From Jaapia argillacea MUCL 33604 (taxonomy: Eukaryota > Basidiomycota > Agaricomycetes > Jaapiales > Jaapiaceae): 64,000 bases of DNA. The notes below the pieces were generated by a model, which had not been told where the DNA came from, searched no databases, and saw nothing but the letters and a program-made list of their open reading frames with translations. The DNA is taken from NCBI GenBank assembly GCA_000697665.1, contig KL197725.1, forward strand, positions 1 through 64,000, read 5' to 3'. Positions 1 through 64,000 of the stretch are shown in pieces (position 1 is the first letter of the stretch; the number at the start of each line of letters is the position of its first letter). The position numbers were made by a program, and so were the translations under genes.

Positions 1-62
1 TCCTTTCGACTTATCTTGATTCGCTCGCGCTTCGCGCTCGCTTCCCCCCTAACCTAACCTAA

Positions 63-245
63 GGCCGCTGTCGGGATTTGGAAATTTGACTTTCAACTTG
101 GCAGTGACGCTTCAAGTCCTCCATCTCGCCGCAATGCTCTGAATGCTCAGCACTCACGTCTTGCTGCGTTCTCGTCTTCTCCAGCACTCACTACTTCCCA
201 GGAGTACTAGTACTATCCGGACCTTATATGAAGGGCTGTGAACTG
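63..245. repeat. Duplicated upstream block of family N
   Basis: This stretch is, in reverse complement, closely similar to 23815-23995, the region just upstream of the intact family-N gene at 22964-23779. Shared landmarks are a run reading cagttcacagcccttcatat, the words gagcattcagagcattgcgg and gatggaggacttgaagcgtc, and the end aaatttccaaatcccgacag. Similarity stops at about position 63, next to ccctaacctaacctaagg. The promoter and 5' leader were therefore copied together with the gene fragment at 272-715. A third, weaker relic is at 19035-19200. Confidence 0.75.
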
Positions 246-271
246 TCGCTTGTCGTCTTCGGCTACCATCT

Positions 272-715
272 ACCATATAAACGTCATTGCAACAATCATC
301 TCAATTCTCCCTCTCCTTGCTACCCTCAGGCTCGTATCCGGGGTTAGATCATGGTCAGTTTTCTACCCCATGATCGTCATCGCGCTCGTGAAGCTGATAC
401 AATGAGGGAAAAGTACGCCACTCCTCTCCTCCTTGCTGCTCAAGAGCTCCAAGCCAAGCTCCAACGCTTCGTCCACGATGGCCACACCTGCAGTTGGATT
501 GGAAACATGCTGCGAGACGAGAGTACCTCCTCAGATATACATGCTTCGCCACAGGCGAGTTCCTCGTTTGGATCCATATCCTCCGTCACGAAGTGGAATA
601 TCTTGGCTTCTCCACCAAGAAACACAACAGAACAGGAACCTCACTACCATCCTCGACGAAACTCAATGTGATCACTGAGCCACTCCCATTATACATCCCC
701 TGCGTCTTGTACACT
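272..715 (+). pseudogene. Truncated copy of the one-TM family N gene
   Basis: Nucleotide and frame-by-frame peptide similarity to the intact minus-strand gene at 22964-23779 is strong. Matching stretches include the codons for REKYA/TPLLLAAQELQAKL and for the segment around SFTGEFLxWIHILRHEV. The start codon is replaced (ATA-AAC where the intact gene has ATG-GTA), the reading frame shifts more than once, and similarity ends near position 715, which corresponds to about residue 150 of 271. The second half of the gene is missing and the following DNA (720-1130) is unrelated. A dead, 3'-truncated duplicate is the simplest reading. The upstream block (63-245) was duplicated with it. Confidence 0.75.
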
Positions 716-1129
716 TGGGCGACGATGTCTCCCACTCTGTCATGTGCTATTCCCTCATCGAACCTTTTGCGCTCCCCCGTGGACTTCAAATTCCCCTACG
801 CTTTCGCTCCCCGGTTGCCAACGCTGCGAAGATCTACTACCATCCCCTCATGGGCTTGCTGAGTCCCTCCGAGCCCTTCAACACCCTTCCTTTCCTGATC
901 GTCGTTAGTTAGCGCCTCGGTAACCAACAGGGTCTTACATGCCCTTTGACAACTGACGCGGACGGATCAACCCTTTTCTCTATCGCAGACCGATTTGAGA
1001 TCACTCCCATGTTGAAAACGATGTTGAGTGGACGAGCGAGTGCATGCTGCGTATCTGGGCGGCGAGTACACACTTCACGCATTCCAGACTCCATAGAAGA
1101 CCAGTACAACGAGTATTTCGGACCCTAAG

Positions 1130-1613
1130 GGATACCTTAACACCATTGAACCTGAGCGATCACCAACTATAACAAGACCAGCGGACAGACGGCGTGTATC
1201 GTGATTCTTGACTGTTCAAACTTAGACATCAGAAGAGAAGCCAACTTCACAACATCTTTGGACTATGCTGTGCGACAGACTTCTGGTCCGATGACCAGAG
1301 GCAGGTAACAAGGTTGATGGCGTTTAGAGTCATGGAGACACGGGAAAGGATCCCGCCCTCGTACCGCAGGTAATGAGATAGATAGGTAGATTGGGTGTCA
1401 GTGGCAAACACTGAGGAAGTTGTCGACACGTCGGACTTGATTTCGGTTTCAACTTCCGCGAGCAACCCATGAGCTTCGCTGATACTTATGAAGATGACGG
1501 CGCCTATTCTGCGGCTATGCCTCGAGGCAATTAGCTAGGCAGTACGGCGCCTTCCACGCTGCACTGCTCTTGTATGCACTCAAAACCCACCTTCAGTTCT
1601 TGACGCCTCTGCA
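1130..1613. other. Intergenic, no gene seen
   Basis: No open frame with recognisable similarity or splice structure was found. The stretch separates the family-N relic from the WW-domain gene and presumably contains the promoter of the latter. Confidence 0.5.
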
Positions 1614-4484
1614 ATGGATTCCACTCTGATTTTCCTTCTCAGACTCTTGCGACACTCAGCGCATCGGCTAAAGGCATATCGTTCTCTACTATCACTTGTG
1701 ATTCAGCGTTGGAAGACCATCCCTCGTCAACTTAGTTACTGGGGTTTGCGAACATTGGGATTTGAGGGAGCTAGGGATGTCAAAGGAGCGGACGACGATT
1801 CACGGCGTATCTCATTCGATCATACGAAGTCAACGAGTGCTGAAATCACCTGGGCTAGTTCACGACCGCCATCCATCGAACTCGACACCTCAGTAGCGAA
1901 TGCATCAGAAAACCCGTTCCAAATACTCCAATCACGATCTCCTTCCCGGAATCACTCCCCAGAACCATCTGCCCGAGCGTCGAACTCTCCAACATACCTC
2001 CTACCCGTATACCAGCACCCTCCCTCTCCCTCTCGAGATCGTTCTCCGTCACCTGCTCCCTCGCGTCATGAACCATCGGCCTATCAGTCGGTTGTAAGCC
2101 TGGTGCCTTCTCCAAATCCTGCCGGTCCATCCAATATGGTGGTCGGCTCGACGGTTTCATTACATTCTGTTGTCACTGCCGCTCCTCTTGGTCCGACAGC
2201 AACTGCTGAGCCTGGAAAGATCACTCGGTCACTATGCCCTCCCAAGGTCATCAACTCATCAGGAATAGCCAGATATGAAAGGAAGGTCCGGATGTAAGTA
2301 GGGTAACTCGTAAGACCGGGTCATCTGTTGATGGTGTAGTTTATAGACCCAGACGCAAGTCTGATTTCAAGTTCGAAATCCAGCCAATGAAGAGGAAGTT
2401 CGATTCGTGAGTTTCATGCTTACAATAAATATTCTTCGTTACCAATTCTATCGCAGTGGGGAGTTGCCGCCAGAATGGGTTGCCTGCGCACATCCAGAGG
2501 GTGTGTTGTATTTTCACAACGAGAGCAAGGTTAGTCTTCGTCACGTTGCAGGTCTTGGCGAATCTAATCCTTCGATTGCCACCGCAATTCGGCAGAAAAT
2601 CATAACCGAAGCCTACCTCTACGACCCCCAAATCCTGAACTTGATCACCTCGTACGCCTCGGTACTGGAGGCTGAAATCGCTACAAAGGGCATTCATCAA
2701 GGCGACCTCGAGCTTGTGCTTGAACTATTCGAAGACAATGACCCCAACAATCTCGAACCCACTTGCGGTTATTACTATGCTGATAACGAGACGAAAACGT
2801 TACTCTGGTTGGAGCCGTACAACGCAGAACTAATCCTTGATGAGTACGCAGGCGAGACGACCCCAGGACATATCAGTACGAACATCTCCATTTCTGACTC
2901 GGAGTTGTTATGAACTTATTCAATCCATGGATCTTAGAGTTACGATTAGAAGCCCTTTATTGGTATGACTGATTTTTGTTCGTGAGTCGTTTCTCCAGTC
3001 TCGACCTCTACGTTGCTTATTCACCTTTTTGCTCAGCCCTTCATAACGCGATCTTAATGGCGACTTGCGAACAGGTCGCACTATGAGATGTTTCCGAACC
3101 ACCGTGATGTCGCCAAAGCAGACCTCGAAAAGTTAATCGGCATCCTCATGCACTCGAGTATCGGTACGACTTTCCTAGTTTTGCCGCAGCTCACTTATTG
3201 ATCGGGACTTCTCGGCAGATGGGATGACAGCTGAGTCGACTCTATCACCTTACGGTGTGCAGGAGTGTCAGACTATGATAGACCTTGTCAAGAATATTCG
3301 AGGTTAGTGGTTACCCATCTTACGAGCAGAAGAGCCACTTCTCACCGTCCTAATAGACATTGACCGCGCAAATGGCGCTTCCGCTTGTGTACTTGGTCAG
3401 TTCCACTGACTTACGATGAACGAACTCTGATCCTGTCTCCCTGATGTTTAGGGAGATTGATGTCGGTGTTCAGTGAGCATCACTCGGCAAATACCCAAAA
3501 TCCCCGTTACTAACCTACCAATTTGCCCTGTCAGTTCACAACCGCTTCATCCACAATCACGGTCAACATGGGGCTCGACTTGCTCGCACTCACAGTATAT
3601 ACGGTGATGGGATCCATCCACCCCGTTCACGGCTCATGAAAGTACTATCGTTCCTGTTCTTCTACGGGCCCGACGTCCACCTTTTGGCTTTGGAAAACAT
3701 GTGGGTTGATCAAGTGATGAGCTATATGCCGTGGAGGGATCTCATGAGCCGACTCCAAGATGAATGGGAAAAACTCTTAGTTATGGTATGTCTGGGGATT
3801 CCTTCGTATCACTCGACTAAATCCTATTAGGCTACTGTCATGTTGACTGCGAACGTGTCATTTCTTGCCATCCAAAGCGTTGATCAAGGCCCTTTTAATC
3901 GAGCTCCTCCTCAGATAGCGAGCTACCTCTCTACTATTGCCAGTATCGGGAGCATTATGCTTGGTCTACTCTTAGTACGCCAACATAGATCACTCTCGAG
4001 GGAAGATGCTACCCTTGCAGTGAGTCGGATGCAATTTTCATCCCGACATCGCTCAAGCTCCGTCCTTCCAGGAACGATACATCTGCTCTAAAGTGGGCCC
4101 CAACAACCGACTTGAAACCTTGGCCATCATGTACACCCTGCCATACGCTTTATTGATGTGGGGGTGAGTCACTGAACTACTTTACGATGTTGAAACAGAT
4201 CTGAAATATAGCCCACAAGGATGATTTTATTTCTCGTTGCGTTTTCCTTCCTGATCTTCCAGTTCAACCCCCTTATGCCCTCGAAAAGTCCAATAGTTCG
4301 AAGCGTGATGGGCCTGATATCAGTCTTCGTTTTCGCCCTCGTGATTTGGTTCATCCTGACAGATTGGGAAGGCACTCGTGAGGGTACACTGATAGGACGT
4401 CTCCGGTCTGGAACGATGGAAGCATGGGAGCGGGTGACAATGGCCAGTCGCAAGCGCCTCGCCGCCAGTGGGGATATCGCGTAG
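1614..4484 (+). CDS. WW-domain membrane protein, 13 exons
   Basis: Thirteen exons (1614-2293, 2347-2406, 2457-2529, 2596-2875, 2938-2962, 3075-3163, 3219-3302, 3357-3395, 3452-3472, 3535-3785, 3831-4019, 4072-4163, 4220-4484) join to 716 codons, 715 residues. The N-terminal 245 residues are basic then Ser/Pro-rich and probably disordered. A single WW-like module follows at about 249-285 (GELPPEWVACAHPEG, then YFHNES and a KxxTEAYLYDP continuation across an intron). The C-terminal third is a conserved basidiomycete region with hydrophobic segments near 535-552, 566-583, 629-643 and 658-676. WW modules bind proline-rich ligands; membrane location is inferred from the hydrophobic segments. The last intron appears to end in AAG rather than CAG/TAG, because only that choice keeps the frame. 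The family is common in Agaricomycetes and its role is unknown. Start chosen as the first ATG of the long first exon. Confidence 0.85.
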
Positions 4485-4821
4485 TCGAGATGTTGCACAG
4501 GAGATGAACCTCTGAGAGGGGCAGGTTTGTAGCGAAAGTATATATCGCCATCTTGTATCATTTACTTATTCACGTCTCCCTCAGGACTTGGCACGAATAG
4601 ATCTCAGGCATTCGTATCCTTCTATTATCGTTCGTCGAGGGCGTGAACAACGAAGTTGAAAGGAAGAAAGAAAAGCAAAAAAAAACAAGTCCCTGATATG
4701 TAAATAAAAGGATGTAGATACAAACCCATCAAATGAGAGCGTAATCGTATCATTAAGTAACAACAAAAGAGTCTATCATCCGTCACAGTCCGAAAAGCGT
4801 CAAAAGATATGGGTAATGTCA

Positions 4822-7200
4822 TCACTTGTTCTGGGAGTACGGGTTATATTCACCACCCTCTTGGTCGCTAACCAAGTTGGAGCTGCTTGTACGACCAGGG
4901 GTATTCCAAGTGGGCTGTGGAGCTTCGTGCTGTGGCGTATACGCTCGTGACGAACCCGCGTATTGAGGAGTTCCGTAACCCATGAGAGAGGCGGCCTCGG
5001 CCATTGGCGCAGGGGAGCTGGTTGGTTGAATAGCCGCCCTTGCAGCTCGCTTTCGGCGAGCCATGGAGACACCAAATACAGCTCCGAGAATACCGACAAT
5101 GGCGACGGCACCGATGACTCCACCGACGATGGCACCGGTATGAGATTGAGTGCCACTCGAACTACCCCCTGAACCGGAGCTGCTACCACCGGTGCTGTTC
5201 GACGACGAAGACGGGTTTTGACCGAACTTCAGGCTGGGAGGTAGGAGCGTCGCTGGGGCAGTGGGTTGAGTCCCGACTTGACCGTTACCGACGATGACCA
5301 TGGTGCCGTTACTGGGGATGCCGGCGATGACGACAAAGACCAACCCGGGACCAGGCTGGAAGATGTTGGGGTTCGGAGGAACCTGAGCTACGTGAAGGGT
5401 GATCGAGGAGTCATTGTTGACGGTGTAAGTGTTGTTGAGCTGGAGCGCCCTCTGACCGAAGTTCATAGCGTGTGTCGTCCATCCGGGTCGCATGAGCATG
5501 ACCGTGGTGTTGGCGGCTGCGACGTCGACGTTACCGGTGTAGCTCGAAGCAGGAACGGTGATGTTGAACATATTGCCACCGTATGTGAGCGTGCTGGGAA
5601 TTCCTGTGGGGGCAGGTCGAACGGGAGCAGACCAGTAGGGAGGGTAGAAGATCTCCGCTCGGTACTCGGTGTTGAACACGGTGTTCAAGTTGACGTCGGC
5701 GTTAGGGTTCGATCCGGCAACGAGGATGGATGCATCAGGAAGGAGGAGAGCACTCGAGTGGTAAAGACGAGCGATGGTGGATGTTCCCATTCCTGCGTTC
5801 GACCAACGTTGACCAGCTGGTGCGTAAGGATTGTAAATCGCGGGCCGTTCGACGGGACCAGAGGCAAGCGACATGCCGAAGGGCATAGCACCGGCAGCAG
5901 TCAAACCGGTCTGGGAAGCATACCCAGCGGTACCGTTGATACCACCGTTGATCACCAATAAGGTCTGATCGGGCAAAGCGATGAACTGACCCATCGTTCT
6001 CCCCACCAACATGTCATCATCCTGAACGTAAGCCGGCGTGGACCCATCGAGAGGCTCGGGCGTGATGCGCTGGCAGTCCTTCGACGCTGGGTAGAGCCAA
6101 GTGTTGGCGACAGGCCAGTTGTAATCACCATAGTCTGCTTCGGGCATATCGCTACCGCCACAGAAGATGACGGTTGGCGTGTAGTTGTTCGCAGGAGTGA
6201 GTGGAAGCATGGCGACGGCACCAGATGCGGGGTAGACGCGCGCAACACCGTGAGGCATGTCGGGGAATGGAGTCTCGACGTTGTTGATCGCGTCGAAAAG
6301 AACTGGGAGAAGTGAGACATTGAAGTAAGTAACGAACTGAGGGATGCTTACCAGTAGAGATGTTGGCCTGTACGAGCATCTTCCCGGAAGGCATCAGGAA
6401 TGTGTGGGCGTACGAGTTAAGGCCAGAAGTTTTGATCATGAACTGCATGACCTGAGCAGGTCCTTTGCTCGGGTAGAATTCATAAGTGGGCTCCGCCTTG
6501 CCGCCTTCGTACTCGGGATCAACGTTCGGCACGTTCCTGTTGATGTATCCACCACTGACGAAACCACCGATAATGACGACAGTGCCATCGCCGAGGGGCT
6601 CTGCGGCAGCATACCATCTCTCCTTTTGCATGGAAAGAACGGAGGGATCGTCGTACCATTGGCAGTTCACCGATGACAGATCCGATCCCATGCAGGGATT
6701 GAGGATTCGGATGGACTTGTTACCGTCGTAATCGCCGTATTGCGCATTGAAGCCGTTGACACCAGCGGCTCCATTAGCACCATTGGCGGCGTTACCACCG
6801 AATGTTGCGTAAGATCCATTAGGCAAATGCATACCAGCCGCGCAGAAAGTGTTGCTCCTGACGTCCATCGTCGTTGCCGTTCTGGAAGCAATATCCCTAG
6901 GAAGCGGTGGGCACGAGGTGCATGACCAACACGTGGAATACTCACCATACTGCACCCCACGCAGGATGGCCATTGATCTGCGCCGCGTTACCCTCCGCCT
7001 TGTCGAGAATGTAGACCTTCTCTTCGTTACCCAAGAACATCTGCTCCAAAGATCAGTCACAATTCCCGGATATCGAATTTGGAGCATACCATCATTGCGC
7101 TGACTTGGGTGGTTCCAGCTATGACAAATGAACCAGCAGTCTGAGCGAGAGCAGGCCCCGCTGTCGCCAGGGCCCCAACTAACAACGATAACAAAACCAT
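4822..7200 (-). CDS. Glyoxal oxidase (copper radical oxidase), membrane-anchored
   Basis: Four exons on the minus strand (7200-7090, 7040-6946, 6896-6352, 6302-4822) give 743 residues. The order is a cleavable signal peptide (MVLLSLLVGALATAGPALAQ), a glyoxal-oxidase N-terminal beta-propeller, and a DUF1929-type C-terminal domain. By alignment with galactose/glyoxal oxidase motifs, the radical cofactor residues are Cys87 (NTFCAAG) and Tyr164 (ERWYAAAE), and the copper ligands Tyr431-His432 (RLYHSS) and His528 (GWTTHAM); all are present. The known activity of the family is oxidation of aldehydes such as glyoxal and methylglyoxal to acids with release of hydrogen peroxide, feeding extracellular peroxidases. 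A Ser/Gly-rich linker (about 613-635) leads to a hydrophobic helix (about 640-664) followed by RRKR and a cytosolic tail of about 80 residues, so the enzyme should stay on the plasma membrane facing outwards. All residues needed for activity are visible and the frame is intact. Confidence 0.93.
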
Positions 7201-8010
7201 TGTCCGAGCAGAGAAAGAGGAGTACTAAGAAAAACTAAAAGCGGTTGACCGTACCGACCCTTCCTACGACGCTTGCTGCGTTGAGGTTAACCCAAAGGAA
7301 AGCGGGGGTCGGAAGTGGGGAGGCAGAGGGAGGGGAGGCGGTTTTGAGGCAACGGTGGTGGCAGGAAACAGCCTGTGCAGATCAGAGGGGAGTTGAATTT
7401 GAAGGGCTGTTCGATCAGCCGGATTATTAGGAGGGCATCAACGAACAAGGACTCTGCCGGTTGTCTCGGAGCAAAGAACTTCACCGATAAAGTTAGACCA
7501 GGTCGCGTGCATCTAAACTTTGACAACTTTTGCCTCATGTTCCATTCCATCTTCGTCTGCACCGCTTGGTCATAGCCTCAGCCCATCTCCTGACTACCAC
7601 ATCAATCCCAGGGCTCTTATTGAAGGCCTCAACTCTCCGCCTTGCTCGTCGCAATCTGGTCAAGCATACTGTTGATACCAGTTCGCTAGTTTGGGCGCAT
7701 CGTTGATGTTGAACATGATGTTATGCAGCGAAGAGGAAGCAAGCGCTCGCGAAGATCGGAATACTAGGAAATGCCTCATGCCGAGACTAGTGACGTGAAT
7801 GACTAGTCCGTTCCCATACTATTGCGGAATCGAAGGATAACCGCTCAAGGGTTGACCGACGATAGGTGTCAACGATAAGCAAACAGGTACAGCTGAATTT
7901 GCGGCATTTGATAAGGCAGGAGTTTATGTACGTCCTATCTGCCGTATATCGTACGACTGTCTGATGTTGCACCTCACTTGTCAGACTCTGCCGGGTACCA
8001 TCCGCCTCTT
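7201..8010. other. Intergenic, promoter side of glyoxal oxidase
   Basis: About 800 bp between the 5' end of glyoxal oxidase and the 3' end of the small gene at 8011. No convincing coding sequence, and no strong TATA motif close to the glyoxal oxidase ATG. Confidence 0.4.
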
Positions 8011-8522
8011 TCATTCTTGCCCAATGGTCTTGAAACTTTCTTGGCGAAAGGGCTCTAGACGATTTGCTATTCGAAATAAATCACTCGCCTTGTCCCCTTC
8101 GTGCTTGACGTGGTCGTAAACTTCCTCTCGCCATTCAGTGAATAACTTCCTAACCCAATCGATTTCGTTCCTCTCCGTTAATATCAATCCATGCAATTGT
8201 CTAGCCCACTTGGCAGGTTCTCGACTGCCCGTCAGTACCACCCAGGCCTCAAGTGCGGTCGTAAACAAACCTGCTGGGCAATCAAACCCCTTCCACAGGA
8301 TCGAAACTCCGTGCTCTGTACATGATTTGTCACGTTAACCACCCATGACCTGAGCTCACCGTCGTACAAGCTCGAGCTTCTGGATATACTTACACACCTT
8401 CCCTCCTCGTGTCCTCTCGCATCTATCGAACCCTGCTGCCATTCGAAGCTACTGGCATCGCGAACGGACTTGGATGGTCGGCCGGCGCCGATGTTCAGAC
8501 CCTGCCATACCAGCCTTCTCAT
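8011..8522 (-). CDS. Small hypothetical protein, two exons
   Basis: Two minus-strand exons (8522-8360 and 8315-8011) joined by a GTGAGC...ACAG intron of 44 bp give a frame-consistent 155-residue product. Exon 2 is the better supported part. Its sequence is charged and helical-looking (SREPAKWARQLHGLILTERN, then EWREEVYDHVKHEGDKASD), and the intron restores a continuous frame across LYD-EHGVSILWKGFDCPAG. I do not recognise the family. An upstream open stretch at 8742-8449 could be an additional 5' exon or a chance frame. Function unknown. Confidence 0.4.
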
Positions 8523-11500
8523 CTACTTCTATCACCCCGTATCGCCCTCCATCACGTCCCTGAGCGCCTAACCTTGCTAATTTCGATATCTGTTCTCCTT
8601 CTAGACTCAAGCGACAGGCATCCCGTTTGTACGGTGTTTGCAACGTGCCCAACTCTTCGACGATATCTTGATACTGGTTTTTACTCTGGTCACACGATCG
8701 ATTGGCTACCAAATGGAGGTGCCTCTCCTCCGATTCCATCATGCGTTTCGATGATTATTGACAACAACGTTGTGCATGTGTTTCATTTTTGGGCAAGGCT
8801 GTGTTCGTTTAGAGTTGCTATTGTTAGGTGCGCGCCTTGTTCTATTCCTGACTCCCTACCTGCATGGGCGCTTATCATCTTGGTTCGTCAAATTTCAATG
8901 TTACAGCGCCAGCGATGCTGACCGACCACTCCCCACCTCACCATTGTTGGTGGCGACGAGGTATATATACCTCTTACCCCATGATTTCGCTACCTCAATC
9001 CACTCCACTTACTGGTTCCGCGCGATACAGATCACCTCTGCATAACTTCTGACCTTGGTAACGACTCATTTCTCCTCAACGAACCAAGACAGTCACTCTC
9101 AATCTTTGCATCGTTATTAGCCTCTTGTCCTTGCTTGCACTGGTTCCTCTAATACTATCTGGCTCGAGCCACACCCACTCGCTCATTCTATCCCTTCAAC
9201 TCTCGAGTTCAGAGTCTTTCAACTGTCGATCGCCAGTGATATGACGGTTTACGAGATCACCTATACCTACCGCCGAAGACCAGCCCATCAAACAAATCTT
9301 CCGGATTATCGACCTTCCCTGATGTGTCGTACCCACACCCGATAGAACCAAGCAATGGCTCTCAACAGCACAAGTCTAGAGGTCAACGGCCAGCTCCCTA
9401 CGTCGCACATCTTCTCACTCGAACTCTCATTTGTCTCATAATCGATCGACGAGAGGTATGCCTCCCATGTCATCCTCAAGACATAGATCCACTCCTCCCG
9501 ACGGAGACCACGGTATTGGCTCCAGCCGTTGTGGTAGGAAGCGTGATGATCATCGGGACCAGGTTTATACAACGAACGCTCTGAGGTGCATTCGACTTCT
9601 TATCTTTTCGCTAACGCTCATCTCTGATCAAGTCTTGTTGCTTAGGTCGCGCCATCAGGTCCCAAGTCTCCCTTTCCTGCCTCCTGTAACCCCTTTCCTA
9701 AACCTCCACTTCACAGAGTAAAGGATCCTTCAATCTACTGAATCCCTTGAGATGGATGCGCAAGATCTTCTCGTGTAGTCCTCCTCCCGCAACCAACCTT
9801 CACCCTACCCCTCGTTCTTCGGATCCCGTCGTCATTATTCTTGAATAGGTCGGTGCCTCAGTTCGGTCGTGTTTGTCGATCGACTTGATCTGATATCATA
9901 TAACTATTCTCATCGTTTTTGTTGACCCCCTACTACGTTATTAATAATTGAAACATTCCTATTTTTCTCACTCTCACACGGGGAACGTTGCCCGATCGAT
10001 GATTGTTGTGGGATTTCGGAGCGGAGCGAGATTATCCATCCATCCATCCATCTGTCTACAACGCTCTGCTTGAAGGGGAGTCCGGAAGACATAAGAAGTA
10101 TTGTCCTTATTCCCTGGGGTAGTGGTGTCGAGAACGGTCTTGTACTGAAAGAGTGTTGCATGACCATATGGAGTATAAGATTGACAATGGTATGAGATAC
10201 ACAACGTTATATTGTTCGTAGCCTTGACATGAACGAAGAAAGGTCGTCAAGGTATGTAGTGAAGGGCAACCGGTTGTGTCCTCCTAGAACTTTGAAACGA
10301 CAACCAATCCATCCAGCGATCTACATTCTTTATGGAGATCAGAGGCCCGGATCAAGGACCGAGGGCACCGAAGAAACGGCATCGTTGAAGAAGTATCAGG
10401 AAGCGGATCAGATTGAGAACATAAGCCTGATGAGAGTACTAGGAAGAAGGGGGATGAGGAAGGTGACGGTCAGTGATTCCAGGCTACACCGCCGATATAA
10501 CACGGCGAGATGCGTTGTCGCAATACTGAATTACGGGGGGGCTGTAGGGATGAGGACTTTGAATTCAAGTCACGACAGCCGATAGTGGGACGTACTGCTA
10601 TCGCTTACGACGGTTCCTTGATCATCTCGTCGCCGCACCCGTTTCAATTCTGTACTGAAAGAACTTGAGGGGAGAGGAGGATAAGAATGAGCTCAGCATA
10701 ACAGAAGTGAGAGGTGAAAATAGTGATCGAAAAATTTCCATAAGTACCCGCTTTCAAGAATACCGCGCATGTACCGAGGTCTTCATCCGGGAATTTTAGA
10801 CGTGAAGGTTCAAAAGCCTGAAGAGGGGAGTAAAGATCAGCGCTAGAACGGAGATTGGAGGGAAGAAGGGTTAGGTCGAATGACCAGAACTGTTTGCTCT
10901 AAGAATATCGCGCATACACTCAGCTTGTACTGAAAATTGCAGATATGACGTCAGGAGCTTGAGGAACATCACTTGAGGGAGACGAGCGGGAAGGAAACAC
11001 TTCCAGTCACCCATGTCGTAAGCTAAGAAACCGGATGTTGTATAGCAGAGTTGACAGCAACGTAAGAGGAGGTTGTGATAAAACGGTCCTCGCCGTGGAG
11101 GATGTAAATTGTTTCGGATTCATGAGCGAGGAGAGATATTGGTTAACGTTCACGGTAGAGCTATGATGGCCGAATTGAAAGACGAGCGACCTGTCAGATA
11201 TTGGATCGTCATGAGAACAGGAGAACGATAAGAACAGAGTCGCACCATACCATAGAATTCCGTCGGCTGAGACGCTTATCCGCTCATTCCTCTCCTCAAA
11301 CCCTGCGCATATACCGAGTCCCCTCCCTGTAAATCGGTAAGTCAGTCCAAATGTTCCTGGGAGAGGGTTCTGAGAGAATGGTATCGGGGAGGAGACATAA
11401 GATTAGCGACATCGATATCCAGCTGCTCGATACGGAAAATGCAACAGATATCGATGTCCAGGTATATCTCGCGGGGCGGCAAGGTCGCAAGAGATGGGTT

Positions 11501-12709
11501 ATGAGGGGTGAAAGAACATATTAATGACGTGTTTTTGAAGAACGAGGAGATAAGTAGCTGCGACGGTGATTACAAGCGACATCCGCACCGTGCTTGCAAA
11601 AGCATGACGCAGATACGAAGTGTTCACTGGGCGGAGGGCGACTGAGGTAGGATCGAGCTTGGAGTAATGAGAGGGACAGCATGATGAGTCAAAAAGTCAA
11701 TCTTGATTAGAGCTCGACGGTCCTTGGTCCTGATAGTTGAATAAAACGTTGAAATTGGTCCCTTGAAGGTTCAAGGAGTCTCCCTAGCAGAGCATCGGGG
11801 TGATTTGGAAGAAATATTATCCAAGATGGCCGGGAAAGTTCGCGATCTTTATCACAGAGGCAAAGAGACCATCGCCTTGAGGCGGTATTTTGCGATAAGG
11901 AAAAGGAGATTGTTTCTGTTAGCCGTATCAGTCTGCTCGGTGAAATCGTCTCGAGGTTAGAGCACTTGAGCAAGGTTCAACAACGGATCGACGAGCAAGG
12001 AGCGACCATAGGCTGGCAGGAGCCAAACCAGGTTGTCGGGATGACACGCCGGAAGGTTTGAAATAAAAAGGGGTGGAAGGAACCAGAAGGGGTGGAAGGA
12101 GGGTGAGGCCTAGGATTGAATGTTGAATATTGAGGATTGAAAGACGCGAGGATTGGTGACGCGGTTGAGATAAACCTGACATCTGAAAGGCACGGATATG
12201 CATGCACGAGGCATGCTAAGGCCTAGGGTTGGAACACGGAGACGATGTCATAACCCAGAAGACACAGGAACTTAGGGAGGCGATAAGCACAAGTGACGTC
12301 GGGGTCGGAGTATGGGCAAGGGGTCACCACAAAGTCACCGCAAGAAAGTACGCCAAAACTGGGCAATAGTGGAGAGCAGATGGGAAATTGGCACTGACGA
12401 CTGCGGTTCCGAGGAACAGTGGTTATTTTTGGCAGGCGTTGTGGTGTCTGGTGGAGTCGAGGAGGAAGTATTGACTTGTGTTTGTCGCAAGAAGAAATTG
12501 TGGCTGCTGCCGTGAATGACGCACTCAACGATCGACTTCGTTGTTGACCTCCACCCATCTAGGAAATTCGATACCCAGTCTTGGAGCAGCCTCACTTGGA
12601 CTGGTCATGACGTCTACGGTCGTCATTGTCGATTCTCGCTGGTTCATAAGGCTTGGAGTCGACGACCAGCTGATTCTTCACTTTTCCGACTCTCCTCCAC
12701 TTTCATACC
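8523..12709. other. Gene-poor stretch of about 4.2 kb
   Basis: Several short open frames exist on both strands (for example 9324-9721 + and 10229-10585 +), but none shows recognisable domains or a coherent exon chain. A TATA-like run (ggtatatatacctc) lies near 8960 and could serve a small unrecognised gene around 9240-9720. The interval from about 10.6 to 11.5 kb on the plus strand is purine-rich, with loosely recurring words such as gaatatcgcgcata. The pyrimidine-rich interval at 12.6-12.7 kb leads into the HAM1-like gene. Confidence 0.4.
10034..10051. repeat. (ATCC)n microsatellite
   Basis: Four and a half perfect ATCC units in otherwise non-coding sequence. Confidence 0.9.
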
Positions 12710-15700
12710 ATGTCTCTTCCTATCGCTCCGAAAGACATTTCTGATCACCCCAAAGCTGTAAGTTCTCATTTTTGTTCTCGCTGAGTTTTGAGGAGGGCAG
12801 GACGCGTCGAGAGAGTGAAGGAGTTGAGTTCGCGTCCGGGTTTTGAGATTGCCAAGTCAACCTCCGTCTCTACGTCCTTTTCGCATCATTCGAGCTTATT
12901 CTTTCGATTGGGAGCTGACCACCGTTTTACAGGGATCCGTAGTGGATCCGGTCAACAAGCAGCAAAAGGATGCTGATGTCGATCGTAAAGTAAGTCAGCC
13001 GCTTTTTCTGATAATATCATCTCACCTTGATATCCTTCTAGCTCCGATTCTACGGTGTGATCGAAGCCTTCCGCCAAGGTCGCATGCCCGATAATGCTCA
13101 GATCGACCGCACTCTTCGTTACGTTGAAGACAATTCGCCCGTCAACCTTGATGAGCTCTCCCCCGACGGCAAGAAGCTCATCCAAGATACACGTGATATT
13201 ATCGAAACCGCGCGTCTGATGGTTCAGGAGAAGAATGCCGACGAACTTTTCCAGAACTTCGTCTGGCATACTCAAGGTATCGACGGTTCGAAGGCCAAGA
13301 AGGACCCCAATGAGGTGTTACCAGTTGATAGAGAAAAGGCGACGAATGACGGGCAAGAAGGTATGTGCTTGGATTTTACTTATGGGTGCGTTTCGTTGAC
13401 TGTATGCGTCCATAGCCGTCAAGCACCTTCGCACCCTCCTCTCTCTCATCCTCACCAACTCCGAGGTCCGCAAGCTACTGTCCGACTTCTCCGTTATCGG
13501 TCGCGACCTACTCGCTAAGGGTGCTTCGAAAGCTGCAGAAGCACTTGCTCCCGACGAAGAAGCGCTTCGCAACGTCGACCAAACCGCACCCGACAACCAA
13601 TTCATCACCGAGGGTGGACGAGTTGCTGACGCGAACGAGACACCGATCCTCGAGGCTCGCATCCCCGATCCACGACCTGGTAGGGATGGGATGACGGTTC
13701 AGCAGCATCCTAAAGAAGACATTGGAGCTGGCACCAGGGTTAACGCCAATGGTCAGGAGATGAGGGGCGACGAAGCATACTCTCAGGGTCGGGATAGGGC
13801 CATGGCCGCCAGAGATGCTGGCCAAGATCAACTCAATCGTGGTGTCGACCAGGCTCGAGAGTACGTCCTTTTTCGTCTTCGTTTAGGTCTTGTGACTAAT
13901 CTACACCAACAGGAACGCGAATCGGGACAACCTCCCCGATAACCAAGAGGAAGCCCATGCGCAGAAGTCAGGCTTCATGAACAAGATGAAGGGTATGAGG
14001 GTGAGTCTTTCCGTATGTGCGCCATCGGACGTTTGTCTCATTTTGGTATCGGCAGGATGACATGTTGAACCGCGTACCTCAAGAGCACAAGGATCGGGCG
14101 AACGACCACTACGAGCGAGGCCGCAAGTTCTTGACTGAGGAGTATTTCCCCGAGGAGCGTCGTGACCAATTCATCTACCGCGGTAAGAAGGTGAGTCTCG
14201 TTCCTTTCATCCCCTTTTATGTTATCTTCGTTGGCGTCCGACTTACGCTTTGACTTCAGGTCATCATCGAGTGCCAGAAGCACAACGATTACCAGGAGTC
14301 GATCCAATGGCTCTTGTCCTACCTTGAAGAATATTCGGCGCACGCGAAGACTGTCGCCGGCCATGGACAAGACAGCCATGCCCAACTCACATCCGACCCC
14401 TCCCTTCAGCAAGCGATGAAGGAGTTGCGAACGCTTCTCGAACGTTTCGCCAATGGTCAAAGTATGAACATTGTTGTCGACGCCATCAACGTCTTGATCG
14501 ACGACGCGAGGAGGGACGAAGAGCTCAGGGCTTGGTTCACCCAAGTCGATGCCTACGCTCGCAAAGTGAGATTTCGGTTCTTATATATCAGTTGTCGACA
14601 TTGCCTGATATCTGTTTGTTAGGTTCTCCTTGAGCCCGGCTTCGTCTTGGAGCCCCAGTGCAACCGCGAGGGTAACGAAGTCAAAGATTCTGGTCGCCGG
14701 TTCTACGATGACAAGTACAAAACCCATTTCGACCGCCTCTTCAGCTCGATTGGGGATTGGTTCAAGGCGATGGGTGACGATCCTCTCAACCAGAGGTACG
14801 CTTTGTCTTCTCATTCCGTCTCGATTCGACACTCATCCTACATCTATCAGGTTCGGCAATGACTGGGCTCGCTTAACGAGGGACTTGCTGTTCGACAGCG
14901 AAGGCAGCCTCAAGTTCAAGCCTGACTTATGGAATGATGTCCGGAAGGTCATCCTCCCCACTCTCGTCGATCAGGTAAGCGTCGTTGTCCTCTTTCGCTT
15001 GCGTATCGTTGACATCGCGTTCAGGTTGGGTATATTCCGATCCCCCGTATCGAGTACACCGACAAGGAGATCGACCTGGTTATCGAGAACCTCACTCTCT
15101 CCGGTCGCAATGTCTTCCCCAACTTCGTCACCCTCGAGGCTCACAACTTCATGAAGTTCTCTCCTTACAATGCCATCAAGGATGAGCACCATCACGAACT
15201 CACACTCACCCTGGGACAAATCCAAGCTGATATGCGGGACGTTGCGTTCTACTTCCGCAAGAAGACTGGCATCCCGAAACTTTCCGACTCTGGTCTCGCC
15301 GACGTTGTCTTGGGAGGCAACGGCCTCACAGCCACCGTTCACATCGCGAGTACAACGAAGGATCCTCGGAGCGTGTTCAAGGTCAAGGACGTCCACGTCA
15401 AAGTCGATACTCTCAAATTCTCCATTCGTGATTCGAAGCACGACATTCTTTATAAGACCCTACGACCTTTGGCGACTGGCCTCGTCAAGAAGCAGATCCA
15501 GAAGGCGATGGAGGGCGCTCTGAGGACTGGTTTGGAGTATGTTGACGGACAGCTTGTCACTGTGCGGGATAAGATGAACGAGGCGAAAGCCGATGACGAG
15601 AAGAGCCGTACGCAAGCTCTCCAGGAGGTGAGCCTTTTCTACCGTCCTTGCGATTTATTGTTTACTGATGTTGGCGTTCGTGTTTCAGCTCTTCCAGAGG

Positions 15701-15959
15701 AAGAAGGAAGATGCCAGCGATGCCAAGTCCAGGGCCGAGTCGAAGAAGAATGAGCGTGGATCACAGTTCAAGGTCGTCTCGAAGCGTGACTCGGTACTCA
15801 TCCCCGAGGGTGGCCACCCATCAGGTTGGGTTAACAGGACTTCGGAACGGGCTGAGGCTGCTGTCAAGGGCGAGAGTTGGCACTCTGAAGCGTGAGTCAT
15901 TCTTCGTTGTCGCTGTAGGATCGTTACTGACTTTTGACTTTAGTTTCACCATCGTCTAA
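12710..15959 (+). CDS. HAM1-like protein (DUF5923 + DUF4449), 12 exons
   Basis: Twelve exons (12710-12757, 12933-12989, 13042-13360, 13416-13860, 13913-14000, 14056-14190, 14260-14565, 14623-14795, 14851-14974, 15025-15627, 15689-15891, 15944-15959) total 839 codons, 838 residues. The protein matches the basidiomycete family with an N-terminal HAM1-like region (DUF5923) and a C-terminal HAM1 region (DUF4449). Recognisable landmarks are LRFYGVIEAFRQGRMPDNAQ near the start, LLEPGFVLEPQCNREG in the middle, and PRIEYTDKEIDLVIENLTLS with the following beta-rich segment towards the end. A Gln/Asp/Gly-rich linker lies around residues 230-290. No signal peptide or membrane helix is evident. The biochemical role is not established; the beta-rich C-terminal half resembles lipid-binding TULIP-like folds, which is inference only. 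The last exon encodes only five residues and the stop. Confidence 0.88.
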
Positions 15960-16214
15960 CTCGGTCTTCGTCGCCGAGCTGTCGCCTTGAACAGTGGATT
16001 CTCTTGTATCACATTTTATCACCAACATGTATTCCTTCCGCTTCATTGTTGTACGCTTACTTTTGATCGTCAATACCCTGTAATGATTTGATGCGTAGTT
16101 GTATCCCCCTTTACCAATATACTACTAGTGCCATTTCATTTTGTTGCTCAGTATATACGGAATGAGATTAATTCATATGGTCCCCGTTAAATTAGTTATT
16201 GATACCACGAGCCA
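15960..16214. other. Convergent 3' intergenic spacer
   Basis: Short AT-richer spacer between the convergent HAM1-like and 7TM genes; presumably holds both polyadenylation regions. No gene. Confidence 0.5.
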
Positions 16215-17780
16215 TCAAGATGAACTACTCGAGTCGATTAACCTCTCCTTGAATAACACCATCTCTTCGTCAACTCCATCCCCTCTCCCATTGGGTCGTA
16301 CTAATCCTACGCCACGACTAGCGGGAAAACGAGAGTCATCCCCACTGTTTCCTGTCGTTTCAATGTTCGCAAACCCCATATCTTGGGATGGGAGTGCGAC
16401 TTCGCGAGCGATGTCGGATTTGGGTTTCCAAGCGATGGGCTTGGAGATCACGAGTTTTGTTTGTTCGGTGCTGGTCCCCATACCAATGCGTACAATTATC
16501 AGTGTTGGGACAATTCCCTGTCGATGCATAGAACGTCAGTGACTGCGCTAAGTATTAAACAGCGAGACGAAAACTCACGATCAACTGTTCGAGTGCCACG
16601 TAGGTGATGAGCTAGAGACGGCAGTGAAATTGAGTCAGTCAGCGGTATGGGCCGAGGAGAGGGGAGAAAGACATACTACATATCCGCCGTTTGTGAAGAT
16701 ACTGACGAAGAGGTATATGATCTCCATAGCTGCGAGGAGAGCACCTGATTCGATGCTATGATGTCCATGGTCCGTAAATCGAGAGTGTACGAACGAAAAT
16801 GTTTGGGCGAGCGCTCACATAATCGCTGCGGTAGCTCGATATCTCCTTCCCTTGTGTCTTCCAAGTGTCTTTTCTAATTCCCGAGTGATCTTCCATAAGC
16901 GCCAAGCTAAGAGAAAGTTGTTCAGGATGATCGCCTCGAGGATAGGAAGCATGAAGATTACCAATCAAACTGGTGACGACGATACTGGTCATGATAGATA
17001 CACAACTCCACGATATCTGGAAGCAGAAATCCATGAACGTGAGGCGCTCGGCTAGAGGGATTCGGTTGCCAGTGATGGGCTTTCGAGACAGAACGTAGAG
17101 GGAGCCATCGAGTACTGTTTGTGCATATCCGCAAACTGGAACGTTGGTTAAGCTTGTGAGCGAAAGGATTGAGAAGATATATACCTGCTGTTCCCAGGAG
17201 AAATAATATTGGCACGGCAATGACGTAGTATTTTGACCCCCATACAACGAAACAACGATATATCTACCAGGAGATATAAGGTCAGGATGATATTGTCACA
17301 GTGAGGAGCTACGACGTTGTCGGTGCATACCAGAAAGGAGTCCGCAATTAACCTGGCGTGGTGATTAGGCAAATGATTGTGTTCGAAAGACCCATACGAA
17401 CTCACTGGTTTGTAACGAACAATGTATCGGTAACAGGTTCGATCCGATTGAAGAGATCTACCTGGGATCTCAGAGAATCACAGCAGTCACCACCATCGCA
17501 ATTTGGAGGGATGATCAAGCTTGGGGTGAGGAGGATGCCCGTGAACGTGACGACGATCTGGGCTGAACAGAGAAGAAACATCGCCACAGCTACGAAGATA
17601 AGCTTCTTGTTCATGCTCTTTGATCGCATCATGGAGATACAAATCACAAAGAGCACGGTATTAACACCTGGCCGAAGTGGCAGTCAGTCGAAGACTCGGG
17701 GATTCAGATGAGGAGCCTACCGTATAGGACAGCTTCCACCTTCCGCGGATTGAAGATAAGAGCGATGGCTAATAGTTGAG
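16215..17780 (-). CDS. Small seven-transmembrane protein of the Agaricomycete type
   Basis: Minus-strand exons 17667-17406, 17352-17331, 17263-17185, 17135-16962, 16906-16819, 16755-16677, 16611-16579 and 16517-16215 form one continuous frame, preceded by a first exon ending at 17721. Family landmarks are EAVLYGVNTVLFVICIS (TM1-2), the loop motif IYRCFVVWGSKYYVI (the usual YRCYxxWG), LESGA-like IESGALLAAMEIIYLFV, and LEQLIGIVPTLIIVRIGMG before a cytosolic tail. These proteins form a very large Agaricomycete family with seven helices and a Ser/Pro-rich C-terminus; ligand and function are unknown. The frame runs open upstream of 17721 to about 18009, and no ATG was found that fits cleanly, so the 5' end given here is approximate. 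The other splice sites are phase-consistent. Confidence 0.82.
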
Positions 17781-19034
17781 AGGATAGCTCACCCAAGCTT
17801 GAGCGAGGCGAGCCTAGATGATCGCGGCATGATGCATACTTACTCAACTTGAAAGATCGAGGAGAGGAGATGACGAACCACGAAATAAAGTTGGTAACAC
17901 ATTTCGTCGACAGCGAGCCTGAGGGATCAGAAACCACGACGATGGAAGGAGATGATTGACTCGGATGATGCGAGCTAGGAGAGAGGTGTTGAAGTATTGC
18001 ATCGGCCACACACGGCGATCCCTTGGAGTGCGATTAGTCTGTCCGAGGGCTACGGATGTACATAATGAAGCAAAAGGAGATACCGTAGGTGCTTCCTGGG
18101 GCCGAGCGAAGCTGAGGTTGCAAGCGACCCGGATGCGCCAAAAATCAAAGATCGACGATTTGCCTACCGTTTGAGCTTTGGACAAAATAAGGATGGACGT
18201 CGAAACAAGAATACAGACTCAAAGAGACCTCCTCAATGTCCTTGACTCAGAAGGTAGCAGGAACAAGGCTCGGTGCATCCGACGTCCTTCCGAATAATCT
18301 GACGAGAATCTCGGGAGTAGTGGTGCAGATCCCTATCGGCAATTTGGCTGTCGACCGTCTGCTCCCTCGCCACTTTCACGATAGGACGGATACTTGGATC
18401 CTGTGACCAACATGGCCTCGACAAGACTATAGACGGCGGTGTTAGCTTCGCATCTGAGAGGATAAGAAAGTCTTGATTCCACTATACGTGCCGTATGATT
18501 CTCTTCTCCAAACAACCCACAATACACGAATCGTCATCGCGTGTCTCATTCGGAACCTCTACAAACTTAAGTACATACGCGTATGGAGGCACCCCGAAAC
18601 TTACCTTCGCATTCCGTCAATCACCCCATCCGACTCCATGGCGGACGCCACATGAACTCTCGACGAATGTATCTCGGGGCCGAACTCCTCTTATCCTGCC
18701 ATTACTTTCCGATGCTTTCTTGGAAGAGCATTCGATTAGCGACCATCCATTATGTGAAACAATCGATACCCTTCATATCCACCTCCTGCCTATTCGCGTT
18801 GATGGTTGAAGGACTGGTTGGCGACGATCTGCGTCCAAAGGACCCTCGGCTATTATCAACGAGTGGATAGTCGACTACTAGGAAGCGTGGCAAATGAGGG
18901 GCGGAGTGTAGATGCCCCTAGGGTTGGGTAAGTCGCCGTGAATGCGGCAAGTTGGACTAGAATAGCCATTCCGAGGTATAGACTGAGTTACAGTGTGCTG
19001 AAGAATGTCGTGCTGAAGGCCAGTACATGCACAG
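17781..19034. other. Upstream of the 7TM gene, no identified gene
   Basis: Contains the uncertain 5' end of the 7TM gene and short minus-strand open stretches (18233-18527) without recognisable similarity. Confidence 0.35.
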
Positions 19035-19200
19035 CTGTCAACTCACAGCCCTTCGTATCAGATTTAGACAGCATTCCTAGACAACGAGAAGGATTGGCAG
19101 TCTGGCAGCAAGAGTTGAGCGCTAAGCATTCGGAGCATTACTTATGCCTTATGGCGGAAAGCACGAGGGTTTGAAATTCGGACTGATTTCTGTCTCGCCT
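19035..19200. repeat. Third relic of the family N upstream block
   Basis: Matches 23815-23960 in the same orientation at lower similarity: tcacagcccttcgtatcaga, then gcattcctagacaa, then ttgagcgctaagcattcgg and agcattac. In the intact locus this block sits between the N gene (leftward) and an F-box gene (rightward). Here the rightward partner is the DUF7918 gene at 19249 and the leftward N gene is gone. Confidence 0.5.
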
Positions 19201-19248
19201 ATATCGCCTAAAAGTCTAAACTTCCCACTCGTTTCTAACTGCCCAGAC

Positions 19249-20994
19249 ATGGAATATACAGCAACGGACGATTTGACTCTCAAGAACGGACTCTCTGCCT
19301 GGATCACAGTTGATGACGAACCCCTCCCGATATTCGTTTATAAAGGTTCTCTCCGAAGACCACCAAATACCTCCATCAGCGGTTGGATTCCTTCAGAAGC
19401 GGGAAAGGTCAGGCGTTTATGTACCATTGGTACACGGTTCATTGGCTGATGAGCTCATTGTAACCAGCGGTTCTCAATTCACTGGTCCGACAATTCCGAG
19501 AAGCGACGAGGGATCTCATCTGTCATATCACTCAACGGTGTCGGGAAATACGATGGACCTCTTCTCACTCCCAGTGATCGTGACAGAGAAGTAGAGTGCG
19601 AGTACATACGATTATCTGACAGGATCATTCGATACCTCGAGTTCACTCGTTTGGATACAACAGGTGAGTGAATCATCCTGCCATTGTGGAGAACGTAGTT
19701 GAGTGACTACATTGGCATTTAGATGATCCGGAGAAAATTGGATACGCGCCGAAAGAACTTGGTAGAATTGACTTGAAGCTCCACAAGCTCAGACGTGTCG
19801 GCCGTCCGCGTAAACAACCACAGCCAGTCCTTACCACCCCCGAAGATCTCGAAGCACCCGAACACTTCGCGGTTGACGAACGGACAAAAATTCTGCAAAA
19901 GGATTGCGCGAGGCAAGCTAATCATCACAATATCACATCACCACACCCTCCGAAGCTAACATATGATTGAAAAGACTCGGGGAAGACGTGGTGAACGTGG
20001 ACCGTGGCCATGCGTTCTTCCCTTCGGAGCCCTACCCTACCCCAGTTGCTCACTTTACGTTTTGGTACCGAACTATGGGTGAGATTCAACTCCATAAAAG
20101 GATTGTAGCCTATTTTCACCATGAAACAGATGTTTTACAGGCTGAAGGGAAAGCTCCAAGGTCCTCTGTCAGTCCTTCACTCGAGAGGGACATGGGTCCC
20201 CAGCATGATCCTCGCTCCCCTTCCCCCGCGTCACCCACTCTAGAGGAGGAACTAGACCATCAATCAATAGAGGATGGTGTAGTGGGCCCACATCTGCAAC
20301 AAGACGAACACTGTCTCAGTTCGGCTCAGGAGAATCAATTCCGTTGCACACCGGCCTCTGCCTCTTCCTCGACTGCAGAAGACTCTTTCGATAATATAGG
20401 TCATGATCAGAGTCGTTCCTCATCCAAATCTCACTTCGTGAAGCAGGAGGAGATAGAACACATGCCTTTGGTGGTAATCACATCTTTTCCGTCTTCAATG
20501 TTCCGAACGGGAAATCAATTTAGTTCCGCAGGAACAAAATGACAATCTTAAACATCTGCCTTCCTCCGTCGCAAAGCCATCGTCTGATCTTCTGGGAAAA
20601 CGCCGTGTTCTCTCCCGACCTCCTTCACTGAAGCAAGAGGGTCTTGAAGATGGACAGCGGATGGAAACACCACGAATTCCACTCGGTAGAGCCCAGCGAT
20701 CCACTACCGCAGTGAGCCTACAAATCACCAGGTCATCGTACGTATCTAACCCTTCGCCAACAGGACTTGAACGAAACAAAGGAGGCGATCAGACGAAAAA
20801 TCAAAGACCGCGAGGTGAGACTGCTCTTCCCTAGCGAGCTGTTTCGAAACTGAAATCTTAATTAGGACGAGATTGCAAAGCTCAAGCGCGAGCTTCACTT
20901 TGCGGACAGCCGAGGACGCGAGATGGAGTTGAAACCGATCAGTCATCAGGGTATTTTCGTTGAGGGTGAAGTCATTGATCTGACATCCCTGTAA
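19249..20994 (+). CDS. DUF7918-domain protein with VIDLT tail, 7 exons
   Basis: Seven exons (19249-19407, 19468-19663, 19723-19912, 19975-20473, 20532-20711, 20764-20814, 20866-20994) total 468 codons, 467 residues. The N-terminal 240 residues follow the DUF7918 pattern: LSAWITVDDEPLPIF, ISGWIPSEAGK joined to RFSIHWSDNS, a beta-rich core, GRIDLKLHKLRRVGRP, and the characteristic FTFWYRTMGEIQLHKRIVA. A long Ser/Pro/acidic disordered region follows. It ends in a short coiled-coil-like charged stretch (AIRRKIKDREDEIAKLKREL) and GEVIDLTSL, the usual terminal motif of this family. The function is unknown; a nuclear role is often supposed because of the basic patch, which is inference. The third intron (19913-19974) starts with GC, not GT (AG|GCAAGC), and is needed for the frame. 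A 3' fragment of a second copy is at 27845-28020. Confidence 0.85.
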
Positions 20995-21489
20995 CTTTGC
21001 TGTATAGCATATCGAATTTACAGTGGTTTGAACACCTTGTCTGAGTGTTTCAATGGAATCGAGGGTCAACAGAGTACCTTTGTTTTTACATCAGGCCTGA
21101 GTTCGCAACCGTACTGACCTGACGGAGACAGAGGATTCACACCACGATTCACTCATGGCGAGACCTTCGTACAATGCCAAGTGTACTTGACGTGACAATA
21201 TCTACCCAGTTTACTAATGCCGCAATCTAGCGACGGGCGTTTCGCATGGAATGGGAAAAGGGGTAACATCGAGGAGGAAGTTCCCTCATCACCACTCTCG
21301 CAGACCGAAGCCGAACCCACCCTTTTCCAGGAAGAATCAGTGGTGTCCCTCCTCCCAACCTTCCGCCCGTCCCTGACCTTCTTCATCCAGTCTCTCGTCA
21401 ACTCCAGTTTCACCTCCTCCCACTTCTTCCTCACGTCGTCCTCACTATCAATCCGATGGAACGAGAAGGTTGGCGAGGGCGGACGCCAG

Positions 21490-22360
21490 CCTCGATAACG
21501 TGCGACCCGAAAGAGATCGGGAGGGTGGCTCCGTCGAGCAGTTTGCGTCAGGATCTCAGACGTAGGTTCAGAGTTGACGGGAACTTGAGGTTCGGGTCGA
21601 GCTGAGGAGTGAATTTCAGTGAATGGCCGTCAAAGTCGAACTGGTAGTCAAGATGTCCAAGTAACATGAAGACTGAAGATAAACCCAATGAGAAAACGAC
21701 CAAGGGTGTGAATACACGGAACCACATACCTGCCTCCTCTCGGGAGCAAACATATCTTTTAACCTCACCCCCTGTCCCAGTACGCCCTCGCCTGCCATCA
21801 TCCCACTCCTTCGAATGACACCTTCATGGGAAGGGGTTGCTGCTCTCGCGTTCTCAACTTCACTCTCATCTTCGACCACACCATCACACCATCACTCCCG
21901 GTCACCACGATATCTTTGATGCACTCCTTCCCTTCCCAATCTTAATTCTCGACTAGACGCCATAATACCGTGCTTCTCAACCTCGAAATCGTCAGGCGAA
22001 AGTGATGCGGCTGGTGGATGTTCGGCTGGCGGTGTAGTTATCGCATGAATAGTCATCGATGATGGCAAGTGGTTGGTTGAGAGTTATGGATTCAGTAAAA
22101 CTGAAGATATGGAAGCGTATTGTAATCAGATCCGACATCATGGGTGTGCCAACCTGGACGATTTGTACGGTGTATCTCCAGGTGAAGCAAGACCGACTCG
22201 TTTCCTTCCGATAGTTTGATAGTTATTGGCTGTGTCCAGCGGACCAAGATGACGTTACACGGTTTGAGACATTGTGGGCAGGAGCAACCATCGGAGCCCA
22301 AAAAGGAAGGATGAGATTGCAGGAACTTCGACTCCTCCGCCATGAACGTCCCCAACAACC
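21490..22360 (-). pseudogene. Family G copy A, partial and decayed
   Basis: Minus strand. Upstream part (22358-22092) reads PSFLGSDGCSCPQCLKPCNV, a Cys-Pro-x-Cys motif shared with the copy at 33-34 kb. Downstream parts (22080-21900, then 21870-21730) match copy B at 28.4-29.8 kb: an Ile/Pro/His acidic region with LSPDDFEVEKH, then VEDESEVENARAATPS, GVLGQGVRLKDMFAPE, an intron beginning GTATGT, and LLGHLDYQFDFDGHSL to a stop near 21520. The middle of the gene, present in copies B and C (the TPSELQHRL block), is missing. I do not recognise the family. Adjacent antisense DNA (22430-22560, +) resembles the start of the HNH-like gene next to copy C. Confidence 0.55.
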
Positions 22361-22963
22361 ATGATCACGAATACTTACACATCGACATTGCCATGTATCA
22401 TAACGGAACCTACGGAACCCTTGTGTCAGTTTGCTTTCGTCTCGGAGCGATGATTCCAATGTCCTTTCTCCCAGCCATCTCTTAGTGTGGTCAGCCCGGT
22501 TCAACCAAAGGATCTCGTCCGCGAGACCTCAGATACCGAATCCCTACATGCAGTCCTCTGCGGATAGCTCCTCCCCCGCCCGTCCCACCTTAAAAAGATG
22601 GGTCATGAGGGAGGAAGCACTCTCCGCAAAGTTCGAACCATATCCGCATCATATCACTGCCGGGTCAATTGGGAGAGGATATGTAAGACCTTGTAATTCA
22701 TCGAGGTGCAAAATAACAACGATGAGGGGGAAAGGGGTGCTTTGATGGGCTCTGAGGGACTCAATAAGGCCATGAGGGTATGGTAACAGATATCCCAACG
22801 TCAACAACCGAGAAGCAAAAACTTGAAGAAATTTTAATCCATGCGAGGGGTTCAATGACAACGACCAGAAGAGAATAAAACACAAGAAAGAGCGAGACTT
22901 CGATTTGAGACAATCCCGCATAGCAAGATACTTCAACTACGCGATGGTTGAACTGGGAGAGCA

Positions 22964-23779
22964 TCAGCGACAAACGCGCAACGACAAAGGACGACACTTG
23001 CCTTCGAGTAGGCATTGGCTGCATGCACATCCTGGTGCAGTAGCGCATCTGGTCGTATGATTAGGATCGTACCTCAGGCCCTTCGGGTCCAACTCCTCAA
23101 TCAAATCAACAAGGAGATGTTGTACGATACGCAATCTATCGTCTTTCACCACCGCCTTTCCATTCCCGTTCGTCCTGGCTTCGGCGAGGTCGACCAAATC
23201 TTTCAAGAACCTCTCAAACCAACCTCGGAGTGCCTCATTATCTTTCCACATCTGACAGAACGCCGCATATCCAATGCAAACACGCCGCCCGTTCTCCTCC
23301 ACAGTCATCAACTCTCCGATAGCTCGTTGCTCCCCCGTGTACAAGACGCAGGGGATGTAATCGGAGTGGCTTGAGTGACCACGTAGAGTTTCCCGTATGT
23401 CGCCGAGGATGTTGGTGAGGTTCCTGTTCTGTCTATCGGTGGAGAAACGCAGGTACTGCACTTCGTGACGGAGGATATGGATCCATGCGAGGAACTCGCC
23501 TGTGACGAAGCAGGTGTACCTGAGGAGGTACTCTCGTCTCGCAGCATGCTCTCCAATCCAAGTACAAATGTCGCCATCGCGGACGAAGCGACGGAGCTTG
23601 GCTTGGAGCTCTTGAGCGGCAAGGAGGAGAGGAGCGGCGTACTTTTCTCTGATTGCTTCAGCTTCGCGAGCGTGATGGCGATCATCGCGGTAGAAAACCG
23701 CCCACGATCCAACCCCAGATACTACGAGGGTAGCAAGGAGCGAGAGAATTGAGATGATTGTTGCAACGACGTCTACCAT
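22964..23779 (-). CDS. One-TM conserved hypothetical protein (family N)
   Basis: Single-exon frame of 271 residues from ATG at 23779. Residues 5-30 form one strong transmembrane helix (VATIISILSLLATLVVSGVG), followed by a basic juxtamembrane segment and a soluble helical domain. Conserved-looking motifs are AIREKYAAPLLLAAQELQAK (about 41-60), FLAWIHILRHEVQYL (about 94-108) and YTGEQRAIGELM (about 148-159). The same plan (one N-terminal helix, 'xPLLxAAxxLQxxL', 'EQRAIGELM') occurs in hypothetical proteins of fungi and actinobacteria; no function is known to me. The C-terminus carries five cysteines (CATAPGCACSQCLLEGKC) that could bind metal. It is transcribed divergently from the F-box gene at 23923, sharing a ~140-bp spacer that was duplicated twice in this window. 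Confidence 0.75.
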   Translation of the reverse strand: MVDVVATIISILSLLATLVVSGVGSWAVFYRDDRHHAREAEAIREKYAAPLLLAAQELQAKLRRFVRDGDICTWIGEHAARREYLLRYTCFVTGEFLAWIHILRHEVQYLRFSTDRQNRNLTNILGDIRETLRGHSSHSDYIPCVLYTGEQRAIGELMTVEENGRRVCIGYAAFCQMWKDNEALRGWFERFLKDLVDLAEARTNGNGKAVVKDDRLRIVQHLLVDLIEELDPKGLRYDPNHTTRCATAPGCACSQCLLEGKCRPLSLRVCR

Positions 23780-23922
23780 ACTGGGTGGTACTTGGAGATG
23801 ACCAGTAACAATTCACAGCCCTTCATATAGGATTCGGATAGTACTCCTGAAGCTGGGAAGCAGTGAACACTAGAAAAGACGAGAACACGGCAAGAGCTGA
23901 GCATTCAGAGCATTGCGGTGAT

Positions 23923-25341
23923 ATGGAGGACTTGAAGCGTCAAGATCAAGTGGAAACTCAAATTTCCAAATCCCGACAGCCGCCTTGTTCCAACCTTTCC
24001 TCAACGCGCTCAACATTTCTGATGCTATCGCCTGAGCTATGGCAATGCGTCTTCCGTCACTTACCATCGTACTCCCTGCCCAATGTCACTCTAACTTCCT
24101 CCACCTTTCGGATCATCGCACAACCCCTCCTCGTTCGAGCTGTTCGAATTCGGCTTGTTTGGGGGGGGGGATTCCATTTTTCTCCTTCTTACATCTGCTT
24201 GAGCTACCTGAGACCACTGGGGAACGCATTGCTTTCTTCACTTGGGGTAGGAATGCATCGGAAGTGCGATTTTGCGAGCTATCTGCCCGTCAGTCGCACC
24301 TCGTAGACCAATCTAATTTTCATCTTGGGACGGAAATCGTCCTGAAGGAGTTCTTCGAGGCCCTCCCTAGTTTTGTCAATATGGCTAAACTATCCCTCGG
24401 AGGGCTTCACTTCCTCGATGGCCAGATCCGCGAAATCTCTCGGGTCTCGAGCGTGAGACAACTCAGTCTACGATCTTGCTGTATCACTTGCGAAGACCCG
24501 CTCCCACAATTGACAGTCGAAACAGTTGAACTGGAAGGAGATATCGAAGTCTCCTTAGCATCCGATAACTCAAGAATTCATCCATTAGCTCTCATCGACC
24601 CTTCTTCACTTCGCACCCTTCGCGTGCTCCCATCGTTCAGCGGAACCCTCGCGTTTTCCCCCAATCACATCAAAACTCTCCACATTCCTTATCGCATCAT
24701 CACACATCCATCTTCGTTGCCCCCGTCGAAGAACTCCCATCTACATCACTCTTCCCTCATCTCCGGACGCTCGTCTCGCCTCTCGCCTGTTTTTCTCTCT
24801 TCAGGTTCCATACATTGCAGGAGATCGTTGTGGCAGCGAGTTGGCGGTATGTGACGGGGGCTCACGGTCCCAGGTACTTCTGCGGACCTGCTGCCATCAC
24901 ACTATCCCTTTCGTGCCTCGTTCATCCTGACCGTCTCACACATCTCGAACTTTACCTTCTTAATATCACGGAAGGTTTCCTCCGATGCGTCACCGACTCT
25001 GGAGCATTCACTGCCCTCCTTTCGTTGAAGCTCAATGTGGGAACAGGGAATCGGGCGGAAGTTTCTGATGAAGATGATTTGTACACTCGCAATGTCCGTT
25101 CTTTCGATCTTGGTTCTATGTTTCGCACTAATACTTTTGGTGCTTAGAAACTACTCCATAAATTCCCTCGTCGCCTTCCGACCACTCTAGACTGCGTCCA
25201 TTTGCATATGCCCTCCATGTCTCCTTTCTCCCCTTCAGAGGCGGACATATTCATGGATCACCTCCGGATGCGTTGCAGGGATGTGAGGGATGTGGCTATC
25301 TCGGGAATGGCTTGTCGATATGATGAATCCTTCTATGGATG
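23923..25341 (+). pseudogene. F-box / leucine-rich-repeat gene, interrupted
   Basis: Starts with an F-box (LSPELWQCVFRHLPSYSLPN, then TLTSSTFRIIAQPLLVRAVR), the Skp1-binding module of SCF ubiquitin ligases. An LRR-like region continues in a second frame (LPSFVNMAKLSLGGLHFLDG, VSSVRQLSLRSCCI) after a run of ten G at 24161-24170. A second frame change occurs near 24710, after which FPHLRTLVSPLACFSLFRFH and HPDRLTHLELYLLNITEGFL are read. An in-frame TAG follows SMFRTNTFGA at about 25147, beyond which coding-like sequence continues (RRLPTTLDCVHLHMP) to a TGA at 25341. No plausible introns explain the breaks. The G run is also a place where assembly error is likely, so one break may be technical. 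Agaricomycetes carry many such F-box genes and pseudogenes. Confidence 0.65.
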
Positions 25342-26085
25342 AAGCAGTAGGAGGATATGTATCACTTGAAGAGCTTTTTCGCGCAAATGGGAATTATGGA
25401 ACTCAGAGAAATTGTTCCTCGATCTCCCCCAATGCTGACGTTCAACTTTGCGAACTTACCAAAGGTTCGGACGTTATAACTTCCCTCCCAAGTTCTGCAT
25501 TGCCTGCGATAGTAACTCACAACAGTTTCTTGCAATCTCTGTCGCAGAATCATAGCTCCACCCTCGCTGTCAACTACGCCTTCCCAACCGCTGACAAGAG
25601 CCGCAAGACCACCGCAGTGTTCGGGCACGTTGAATGACGTGACTCATGCTCGATAAGAATATTGACTGTGGATCACCTCGCTTCCCAACGCCATCGTAGA
25701 GACACGCCTTTTCTTGCCCTATCGATCAGGGTCACGCACCCAGCGTTATGACACGCAATTTCCGCACCACCGAATCTACTATTCCTTCTCGTCTCGAGTC
25801 GATACTTGGCATCGTCACCGTCGAAAGGCTTCCGACGATTCTCCCAATAATGCCTTCCTGTCTCGTGTCTCACATGCGGAATATGATTCCGGGCATGTGG
25901 GGGGCTGTTTTTGTGTATAAGGTTTAGTGACCGATATACAGAGTCCTCGCGGCTTCATAGATCCCAAGATTAGGACAACAAGGTGGTTCGTCGATCACTT
26001 GAACTCTACCTCATGTCCTTCGAGCGCGCTTCAACCTATAAGAGCTCCCCTTTCTCATCAGTGACTTACACATTCTCCCTCCGCT
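25342..26085. other. Intergenic upstream of family L copy 1
   Basis: No gene recognised. A TATA-like word (cctataagagc) lies about 50 bp before the ATG at 26086 and may be its core promoter. Confidence 0.4.
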
Positions 26086-27684
26086 ATGGCCCCGCTCATG
26101 CCATCTGTCCTCATCTCAACCGTCTTCATCGTCTCGGTCGCCGCTCTACCCATCGCTCGCTCGGTCATCTGCTCTCCAGCAACATGGCACAATATAATCG
26201 TCTTTTTCATGATCAATTATGCTGCTCACGCTGCCACAATCCCGGCTGCCGCCGGCGCTACGTGGTATGACACCATGTTTTGGACGGTCGTCTGTCTTCT
26301 CCTACCATTTGCTGGTCTCGGAAAGGCGATGGGGTTGGTGTTGAATTATACCTGGGTGGGAGATAGTGAATTGGAGAAGGCTTGGGCTCGGGACGCTCTG
26401 CTGGTCGTTGCTCGGTCTAATGCTTGGGAGCCCAGCGACGAACCGGAGGAGGTGTATGTCAAACTCCCGAAAGGTTTTCTTACGGTCAAAGACGAGTACG
26501 TTCTTCGCTTATATTTCTCGGTCGATAGTCTCATAAGTTCTTTGAGTAGCTGTGCTACGATGCCATCCGCTACGATCAAGATCACCAGGGACGGTCAGGG
26601 CCACGACCTACAACCACATAAAAGTCTCAAGACCCATGGTGGGATCGAACTACCCCTGGACAAGGGCTATCAACTCAGTTACCCAGATCCCTACTACCTT
26701 TCGGAATACTTCCCCTTCCGTTCCAAAATCAACCGCGATACAACACTCGGTAAAACGCAGAGCTGGGTAAAGATGGCCATCTCTGTTGCCCAGCTCTTCT
26801 ATTCAACCATCACCCTCTGTCGCACCCAAGGAAGTCAACTCGAAAAATACGGATACGCCGCATATGGCCTGTCTGTCTTCCCCTATACCTTCATGTCGCT
26901 GGCGAACTTCCTCTGCATCGGTCTCGTCGGGGAGTACCCTAGCATATACATCCTCCGAACGGCCATAATTCGCGAAGCGGAGGGACGAGGAGGAAAGTTT
27001 ACTGGCGTTGTCGGATGTTGCGAGGGGGAAATTGGCAGTGCTGCTGTTACCGCTGCCGACAAGCCTGTGGTTGAATGGGGTGAATTCACCCGTACCACTC
27101 TTTCCGCTGCAGTTGATAGCTGGGATTCGAAGGAAGAAGATGCGAGCTTCTTGCAGAACTCGAAGATCTTGGTGGTCAAGGTTGGCGGAGTGACGAAAAA
27201 GTACCGTTTTCTACCACAGGCTCAAACTGCCGACCACGTCTTCTACGTCTCGTCGTATGCAAATCAGAATAGTATCCCGGATGGCGGCTGCGTATTTTCG
27301 ATACCGACATTACGGGATTTGGTCTACAAGGTCGTATTCGCTCTCGCCTTCGCATTGGCACTGGTCCTCCCGTATTTGGTCATTTATGGTTTCAGTCGGT
27401 TCGAAGCGAGAGAAAGTACTCTCGGGCAGAGAGGTTGGATGATGGCATGGCTCTCTTCCGGCCAGCTCGCGTTCCTCTCCTTCGGATGGATCAGCACCAG
27501 AATGCCGCATTTCAGTCCTTCGACATGGAGGGATATCTATAACGACCCTCACCCAGGCTGGTACCTCGGTCCCCTTATTCCGTCTCTGTTTCTCCTTCCA
27601 GTTACTGCCATCGGAGGGTTTATCGCTGCTGGACAGATGGTAGCCGAGTTTGGCACTTGCACTCTGTCGATTTCACCCTGGTAA
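26086..27684 (+). CDS. Polytopic membrane protein, family L copy 1
   Basis: Uninterrupted frame of 532 residues. Residues 5-22 look like a signal peptide or first helix; further hydrophobic helices lie near 36-58, 63-85, 245-262, 270-290, 405-425, 445-465 and 490-515. The soluble part between about 110 and 220 is hydrophilic. The best-conserved block is at about 225-290 (SWVKMAISVAQLFYSTITL, then GSQLEKYGYAAYGLSVFPY, then LVGEYPSIYILRT). Proteins with this SQL-KYGYAA-GLSVFPY core are widespread in fungi as uncharacterised membrane proteins. It is clearly paralogous to 30704-32287, which aligns along its whole length, including the C-terminal RMPHFSPSTWRDIYNDPHPG. No intron is needed. Function and cellular membrane are unknown. 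Confidence 0.82.
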   Translation: MAPLMPSVLISTVFIVSVAALPIARSVICSPATWHNIIVFFMINYAAHAATIPAAAGATWYDTMFWTVVCLLLPFAGLGKAMGLVLNYTWVGDSELEKAWARDALLVVARSNAWEPSDEPEEVYVKLPKGFLTVKDEYVLRLYFSVDSLISSLSSCATMPSATIKITRDGQGHDLQPHKSLKTHGGIELPLDKGYQLSYPDPYYLSEYFPFRSKINRDTTLGKTQSWVKMAISVAQLFYSTITLCRTQGSQLEKYGYAAYGLSVFPYTFMSLANFLCIGLVGEYPSIYILRTAIIREAEGRGGKFTGVVGCCEGEIGSAAVTAADKPVVEWGEFTRTTLSAAVDSWDSKEEDASFLQNSKILVVKVGGVTKKYRFLPQAQTADHVFYVSSYANQNSIPDGGCVFSIPTLRDLVYKVVFALAFALALVLPYLVIYGFSRFEARESTLGQRGWMMAWLSSGQLAFLSFGWISTRMPHFSPSTWRDIYNDPHPGWYLGPLIPSLFLLPVTAIGGFIAAGQMVAEFGTCTLSISPW

Positions 27685-27844
27685 GCTCTCGCTCTTTTTT
27701 GAAATACTCTTCTGACTGGATAATTGCATTTCAAGATTTCATCTCTCATGTCGCTGCTGGACCACAATTTACAACCCATCTTGCGTCGAGTTGTCATATA
27801 CGTATTCAGACTTTCGTACCGTTTCATATTTTCTCCGCTGCACG

Positions 27845-28020
27845 TCGAATAAGTGCGCGAAGCTCGAGTGCGAGCTCGACCGCAGACCACCAAGAACGTG
27901 GCGTGGAGTGAAAACCACCAGTCATCAGGGCAACTCCTCTAAGGATCATGGCAACTTTGGCGTATCGAGTCGAACATGGTTTGGTTGAGCACCCTTGTCT
28001 TAGTCGGCTCACTATGGAGT
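27845..28020 (+). pseudogene. 3' relic of a second DUF7918 gene
   Basis: Resembles the last exon and 3' flank of the DUF7918 gene (20866-21060): words such as gcgcgaagctcgagtgcgagct, accagtcatcagggc, ggttgagcacccttgtcttag correspond to gctcaagcgcgagcttc, atcagtcatcagggt and gtttgaacaccttgtctgag. The order 'DUF7918 3' end, then family G on the minus strand' is the same at both loci, so this is a relic of one duplicated block. Confidence 0.5.
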
Positions 28021-28439
28021 GTACAAAGATGCCATAACTCTCGACAGAGAACCCGCGAAAATGGTCTCCCTGTCGCCCGAGCTCAACCGTTATAGACTTG
28101 ACCAAGTCTAACCGGTACCCTTTCATGAGAGAAATCGCTACGCAACACCGAGTTTAAGGCAGTGTTGCAACAATCTGGTCGACATAGTCATAAGCGCTTC
28201 AGATGGCATTGGTATCGAGAAAAATACAATTCACCCCAATCACCATTCCCGAAAAGGCAAAGCCATCCCCCTCTAACTCAATCTCAAGCCGGAATCGCTC
28301 GATCCCTCCTCGCAACTTCCCTCAGCTACTACTCCCAGTCCCTCGTCAACTCTAATTTCCCCTCCTCACACTTCATCCTCACGTCGTCCTCGCGATCGAT
28401 TGTGAAGAACGAGAAGGTGGGTGAAGATGGTAGCCAGCC

Positions 28440-29760
28440 TTATTGATGGGCGATTCGACAGAAGTCGGGAGGGTTTTCTGTCGAGGGAGGGTGCGACGAA
28501 AATGTGAGCGGGAAGAAGAGGGGCAGACTCGAGTCTAATGCCATTTGGCTCCACTGAATGGTTCGTGTAAGAATTGCTGAGGTAGGTTGCGAGTCGGTTC
28601 GTACTTGGGTATGTAGAGGGTCAACTTGGTGAGAGACATCGAATGAATGTTTGTCAAAGTCGAAGCGAAGGTCGAGATGTCCGAGTAACGAGAAACCTAC
28701 GAAGATAAAAGTCAATTAATAAAGTAGCCAGAGTGCGAATACGGAAAATTTTGAGGGGGAATAACGAAATAAAGACGGATACATACCTCCCTCCTCTCGA
28801 GGAGCAAACAGATCTTTTAGCTTCACCCCCTGTCCCGATACACCATCGCCTCTCATCATCCCCCTCCCTCGACGGCACCTTCATTCGAAGGGATTACTTC
28901 TCTCGCATTCTGAACCTGGCTCTCGTCGTCCGACACCATAACCTCAGTCTTAGAAACATCTCTGATGTACTCCTCTCCATCCAACTCCTGATCTCCGAAT
29001 AGCGAGGCGGCAATCCCCAGGGAACTCTGTTTTTCATGTTCAGACTCGTCGGGCGAGAGTATTGCGGTCGATGGATGTTGGGTAGGTGGTATAATCGTCG
29101 CGTGAACGGAAACCGACGATTGTGAAGCGGTTGGTTGACAGTCGCTCGAAGAGGACAGGGATGTGGGATGTGCAAGGGAAGTGACAAAGTAGTCAAGTTG
29201 AGTTCGATCATTTTCGAAACCATCTTCGTCAATACCCCCAGTACCCCCACCCTCGCCCTTGCTACCACTGCCCCCGCCCCACCTCTCCTCCGGTACACCA
29301 TTCCCCAAATCTATACCACTACAAGCCGTCGAAAGTCCACCAATACCCAAGAACGTACGCTTCAGATGTTCCGAGCCTCACCTCGTCGGATCGACCGTCC
29401 TGCGCCCTGCCCTCAACTTCGGATCCCTCCTCTTGCCCACCCTCTCCCTCTCCTTCCGCTCCTCCTTTCCCTTCTGCTATGAACCGCGAGTCGGAAAGGT
29501 CGTAAGGGTCGTGAGGCCGCATAGTACGCGTGGGTCCGGCTCTTGGTGCCCTCAACATTCGCATAGCCAAACGTTCTTGGCCGTCCAACTCTATCCAACA
29601 ACCCAAAGCCATCCAGAGATTTGACGGGACCCAGGGAGGCCTGAGACAGACGATGTTGGAGCTCAGATGGTGTGATGGAGGGAGTGAGACCGTCCACCGG
29701 CGTGACGCACCTAACCTCGAACTATCAATCACTCTCCCCCACTCCTCATCGATCATCCAT
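28440..29760 (-). CDS. Family G copy B, unidentified, possibly broken
   Basis: Minus-strand coding signals in order: LTPSITPSELQHRLSQASLG and VKSLDGFGLLDRVGRPRTFG (29690-29560); an acidic Glu/Gly-rich stretch ending GRSDEVRLGTSEAYVLG (29500-29345); a Ser/Thr/Pro and acidic linker with STAILSPDESEHEKQSSLGI (29110-29020); DDESQVQNAREVIPSNEG (28940-28880); GVSGQGVKLKDLFAPREEG (28850-28795); an intron starting GTATGT; then GFSLLGHLDLRFDFDKHSFD (28700-28640) and a short tail. Copies A and C share these blocks in the same order, so the family is real. A single-base change of frame in a G run near 28865 separates two blocks here and may mean that this copy is damaged. I cannot name the product. Confidence 0.5.
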
Positions 29761-30703
29761 CATCTAACCAATACAAGGAGACGTATGGAGTATGCGTAGC
29801 TGATTGTTTGGCTTTTACCGCCGCGTGTTGGGACTCGCTTTGGCAAGACGAGATGCGGAGGTGGGTCGACGAGAAGCGAAGAGTTGGTGCTGATATGCTT
29901 GACAACACTGAAGTTTATAAGGCGAGACTGACCGGTAGTATATACCCCAACGACGAACAGGTGTGTGGCGGGAGGCCGAGGACCGACGCGTCGTGCAAAC
30001 CTTAAGCTCCATTCTCCTTTTCGGCCTTCCACAACTCCAGTTTAATCCGCAAAACCCCCTCCGGCTGTCAGGTTCAACCATGAGCGCCCATCTGCACCGC
30101 AAATCTGGTACCTATGTGAGGCGTTCCAATCGGTTGAGACCATAGTCCCCGTTTACATCCCAAAGGATATCGGCACAATTAAACCCATCTCCGTCTAGGC
30201 CCACTGGCACGTCCAATCCGTCTGAACTCTCTTTGAACCGCCCCAAACTAGGTGAGTATCACTCAGAAACGTTTTGCTCACAAGCAAAGGCAAAGGCTAT
30301 GAATGTGACTTCATCCTCATCACCACTCGTTCGATTCCAGAATGCAAGCTGATAATGGATTCTTCACCACAGGGCGCCTCTGCTTCATCGTGATTGCACA
30401 GCCTTCCAGTACCCTATCAATCAAGGACAAGCGCCCTCATGTTGACGCACCAATCCCTGCTGATCTCAGTCCGATAGCTCAGGCCGATAGGAAGCTGTTG
30501 ACAATCGAAAGCAGTTTCATGATCAACAAGACTAATGTTCGGGGGCGAAATAGCGTTCGGAGGACACGAGGTACCAACCGGTGACTCAAAAAAAGACAGC
30601 CTAACCCGGAATGTACGAAAACCACAAAGAGATAATGCATACCGAGAAGTATATCTGGTAAGTAGGCACAAATGCTCGTTCGCTCTACCCCCGTACGCCC
30701 ACC
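29761..30703. other. Intergenic between family G copy B and family L copy 2
   Basis: Short open stretches (29808-30145 +, 30342-30584 +) without recognisable similarity. No confident gene. Confidence 0.35.
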
Positions 30704-32287
30704 ATGCCTCCAAGCTTCATCCCACTCATCCTCATCTCAATCTACCTCCCCGTCCCAGTCACCGCCCTACCCATACCTCGTTCTATCATCTGTTATCCAA
30801 CGACATGGCGCGACATGGTCACCTTCTTCGTAATCAACTACATAGCCCACGCGGCCTCAATCCCAACCGTCGCCGGCGCTACATGGTACGACACAGTGTT
30901 TTGGACCACCATCTCCCTTTTCCTCCCATTCGCTGGTCTCGGAAAAGCCATGGGACTGGTATTGAATTATATCTTGGTGGGAAAGAGCGACTTGGAGAAG
31001 GCTTGGGCTTGCGATGCTTTATTTGTCGTTGCTCGGTCGAGTCATTGGGAACCGGGAGATAAACCTGAAGAGGTGTATGTCAAATTCCCAGTTGACTTCC
31101 GTACCCTTCAAGACGAGTACGTTCTTCCCTTTCGCTGTTCCGTCGCCGACCTTATCTTCGAACGTAGATGTACCGCCACCATCAAAGTAACAAGGGACGG
31201 CGAAGGCCGAGACATAAAACCTCACGAAAGCCTCAAAATTCACGGCGGGATCTACCTCCCACCGGGCTACCAAATCGATTACCCAGACCCCTACTACCTC
31301 TCTGAATACTTTCCCTTCCGATCCACCATCAACCGCCGCATCTCCCTCAGTAAAACCCAAAGCTGGGTAAAGATGACCATATCTGTCGCACAACTCGTTT
31401 ATTCCACTACTACAATCTACCGTTCGAGAGGAAGTCAACTTGAGAAGTATGGATATGCTGCTTTTGGATTGTCGGTTTTCCCTTATGCTTTCATGTCGCT
31501 TGCGAATTTTCTCTGTGTGGGTATTGTGGGTGAGTACCCGAGCGTGTCTATTCTTCGGACGGATGTGATGTATGAAGCGGAACGAAGGGGAGGACATTTT
31601 TCTGGTGTTGTCGGATGTTGTAAAGGCGAACTTGATGGTATTGTGGGCGGTGAAGGGAAACCGTACGTGGAATGGTCAGATTTCACACGTACCACAATTT
31701 CCGTTGAGAGTGGTGGGAGTTCGAAAGAAGAGGAGGGCGATGAGTGTTTTTTGGAGAAGATCTTGGTGGTTACGGTTGAAGGAGTGACGAAGAGGTTCCT
31801 ACTCCTACAGGACTCCGATCGAGGAGGGGATACCGACGTCGACCACGTCTTCCAAGTATCATCGTACGCAAATCAAGGCTCCATCCCCGGCGGCTGCTAC
31901 GTTTTCCCCAGAGAAAGCCTACAAGGCCTACCCTACAATTCAGTCCTCTTGACCACGCTCGCACTATCCTTAATCCTCCCTTATCTCGTCATCTACACTC
32001 TCACCAAATTCGAAGCTCGAGAAAGTACAATCGAACAACGAATTTGGATGATGGCATGGCTTTCTTCCAGCCAACTCGCTATTCTCTCTTTTGGTTGGAT
32101 CACTACTAGGATGCCGCATTTCAGCCCGTCGACCTGGCAAGATATATATAATGATCCTTGTACCAGGTGGTACTTTGCATTACTTTTTCCGTCGCTGTTT
32201 TTGCTTCCTATACCTGCTATGGGTGGGTTCGTTATTGTTGGAAATATGTTGGCGGAGTTTGGGACTTGTGCTTTGGCTCCTTCTTGA
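30704..32287 (+). CDS. Polytopic membrane protein, family L copy 2
   Basis: Uninterrupted frame of 527 residues, paralogous to 26086-27684 over its full length. The N-terminus MPPSFIPLILISIYLPVPVT is a signal peptide or first helix. The conserved core reads SWVKMTISVAQLVYSTTTIY, GSQLEKYGYAAFGLSVFPYA, VGEYPSVSILRT, and the C-terminal part TRMPHFSPSTWQDIYNDPCT. Seven or more hydrophobic helices lie in the same places as in copy 1. Differences concentrate in the hydrophilic region (about 110-215) and in the Gly/Glu-rich loop near 310-370. The function is unknown. The 3' flank (32290-32480) was also duplicated: a remnant is at 35785-36030. Confidence 0.82.
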   Translation: MPPSFIPLILISIYLPVPVTALPIPRSIICYPTTWRDMVTFFVINYIAHAASIPTVAGATWYDTVFWTTISLFLPFAGLGKAMGLVLNYILVGKSDLEKAWACDALFVVARSSHWEPGDKPEEVYVKFPVDFRTLQDEYVLPFRCSVADLIFERRCTATIKVTRDGEGRDIKPHESLKIHGGIYLPPGYQIDYPDPYYLSEYFPFRSTINRRISLSKTQSWVKMTISVAQLVYSTTTIYRSRGSQLEKYGYAAFGLSVFPYAFMSLANFLCVGIVGEYPSVSILRTDVMYEAERRGGHFSGVVGCCKGELDGIVGGEGKPYVEWSDFTRTTISVESGGSSKEEEGDECFLEKILVVTVEGVTKRFLLLQDSDRGGDTDVDHVFQVSSYANQGSIPGGCYVFPRESLQGLPYNSVLLTTLALSLILPYLVIYTLTKFEARESTIEQRIWMMAWLSSSQLAILSFGWITTRMPHFSPSTWQDIYNDPCTRWYFALLFPSLFLLPIPAMGGFVIVGNMLAEFGTCALAPS

Positions 32288-32999
32288 TGGTGAGTTATCG
32301 ATGTCGCTTCGGGTTGGACACTGCTGATGCCAGTGACGACTTCACGACAGGATCTCGTCCTTTGGGTATATGCTGGGTAACAGTTTGTTACCGACCGACT
32401 GCCTGCCTCGAATCTTCAGACCGTCCGGATTTCGTATCTCTTTCTTGGGTACATTTTTCGCAGCCCTGTATCTTACTGTAGGGTTTGTGTAATTCAGTGA
32501 TAGCGTAGGTAGATTACAAGTTGTTGTTCCAAGATCTCACGACTTGGACTTGGGGATAACGAACAGCAAACAATACCATCGTGTAGAAATTCGCTACCGC
32601 GAACCGACGCAACCGACAAGCTGGTCGATAGAGGGAAAAGAAGTGGGTCATGAATGATGAATCACATACCGGGATAGAAGGGCGTCGAGTATCGCATCGA
32701 TTTTAGCACCATAAGGGGAGTAATGCCATCGTGGTGGACATGAAGGAGCTCGAAGGAGATGTCGAACGGATGATCGACATATGCGTTCTAAAAAAAATCG
32801 GTCTCAGTTTTGTTGTGTAGCGACACTACATTCCTCACCTGGCATGGCCATAGAATCCCAGCATCCCTCCCCTCTCTCTCGCCTTTATACACATAACAAA
32901 CGCACCGTCCAAGCACACCTCATTCCCTCGCTATGTCAATTCATCAACAACAAGGGTGATGTGGGTAAGATGGAGGCAGCCAAAAGCGAGATCGCATGA
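32288..32999. other. 3' flank of family L copy 2
   Basis: Similar in patches to 35850-36260 (gatctcacga..., gcaccat.agg). No confident gene; a short open frame at 32781-32999 has no recognisable product. Confidence 0.4.
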
Positions 33000-34210
33000 A
33001 CCTAGTCTGTATGAGGAAGGATTGTATCTTGTAATGTTTCAATGAAGGTAGAACGCCGCGGTAGTTCGAGGGATGGGGCATTTCGAGAAATGAGATGAGA
33101 GCGCCAATGCTGAGGGATAGTCGGGCAAAGGAAATTTACAACACACCTGGTATTCGTCTGAGCTAACATATCCCACTCACTACCCAAGAGCTGGCCCTTG
33201 AGATGTTCCGAGCCCCACCTCATCGGATCGATCTATCTCCTCCTCACCATCGTCGGCGGATCACCCCTCTCAATCCCCCTCCCCTTCTCCTTCAGTCCAT
33301 CCTATCTCTTCCTCTCCAAAACTAGAGTTGGTAAGGGCCGTAGGGGTCGTCCAGGCCGCATGCGTATCGGTCGTAAAGTCTTGGGCGAGAGGGAAACTTA
33401 CAGCCCGCTTGGTTGTTCGAAGAAGTGATTTCTGGGGTGATCAGAGCCACCCACTGCGAGTAAGTTACTTGGACTCCAAGGTGGAGGCGTTTTCAGGTTG
33501 AGTGGTAGCAGTCGGGCATGATAAGCGAAGGTGTTTATTCTAAGGGAAGAGTGATTCATTCAAGCATAAAACGGTATCACGACAGCGTAAGACGAACCTT
33601 TCTCGATAGTTTGGCTTTGCTTCTCCGATCCCAACTTTGCACCTCTCAAGTCGCACCACTTAGTATGTTCATACCTGTAACATCGATGGCAGGTAAAAAT
33701 GAGTCCCATGTAACAGCAATGTGACTCCAAGTCCATCTCATCCAGAAAAGAGAAGTAGAAGTCGGAGAAAATTTACTCACATCGTGCCAAACCGCTATTA
33801 TTGCCCTCAGCAGTCACATAACAAACTTTCTCGGCAGTCCAACTCCTTTCAGCAGTCCAAACGCGTCCAGAGATTTGACGGTACCAAAGGAGGATAGACG
33901 ATGTTGGAGCTCAGATGGTGTGATGGTGGGAGTGAGACCAGAGGTGTGGAAGCGTTCGGTGACGAGGTCGGATTCGGATGCCAGACTCAAGCCAGGCTGA
34001 TCTCGAGGAGATTTGCGTGGGTTAGTTCCAGGTGAACGAGATAACCTTTGATAGTTGTTGGTTGTGTCCGCTCGACCACGGTGACGTTAGGCGGTTTGAG
34101 ACATTGTGGGCAGGAGCAACCACCGCGGCGGGAACCCAGAAAGGAAGGATGAGATCTTGGATAAGTATTTCAACTCACCCGCCGCCAACGACTGCCCTTT
34201 GCGCTCGCAA
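33000..34210 (-). pseudogene. Family G copy C, partial
   Basis: Minus strand. Starts near 34190, reads CSCPQCLKPPNVTVVERTQP and TTIKGYLVHLEL (34125-34030), then LASESDLVTERFHTSGLTPT and ITPSELQHRLSSFGTVKSLD (33990-33860), DAFGLLKGVGLPRKFV, a non-coding stretch, then THAAWTTPTALTNSSFGEEE and EEIDRSDEVGLGTSQ (33360-33200), and LELPRRSTFIETLQDTILPH near 33030. Blocks are shared with copies A and B, but stops and frame changes interrupt them and the 3' third (LFAPREEG, LLGHLD) is absent. The N-terminal CPQC block is preserved here and in copy A only, so comparing the three copies is the best way to define the ancestral protein. Confidence 0.5.
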
Positions 34211-34321
34211 GCACCGCTCATCAACCTTACCATGTCTCGTCAACGGGACCATTCTATCAGCTCTCTTTCGTCCACGAGCGACAGCATCCAGTCCCAACGA
34301 TCTCTCTGTGCGATCAACCCA

Positions 34322-35655
34322 GTTCGACCAAAACGTCGACAATCTCATCGACAAGACCTCAGATACCGAATCGCTAGTGACGGAGGCATTCGATCTCATT
34401 GACTGGTTTGCCATGACCTCATACAATCAATATACATATACCCGAGACGACAAGCGTATTTCCGTCAACCTGGACAAGGTCCTTAGAGAGATGATCAGTC
34501 ACGGAAAAGGTTGTGGTGGCGACAGAGGGAGACACTATGCCGTATGCTCTGTTGTGGCTTGCGGCAGAGAGGAAGATGAGGATGACAGACGTCGTCTCCT
34601 CCGTGAACTCGGTGAGACTTGGCTCTCACACGTCCTCTTCGTTTGTGAGTGGTTTTACATCTTTGTTTCGACGGCTTTCATCAGATCTCTATGCATAGTC
34701 AAGGCAAACTCGTCTCACTCCACCTCAAGCAATCTACGTCATTCGAAAGACGCAACTCCTACTTGGTCGGATACAACGACGGCGCTCATCAACCACCAGC
34801 ACGATCGACGCGAAGAGGTGCGTTAGTACTATCTACCAGTTGCTCCCCATAGAACTTCCCTGTCTATCTGTCATCATCGTAACTTCTCATACGAGATGGC
34901 TTCCCATGCGTCATCACTGGGATCCCCGATGAATACAACCCGAACTTAGATCCCGAGGACCTGAAAGACGACGGTGCGACCTCTTTAATCGAAACACACA
35001 TTCTCCCTCTCGGCATGGCTACACCCAATTCCAACAGACCCAACTCGAAGGAGGTGCGTTCTCATTCATCTACTCTACTCATCCTTCTGAAGACGTTTTG
35101 CTGAAGCACTCATCGGCTTTGACCACCTTCAATATCCTCCGCCAATACGCCGGCATCCCCGTGGCGAGCCTTGAAGCCCTGGGAGAAAACATCAATTATC
35201 CTGGTAACGGTTTAATACTCTATCAACCCGTTCATCGGGGATTCGACCACTTTCGTTGGAGCCTGCAAGGAACGAATGTAAATCTATTTTGATTACCTTT
35301 ATCCTACTCAATGGTACGCTTACCGGCCTCCAGGTTGCTAACACCTACAACATTGTGACCCATTCATTCGGCCATGGGATGCTCCGCCCTTACCCAACAC
35401 AGATAACTTTCGTCGACCAGAGCTCCCCCGCACGAACATCCTCACGACCAACCTGCCTGGATTGCGAACTCAAATCAGACCCATGAAAAGGGAATCCCGT
35501 TACCAGGCCCAATATTCATTCGGATTCATCATGCTATTGCGTGCGTCCTCCACACCAGCGGAGCTGGAAAGTTCTTGAGCAAGTTTATCGATGATTTTGG
35601 TGACTCAGAGGGAGGTGGAGTAGTCTGTGGAGACGACTTTGTAGCGTGGCAGGTA
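34322..35655 (+). pseudogene. HNH-endonuclease-like protein gene, probably damaged
   Basis: Plus-strand segments in the order expected for the Agaricomycete HNH-domain family: FDQNVDNLIDKTSDTESLVT to RRRLLRELG (34322-34610); an intron GTGAGA...CATAG; KANSSHSTSSNLRHSKDATP to an intron GTGCGT (34690-34820); LLIRDGFPCVITGIPDEYNP and TSLIETHILPLGMATP (34890-35055), where RDG-PCVITG and ETHILPL are the HNH-type region; FNILRQYAGIPVASLEALGE (35115-35280); NTYNIVTHSFGHGMLRP (35335-35400); RIHHAIACVLHTSGAGKFLS (35520-35640). At least one junction (before RDGF) has an in-frame stop and another (near 35420-35480) changes frame, so this looks damaged rather than functional. Divergent from family G copy C. 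Confidence 0.5.
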
Positions 35656-35784
35656 CGTGGGGGCATTCAGAGTTGTTTTCAGGATCGCTTCGTGTTTTCG
35701 TAGGGAGGACACCGATCTTCCATCTACGCAGAGTTGGCTCTGTACCTCTACCAGAATGCGAATCATGCCGACTTAATACTCTTC

Positions 35785-36030
35785 TTCCCTCCTTCCGCCA
35801 CTCCTTCTACTTCCTATAGCTGTGATGGGTGGGTTCGTTATCCGCGTGGTTTCAGCTTATGCTTTGGCTCCTTGGCGGTGAGTTTTCAACGTGTCTTCGC
35901 ACTGGACATGTTTGACGGTGTCGGAGGCAGGATTTCGCCTCATTTGTTCCGGACAACAGTTCGTTACCTTCTGGCGTCTACACCTCGGATTTTCGGATAT
36001 CCGGGCTTTTGCATGGAACCGCTTGGGCTG
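35785..36030 (+). pseudogene. 3'-end fragment of a third family L gene
   Basis: Corresponds to the last codons and 3' flank of the family L gene at 32200-32440: tgtgatgggtgggttcgtta, tatgctttggctcct, ttggcggtgagttt and cgacagttcgttacc-like words align in order. Only the 3' end survives, next to the HNH-like gene. Confidence 0.5.
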
Positions 36031-36926
36031 TAATCTACCTACATCATCACTGACTCTACCCATCACCACCGAATCTACTTACACCACCATCGAGTTACAA
36101 AATTTTGGCTCGGAGTCAAGGTGTGCTTTGCGATAATGTCCAAGATCTCACGATTGACAGACGGGAAAGAAGGTCACGGACGATGACGAGGACTATCGAC
36201 CTCGATTTGTAGCACCATGAGGATAATGGTCGGTGTGGAAATTGAAGGGTCATGTGCGATCTCAGACCAGAGCAAATGTGCTATCGAATCTGCTGCAAGC
36301 GCTTCAGAGAAGAGAAGAGGAGGGGTTCGATAGGCGTTGGGTCTCTGTCTGAGGATACCGTGAGGAATGGTTTGGTGTTGTGTAGTTCGGCTGGATGTTG
36401 GAAGGCTTGCGAATGACGGGGTTGTGTTGTACGAGGGTGGTTTTCTTTGACATCCGAGGAGGTAGAACGTGGGCAATTCGTTCAAGTTGGGCCATCAAGG
36501 GGCTACAATGGAACGTCATTCATCGTAAGTTCGTCAGTTTATCAAAATCCATTGTATAATTTTATTTCAGACCAGCCACGCTATCGGTGCCTTTCGCAGA
36601 TCGCACCATCTTTATACCTAACGCTCAAGTCCCTTCCCTTCGATTCCTTCGCGCGCATACACCCTTCGCGACTATCCGGCATTCCTACATTCTGGAAGTC
36701 CGGCGACTTATCACTCAAGTATGGACATCGAGTGATGGATGCTTAGGCGTTGAGCGCTGAAGTATTCAACTGGGCAGTTTGGCTAACCCCACATGTTTGA
36801 CCCAGTCGTTCTAAAAGTGAATACCGAACTACTGTACACAAATATGCTATGGACTCCGAGACGCTGCACCGAAGGGTAACGACTTCGAAGACGATACGGT
36901 GTTGATTGGGAATGGTGTGCATACAA
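36031..36926. other. Intergenic; partial copy of the duplicated S segment
   Basis: 36300-36560 resembles the start of the duplicated segments at 38.8-39.06 and 44.5-44.73 kb (gaggataccgtgag, gtagttcggctggatgttgg, gttgggccatcaaggggct, then catcgtaagt). No gene recognised. Confidence 0.4.
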
Positions 36927-38255
36927 CTATAGATGAGGGATGAAGGTTGTCCAATAAACATTCTCGAATGCCCCAGGAGGGAGAGAGCGAAGCGATGTGA
37001 ATGCAAGGACTAGCAGTGCAATACGTGCAATGACATATATAATAGATGTGGCTGGTACGACGAAGCCTATCAATATGGCACTAAACAGTGATTCTTCCGG
37101 AGATTGAAACGCGCTCACTGCCAGAAGCGGTGCCGAAGTGACGACGACAGCGGACACACGCCAGATGAGCTGCTGCGCATGAGAAGGAAATTGGAGAGAC
37201 CAAGCAAAACAATGAATCGCCCCGAACACACAGGCGATGAATGCCGAAATCCATGCGACGAGACTATCCTCCGTATCATCGAGGTCTCCTGCATAGAATG
37301 TCGGTACCTGGAGAGCTTTCCGATCGATGCTGGGGAGGAGCAAGGGTAGGATGACAGCTTCCCTGAGGAGATAGTAGGGGAATGAGAAAACTCTTGCCAG
37401 AGGATGATCCCTCTTCGCCATGCCCCACGCTTCTGAAAACACAGCTCGCGTTCCCGATTTGAATCGGGAAGCGATACGGACAAAGCCATTTCTCCCCTTG
37501 TGATGGTCCTCGGCTCCATTTTCGGCTTCACCCCCCTTCTCAAGTACTTCGTTGTCGTATGGAGTGGGCCGCTCACGAAGGGTATACGGGTAATGGACAT
37601 CGGCAGGTTTATTCCACCAAAACCAGTAGGTGGCCAGGTTGAGGACTGTGAATGCAAGGGTAGCGATTTCGAGTTCGGTAATGGGGAGACGCTTGATGAC
37701 ACGGGCCAAACATTGAAGAATGAACCACGTCGTTTGTACCAAGACAAGTCCTTTCGATAGTGCATCGCGTTTGCTTCTATCTTGTATGTGAGCCTCTGTG
37801 ATGGGTGGATATTCGTCGAACAAGAAGTCGCTGAGATGGGCACTGTTGGGTAGGATTACCTCCACAGGCACCTCCATCCTTCCTCGAACCCGCATAAAGC
37901 CACCCATCAGAGTGAAGAACCCATGAGTCTTCGTCCACCCACGTTCTGCGACTCAGTATCAGAATGCTTGAGACGAGAAACTCAGAAATTCAGTTCAGAC
38001 AACCGCACCTGAATGAGCCTTTGCGATACGACGAGCACAAAACCACTGCTTCATTGCCCATAAAATCGTCAACTCTGGTGCAATCAACGCCATCAACATA
38101 AGGCCCACACGGCGGAAAGTAATTTCGATTGATGTTTCATAAGGACCTGGGATATTCGGATGGACAGCAACCCAGGTGCAGGAGAAGACCGTCGTAAGGC
38201 AACTGGAAACAATGCCCCACATCGTCCTGTTATTGCAGACATCAGAAACAGACAT
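36927..38255 (-). CDS. Polytopic membrane protein, family M copy 1
   Basis: Two minus-strand exons (38255-38009 and 37945-36927) joined through a GTGCGG...CGCAG intron give 421 residues. Exon 1 carries a TM helix with MWGIVSSCLTTVFSCTWVAV and HPNIP, and a second helix LMLMALIAPELTILWAMKQW. The junction gives the family motif ERGWTKTHGFFTLMGGFM. Next comes IQDRSKRDALSKGLVLVQTT with WFILQCLARVIKRLPITELE, helices near 215-240, 270-290, 330-350 and 375-395, and the C-terminal motif FTSLRSLPPGAF...YWTTFIPHL. This architecture (MGGF / IQDRSKGDxLSKxLxxxQTTWF / PITELExxTLAFAxLN) is a widespread fungal membrane-protein family of unknown function. All signatures are present and the frame is intact. Three further copies lie in the window. 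Confidence 0.87.
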
Positions 38256-38699
38256 GGTGCCAGTGGATTAGATGGTAAGAAACGACTGAGCGGATGAGGA
38301 TGCAATGGCGAGTAAGTTTTCCAACCAAGAGGTGGCCAAGATCTGAATCGGGAATGTCCTCTTCCGTAACGTGGCCCTCGCTATCGGTGTACGTTATCTG
38401 GCTGAATTCTTCAAAACAAGACTTCATCTCCACGAATCCATGCATTTTCGGTGTCTGCACGCGTCTATTCCTTCAATAACAAGCAGATTTATCACAACCT
38501 CGAGCTTGGGAGAGGATTGACCTCATCAATTCACGTGACCCTCCATGCACGCGATGATCACCTCCCAGCCGTTTGCCTTCGTGTCTCGCGCTTGCGCCTT
38601 ACAACGTTTGAAAGACGAACGTCAACCTTGTCCTAATATCCACACGTCCCCCAAAGACAATGCCCCACGGACCCAGCCATCTTCTCAAGTCTCAAGGTC

Positions 38700-40680
38700 G
38701 CGATCGACCTCACTTGACCACCTTCGGTCCTTCATGAGTACCAGGTTAGCTTACTTATCATCCATTTCACTCTTGTTCTGAATCTCGCGTTTTTTCCAAC
38801 AGGTTCAGCATGTTCATTCCTGAAGTTCGAAAAGGATTCCGCCAACAACGGCTCTGGATACCTCGAGGACAGGTTTGGTGAGGAATGAGAGTGTTGCACT
38901 GTTAGGCTGGACGCTTGATGGGTCATCGGATGTCGGAGATGCGTTCGCCGAGGGTGGGACGTTTGAGAACGGAGAGATTAAGGGCGAGGTAGAACTTGGG
39001 AAGCTCGCCTCGAGTTGGTCCGTTGTGATATTCCTGAAATGCCGCCCATCGTAAGTCGATCCCTTTCTCGAAACTCATCTTCTTGCCGATTTTTGGCTCT
39101 GTCCCATTAGCGCCGTTCGCAGCCCTCGCATTACAAGCATTACATCTTCCCCGCTACCTCACCAATTGGCCCAGCCAACCCCACTACTCACTGACTCAAG
39201 TATCAAATGCATTGCACCAACTATATCCATCCTTCGAGGTCGTCCTCCCAGAACACCGACCTGCATCGCCACGCCATCTTTCGTGCACAACGGCTACACA
39301 TGGCGATCGGCTTCATACCCCCTCCAACTCGTTCGCATGCATATACCCGTCTTTCGCCTTCCCAGGATAGTTTGAGGAGAGGTTTGGTGAGAAATGCGGT
39401 GGGAGGATCACGTATGATTAGGTTGGATGTTGGTTGGGTTTGGATGTCATGGGCGTGTTATACGAGGGTGGTGTATGCTGAGAACGGAGGTTTGGGGATG
39501 AGGTAGCACTTGTGGAACTCGCCTGATGTTGGGCCATCGAGGAGTTTCACTGAAGTGCCATCCATCGTAAGTCCATCTGTTTGTCGAATCTCATCTTGTT
39601 AATTTTCTCCAGGTCACTCTACGGCGCCGTTCGCAAACCCCTTATCACCACCGTCATATCGTCCTCTTCCCTATCTCACCGAATCTCTGAACCGATCCCA
39701 CTACTTGGCTGGCCCACTTGTTGGACGTATTGCACCAACCGCACACTCATCTCCCCCGAAGCACCTACTTTTCTCGCCATGCGTCGTTCACCTAATGCAT
39801 ACGCTATCTCCCCTCCAACCCCTTCGTATGCATATACCCATCGTTCGCCTCCCTTCCATTGTGATAGGGTTTTGGATGAGGTGTTTGGTGAGGGGAACCT
39901 TGGAGAAGAGAGGTGCTTTGGTTGTTTGCGATGGATGGATATCACTCAGCGGGGAATGGATAAAGCGATGCCTCGTTATTATTTCCGAGTTGCCACACAC
40001 AGCCCTTGTAAGTCCTCCTTTTCACACACCCAATTTCATCTCTGATGAAACCGCCCATAGGGGTGGTTCCTCATCCATTCATGGATAGAACTCCTTCCTA
40101 CCGATGCTCTCCACGCAACCTTCGACGACCATTCTGTACCCCTCACCAAATCTCGACTGCCCTACTCGCTCGAACATCCAGTTCCGTCTTCCGTACATGC
40201 TCACCGGACTCATCTTCTCGTCCGTTCTTGCCGCCGTCTCACCTCATCTGACTGCTGTTTATCCCATCAGAATTTACCAACCAAACCCCCTGCCACCCCA
40301 TTTCGAGACACTTGCGCTCGTCGGAAGACATGGAATCTCCCAGTTACTCGACGCTCGACGTTCTCGAATATATTGGGGTGCGAAACACTCGTTCCAATCT
40401 CTGGATGTCTTTGATTCCAGTGGCTTTGGATGGCTTTGATTCGAATAGCTTTGGATGACTTTTCGCCTTTGTGAACCCGCCTCCACTGGATCTGTGTAGG
40501 GTTTTATGATTGGAAGCAGACGTGGGTAGGGTCTGGATCTTGGCGACGGCGTGGATACGGGAAGTCGAGTTTTGAGTTTTGTTTCGAAGAGTTTGTAGTT
40601 GGGGGCTTTTGAAGCGTAATTGGGTCGGTTTGTCAGCATGGATGTGTCGTTGTTGGCTCAAATATTTTGGTTCAGGTCTT
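38700..40680. repeat. Duplicated segment S1 (matches 44410-46330)
   Basis: Aligns collinearly with 44410-46330: both begin ggttagcttactta.c.tccatttc, share the acceptor-like ttcccaacaggttca.ca, the gcgccgttcgcag block, the cccactacttggctggccca block, ccgcccataggggtggttcctcat, and end with gtcgttgttggctc.a.attt. Within it are two tandem units of about 0.5 kb (about 39040-39550 and 39550-40050), each starting ccatcgtaagtc and containing ggcgccgttcgca and gcatgcatatacc or gtatgcatataccc. Open frames exist on the plus strand with splice-like signals, but stops are frequent and I could not identify a product. Confidence 0.7.
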
Positions 40681-41117
40681 CCGCCTTCGCATGCTCAACC
40701 GCTCCGAAGCACATCGAACTTTCTCGGTTTCCTTACAATACCGATCGTCCGACACGGCCGCCCAGCTGGCTCCTCCGAGTCTCGACGATCCACTCTTCAA
40801 CCACTCCCTCACTGATCTCCTGCCTACTCACTGGATCTAGGACGACATTCTCCCTGAACCAACAAGCACGGTGCGACTAGGTACGATTCCTCCTTGTCCG
40901 CCAAGTCTCGTGTTGTCATCTCATGATTCTTCCCTCACGCCACTGGTCAAATCCGCGGTTTGGTTTTCTGATCCCGAATCTTTAACCTAGTCGTTCAAGA
41001 TGTGAATGGTGAACCGCCGTACACAAATGATATACAATACACTCCGAGACACCACAAAAAGAGTAATCAAGTTCGAAGAGGAGACCGCTCGATTGAGGAT
41101 AGATGATGTGAGTGCAA

Positions 41118-42370
41118 CTACAGATGAGGGATGAATGTCGTCCAATAAACAGTCTCGAATGCCCCAGGAGGGAGAGAGCGAAGCGATGTAAATGCGAGGA
41201 CCAGTAGTGTAATGCGTGCGATCACATACGTAACACATGTAGCCGTTATGAGAGAAAGCAACACCGAGACCGAGAAAGTTCCCGCAAACTGAAAAGTATC
41301 TCTGTACAATTGACAATCGAAATGCACTCACTAGCAAAAGTGGTGCTGAAGAGGTGGTGACAGCAGACACACGCCACATTAGCTGCTGCTTGTGAGATGG
41401 AAATTGGAGTGACCAAGCAAAACAATGAATTGCCCCGAACACGCTGGCGATGAGCGCCGAAATCCATGCAACCAAAATACCCTCCCCATTCTCGAGGTTC
41501 CCTGCATAGAATGTCGGCACCCGTAAATCCGGCGGACGGATTTTGGGGGATAAGAAGGGGTTTAGGAAAGTCGTGCCGAGGAGATAGAAGGGGACTATGA
41601 AAACTCTTCGCAGAGGAGGCTCAGTCTCCGCGTAAGTCCACGCCAGTGAAAATGCAGCTCGTATTCTGGATTTGAATCTGGTAGCAACCTGGACGAAACC
41701 ATTTCCCCCCTCGTCATAGTCCTTGGCTCCATTTTCGGCTTCACCCCCTCCTTCAAACACTTCACCGCCATGCACAGTGGGGGTGGTGTACGGGTAACGA
41801 ACATCGGCAGGTTTATTCCACCAAAACCAGTAGGTGGCCAGATTGAGAACCGTGAATGCAAGGGTAGCGATTTCGAGTTTGGTGATGGGGAGACGATTGA
41901 TGGCACGGCCCAAACATTGAAGGATGAACCATGTTGTTTGCACCAAGACGAGTCCTTTCGAAATTGCATCGCGCTTACTTCTATCTTGTATGTGAGCCTC
42001 TGTGATGGGTGGAAAATTGCTGAAGTCGATACGGTTGGAATAGGAATCCGGTACGATGACCCGCACGGGCACCTCCATCTCTCCCCGGACTTGCATGAAG
42101 CCCCCCATCAGAGCAAAGAAACCATGAGTCTTTGTCCACCCACGTTCTGCAACTCCACATCAATATTCCCTCAAGACGAGAACACCACATAAGTCGACTG
42201 CACCTGAATTAGCCTTTGCTATCCGACGAGCACCGAACCACTGCTTCATCGCCCATATGATTACCAACTCTGGTGCAATCAATGCCATCAACATGAGGCC
42301 CGCACAGCGGAAAGCAATCTCAATCGATTCCCCACATTGTCCTGTTATGGCAGACATCGGAAACAGACAT
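41118..42370 (-). pseudogene. Family M copy 2, damaged
   Basis: Minus strand, paralogue of 36927-38255. Exon 1 starts MSVSDVCHNRTMWG at 42370, but then about 90 bases are missing relative to copy 1 (from after MWG to before SIEI), which puts the rest of exon 1 (IEIAFRCAGLMLMALIAPEL...) in another frame. The intron (42203-42147, GTGCAG...TGCAG) and exon 2 (from 42146; GWTKTHGFFALMGGFMQVRG, IQDRSKRDAISKGLVLVQTT) are conserved. Near 41.3 kb the frame changes. A 43-bp stretch at 41331-41289 has perfect intron borders (GTGAGT...TTTTCAG), and its removal restores the family C-terminus VTYVIARITLLVLAFTSLRS...YWTTFIPHL ending at 41118. With the exon 1 deletion the gene is probably dead, unless translation starts at the internal MGGF methionine (42108). 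Confidence 0.75.
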
Positions 42371-42435
42371 GGGGGATAGTCGGATGACAAGGAAATAGGG
42401 CCAGATGAAGATGTGAGGGCGAGTAAAGTAAGCAA

Positions 42436-44409
42436 ACTCTGAGTAGTGCTTCAAGTTGGGCGTTGGTGGGGAGCGAAAAGTTGAATTGATAGAGATGAAA
42501 AAGCAGTGCGTGGCCTGACATGTATAGCCCGTGAGGGCTAGAGGGCTACGAATGCCGTGAACCCGAGGCTAATGGGTCCGATGATATATTGATTTGCAGT
42601 GCAAGCGGGCGCTTGCGCAAGCTCGAAGATCAAACCTTATTGTATGCTGAAAACAGGTGAGGTCATTCCGAACAAGGTTACACTTGGTTTCGGGTCCGAA
42701 ACATTAGGAACGTGCAATATCGGTGATCTCGACAGGGACATTGGGCAATCCACTCTCAATCAAGAAGATGGTTGGATAAACGGAACTAAGTTGGGAGCGC
42801 AAAGCCGAAGCTTAGCTGCCGTTTCTCCAACCACTATCCGCCGTTGCATGCCGTTTCGCTGTGGCATATTGAGAGTTCTCGAAAAAAGAGGAGGTTACTA
42901 TGACGCTGCTGATAAGCTGACGCTTGTGAGGACTCAGTTCGGAGAACTGGACTCGGGAGACTTGAGACGTACTGTCACTCGCCTTAATTCGTTACCCAAC
43001 ATCGCATCCTATCTTTCTAACGCTTTCCACCAAACCTGGAGTCCAAAAACGACCCCGCCAACTTGAAATTCGAAGTTCTTCGTGGTGCTAGCATGGATGG
43101 AAATTTGACCATTGGTATCGACGGTTGAAACAGGCAATCGTGTCGATCGTTGAAGGATGTGGTGTCAATCCTGGGAAGATCGTCAGTTAGCCTGACCTTC
43201 CGTTACGAAAATGCTCGACACTGAAAGAAAGTACTCACTTTCTCTAACGAGAGATTCAGTCTTACCCAACCTCGGCCTCGGCCTCAACCTCTGACATTCA
43301 CATTCTGAATCCCGAGGCTCATCCGAAACCCTTCACCCATCGATCGCCATCCTATCTCGAACGTCCTGGCTGCTCCCCTGACCAAACGTCAGCCATGTGG
43401 TATACAAATGTCAATGCATCGGGGCTCACTCTCAATCTGGCCTACTCCCGAGGAAAACGGATCCAACCATCTCTGTCACAGGAGTCGAAGTCAGTATTCG
43501 AAGGCCCAAGAGGTATTAGAGATGGTGACACTGGCGTGAATATGTCGATCAAAGAAGGCCGGAGGTACCGAAACACAGAGTGGTTTCGATTCCGCGAGAT
43601 GTAGCCTTTTGAACGAGATCGTAATATAGAGAATTTCTCAAAGTGAAGAGGTCGGTGCACAGGTCTACGACATCGATCAGGGTGGGTGCTCGAATGAACG
43701 CCAAGGCCGTGGTGGGTGTTCGAGATTCGGCCTGTGGGCGAGTGCCAGTGTCGGAAGGGCTTGATAACATAGCTTGAAGCAAAAGATATAAATGTAAGCT
43801 GCCTCGTGTGCACAACAAGCCAATGCAAGCTGAGGTATCGAAGTAGTCCACGTTCAGAAAAGGTAAACGTCTCACAAGAAAGACTCAATGCCAGACCATG
43901 GGCGCCTCCTAACCCTAAAAGCTTGACATACGCATTTGGATATTTGCTAAACACAACCAAACTCCTGCTCATCGTCGCCATCGACGTCGACCATTGTTCA
44001 AGGCGTAATCTACAACTTGCTTCCACGTTCCTCGTTCCCACCAACCCACTGGCCTACCAACCTGGAAGGACTTGCGCGACGCATCTGGAATGAAAGGTAT
44101 CTCCAACGAGACTTGGACGTTGTCATTGTCGAATGCTAATGAGAGGCTAGGTGGGGTCTGAGGGCGACGCGATGACGGAGAGATATGGTCAGGGTTAGGC
44201 TGAGCGGTGCATGGGTTGTTGCTGACGAGGATGTGCACGCTCTGAGAAGGCTCGGATATCAGCGTTTGGGGAATCTGGTTGTAGCTGCCTGGTCGTTGTG
44301 CAGCTGCACCATGAACGTCAAGATCACCATCGACCTCACTCGGGTGGAGACATCGGATTAGGCGCGGAGCGATGAAAGCTTCCGATTGGAGGTTGGGCAT
44401 CGAGGGATG
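42436..44409. other. Spacer between family M copy 2 and segment S2
   Basis: Holds a 155-codon open frame (42599-43066, +; starts MQAGACASSKIKPYCM) and two overlapping minus-strand frames of 200 and 175 codons (43442-44044 and 43969-44496). None has a recognisable domain. The second minus frame contains SVHILVSNNPCTAQPN, which resembles THIFISNPCAVQPD read on the plus strand at about 59155-59200, so part of this sequence may be real, duplicated coding DNA. Confidence 0.35.
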
Positions 44410-46330
44410 GAAGGTTAGCTTACTTACCGTCCATTTCGCTCTTTTCCTGAATCTTGAGTACTTTCCCAACAGGTTCAACATATTCATTCCTGACACTTCA
44501 ACAACGATTCCGTCAACACCAGGTCTTGGTCCGAGGATACCGTGAAGACATTTGCCTGGGAGAGTGGTTCGTAGTTAGGCTGGGTGTTCGGTGGGTTATG
44601 GATATGGGAGATATGTTTTCCGAGGGTGGTGGATTTTAAGAATGGGGTGCTTAGGGGCGAGGTGGATTTTGGGGAACCCAGCTATAGTTGGCCCCGTCTA
44701 GGCGTTACGCTAAAATCCCATCCATCATAAGTCCATCTCTTTATCGTAACTGATCTTCTTGCTGATTCTTTTTCCGGTCCCATCGGCGCCGTTCGCAGAC
44801 CTCACATCACAAGCATCATATCTTCCCCGCTACTCGACTAACTCAAGTATCGAATACATTGCACCAACTATATCCATCCTTCGAGGTCGTCCCTTCCAAA
44901 ACACCCAATTTTATCCCACACCATCGCTCACCTAACGCATATATTCCATGCTCAGCTTCATATCCCCTCCAACTCATTCGCATGCATACATGCGTCGTTC
45001 ACCTTCTGAGGATAGCTTGAGGAGATGTTTAGTGAGAAATGCGATGGGAGGATCATGTATGTTCAGGCTGGATGTTGGATGGGTTATTGGATGTCATGGG
45101 CGTGTTATACGTGGGCGGTGTATCCTGAGAACGGAAGTTTGGGGGTGAGGTAGAACCTGGGGAAGAACCTGCTTCGAGTTGGGTTATCAAGGGGTTTCGT
45201 TAAATGACACCCATCGTAAGTCCACCTCCGTATCGAATCTCATTCTCTTGTTGATTTTTGTCCAGGTCACTTCATCGGCGCCGTTCGCAGACCCCTTATC
45301 CCGAGTGTCATATCGTCCTCCTCCGTATTTCACCATATCTCAGTGCCGATCCCACTACTTGGCTGGCCCACGTATTGAACGTATCGCGCCAATCGCACAT
45401 CGACCTCCCCTGAAACACCTACCTTTCTCACCATGCGTCGTTCGCCTAACGCATACGCTCTCTTCCCTCCAACTCGTTCGTTGCATATACCCGCCGTTCG
45501 CTTCTCTTCCGTTGTGATAGGGTTTTGGATGGGATCTTTTAATGAGGGGAACTTCGGAGAAGAGAGGTGGATAGGTTGTTTGCGATGGAAGGATATCACT
45601 CAGTGGGGAATGGATGAAGCAATGTTGAGCTATCCTTGCCGAGTCGTTACACATATCCTTCGTAAGTCCTCCTTTTCACACACCCAATCTAATCCCTGAT
45701 GAAACCGCCCATAGGGGTGGTTCCTCATCTACTCATGGATAGAACTCCTTCCTACCGGCTCTCTCCACGCAGCATTCGACGATCTTTGAGTCCCCCTCAC
45801 AAAAACTCGATTGCTCCACTCGCTCGAATATCCAATTCCGTTTTCCGTATATCCTCCCCAAACTCATCGTCTCGTCCTTTCTCGCCGCCGTCTCCACCAT
45901 CTGACTGGGACTTATCCCATCGCACGCTACCGACCAAACCCCCCTTCCACCCCATTTCGAGACGCACACGCTCGCCGGAAGAATAGAGTCTCCCAGTTAC
46001 TCGGCGCTCAGCGTGTCTCGAATATATTGGGATGCGAACGGTCGTTCCGATCTCTCGATGGCTTTGATTCCGGTAGCTTGGATGGCTTTCCGCCTTTGTT
46101 AACTCGACCTTACTGGACCTTCATCTGCGCGGAGTATCAGTGGCGATTGGAAGTAGACGTGAGGTGACGAGCAGGGTCAGGGTCAGGGATTTGCAGACGA
46201 TGTGGATACAGGAACGCGATTTTGAGTTTTGTTCGGAAGTTTGTAGTTGAGGTTATCGAAGCGTAATCGGGTCAGTTTGGCACGTATGTGTCGTTGTTGG
46301 CTCGTATATTTGGGTCAGGTCGTTCCAAAG
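44410..46330. repeat. Duplicated segment S2 (matches 38700-40680)
   Basis: Second copy of the segment described at 38700-40680, in the same orientation, including two internal tandem units (about 44700-45205 and 45205-45690). The shared end is followed on the left by family M copy 2 and the 42.4-44.4 spacer, so the duplicated unit appears to be 'family M gene plus S segment', about 4 kb, with extra DNA now separating the parts of the second copy. Confidence 0.7.
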
Positions 46331-46573
46331 GTTGCTTCCCGACACTGATCGGATGATTCCGTTCATATTTGGATTCTAACCCTTCACCACCTCTTGGTCA
46401 ACCTCAGCCTCGGACCATGAGTTCCGAATGATAAACATGATGGGAGTACACGTGGTCTGAGCCTACCTCGTGTTAATACCTCCTGGTTGCCACGACTTTG
46501 GAGCTTCCGATATGCATGGAATCATATGTCACAATAGACCAACCTGCATCCATCGTCCCCACTTCCCTCTTTT

Positions 46574-47190
46574 CTCATCGACCACGCAATCTTCTTGAAA
46601 GTACTCGCTCTTGCTAGATTAAACTGATAACTCTAACCGCGACCTCCCTCGTCGACCCAAGTGCTCTGCACACATCGACCTCGTAAGCCGAACCCCCATC
46701 TCAACCCCAAACCCCATCTCTTCCCATCAACCATTCACTCCTCACTTAATTCGTGCCCTGGGCAGATCTACGTTGGAACCCCAAGACCTCTCTCTTCCGA
46801 TCAGCTATTGTTTCCTCGCCCAATCTGTGCTATACATCAACCAACCTCGTGATTTCCGCCTTCATCTTTCCCATCGACCGCCCTTTCCCCGGTCTTTATA
46901 GATTGACGTGGCTGCTTCCCATCCTGTTCCATTGATCTCGCAACCCCAACTTCCATCTCATTCCACCGACCGTTCTCTCCTCACCCGAGTCCCTCCCTAC
47001 ATAGTTCGATCTCGTATCCCTAACCCCCATCTCTTCCCATCGATCATCTTCTCTTCATCCAAGCCCACGCTCTGTCGAAAACGTACTTAGCCACCCCCAC
47101 CGTGACCTCCATCTTTGCTCATCGAACTCTGAGTCATAATCCACACCTTCTCCTTTCTCGTCGGCCCGACCACTCCCCACGCGAGACATA
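46574..47190. repeat. Degenerate ~75-bp tandem repeat, about eight units
   Basis: Pyrimidine-rich array with a recurring phrase like ccccatctcttcccatcgacc followed by ttctctcctcac and, near the unit end, cg.gacctcc or ctcgtaagccgaaccccc. Phrase starts are near 46574, 46648, 46718, 46793, 46865, 46955, 47029 and 47111, spacings of 70-90 bp. Units are diverged but the period is clear by eye. It lies just upstream of family M copy 3 (ATG at 47257) and probably forms part of its promoter region. Confidence 0.65.
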
Positions 47191-47256
47191 TTCGCATACT
47201 CGTCTTTCCCACTCGTTGCAATCTGGGCCTAGTTACAACTCATCACCGAACTCGAA

Positions 47257-48491
47257 ATGTCAACGTGTAGAGACATCGATAACTGCAGGATGATGTGGGG
47301 CATCGTCTCCAGCTGCCTTACCACCGTCTTCACTTGCACTTGGGTTGCCATCCACCCAAACATTCCCCATCCTAATGACACATCTTTCAATATCATGCTA
47401 CGCTGCGTCGAGATTATGATCATGGCACTCATAGCGCCAGAGATGTTGATTCTCGTCGCTATGAAACAATGGGTTGTTGCTCGACGACTTGCAAGAAAAC
47501 ACCAAGGTGAGGATGTTTGATCTGTTGTGTAATCTCTGCTGTGGCTGAACAGAGACATTAAGGGCGTGGCTGGACAAAAACACATGGGTTCTTTGTCCTA
47601 ATGGGTGGCTTCATGGTTGTCAACGGAGAGCGAAAAGGTAAAACAGTCAAGTTACTAGGTCCAGATGACTTTCTCGATCACGGGTCCGAGATTTTGGATG
47701 ACGACAAGTTTCCTCTGATTACTGAGGACGAGATTCAAGACAGAAGCAAACGCGACACTCTTTCGAAGACTCTCATCCTCCTACAGACAACCTGGTTCAT
47801 CCTCCCATGTGCCGCTCGAGCCATTGTGCATCTCCCCATTACCGAACTCGAAATCGCCACGTTGGCATTTACAGCACTGAATCTGGTGACTTGCACGTTT
47901 TGGTGGAATAAGCCAGCTGATGTTCGTTATGGACATCCAATTTTCTTGGAATCCATGCAACCCACTGAAAGTAAGGCCAATCGGGCGGTCCACCAGGCCA
48001 TTGAGCTGCTAAACGCTATACCGCACATCACTGGGACAACACCTTGGACGATGGCGAGAATGGTCATGTCCCCCTTCGAGGCCTTCGCCCATTCTCCTCT
48101 TTGGGGTGGCGGAGGGGGGCAAGTGCCAATATTGTACTTAGGACATTCCGAAGGCAATGACTTGCTTCGGATTGGCCAGATTTCAGCGGTTATCGCGACT
48201 CTATTTGGGGCCATACATTGTTTAGCTTGGTCTTTCCCATTCCCCTCCCAGGAGCAGCAGCTCCTTTGGCGCGTATCAGCTATCACCATTACATCTTCAC
48301 CGGTCGTCGGAATTCTGATCATGAGTCTCCCGATGTCTGAAGGCGTCGGAGTCTTACTTGGACTTTTCGCGGGTTTTGCATACGTTGCAGGGCGCGTCAT
48401 CTTGCTCGTCCTGGCTTTTACGTCCCTTCGATCTCTCGCTCCTGGAGCATACGAAACAGTTCGCTGGACCACCTTTATACCCCATCTCTAG
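47257..48491 (+). CDS. Polytopic membrane protein, family M copy 3
   Basis: Two exons (47257-47506 and 47563-48491) give 392 residues. Exon 1 includes MMWGIVSSCLTTVFTCTWVA, IHPNIPHPNDTS and the helix IMALIAPEMLILVAMKQWVV. The intron (GTGAGG...TTAAG) must end in AAG to keep frame and yields GRGWTKTHGFFVLMGGFM. Exon 2 holds IQDRSKRDTLSKTLILLQTT with WFILPCAARAIVHLPITELE, a shorter middle than copy 1, helices near 280-300, 310-330 and 345-370, and the C-terminal LVLAFTSLRSLAPGAYETVR...FIPHL. It is the most divergent member here and is on the opposite strand to copies 1 and 2, so it is not part of the recent tandem. Function unknown. Confidence 0.87.
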
Positions 48492-50145
48492 ATACGACTA
48501 CCTTACCCTATCTGGCCTGCTTTCTCGATAGCGGACGTAGTTTGCCATTAACTCAGAAGGCTCGATGAACAAGATCACGAGAATGGATGTCAACAATAAT
48601 TTTATTCATGGCTTGGTTAGTATACATGGCGATTGGCTCAGTAAAGAATTGAGTAGCGGGATAAACACAAGCGAGGATTCGCCCGCTAAAAAGTAGATTC
48701 CCGGCTCGAGCTAGGACTCGTCACAACAGTGGCCGGGTCTCACAGGAACTGATTATCAACTTGGAGAACAAAAGGTAAAGGGCAGAGACGACCTACTCAG
48801 GAACCAAACGAGGAATTGACTGTCGATGTGAAATGTCAGAGAAGAGGAGGGATCGAATACTATCATACATCCTAAACACCTCTCTGATAGTTGATCATTG
48901 AAGGCTAATGGGTTTGAAACCCTTCGCGACGGATAAATCTAAGTGGGATATAAACTCAAACTCCTCGCGACGCAGAGCCTAAACTTCCCCAATTCAGGAT
49001 TTTAGCGAACCTACGACGGGGAATCGTGTAGTAACTCCATGGTCAAGATCTCCAAAAACGGACGCTGCCTTGGAGTATCGACGCTGATAGGTTTCGGGGC
49101 AGAGGGGGGATTACGAAGACTGCGATCCAACGTAAAGGTAGAAGGAAGTTGAAGCCAAAATCCGCTGGGTAGCGAAATGCGTACAGGAGCTGATGTGTAC
49201 CACCTCCCGCGCAGATCTCTCGGCAGGATGAGAAGGATGATCAGTAAAGGTGACGACGGCACATATAAGGATGTCAGTTAGATACACGCCAGAAGGCGAT
49301 GAAGTCCATTAGAGACGTAGATGGATGAAGAGGATATCCAGTATTGACTGCGAAGCAGCTTAGGTGAACAATGGGCTCCTTGAAAGTGAACGAATAAGCT
49401 AAGAGGTTTATATGCATGTAGACACGAGCTCCGGCCAGCAACGGTAGCGAGAGATGTTATTGTTCAATGAGGAATTGGATTCGAAGGGAGGCGCAACCTA
49501 TACAAGAGTGAGTACGCTTGATACACGAGGTGGATTGGTGTGATTTACCCTGAGATTTAGCGAGGGGAGGACGAAGAAGGAGTACCAACGGTGTGTTTGC
49601 AGCGTATCTTGTCAAATGAACGAGACTCGCAGACGGAGGAAGTGATAAAGTGTGTGCGTAAGCTTCCCTGCATACCGGAGCACCTAACCAAAACAGTGCG
49701 ACTTATCTGAAGGCTTGGGCTCGCTTCTAACTCATCCCTCCATCCAATCCTCCAGTTCGTTCAGACCGAACTCGTTTCTCAGGCTGTGTATCGGTCGGGT
49801 ATTTGCAGTGTGAATGAACGACCAATGATTCAGTGGTGCGTCAGGCTTTGCGTTCCATAGTCTCCAGGATCGGAACGAAAGATTGGGGGACGCGTCGAAG
49901 GAGTGCGGGGGCTGGCAGGATATAGAGCAGTATATGATGTGTGGGCCCATTTTTCGTCACATGCAGATATCCTGACAGCGACTAATGGCATGAGAACATT
50001 CGCCAGAGGTTTCGGAAAGCACTTGAGGGCAAGGATGCACACGCCCTAACCCCAATCGGTTGCCTAGACACATTCGGCAGGTGGCAAACACGACCAAGCT
50101 GCGACATGTCTGGCCATTGCCAATGCTGCTCGATCAACGTTCGTT
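48492..50145. other. Intergenic, 1.65 kb
   Basis: No confident gene. A minus-strand stretch near 49190-49010 (LPSTFTLDRSLRNPP) resembles another at about 57540-57480 (LPSTSTLDRRLPIPT), suggesting a small duplicated fragment. An AT-rich run (caacaataattttattc) follows family M copy 3 and could be its 3' processing region. Confidence 0.4.
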
Positions 50146-50159
50146 TTGAAGCTGAAAGT

Positions 50160-51715
50160 TGACTCCCCATTACCCTACCTACGTAACTCTGCACCTACGC
50201 TCGACCCCTCCAATCTGGGATTGTCTCAAACAGAGCGGTTTTGGAGGGCTTTTGCCGAATCGCAGCATGTAATTGCGGAGAGGTCGGGGATGGGATATGT
50301 ATGGCATTTATTGGAAATGTTTAGGGATAAGACGAAGGAGCCGATGGCTGTCGTTGATGGGTATATTGAACCGATATTGAGGGAGGCGCTGGAAAAGGGG
50401 CGAGGGAGTGAGATGGATGGTAAGGAAGGGAACGAAGGTGAGGTGGAGGAAGGGGAGATGAACATCTCGTGAAGTTTATATCGGGTAAGTGGATTTGCCG
50501 AAGTGGATCGATTGAAGTTACATACCGCTAAATTTCGTTCTGCAGACCCAGTTGTAGTTCGGGACCAGATTCTAAATATCATGATTGCTGGAAGGAATAC
50601 ATTGAGTCAACCTCATTTCGTGCTGGTGAATTCCAAGTCGATTGAGCTGTCCCCCCAATAGACTGCAGTGACATTAACTTGCGCAATTTATCTCTTAGCC
50701 ATGCATCCTCCTGTCCTCACCAAGCTCCATTCAGAGATTCTGGACTTCGTAGGGCCCGCAGACGACCTACGTTTGACGACATCAGAGAGATGAGGTATTT
50801 AAGGGCGGTCCTTAACGGTCCGTCCCCACTTCACTTCCTCAACCTGATCGGGTGTGCTAATTCTAGGGAACACAGAGACCCTCAGGTTATTCCCTGTAGT
50901 GTGAGCTCGTTCATATCTCGTCTATCCAAGCCAGATGTAATCATACCACTTTTAGTCCTTTTAATATCCGGTTTGTTTGGCAATCTCTCCTCTCCTCAAA
51001 GTGAGACCAATGACACTGGCACCTTCCAAACCTCACAAAGTGAATCCGTAAACGCAACAACTTTTCCTTCTCCCGACCCATCCCTCAAACCCATATACAT
51101 CCCTGCAACGACAAGGCAAGTACATCACACTCGCTCTCAACCATACGCCAGTGGTCAATCTCGAACTCCCTGTACGAGCATTCCTTATTCAGTATTCTTG
51201 ATGCATCGCAGAACCGATTTATAGGGAGACGACGATACGATCCCTCCATTCCTTCCCTCAAACAAAACTTCCAGAACAGAATTTTGTCCCCAGCCGAAGA
51301 ATTCGACCCCGAGTGTTTCATTGGTACGAGGGTAAAAAAATACCTCACACCCACACCCTTCATCTTCCTCCCTTGCAACGCCGGTCCACGAATTCGTCTC
51401 GGCCAGCAGGTCAGTCCCCATCCCATCTCCTTCACTTGTGCTAATTTCAAATCATATGGGGCTTTATAGTTCGAATACAACGAGATGTCATGCTTCTTGA
51501 TCCGACTCTTCCAAGCCTTTTCTTCAATCGCACTTTCACCATCATCACACTTTCCAGGCACTCTGCCACCCCCGGAATGGTCTTCGGCCAAGGGCAGGAT
51601 GAGTATCGAAAGGATTTGGCCAAAGAGTCATTTGACGATGTACTTATTCACTTGGGGGGTTATGGGCGAATATGGAGGAAGCGAAGGACGTTTGAGAAGG
51701 ATGGGGTGTGAGCGC
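50160..51715 (+). pseudogene. Cytochrome P450 (CYP63-like) pseudogene
   Basis: Segments appear in P450 order: SQTERFWRAFAESQHVIAER and MFRDKTKEPMAVVDGYIEPI (50225-50390); VVVRDQILNIMIAGRNT, the I-helix region (50550-50600); TAVTLTCAIYLLAMHPPVLT (50660-50720); FDDIREMRYLRAVLN (50775-50815), where ExxR is expected; [20 protein letters not shown] (51045-51110); [12 protein letters not shown] (51188-51222); [20 protein letters not shown] with the haem-binding loop [15 protein letters not shown] (51308-51410); an intron GTCAGT...TATAG; FEYNEMSCFLIRLFQAFSSI; and YSLGGLWANMEEAKDV to a stop. The motif match to the CYP63 family of white-rot fungi is good. The gene is dead: several frame changes and a stop interrupt it, and the haem-ligand cysteine of FxxGxRxCxG is an arginine (PRIRLG). 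The N-terminal membrane anchor and first third are missing. Confidence 0.82.
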
Positions 51716-52032
51716 GGCCATTGGGACCTTGTACAATATATTTATCACTATCTTCACGAAATTCGGGTGCACGGGATGATTGTGAGGGTATAGATACGGC
51801 GAAGTGATCTACGGTGTGTATACTTCCGACGAACAGGCACAAGATCCCACAATCCGACCAAGATAAAATATGATACGGTGAAGTCCTTCATATTCTTCCA
51901 TTACGCTCCATCCTTCGGCGCGCATGTTTCCGACGAACAGGCATCAGACCCTCAGACGACCAAGATACAAAGAGCGAGCGAAAGCCAAGAAACGAATAAC
52001 AAGGGAGGAATGATACCATTGGAAAGCGAGGG

Positions 52033-53499
52033 CTAGCCCAACTGGGGCAAGCCTGGATGAACCGGATGAATCGGACCCCCACCCGACACAGGGGAAAACG
52101 GTACGGAAGAGTACGCGACACCAGGTTGAATGGTGGAAGGTCCGTACAACCCAATGGGCGATCCAACTTGAAACGTAACAGAACTATCAGGGGATTTCGG
52201 GAACGTTGTTGGATCGTTTGGATCCTAAATACCCAACGATACAAATGAGATCAACGATAAAAGGGAAGAAATGTGACAACTCACATAATATACGTATGGT
52301 TTTTGAGACATGGCGGGGGGGGAGGGTGTCGGCGCGGGTAGTGGAGGAGATTCATGATCTGATTCATCTTCATGCAGCATCAGATGGTTGTGAGACAAAG
52401 GGGAACACAATATGAACAAACCGGTTTCCATGGCTCGATTCTTTCGGCGCATATACCACATCAACACACCACAAGCAGCCGCAATCGACACGACAGCGAC
52501 AACAACCCCACCAGCGATCGAACCCTTCTTAGAAGTCTTAGTGACAGCAGTCGGAGAAGGACTGGCGGTGGAGGAAGGAGTAATGGTAGAGGAGGATGAG
52601 ACAGTGGAGGCGGTTGAAATGGTCGGCTTGGTGGTGGGGCTTGCCACAGTACTTGTAGATGATGGCGGTGACGCAGTGGATGATTCAGGTTGATCTAAGA
52701 CAAGAGTGAGTCGTTGGGAGACTTCATCGTACACTGGGCAAACTTACCACCAACTTGAATGGCATTAGACACGTTGAATGCGCCACGCGACCCCTCAAGC
52801 TATGCTAATGTGAGTTGTATGCGGAGATAAATAATAACCGGTCTCGTACGGTAGGATCTATGTAGGCCCATGCCGGATAGGGAACAGTAGCGTTGAGAGG
52901 GATTCTGGGTCGTCAATGATGAGGGAGGAATGTCGAGGCCAGCAACACAGTATTTACCCTTTTGTGATCTGCGACGTGGTACAATTGACCGCCCATTCCG
53001 ACCATCTGTGAATTCAATCCCGTTATGTGGATTTGTAGAGGGGAATGGGTATGCAACACACAACTCCCAGACGGCCCCTTGGCACCAGCCACAGCTACTG
53101 ACCAAGTTATAAATCACTATGCTGCATTGGCAACCACCGCTAGGCGGTGTGTAATAGTAGGTCGATGGTTTAAATGCCCCAAGCCAAAGCCCTATTTAAC
53201 AAGATTAGAGGTGTATTGACGGGTGAATACTTGGTGACCAATTAAACTTACAGTCTCCGGTGCACATCCCCAACGCCGTGTGCGCGATGAAACAAAGATC
53301 TTGCCCTTTCGAATTTACAGTAGGCTGGATGTCATTGAGCGCTTTGAGAGGGCTAGATGGTACTGGCACGTACTAATTCTGGTGAGTTGAGAGTACATAT
53401 TGATGAACCCGGTGGTGTTTGTGCCAACACTTCATACGGTAACGCGAACAAGTACCCCAAAATTGACAACGAAAGAGAAAAGGGGAGAAGGACCGCCAT
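52033..53499 (-). CDS. Secreted-then-anchored Cys-rich membrane protein
   Basis: Minus strand. The signal peptide MAVLLPFSLSLSILGYLFAL begins at 53499. Downstream exons are 53116-53065 (IYNLVSSCGWCQGAVWE), 53005-52958 (WSEWAVNCTTSQITKG), 52904-52850 (IPLNATVPYPAWAYIDPT), 52799-52748 (LEGSRGAFNVSNAIQVG), 52694-52422 (Ser/Thr/Pro-rich stalk, then GSIAGGVVVAVVSIAAACGV as the TM helix and MRRKNR), 52367-52285 (ESDHESPPLPAPTPSPPAMS and PYVYY) and 52224-52033 (PNDPTTFPKSP to the stop). All these junctions are phase-consistent. The second exon (about 53350-53262; LKALNDIQPTVNSKGQDLCF) is clear but its 5' border is not. This is a common Agaricomycete plan: Cys-rich ectodomain with YNLxSxCxxCQG and a WSEW-x-NC motif, stalk, one TM, proline/tyrosine-rich tail. 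The role is unknown; a cell-surface location is inferred. Confidence 0.75.
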
Positions 53500-54240
53500 G
53501 TCTGGAGACCAAGGAAAGTCAACGGTGTTTTTGGAAGGTAAGTAACGAGTTTCAACGTTCGGATGGAGAAAATTTGTTGTTCGCAGAGAGAGTTGCAGAA
53601 AACGGGGGAATAATCTGACGGGCAGTAATCTGCGCGGAATAGGAAAGGTCATTGGCCATCGCCGATTTTTAATTTCTTTACAAAATACGTGTCATATAAA
53701 CTTCGCACTAAATCATAAATGCTCATCCTCGTCAACTAGAGGAAACCCATCGCCGTCAATATCGCTTCAGTTCCATGTCTGATGCTACGTACGTTATATG
53801 TGGCATCAAACTTCTTTTCCCAACGCACTCGCTCGATGCCTGCAGTACCCCCAATACGAATCCATCCGAAACACAACCCCACGCCACATCCCTGCCCAAA
53901 TCGACTGTTCCATCTGCTACGTTCAATACGCTGTATAAAACCTTGGCCTTTCACAACATCCACCACACGTGTGAAACGTAACGACCGGCCTCATCCTCAG
54001 CTTCCGTTTTGAAAATGGAGATTTGAGCAAGCGCCGACGCAAGGATAGTTCTGATGCATGCGTGGATAAGGTGAGCGCCTTACTTTATTTATACGCCTTC
54101 GAGTCTGAAGCCTCATACTTAGCGTCCAGCATGATCCACCAGATCCCCAACGTCGGACCTTCCTGCTCTCGATCCGTCGCATCCACGATTTCTCTGCCCA
54201 CCTACCATGGGGACTTGGCACTAGGTAGTTCCGTTGGGGA
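53500..54240. other. Intergenic
   Basis: Promoter side of the Cys-rich protein gene. Short open frames at 53775-54012 (+) have no recognisable product. Confidence 0.35.
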
Positions 54241-54777
54241 CTACCAGCCTGAACGAGATGGTGGTGAATGTTTTTGGGTGGGTATTGGATAAGCCCCGAG
54301 GTCGGGCTGTGAATGTGAGAGCCCAAGGCCGAGATTGGATAAGCATGGAGCTTCGCCTGTGGGGGGTTGGTGATCGGTGAAGTTTGAGATATCCCTCGAT
54401 AGAGAAAGTGAGTAATTTGATTCGCCCATGGGAGAGTGTTGCGTGTAAAGGAGGGGTTCGAGGGTCTGGCACAGTTGACAAACCTTTCGCAGGTCGACTG
54501 ACCATTGTAACGGGACCAATACCAAGTGCTTCGGCGATCGATACTGTTTCCTCCATAAACAACCAACTAGCGTCATCAACTCGCCGTCTAGTGTAACATC
54601 ACGAGGGGATGGGTTTTTGATTAGCTTCAAGACGACAGCAAGTCGATTGTGAGTGAGCTGAGTCCCGCAAGGATTATACGGCAATGGAGGTTGAGCAGTG
54701 TATAGATGAGGGTGGACGCTGAAGCGCTGAAGGACCGTTGGCTCAAGTTCAGGTTCGCTCCCCGAATTGGCCTCCAT
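54241..54777 (-). CDS. Hypothetical protein, low confidence
   Basis: An ATG-initiated open frame of 178 codons (MEANSGSEPELEPTVLQRFS at the start; LAVVLKLIKNPSPRDVTLDG and MTLVGCLWRKQYRSPKH in the middle). A second minus-strand frame overlaps it (54562-54221), so at least one is a shadow. No known domain is recognised. The length and the charged, non-repetitive middle make it worth listing, but it could be chance. Confidence 0.3.
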   Translation of the reverse strand: MEANSGSEPELEPTVLQRFSVHPHLYTAQPPLPYNPCGTQLTHNRLAVVLKLIKNPSPRDVTLDGELMTLVGCLWRKQYRSPKHLVLVPLQWSVDLRKVCQLCQTLEPLLYTQHSPMGESNYSLSLSRDISNFTDHQPPTGEAPCLSNLGLGLSHSQPDLGAYPIPTQKHSPPSRSGW

Positions 54778-55191
54778 TTCTCTAACTGTCTTCTCAACTT
54801 TCGAGTCGTATAAAGTCTTCGTTGTTAATTCTTATCGTTTCGGAAAGGAGGGTTACAACTTGGTTTCGCTCCTTACTCATGTAGAAGGTTTATTCTACAA
54901 GTGCTCATCATCTGCAGCGCAAAACAATCCATCGATCTACGTGAGAGTTCTCTTCGGTTGACATACTACCAGCTCCCGCCACCTCGCGTTCACCTTATTC
55001 AGCCGCCTTGCGCTCTTCGGCGATGTATATCCGAGCATACTTGTCCGCTTGGACTCCCTCCAAGTACCCCACTCGGCTGATTTCAACCATACACTCTTCA
55101 CACTGCCACCAGAGGCTCTCTCCAAGACTTACACACCTTTGACGCCATCCCCATTCTCATCTGGCCCTAGTCTCTTGTTACCCAACTCACC

Positions 55192-56464
55192 ATGTCAATT
55201 TCCGATGTCCGCCATAACAGAACAATGTGGGGCGTTGTCTCGAGCTGCCTATCGACTGTTTTCGCTTGCACTTAGGTTGCTATTCATCCGAACATTCCCG
55301 GGCCAGACGAAACATCCATCAAGGTTACTGATCGCTGTATAGACCTTACACTCATGGCGTTGATTGCATCGGAGTTGATGATTTTGTGGGCGATGAAACA
55401 GTGGTTTTGTGCTCGTCGTATCGCAAAGGATCATTCGGGTGCGATTGTCTTACGCGACTTTCTCGTCTCAAGTATTCTGATACCGAGTTTTAGAACGCGG
55501 CTGGACGAAGACTCATGGCTTCTTTGCTCTGATGGGCGAGTTCGAGGAAAAATGGAGGTGCCGTTGGCGGTAATCCTACCGAACGATCTCAATGACCTCG
55601 TAGAATTTCCGCCAGTCACAGTGGCTCAAATTCAAGATAAAAGTAAACGCGATGCTCTCTCGAAAGGACTCGTCTTAGTCCAAACAGCACCTTCCCATCA
55701 CCGAACTCGAAATCGCTACGCTCACATTCACGATTCTCAATCTCACCACCTATTCGCTTTGGTGGAATAAACCCACCGACGTACGTTGCCCGTATCCCAT
55801 TCGCGAGAAGCCGACTATACATGACGGCGAAGTACTTGAAGGAGGGGATGAAGCCGCAAATAGATCCCGTGGAGGGGGGAATGGTTTCGTCCGCCTCGCT
55901 ATCCGATTGAATTCCGGCGTTCGAGCTGTGTTTTCGCGGGCGTGGGATGAATCGGTGATGGATGATCCTCTTCCAATGGATTTCGTAGCACTCCCCTTCT
56001 TCGTCCTCGTCAACGGTTTCCTCGAGCCCTTCTTTACCCCCAAAAACAACGAAGATAGGCCTACGCGTGTACCGACATTCTATGCAGGAGACCTTGAGGA
56101 TAAGGAAGACAGTCTGATCGCGTGGAGTTCAGCTCTCATTGCTAGCGTATTCGGAGCGATACATTGTTTTGCTTGGTCTCTCCAATTCCCTTCGCACACG
56201 CAGCAGCTAGTCTGGCGTATATCAGCCGTCACCATCACTTCGGCACCACTTCTGGCAGTGGCCATATTTCATTTTCGGGACGCTGTTTCGACGTTTAGAA
56301 CAGGATTTAACCTCACGATAATATTCTCTCTCACCACATTGATATCCATAACATATGTCGTTGCTCGCATTACCCTACTTGTTCTCGCATTCATGTCGCT
56401 TCGCTCCCTTCCTTCTGGGGCATACGAGACTGTTTATTGGACAACCTTCATCCCTCACCTGTAG
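55192..56464 (+). pseudogene. Family M copy 4, damaged
   Basis: Exon 1 (55192-55438) reads MSISDVRHNRTMWGVVSSCL and STVFACT, then a TAG where copies 1 and 3 have Trp (TWVA), then VAIHPNIPGPDETS and LMALIASELMILWAMKQWFC. After the intron (GTGCGA...TTTTAG, ending 55493), GWTKTHGFFALMG is followed by a small deletion that removes GGFM and shifts the frame. A second deletion after LVLVQT removes the WFILQCLARxIKR block. From about 55690 the frame is open to the end: PITELEIATLTFTILNLTTY, VPTFYAGDLEDKEDSLIAWS, VARITLLVLAFMSLRSLPSG and YWTTFIPHL at 56464. Three separate lesions make it a pseudogene. It is closest to copies 1 and 2 by sequence. Confidence 0.82.
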
Positions 56465-56588
56465 CCATTCACCTGAAATCCATCCTCACCCGCGACCTGA
56501 CACCATATCAATCAGCGACTATGCATACACGAACGTGGATAGAGAACTCACATATGAGAGGGCGTAACTCGGGATCACAAACCACCCG

Positions 56589-56902
56589 ATTAGAGAGTTT
56601 GTGGAGCAGCCACCAGAGCCACGTGGTGGCTCGCGTGCGTTGTGCAAATGTGGTATCTGGGTAGCAAATCGCCGGTGGCTAATGGGCTCCTCATCGTGTA
56701 TCGGCGCGTGCAACCCATAGAAATATATGTGATACCTATCAGTACTTGTAGCGTAAATTCTATTGCATAATGGTCGCTTCCTACCTCGATGATTGTGCTT
56801 CAGATGCACTTCACTCGTTAGCCACCAGCTTGTAGCCACCAGTTTGCACAACGCACGCAAGCCACCACGTGGCTCTGGTGGCTGCTCCACAAACTCTCTA
56901 AT
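56589..56902. mobile_element. 314-bp MITE with 60-bp terminal inverted repeats
   Basis: The left end 56589-56648 starts attagagagtttgtggagca and is the inverted copy of 56843-56902 with a single mismatch over 60 bp. The repeats contain a palindrome around the core CCACGTGG. Weaker inverted similarity (ggtggcta words) continues inward for about 30 bp. No coding capacity inside. Size, long TIRs and lack of a transposase make it a miniature inverted-repeat element. A target-site duplication is not obvious (a TA may be hidden in the ends), so the superfamily is undetermined. It lies just 3' of family M copy 4. Confidence 0.85.
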
Positions 56903-59489
56903 ACCTTCCAACGCCAACACCCCACCATCTTCAACATTCCAAGTCCCTACCCTCGCACAAAGCCGACCGCAACAGGAGGCCATCTGTGCTTCGATACCAA
57001 TACTCCACGCAAATGAGAGCAAGAGTATGGATGATAGAACGAGTCGTCAGGGTCATAAGACAGAAGTCGTCCGCCGGCTTATCCAAACATGAGCAGTATT
57101 ATGTCGATCCATTGATTTGTGAAGGAGTGACTGGGAGATTCTACGTTCCATTTGACAACGTCAGGAACCGATTGAGTATTGAAGGTGGAGCCGTACTAAA
57201 GTCGAAGGTGGTCGGTGGAATCTGGAACTTCGATGAAGCATCGCCATCCGGTCGGGATATCGAAGCGGTGTTCTCAGTGCCGTCCAACCAGTCTGTGGGT
57301 CACTCTCGACTCTATTCACCAACGGCACCGTCACGGCTTGAACATAGTCCCAGGATATGGTAATGGGTTGGGGTCTCGAAATGAGCCCTAGGTCGAAGGG
57401 AAACAACTGTAGCTGGATGTTTCAAAACTTCAGCAAGAGACGGTGGTGCGGCAAGAAAATCTCCAGTGGTGGGTTTCATCGCGGTAGGGATAGGAAGGCG
57501 GCGATCCAACGTCGATGTCGAAGGAAGTCGAAGCGAAACATTTCTCGGCACTGGAAGGCTATACAGAAGTGATATGACTTCACAAGACACTGAGCGAACT
57601 CGCCCTCAATTTCCTGGTGCAAAGCACGACTTAGCACAGAGAAAATCTAGACAAGAGAACCGATATGCACATGTATATCGATCTCCCAGTCACACAGTAG
57701 AATCACATACCATCCCACTTCCTCTACGTCGCACGGCCTCCCCATTAACTACCAGGTCTCCTTCTCCTTAACGCCAACCCACGGCACCCATCCTTATCCG
57801 CCCAATTCGTTTCGAAGGTCGATCGGAGAAGCGATCTGGTGGAGCCTGGGATCCAGCAGGGGGTTGATGTAGGACGTTACGGTCTGAGTGATGTTGGCGG
57901 AATGGGAGGGATGATATAGCGGATTTGATCGCGGAGAGCCTCGGGATCAAAAGAGGGGGGAGGCGCGCTGGAACCCAAAATGGAGTTAAGACGCTGACCA
58001 CGATTACGATGGAGGGGGAAAACGTACTCACAGAAAGTGAAAGATCAATAAGGTCAAAAATTCCGATCCGAACACCGATGCTCATGAATCCATAATCAAG
58101 CCTCTGCGCGGTCGAGATATCTCCCCTGGTCCTCGACATTTTCGCTCTCTTCGAAGAGGAGAACGACCAAACGAGATACGAGAATAACGAGATCCAAACG
58201 CTTTTATTCCTTGCCCAACTAGAACACTTCGCATCGCCCAGTAATTCGAACTCAGCCCTCAACCTCTCGCACGACGCCCTCAGACATGACATTCAAACGA
58301 GCCTCCCCAACTGAACTCTAATCATGACGAGGGAGGTGGTTCGGAAGCTTGACAGGCGCATACATGCTGAACAGATGGCGAGTCGGATCCAACTAGGCGT
58401 CGATCGACGAGACGAATCCATTCTGAACGAACGAGGGGCGGTACTATTGTTTTCAGAACCCACTTGGCAGTGAGGTTGATGAGTAATTTTGAGTAGGAGG
58501 TTTGGGATGTGTTGATAGGTGATAGGTCCGCTTTGCGGTGTTGCGGAGGCGGAGATGGAGATGGAATCGGGGGAACTCATATGTTTGAGGAATTACACGT
58601 CCGATTGTTCGAATTTGGATTGAAGGCTATGTGTGTACATTCTAATGAGTAGAAGATGAGAGACAGATCGCAGAAGAAGGAATGGAGGTCTTACAGGAGA
58701 GCTCGATTATCAATGCATGGCTTCGTCCCCGCATTGAGTGGATCGTAACACGGGTATCCAGATGGATGTGCGGCCCGCCTCCCAGCTCCACCGTCCTGCC
58801 ACGATCTCCCAGATAAAATCCACCCAACGTCGATTAGGGCACGGTGGTTATATGCGCGCGGAAAGAAGTTGATGGATTGAAGGTGAGAGGACGGTGATAT
58901 CAGTTCTCGATAGACATAGGGCGAGCGCTGGTACACGACAGCGGTGAGAACGGAAGGATGGGTATAGTCGTCAGTAAAGGATGCAACGTGAGATCATGGT
59001 GAGGCCTGGAAAAGATATGAATGTTGGATTGATTTGGATGAAGAGCGGGACTTACGAGAAATGGGTTTTCGACGCAACGGCCAGACAGCCGATCCAGGTT
59101 CCCCAGAATTAATCCGATATCCATGCCTCATTCCCCAAGTGTGTCGCCTCGTAACGCACATCTTCATCAGCAACCCATGCGCCGTTCAACCTGACCGCAA
59201 TAACATCTCTTCATCGATCTCGACCTCCCATACGTTGTCAAATCCAGCGGCTCATCAGCGACGGCGTTGCCCATTCCCGCCAGTATCCTTCAGTTCCAGG
59301 AGCGATTTGTATGCGTATTCGGATTGGACAGCCAAGTGGTTGGCTGGAAGGTAGGTTGAATTGAATATGTTGGTTGGGAACAAGGAAGATGGGGCAAGCA
59401 AGTTGTGGTTTGGGCCTTTGAGCTGAGGTCGACGTCGAGAGCAACGACAAACAGCCATCAATCCTAAGTTTGGTTGTGTTGACTAGATG
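56903..59489. other. Region without a confident gene
   Basis: Several open stretches occur on the minus strand (58292-57768, starting MSCLRASCERLRAEFELLGD; 58936-58642, containing IGGFYLGDRGRTVELGGGPH in one frame). A GTGAGT...TTCCAG pair lies near 58034-57970, but the frames on either side do not join. The plus strand at 59130-59350 has SNPCAVQPDRNNISSS, similar to a minus-strand stretch near 44.2 kb. I cannot assemble a gene or name a family. Confidence 0.35.
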
Positions 59490-59495
59490 TCCAAA

Positions 59496-60159
59496 TGTAT
59501 GATGTTCCGTTTGTACATTTATTATTTCGTCGCACGCACTGGTTTTTAGCGCGCGCGCAAGGTCTTATTGCCATTCTAGGAGAAGTAATAACCTTATAAA
59601 TCCCTTGATAAGGAAAGTGGAAGTTTCCGAGAAGCATAAGCATTGACATTCGGAGGGTGGTCGCTGTTGCTGACGGCGACGACGACGAGCTCTTGATGAG
59701 CTGAGCCTACTTGAGGACCATCTAATAAAAATAAATTGCCATTTACTCAGACACAAGCAAGAGAAACACGAAGTTCACGGCACATGAAACTGTTGGATTG
59801 CCATTTGCGAAGCCGAAAATGAGGTGCACGACGGCATGAGGGGGATTGAGATGGGAAAGAGCGGATTGTATACGAAAACAATAAAATATTAGGGAAGAGG
59901 ACAAGGAGGACGGGGGAAGAAGGAAGGGTCCATCGTGCATACAGCCTTCTGATGGGGATTTCAAAAGCTTAAAAAAAGCGACCTATAAATGTGAGCTCGT
60001 CTTCGAGGACACCGAATGTATGAGAAACAGTCGATGAGGGCTTCAATTGCCATGTAGAATCCTTCAATAATAAGTAGATACCAATATATACGCGATGCGC
60101 GTGGTAATAAACCCAGCGCGCGGTGCGAAATAATAAATGTACAAACGGAACATCATACA
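59496..60159. mobile_element. 664-bp non-autonomous inverted-repeat element
   Basis: The 34-bp sequence at 59496-59529 (tgtatgatgttccgtttgta then catttattatttcg) is repeated exactly, inverted, at 60126-60159. Imperfect inverted similarity rich in CGCG words continues inward (gcacgcactggttttta versus gcgcgctgggtttatta). The interior has no transposase-like frame. The arrangement is that of a deleted, non-autonomous DNA transposon or large MITE. Outer borders could extend a few bases beyond the exact match; no target-site duplication is evident. Confidence 0.75.
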
Positions 60160-60655
60160 AATGCAGCGTAGGACCAGCGCTTAGGGTTGGGGGCGCTCAG
60201 CCAGTTACCTCCATCCCGTGTGTGCCTCCTCACTTCATGCATCCTAGTGTTGTCTGTCTTCATTCGAGCTACAACTCCCAAATCCTCCCTGGCTGACGTT
60301 TTCAATACAGTCCCACTATCTCTTAGAGTATCTCGTGGACCTCCAAAAACCGACTTCGACTCCTGAGGCGTCGTCGATCCTATTACCTTCCATAGATGAA
60401 AGACCATTCAAGTTCTCCGGATCATCCAACTTTCCATATCTGACTATATATTTGCTATCCTCTCCAACAGTCTCCCCATCCCTTCTGCATCTCCTCGATA
60501 CCAGGCGTGACGTAACCCGACGTGGCATCGAGAAATCTGAGTAAGTAGTCTTCACCATCTTCATTTCGGACTATCATTGACTCTTATGCCTGCTAATCGC
60601 ACATTTTGTTCACCAGTGTCTCGAAGGCCCCGGGCGACTGCCATATGTGTTTCTG

Positions 60656-60771
60656 CGGAATTAGCATATTTGAGGCCCCCAAATAGGTTATTTTCTCCTC
60701 CGTAAACTGCATATTTGAGGGCGAATTTGGTCTTCAAGACCCAAAACCCTCTCCGGAATTAGCATATTTGA
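60656..60771. repeat. Short repeated motif, three copies
   Basis: cggaattagcatatttga occurs exactly at 60656-60673 and 60754-60771, with a related word (ccgtaaactgcatatttgag) near 60700. Spacing is about 45-55 bp. Confidence 0.75.
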
Positions 60772-60999
60772 CTGTTGTGTTAGGTTTCAAACCTCGAGTC
60801 AGCTCTTGTCATACTTCGCGCCGACTCGTTTGAGCGATCGTATGCCATTCGATGGCTCACAACCCTCTGCCGGCACACAGACGCTATATCCGAGTTGCAA
60901 GGATTTTCTCCGAGAATTTTCTCCGAATTCTTTCGATTCCCCCAGAATCCAACCGGACGCACTGGTTCAGGATGCAGTATCTGTTGGAAATCTGCGCAG

Positions 61000-61839
61000 G
61001 TAAGGCCTCCGCCGGCACTCACACTCGCCTCAGCAGTGGACGTTACTCTGACTGACATCCCCCTCGAGAATCAAGACTATTCCAGCGTGGGAGCGCAGAC
61101 ATGGGGCGGACCTTGCGTCCTCTCCGATAATATTATGGCTTACCCCGGAGGAATTCGGTTTATTCCCCGAAAAGCGATGCTATGTTTCGGCGTAAATTTT
61201 TAGTGCCGATTTTTACCCACTGATAAGGCCTTTCGTGTTCTGGAGTTGGGAGCGGGTACTGGCCTTGTCAGCTTGGTCCTCGGAAAACTACTCGAATCAG
61301 AACATCGATCCCACCAGACCAACATCATCACCACAGACTTCTACACGCTCGAATTGTCTAACCTCACCAATAATATCGCAACCAACTTTCCTGGCCAGCC
61401 CACACTTCGTCTCCCCATCGAATCTCACCTTTCGGACTGGTCGGAATTCTCATCCCAGACCGAAGAACCCCCATCTCCCTTCGACGAATCCTTCAACCTC
61501 ATTTTCGGTGCAGACATTTTTTTCGAAGCATAACACGCAACCTGGATCAAACTTTGCGTGGAGAAACTGCTTCGGAAGCCAGGAGTTGACGCCCCCTCGT
61601 CCCGAGCTCATCATTAGAACCAATGCATCTACTACTTTCCCCATTTCCATCTTGTCATGGCCCTTCGCCCAACTCATACATCCGAATCAAACACCATCGA
61701 ACAAGTGTTCCCAATGCTGGCCGCCGCCCAATCTCGAAATCAATTGGTAATCCTGAGCAAAGAATCGATTTTCTGCGATTCTCCTGGCGATGGCAAGGAG
61801 GGGGTCGAATACGCATATTACGTGATTGGTTGGTCGTGA
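61000..61839 (+). pseudogene. METTL21-type SAM methyltransferase, interrupted
   Basis: Coding segments read VDVTLTDIPLENQDYSSVGA with QTWGGPCVLSDNI (61020-61135), an intron-like gap, FRVLELGAGTGLVSLVLGKL (61220-61290; motif I, the SAM-binding GxGxG-type loop, with the upstream acidic residue), NIITTDFYTLELSNLTNNIA, FNLIFGADIFFEA (motif around 61495-61530), ATWIKLCVEKLL, then HLVMALRPTHTSESNTIEQV and EGVEYAYYVIGWS (61650-61836). This order is typical of the METTL21/NNT1-like family that methylates protein lysines. A TAA directly follows IFFEA where the family continues (EA-x-HATW), and the frame changes again near 61600-61640. Two lesions therefore separate it from a working gene. The 5' end upstream of about 61000 is unclear. 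Confidence 0.75.
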
Positions 61840-62053
61840 CGCTCTCCGGAGTAGATTACCACTGCATTAGAGGATGATGGGGATTTGGAGCTGGTGCTGG
61901 GTCAATCTCGACGTGGGGATCTCGTAAGTGCAAATACATAGAAAGAGCTGATAGACGACAACATGAATGCTATACACAATGCTTGGATATGTCCAATCAT
62001 AAAAATCATGGTTTAGCGCCTGCGTCAAGCAGGACTTGGTTGATTAGTGGTGG
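61840..62053. other. Convergent 3' spacer
   Basis: Short spacer between the convergent methyltransferase and GCN2 pseudogenes; no gene seen. Confidence 0.5.
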
Positions 62054-64000
62054 TTATTGGAGCGTTAGGAGTTGCGCTCTTTCATCCCTCACGGAAAAGA
62101 GGAGAACAAAACGATGACCATCGCCCTTCTTCCTTGAGACAACATCCTGAATTTGATGAGCGTAAAACGAGTGACCACTGGGGAATCCATTCAATATTTG
62201 ACGCCAAGCCTCTTCCTCCGAGACCCAGGCAGAATTTCTTGCCGCGATCATGGCATCAAAGACGATTGGAGGGACATCCACCGCTACGACACACATGCCT
62301 GATTGAAAAGCGCTCTTGATTTGGTCTTCCGCACTGAAAGCTGATTGTTGACTTGAGTGAAATGCTGTTCTCTTCGGTTTTAGATGACCTTACCTCTGTC
62401 CGTGAAGAGCTGCTTCGCTTGCTTGCGCTGCTTTTTCGTATCACCGGGTAGTAGTAATTGGACGTCTGGGGCGCTGGAACTCTCCCTCCTAAGAGCATCG
62501 GGGATAACTTGAGGATTCTCCGCGACAGTAGCAATGCTGGATGTTGAAGCATCGACACATTTCTGCTCTGAAATGTGCTGCTGAAGCCAATTGACAAGCT
62601 CTTGACGAGTAACTACGAATAGACGTTAGCTTCAGTTCAATCTCAAAGAAGTCGCTAAGCACAACCTTCATATACTGTCCCTTTCAAATGCTCCTTATCT
62701 TGAACGCGGGTTGGTCACGTTGGACTGACCGTGGGCGTGGGTACACGGTGAATCTGGGGACATCTCAGTCTCAACTGAACAGTGATGAGTCCCATGACTC
62801 ACAAAATACCCTCTCTTGCGCAGAGGTCCGTGTGGCTCTCATGGTCATTATCAGGTAGGCCAGCCTCATACATTACATCTGCACTGATCCTGTGCTTCCA
62901 AAGTAGGGCCACAACCTCCAGCCTGTCGCGTAGATAGCCTTGGCGATAGGACACAACGTACACATCGCATCGGCGTGGACTCCAAAACCCAAAAGACTTC
63001 TGCTCCTTGAAAAGATGTCGGACTGACATGCTTTGGAATGCAGCTAGGGCAAGGGTGATCTTTTCAATGGCGATCTAGACCGCAACAGCCCGGACAGCGT
63101 CGGATTTGGCCTTCGGTGGAGCGAATTGAGAGATCAAGCCATCGTAACTAGGACCCACTATCATCAGCCGGATAACGCTTGCGCAAGGATACGGAAAACT
63201 CACCGTCTGCCGGCGGCCAGAATGTCCGAGTGCCTATTCCTTCGTACTACTTCAAAACAGACACCATCTCTGAAATGTGAAACGTGGCTTCCCAACATAA
63301 GCGGGTGGAATATAATAGGCTTGGTTACACCAGCAGCTGCGCTAAATCCCATCACTTTCTTGAGATCCTTGACGAGAGGCGCCATTCAGCTGGCTAGCGG
63401 GGGAGACACTTTGTCCAACTGGGACAGGAGGCCATCCGGGTCATAATCTACACAAGGACAACACCGAATGTTAAAAAATGATTAGGACGGTGATGCCGGA
63501 AAAGATTCTACCCATGTCCGATAAAATCTCGAGTTCATCGGCTGTGCTTCGAAGAAGGCCCTTCTTCAGCAACAATGCCCGCTTTTGGGAAGACGACGAC
63601 TTGGTCTGTGTTATGATGTCAATGACATCCTGTCGCGCATCTTCTGAGACACAGTTGAGCGCAAGATCGGGGACTAGTGAACAGTTAGACGAGGTGCAGA
63701 CACTGGAGAAACGAACATACTGCTTGAATGAGATATGCGAATCTCATAGTTCTGGCCTATTCCTGGAAAGCTATCAAGGCATCGATGGACAACTACGATT
63801 GCCTCGGCGGTGGCTGCGATGGGCCCATTCTCAAGATCAGGTGTAATGATGTCGAACACCGCTGCCTTTGAGAACTTAGGGTGACCGGCGATCAAACTGC
63901 AGGTAATGAGCGAGGATTTCGACAGGACGGCTAAAGTTACTCACTTGGGCTTAAAAATCTCGCCAATATGATAGCGTTTGATTCGTCTGATATTGGTCCG
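62054..64000 (-). pseudogene. GCN2: GCN2 eIF2-alpha kinase, C-terminal part, broken; runs off the window
   Basis: Minus strand, 5' part beyond position 64000. The order is NIRRIKRYHIGEIFKP (motif 2 of the HisRS-like domain), LIAGHPKFSKAAVFDIITPD, ARQDVIDIITQTKSSSSQKR with ALLLKKGLLRSTADELEIL, GVTKPIIFHPLMLGSHVSHF with RDGVCFEVVRRNRHSDILA, YDGLISQFAPPKAKSD, FGFWSPRRCDVYVVSYRQGY with DRLEVVALLWKHRISADVMY, FTVYPRPR, VTRQELVNWLQQHISEQK, and the ribosome-binding tail ending VLLFSVRDERAQLLTLQ at 62054. This is unmistakably the HisRS-like and C-terminal region of GCN2, the uncharged-tRNA sensor of the general amino-acid control. Three lesions are visible: a TGA after PPLAS (about 63391), a TAG after VRAVAV (about 63081, where Gln is expected) and a one-base shift after KIRSI (about 62685). 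The kinase domain is outside the window. Confidence 0.85.

Follow-up and report, generated by a model that had tools for sequence, protein, structure and literature searches.

The DNA analysed here, termed the window, comprises the first 64 kb (64,000 nucleotides) of contig C17. At its distal end, on the minus strand, it contains the 3' part of a GCN2 gene (62054..64000), hereafter copy A, whose start codon lies outside the window at C17:68439. The exons of copy A were placed by projecting those of a second GCN2 gene on the same contig, hereafter copy B. In the window these are exon 23 (C17:64308-63945, crossing the window end), exon 24 (63896-63721), exon 25 (63673-63512), exon 26 (63447-63204), exon 27 (63147-62803), exon 28 (62753-62666), exon 29 (62612-62394), and exon 30 (62340-62054), all on the minus strand. 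Matches to the Pfam family HGTP_anticodon2 were found at C17:62832-62984 and 62066-62410.

Gene structure and lesions of copy A

Copy A is not a chance reading of noncoding DNA, since 28 of its 30 projected exons have exactly the length of their counterparts in copy B. The exceptions are exon 28, which is 1 nt shorter than in copy B, and exon 14, where two in-frame indels (+57 and -18 nt) separate the copies. The 57-nt insertion is located at C17:65789 and the 18-nt difference at 65426; both sit in a low-complexity kinase insert. The splice dinucleotides of introns 23-29, which lie in the window, are kept in all seven cases, as the original prediction had proposed when it called the splice sites recognisable. 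Over the whole of copy A, GT and AG are present at the projected sites of 28 of the 29 introns, the exception being intron 22.

Comparison with copy B revealed five defects in copy A, namely three in-register stops, one exonic frame shift, and one phase-changing splice donor: (i) a TGA at 63388-63386, corresponding to codon 1214 in copy B numbering, in the HisRS-like domain; (ii) a TAG at 63077-63075, codon 1299, in the same domain; (iii) a 1-nt deletion in exon 28, in the C-terminal domain, placed near 62687 to within a few bases; (iv) a TGA at C17:66392, codon 491, between the pseudokinase and the kinase; and (v) a displaced, phase-changing donor of intron 22 near C17:64362. All are on the minus strand, and the last two lie outside the window. 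Thus, copy A has no open frame through all the domains of a full-length GCN2. The two stops and the frame shift originally reported at 63391, 63081, and 62685 are present within a few bases of these positions and are in register with copy B. They had been described as three independent lesions; the number stands, whereas their independence is doubtful, as all three lie downstream of the two other defects. Because both of those defects are upstream, the lesions in the window may have followed an earlier break.

GCN2 genes in the assembly

The assembly searched comprises 43.7 Mb in 95 contigs. Two GCN2 copies were found, both on contig C17 and about 250,000 bases apart: copy A (C17:68439-62054, minus strand) and copy B (C17:317789-324114, plus strand). 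When the genome was searched with the Pfam model of the GCN2 C-terminal domain, two loci only gave matches, at about 62 kb and 323 kb of C17; queries with 919 bases of DNA and with 254 residues of protein likewise returned copies A and B only. Such searches score only their best candidates, and a very distant third copy may escape them. The genome search with PF13393 matched one place only, on contig C2, and neither GCN2 copy was among its matches.

The gene model of copy B has 30 exons, separated by 29 GT-AG introns that measure 47-83 nt, and encodes 1587 amino acids with no internal stop. GT-AG introns as short as these suggest a fungus. Its introns were picked by hand with the GCN2 domains as a guide, and the GT-AG boundaries and the open frame were then checked, so that the openness of the frame depends in part on these picks. 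An automatic model built from codon usage and splice sites also gave an open frame of 30 exons and 1370 amino acids, but it skipped evident exons and was set aside. The encoded protein has the Pfam domain order RWD, Pkinase, tRNA-synt_His, and HGTP_anticodon2. The RWD domain (PF05773) scores 64.8 bits in the whole protein at residues 6-121, the kinase (PF00069) scores 207.5 bits and retains the HRD and DFG motifs, the HisRS-like domain (PF13393, tRNA-synt_His) scores 35.5 bits, and the C-terminal anticodon-binding-like domain (PF12745, HGTP_anticodon2) scores 146.3 bits. By position and alignment, a pseudokinase region is located between the RWD domain and the kinase. The three best PDB matches are chains of GCN2 length (1650-1673 residues), of which two bear the name GCN2 and the third is called simply a serine/threonine kinase; chain 9f58_A aligns with residues 6-1582 of copy B.

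The open frame and the domain content suggest that copy B is a working GCN2, and that the organism probably kept its sensor of amino-acid starvation. The original prediction had left two possibilities, a dead second copy or loss of the canonical kinase from the species, and had asked for another GCN2 elsewhere in the genome and for the kinase domain beyond the window. Both were found: copy B is open and full-length on the same contig, and copy A continues, kinase included, up to its start codon. The first possibility is thereby supported. Loss of the kinase from the species, for which nothing speaks beyond the decay of copy A, finds no support because the frame of copy B is open and encodes the RWD, kinase, HisRS-like, and C-terminal domains in the GCN2 order; we give this reading practically no credence. 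What had appeared as a possible eukaryote without GCN2 is replaced by an ordinary and well-documented event, the loss of a gene duplicate.

The duplicated tract and its surroundings

The similarity between the two sites extends over a tract of about 7.9 kb that is about 90% identical. It occupies 60786..64000 in the window and extends up to about C17:68656; its counterpart, in inverted orientation, is C17:317563-325402. The alignment consists of two blocks of 5009 and 2939 columns with 90.1 and 90.3% identity. The tract reaches from about 225 bp 5' of the GCN2 start codon to the inside of a neighbouring gene, whose remnant at copy A (60786..61839, plus strand) resembles lysine methyltransferases (Methyltransf_16). 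At copy B this neighbour is an open single-exon frame of 444 amino acids, convergent with GCN2 and scoring 54.2 bits for Methyltransf_16. At copy A its 5' part is missing, unrelated sequence taking over at about codon 89, and the 339 compared codons contain three in-register stops and, leaving the tract edge aside, five indels that shift the frame. We take copy A as the derived copy, since the truncated neighbour is found at this site alone.

The flanks of copy B outside the tract (1062 and 1098 nt) gave no match with an E value below 0.05 in C17:1-78000, and copies A and B are therefore not alleles. This bears on the reading of copy A as an assembly or sequencing artefact, or as an allelic haplotig assembled into the contig of copy B. 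In favour of that reading, a run of 1157 N begins 730 nt upstream of the tract. Against it, the two copies are on the same contig but inverted relative to each other, and their flanks are unrelated, whereas alleles would have flanks in common. Moreover, base substitutions account for three of the lesions, and about 10% of the bases in the tract differ. We consider an artefact highly improbable.

The surroundings of copy A are rich in repeats. A dispersed 155-nt repeat (60623..60777), with copies on contigs C4, C3, and C18 at 94-96% identity, adjoins the downstream edge of the tract, and a dispersed element (59496..60160) whose inverted ends are about 60 nt long is located nearby. On the upstream side, a dispersed repeat at C17:68984-69386 is followed by the run of N, which starts at 69387. 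Two membrane-protein-like gene families are present in many diverged copies (about 65-89%), direct as well as inverted, over C17 from about 20 to 117 kb; examples of their frames in the window are 26065-27684, 30662-32287, 36927-37952, 47562-48491, and 55679-56464. Two of these membrane-protein-like frames were scanned, and neither matched a Pfam family at E values up to 1. Two overlapping minus-strand frames at 4822-7234 may belong to a copper-radical (glyoxal) oxidase. At the upstream edge of the copy B tract, a tRNA had been suspected by eye; ARAGORN found none at the copy B locus.

Constraint and time of decay

The two GCN2 copies differ with a dN/dS of 0.194 (dN 0.036, dS 0.186; 1577 codons). 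Differences amount to 4.5, 3.3, and 12.1% at the first, second, and third codon positions, respectively, and to 12.9% in introns. Gene conversion that kept copy A like copy B was considered and rejected, because introns and third positions diverge alike while first and second positions differ less than either, which points to constraint and not to conversion. Of the 18 indels in the GCN2 gene, 15 are intronic, with introns making up 1562 of the 6326 nt; the three exonic indels comprise the frame-shifting one in exon 28 and the two in-frame ones in exon 14. Simulated copies that were dead on arrival accumulated on average 9.9 or 12.4 stops under two assumed branch lengths, compared with three in copy A, and three or fewer stops occurred in 1.2% or 0.05% of the 2000 runs made for each. 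The methyltransferase remnant, which is of equal age as part of the same tract, has a dN/dS of 0.354, and amino-acid changes make up a larger share of its differences than in GCN2 (nonsynonymous to synonymous, p=0.011). Its own ratio is still below the value of 0.5 or more that is expected if it was dead from the start; the remnant may have been functional for some time, or dN/dS may be estimated with a bias.

The low dN/dS, the few coding indels, the few stops, and the contrast with the methyltransferase together suggest that GCN2-A was long constrained. Most likely, it was used or constrained at the protein level for most of its existence and decayed late, with the timing of decay and the direction of changes being read from a single A/B pair. 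The claim that the decay is recent thus gains support from the dN/dS, from the exonic indels, only one of which shifts the frame, and from a number of stops below that of a copy dead since duplication. Conversely, we find it improbable that copy A has been non-functional ever since it arose. Such a history would agree with the copying of just about 225 bp of upstream sequence, with the truncation of the neighbouring gene, and with the CpG depletion described below, but not with a pairwise dN/dS well under 0.5, with the scarcity of coding indels and stops, or with the difference between GCN2-A and the methyltransferase remnant of the same tract.

Domain scores are lower in copy A than in copy B for five of the six matched domain pieces. 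The Pfam bit scores for copies A and B are 64.6 and 70.4 for RWD, 53.7 and 54.1 for the kinase N-lobe, 97.0 and 105.3 for the kinase C-lobe, and 14.3 and 22.7 for the HisRS-like piece; of the two C-terminal pieces, the first is slightly above copy B (50.1 and 49.3), and the second below (64.2 and 69.2). In the kinase C-lobe, four of about eleven amino-acid differences were checked by eye against three PDB relatives. At three of these sites copy B has the residue, or the type of residue, common to all three relatives and copy A does not; at the fourth, two of the three relatives agree with copy B. Copy A has a proline in place of the hydrophobic residue before HRD, a histidine in place of the subdomain XI arginine, and a phenylalanine where copy B and all three relatives have leucine.

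The copies also differ in CpG content. At sites with CG in one copy and TG or CA in the other, the loss is on the side of copy A in 98 cases and of copy B in 59 (p=0.0023), whereas C followed by another base shows no such imbalance in its C/T differences (39/40, 38/43, and 51/50 for the three contexts). Losses in A and B, respectively, number 60 and 32 in GCN2 exons, 21 and 11 in introns, 4 and 2 upstream, and 13 and 14 in the downstream part with the methyltransferase; for the GCN2 body the counts are 81 and 43 (p=0.0008). The depletion in the GCN2 body of copy A would fit decay driven by CpG methylation, whereas the even counts at the methyltransferase end would not.

An intron-like stretch in copy A

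The upstream stop at C17:66392 is covered by an in-frame, intron-like exonic stretch of 45 nt (C17:66393-66349) with a GTGAGG donor, a CTAAC branch-like site, and an AAG acceptor. Copy B has neither the GT nor the AG at this place. Intron candidates were scored with weights derived from the 29 introns of copy B. The stretch scores 12.3, equal to the median of these 29 real introns, a score reached by none of the 161 in-frame exonic GT-AG candidates in copy B. In a neutral simulation of 400 copies, 21 of 4451 stops were covered by an equally good candidate. At 45 nt the stretch is shorter than every real intron, and the test is post hoc, as the candidate was spotted first and then scored. A second in-frame exonic candidate in copy A scores 12.0 and covers no stop; good scores can thus arise without need. 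With these qualifications, the splice signals suggest that the stop may be spliced out through a candidate intron.

The two stops in the window have no comparable candidate among those scored. Six in-frame GT-AG pairs exist around the stop at 63388, three of which were scored (7.8, 5.7, and 0.5), and twelve around that at 63077, two of which were scored (4.6 and 5.7). The weakest real intron scores 8.1. In a full scan of 175 exonic candidate introns in copy A, neither stop fell within any of the six best. For intron 22, the in-frame alternative scores 7.7 and the shifted, frame-breaking donor 12.7.

From these elements, copy A could be read as alive but shortened, the new 45-nt intron removing the stop and translation ending after the kinase, at the moved donor of intron 22. 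The product would include the RWD domain, the pseudokinase, and the kinase without the HisRS-like and C-terminal parts, or, if the stretch stayed unspliced, the RWD domain and the pseudokinase only; like the RWD protein Yih1, it could be a competitor of GCN2 (here GCN2-B) for GCN1. The intron-like score, its rarity among candidates in copy B and in the simulation, the presence of donor and acceptor in copy A alone, and the strength of the shifted intron-22 donor agree with such a product; the three lesions in the window would then simply fall into the 3' untranslated region. Codons 1-490 are also less disturbed than those downstream (dN/dS 0.125 vs 0.241; p=0.021), and constraint is weaker after codon 956 when codons 1-490 plus 561-956 are compared with 957-1587 (p=0.021), both splits having been picked post hoc. 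However, the contrast at codon 490 comes mostly from dS (0.247 vs 0.160) and less from dN (0.031 vs 0.039), and the domains differ in their natural constraint. The short length of the stretch, its post hoc discovery, the stop-free candidate of nearly equal score, the loss of the three conserved kinase residues, and the lower score of the RWD piece also speak against it. A translated short product appears unlikely, and quite unlikely is the more specific proposal of a living shortened GCN2 paralogue whose stop was neutralised by intronization and which damps GCN2-B through competition for GCN1 or through inactive pairs.

Proposed history of the GCN2 pair

Copy A is very probably an unprocessed duplicate pseudogene of GCN2. 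In the history that we propose, about 7.9 kb comprising the whole of GCN2, about 225 bp 5' of its start, and, from the convergent methyltransferase gene, its 3' part would have been copied in inverted orientation into a repeat-rich region of the same contig. The useless methyltransferase fragment would have decayed, while GCN2-A, judging by dN/dS, indels, and stops, would have remained constrained at the protein level through most of the period after the split. Its function would then have been lost in one or several events, including the phase change at intron 22, the two stops and the deletion in the HisRS-like and C-terminal parts, and the changes of kinase residues; CpG methylation may have driven the decay of its GCN2 body. 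Copy B, with its open frame and domains, would be left as the working GCN2. Read in this way, a second GCN2 was seemingly kept long and lost late, and the co-duplicated neighbour can serve as an internal clock for neutral decay. In the titles and abstract openings returned by a literature search on GCN2 pseudogene, duplication, paralog, and loss, we found no fungal GCN2 pseudogene.

Comparison with known systems

Copy B resembles GCN2, the eIF2alpha kinase of general amino-acid control, in its domains and its full-length matches to GCN2 structures. Copy A has the same layout at the DNA level but, unlike GCN2, is untranslatable as a full-length protein as it stands.

Yih1 and IMPACT are RWD proteins that compete with GCN2 for GCN1, and Yih1 is described as competing with Gcn2 for Gcn1 (PMC9704636). 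A truncated copy A would likewise carry an RWD domain; its RWD has drifted, the product is hypothetical, and the likeness is speculative.

Copy A also resembles unprocessed (duplicated) pseudogenes. It keeps its introns (28 of 29), was duplicated together with flanking DNA and a neighbouring gene, carries disabling lesions, and has an apparently intact parent in copy B with its open frame of 1587 amino acids. It departs from this class in the long constraint that seems to have preceded its decay and in the position of one stop inside an intron-like stretch.

New introns can arise inside exons by intronization of exonic sequence. The candidate in copy A differs from this process in being known from sequence alone and in lying within a pseudogene-like copy. 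It resembles it in that a stop-bearing exonic stretch at C17:66393-66349 gained a donor, a branch point, and an acceptor, that is, splice signals like those of real introns, which the sister copy lacks. Should splicing occur here, the A/B pair would show a premature stop and a new intron arising together; if, in addition, copy A lives on as a shortened paralogue, intronization around a stop would have been caught within one gene pair.
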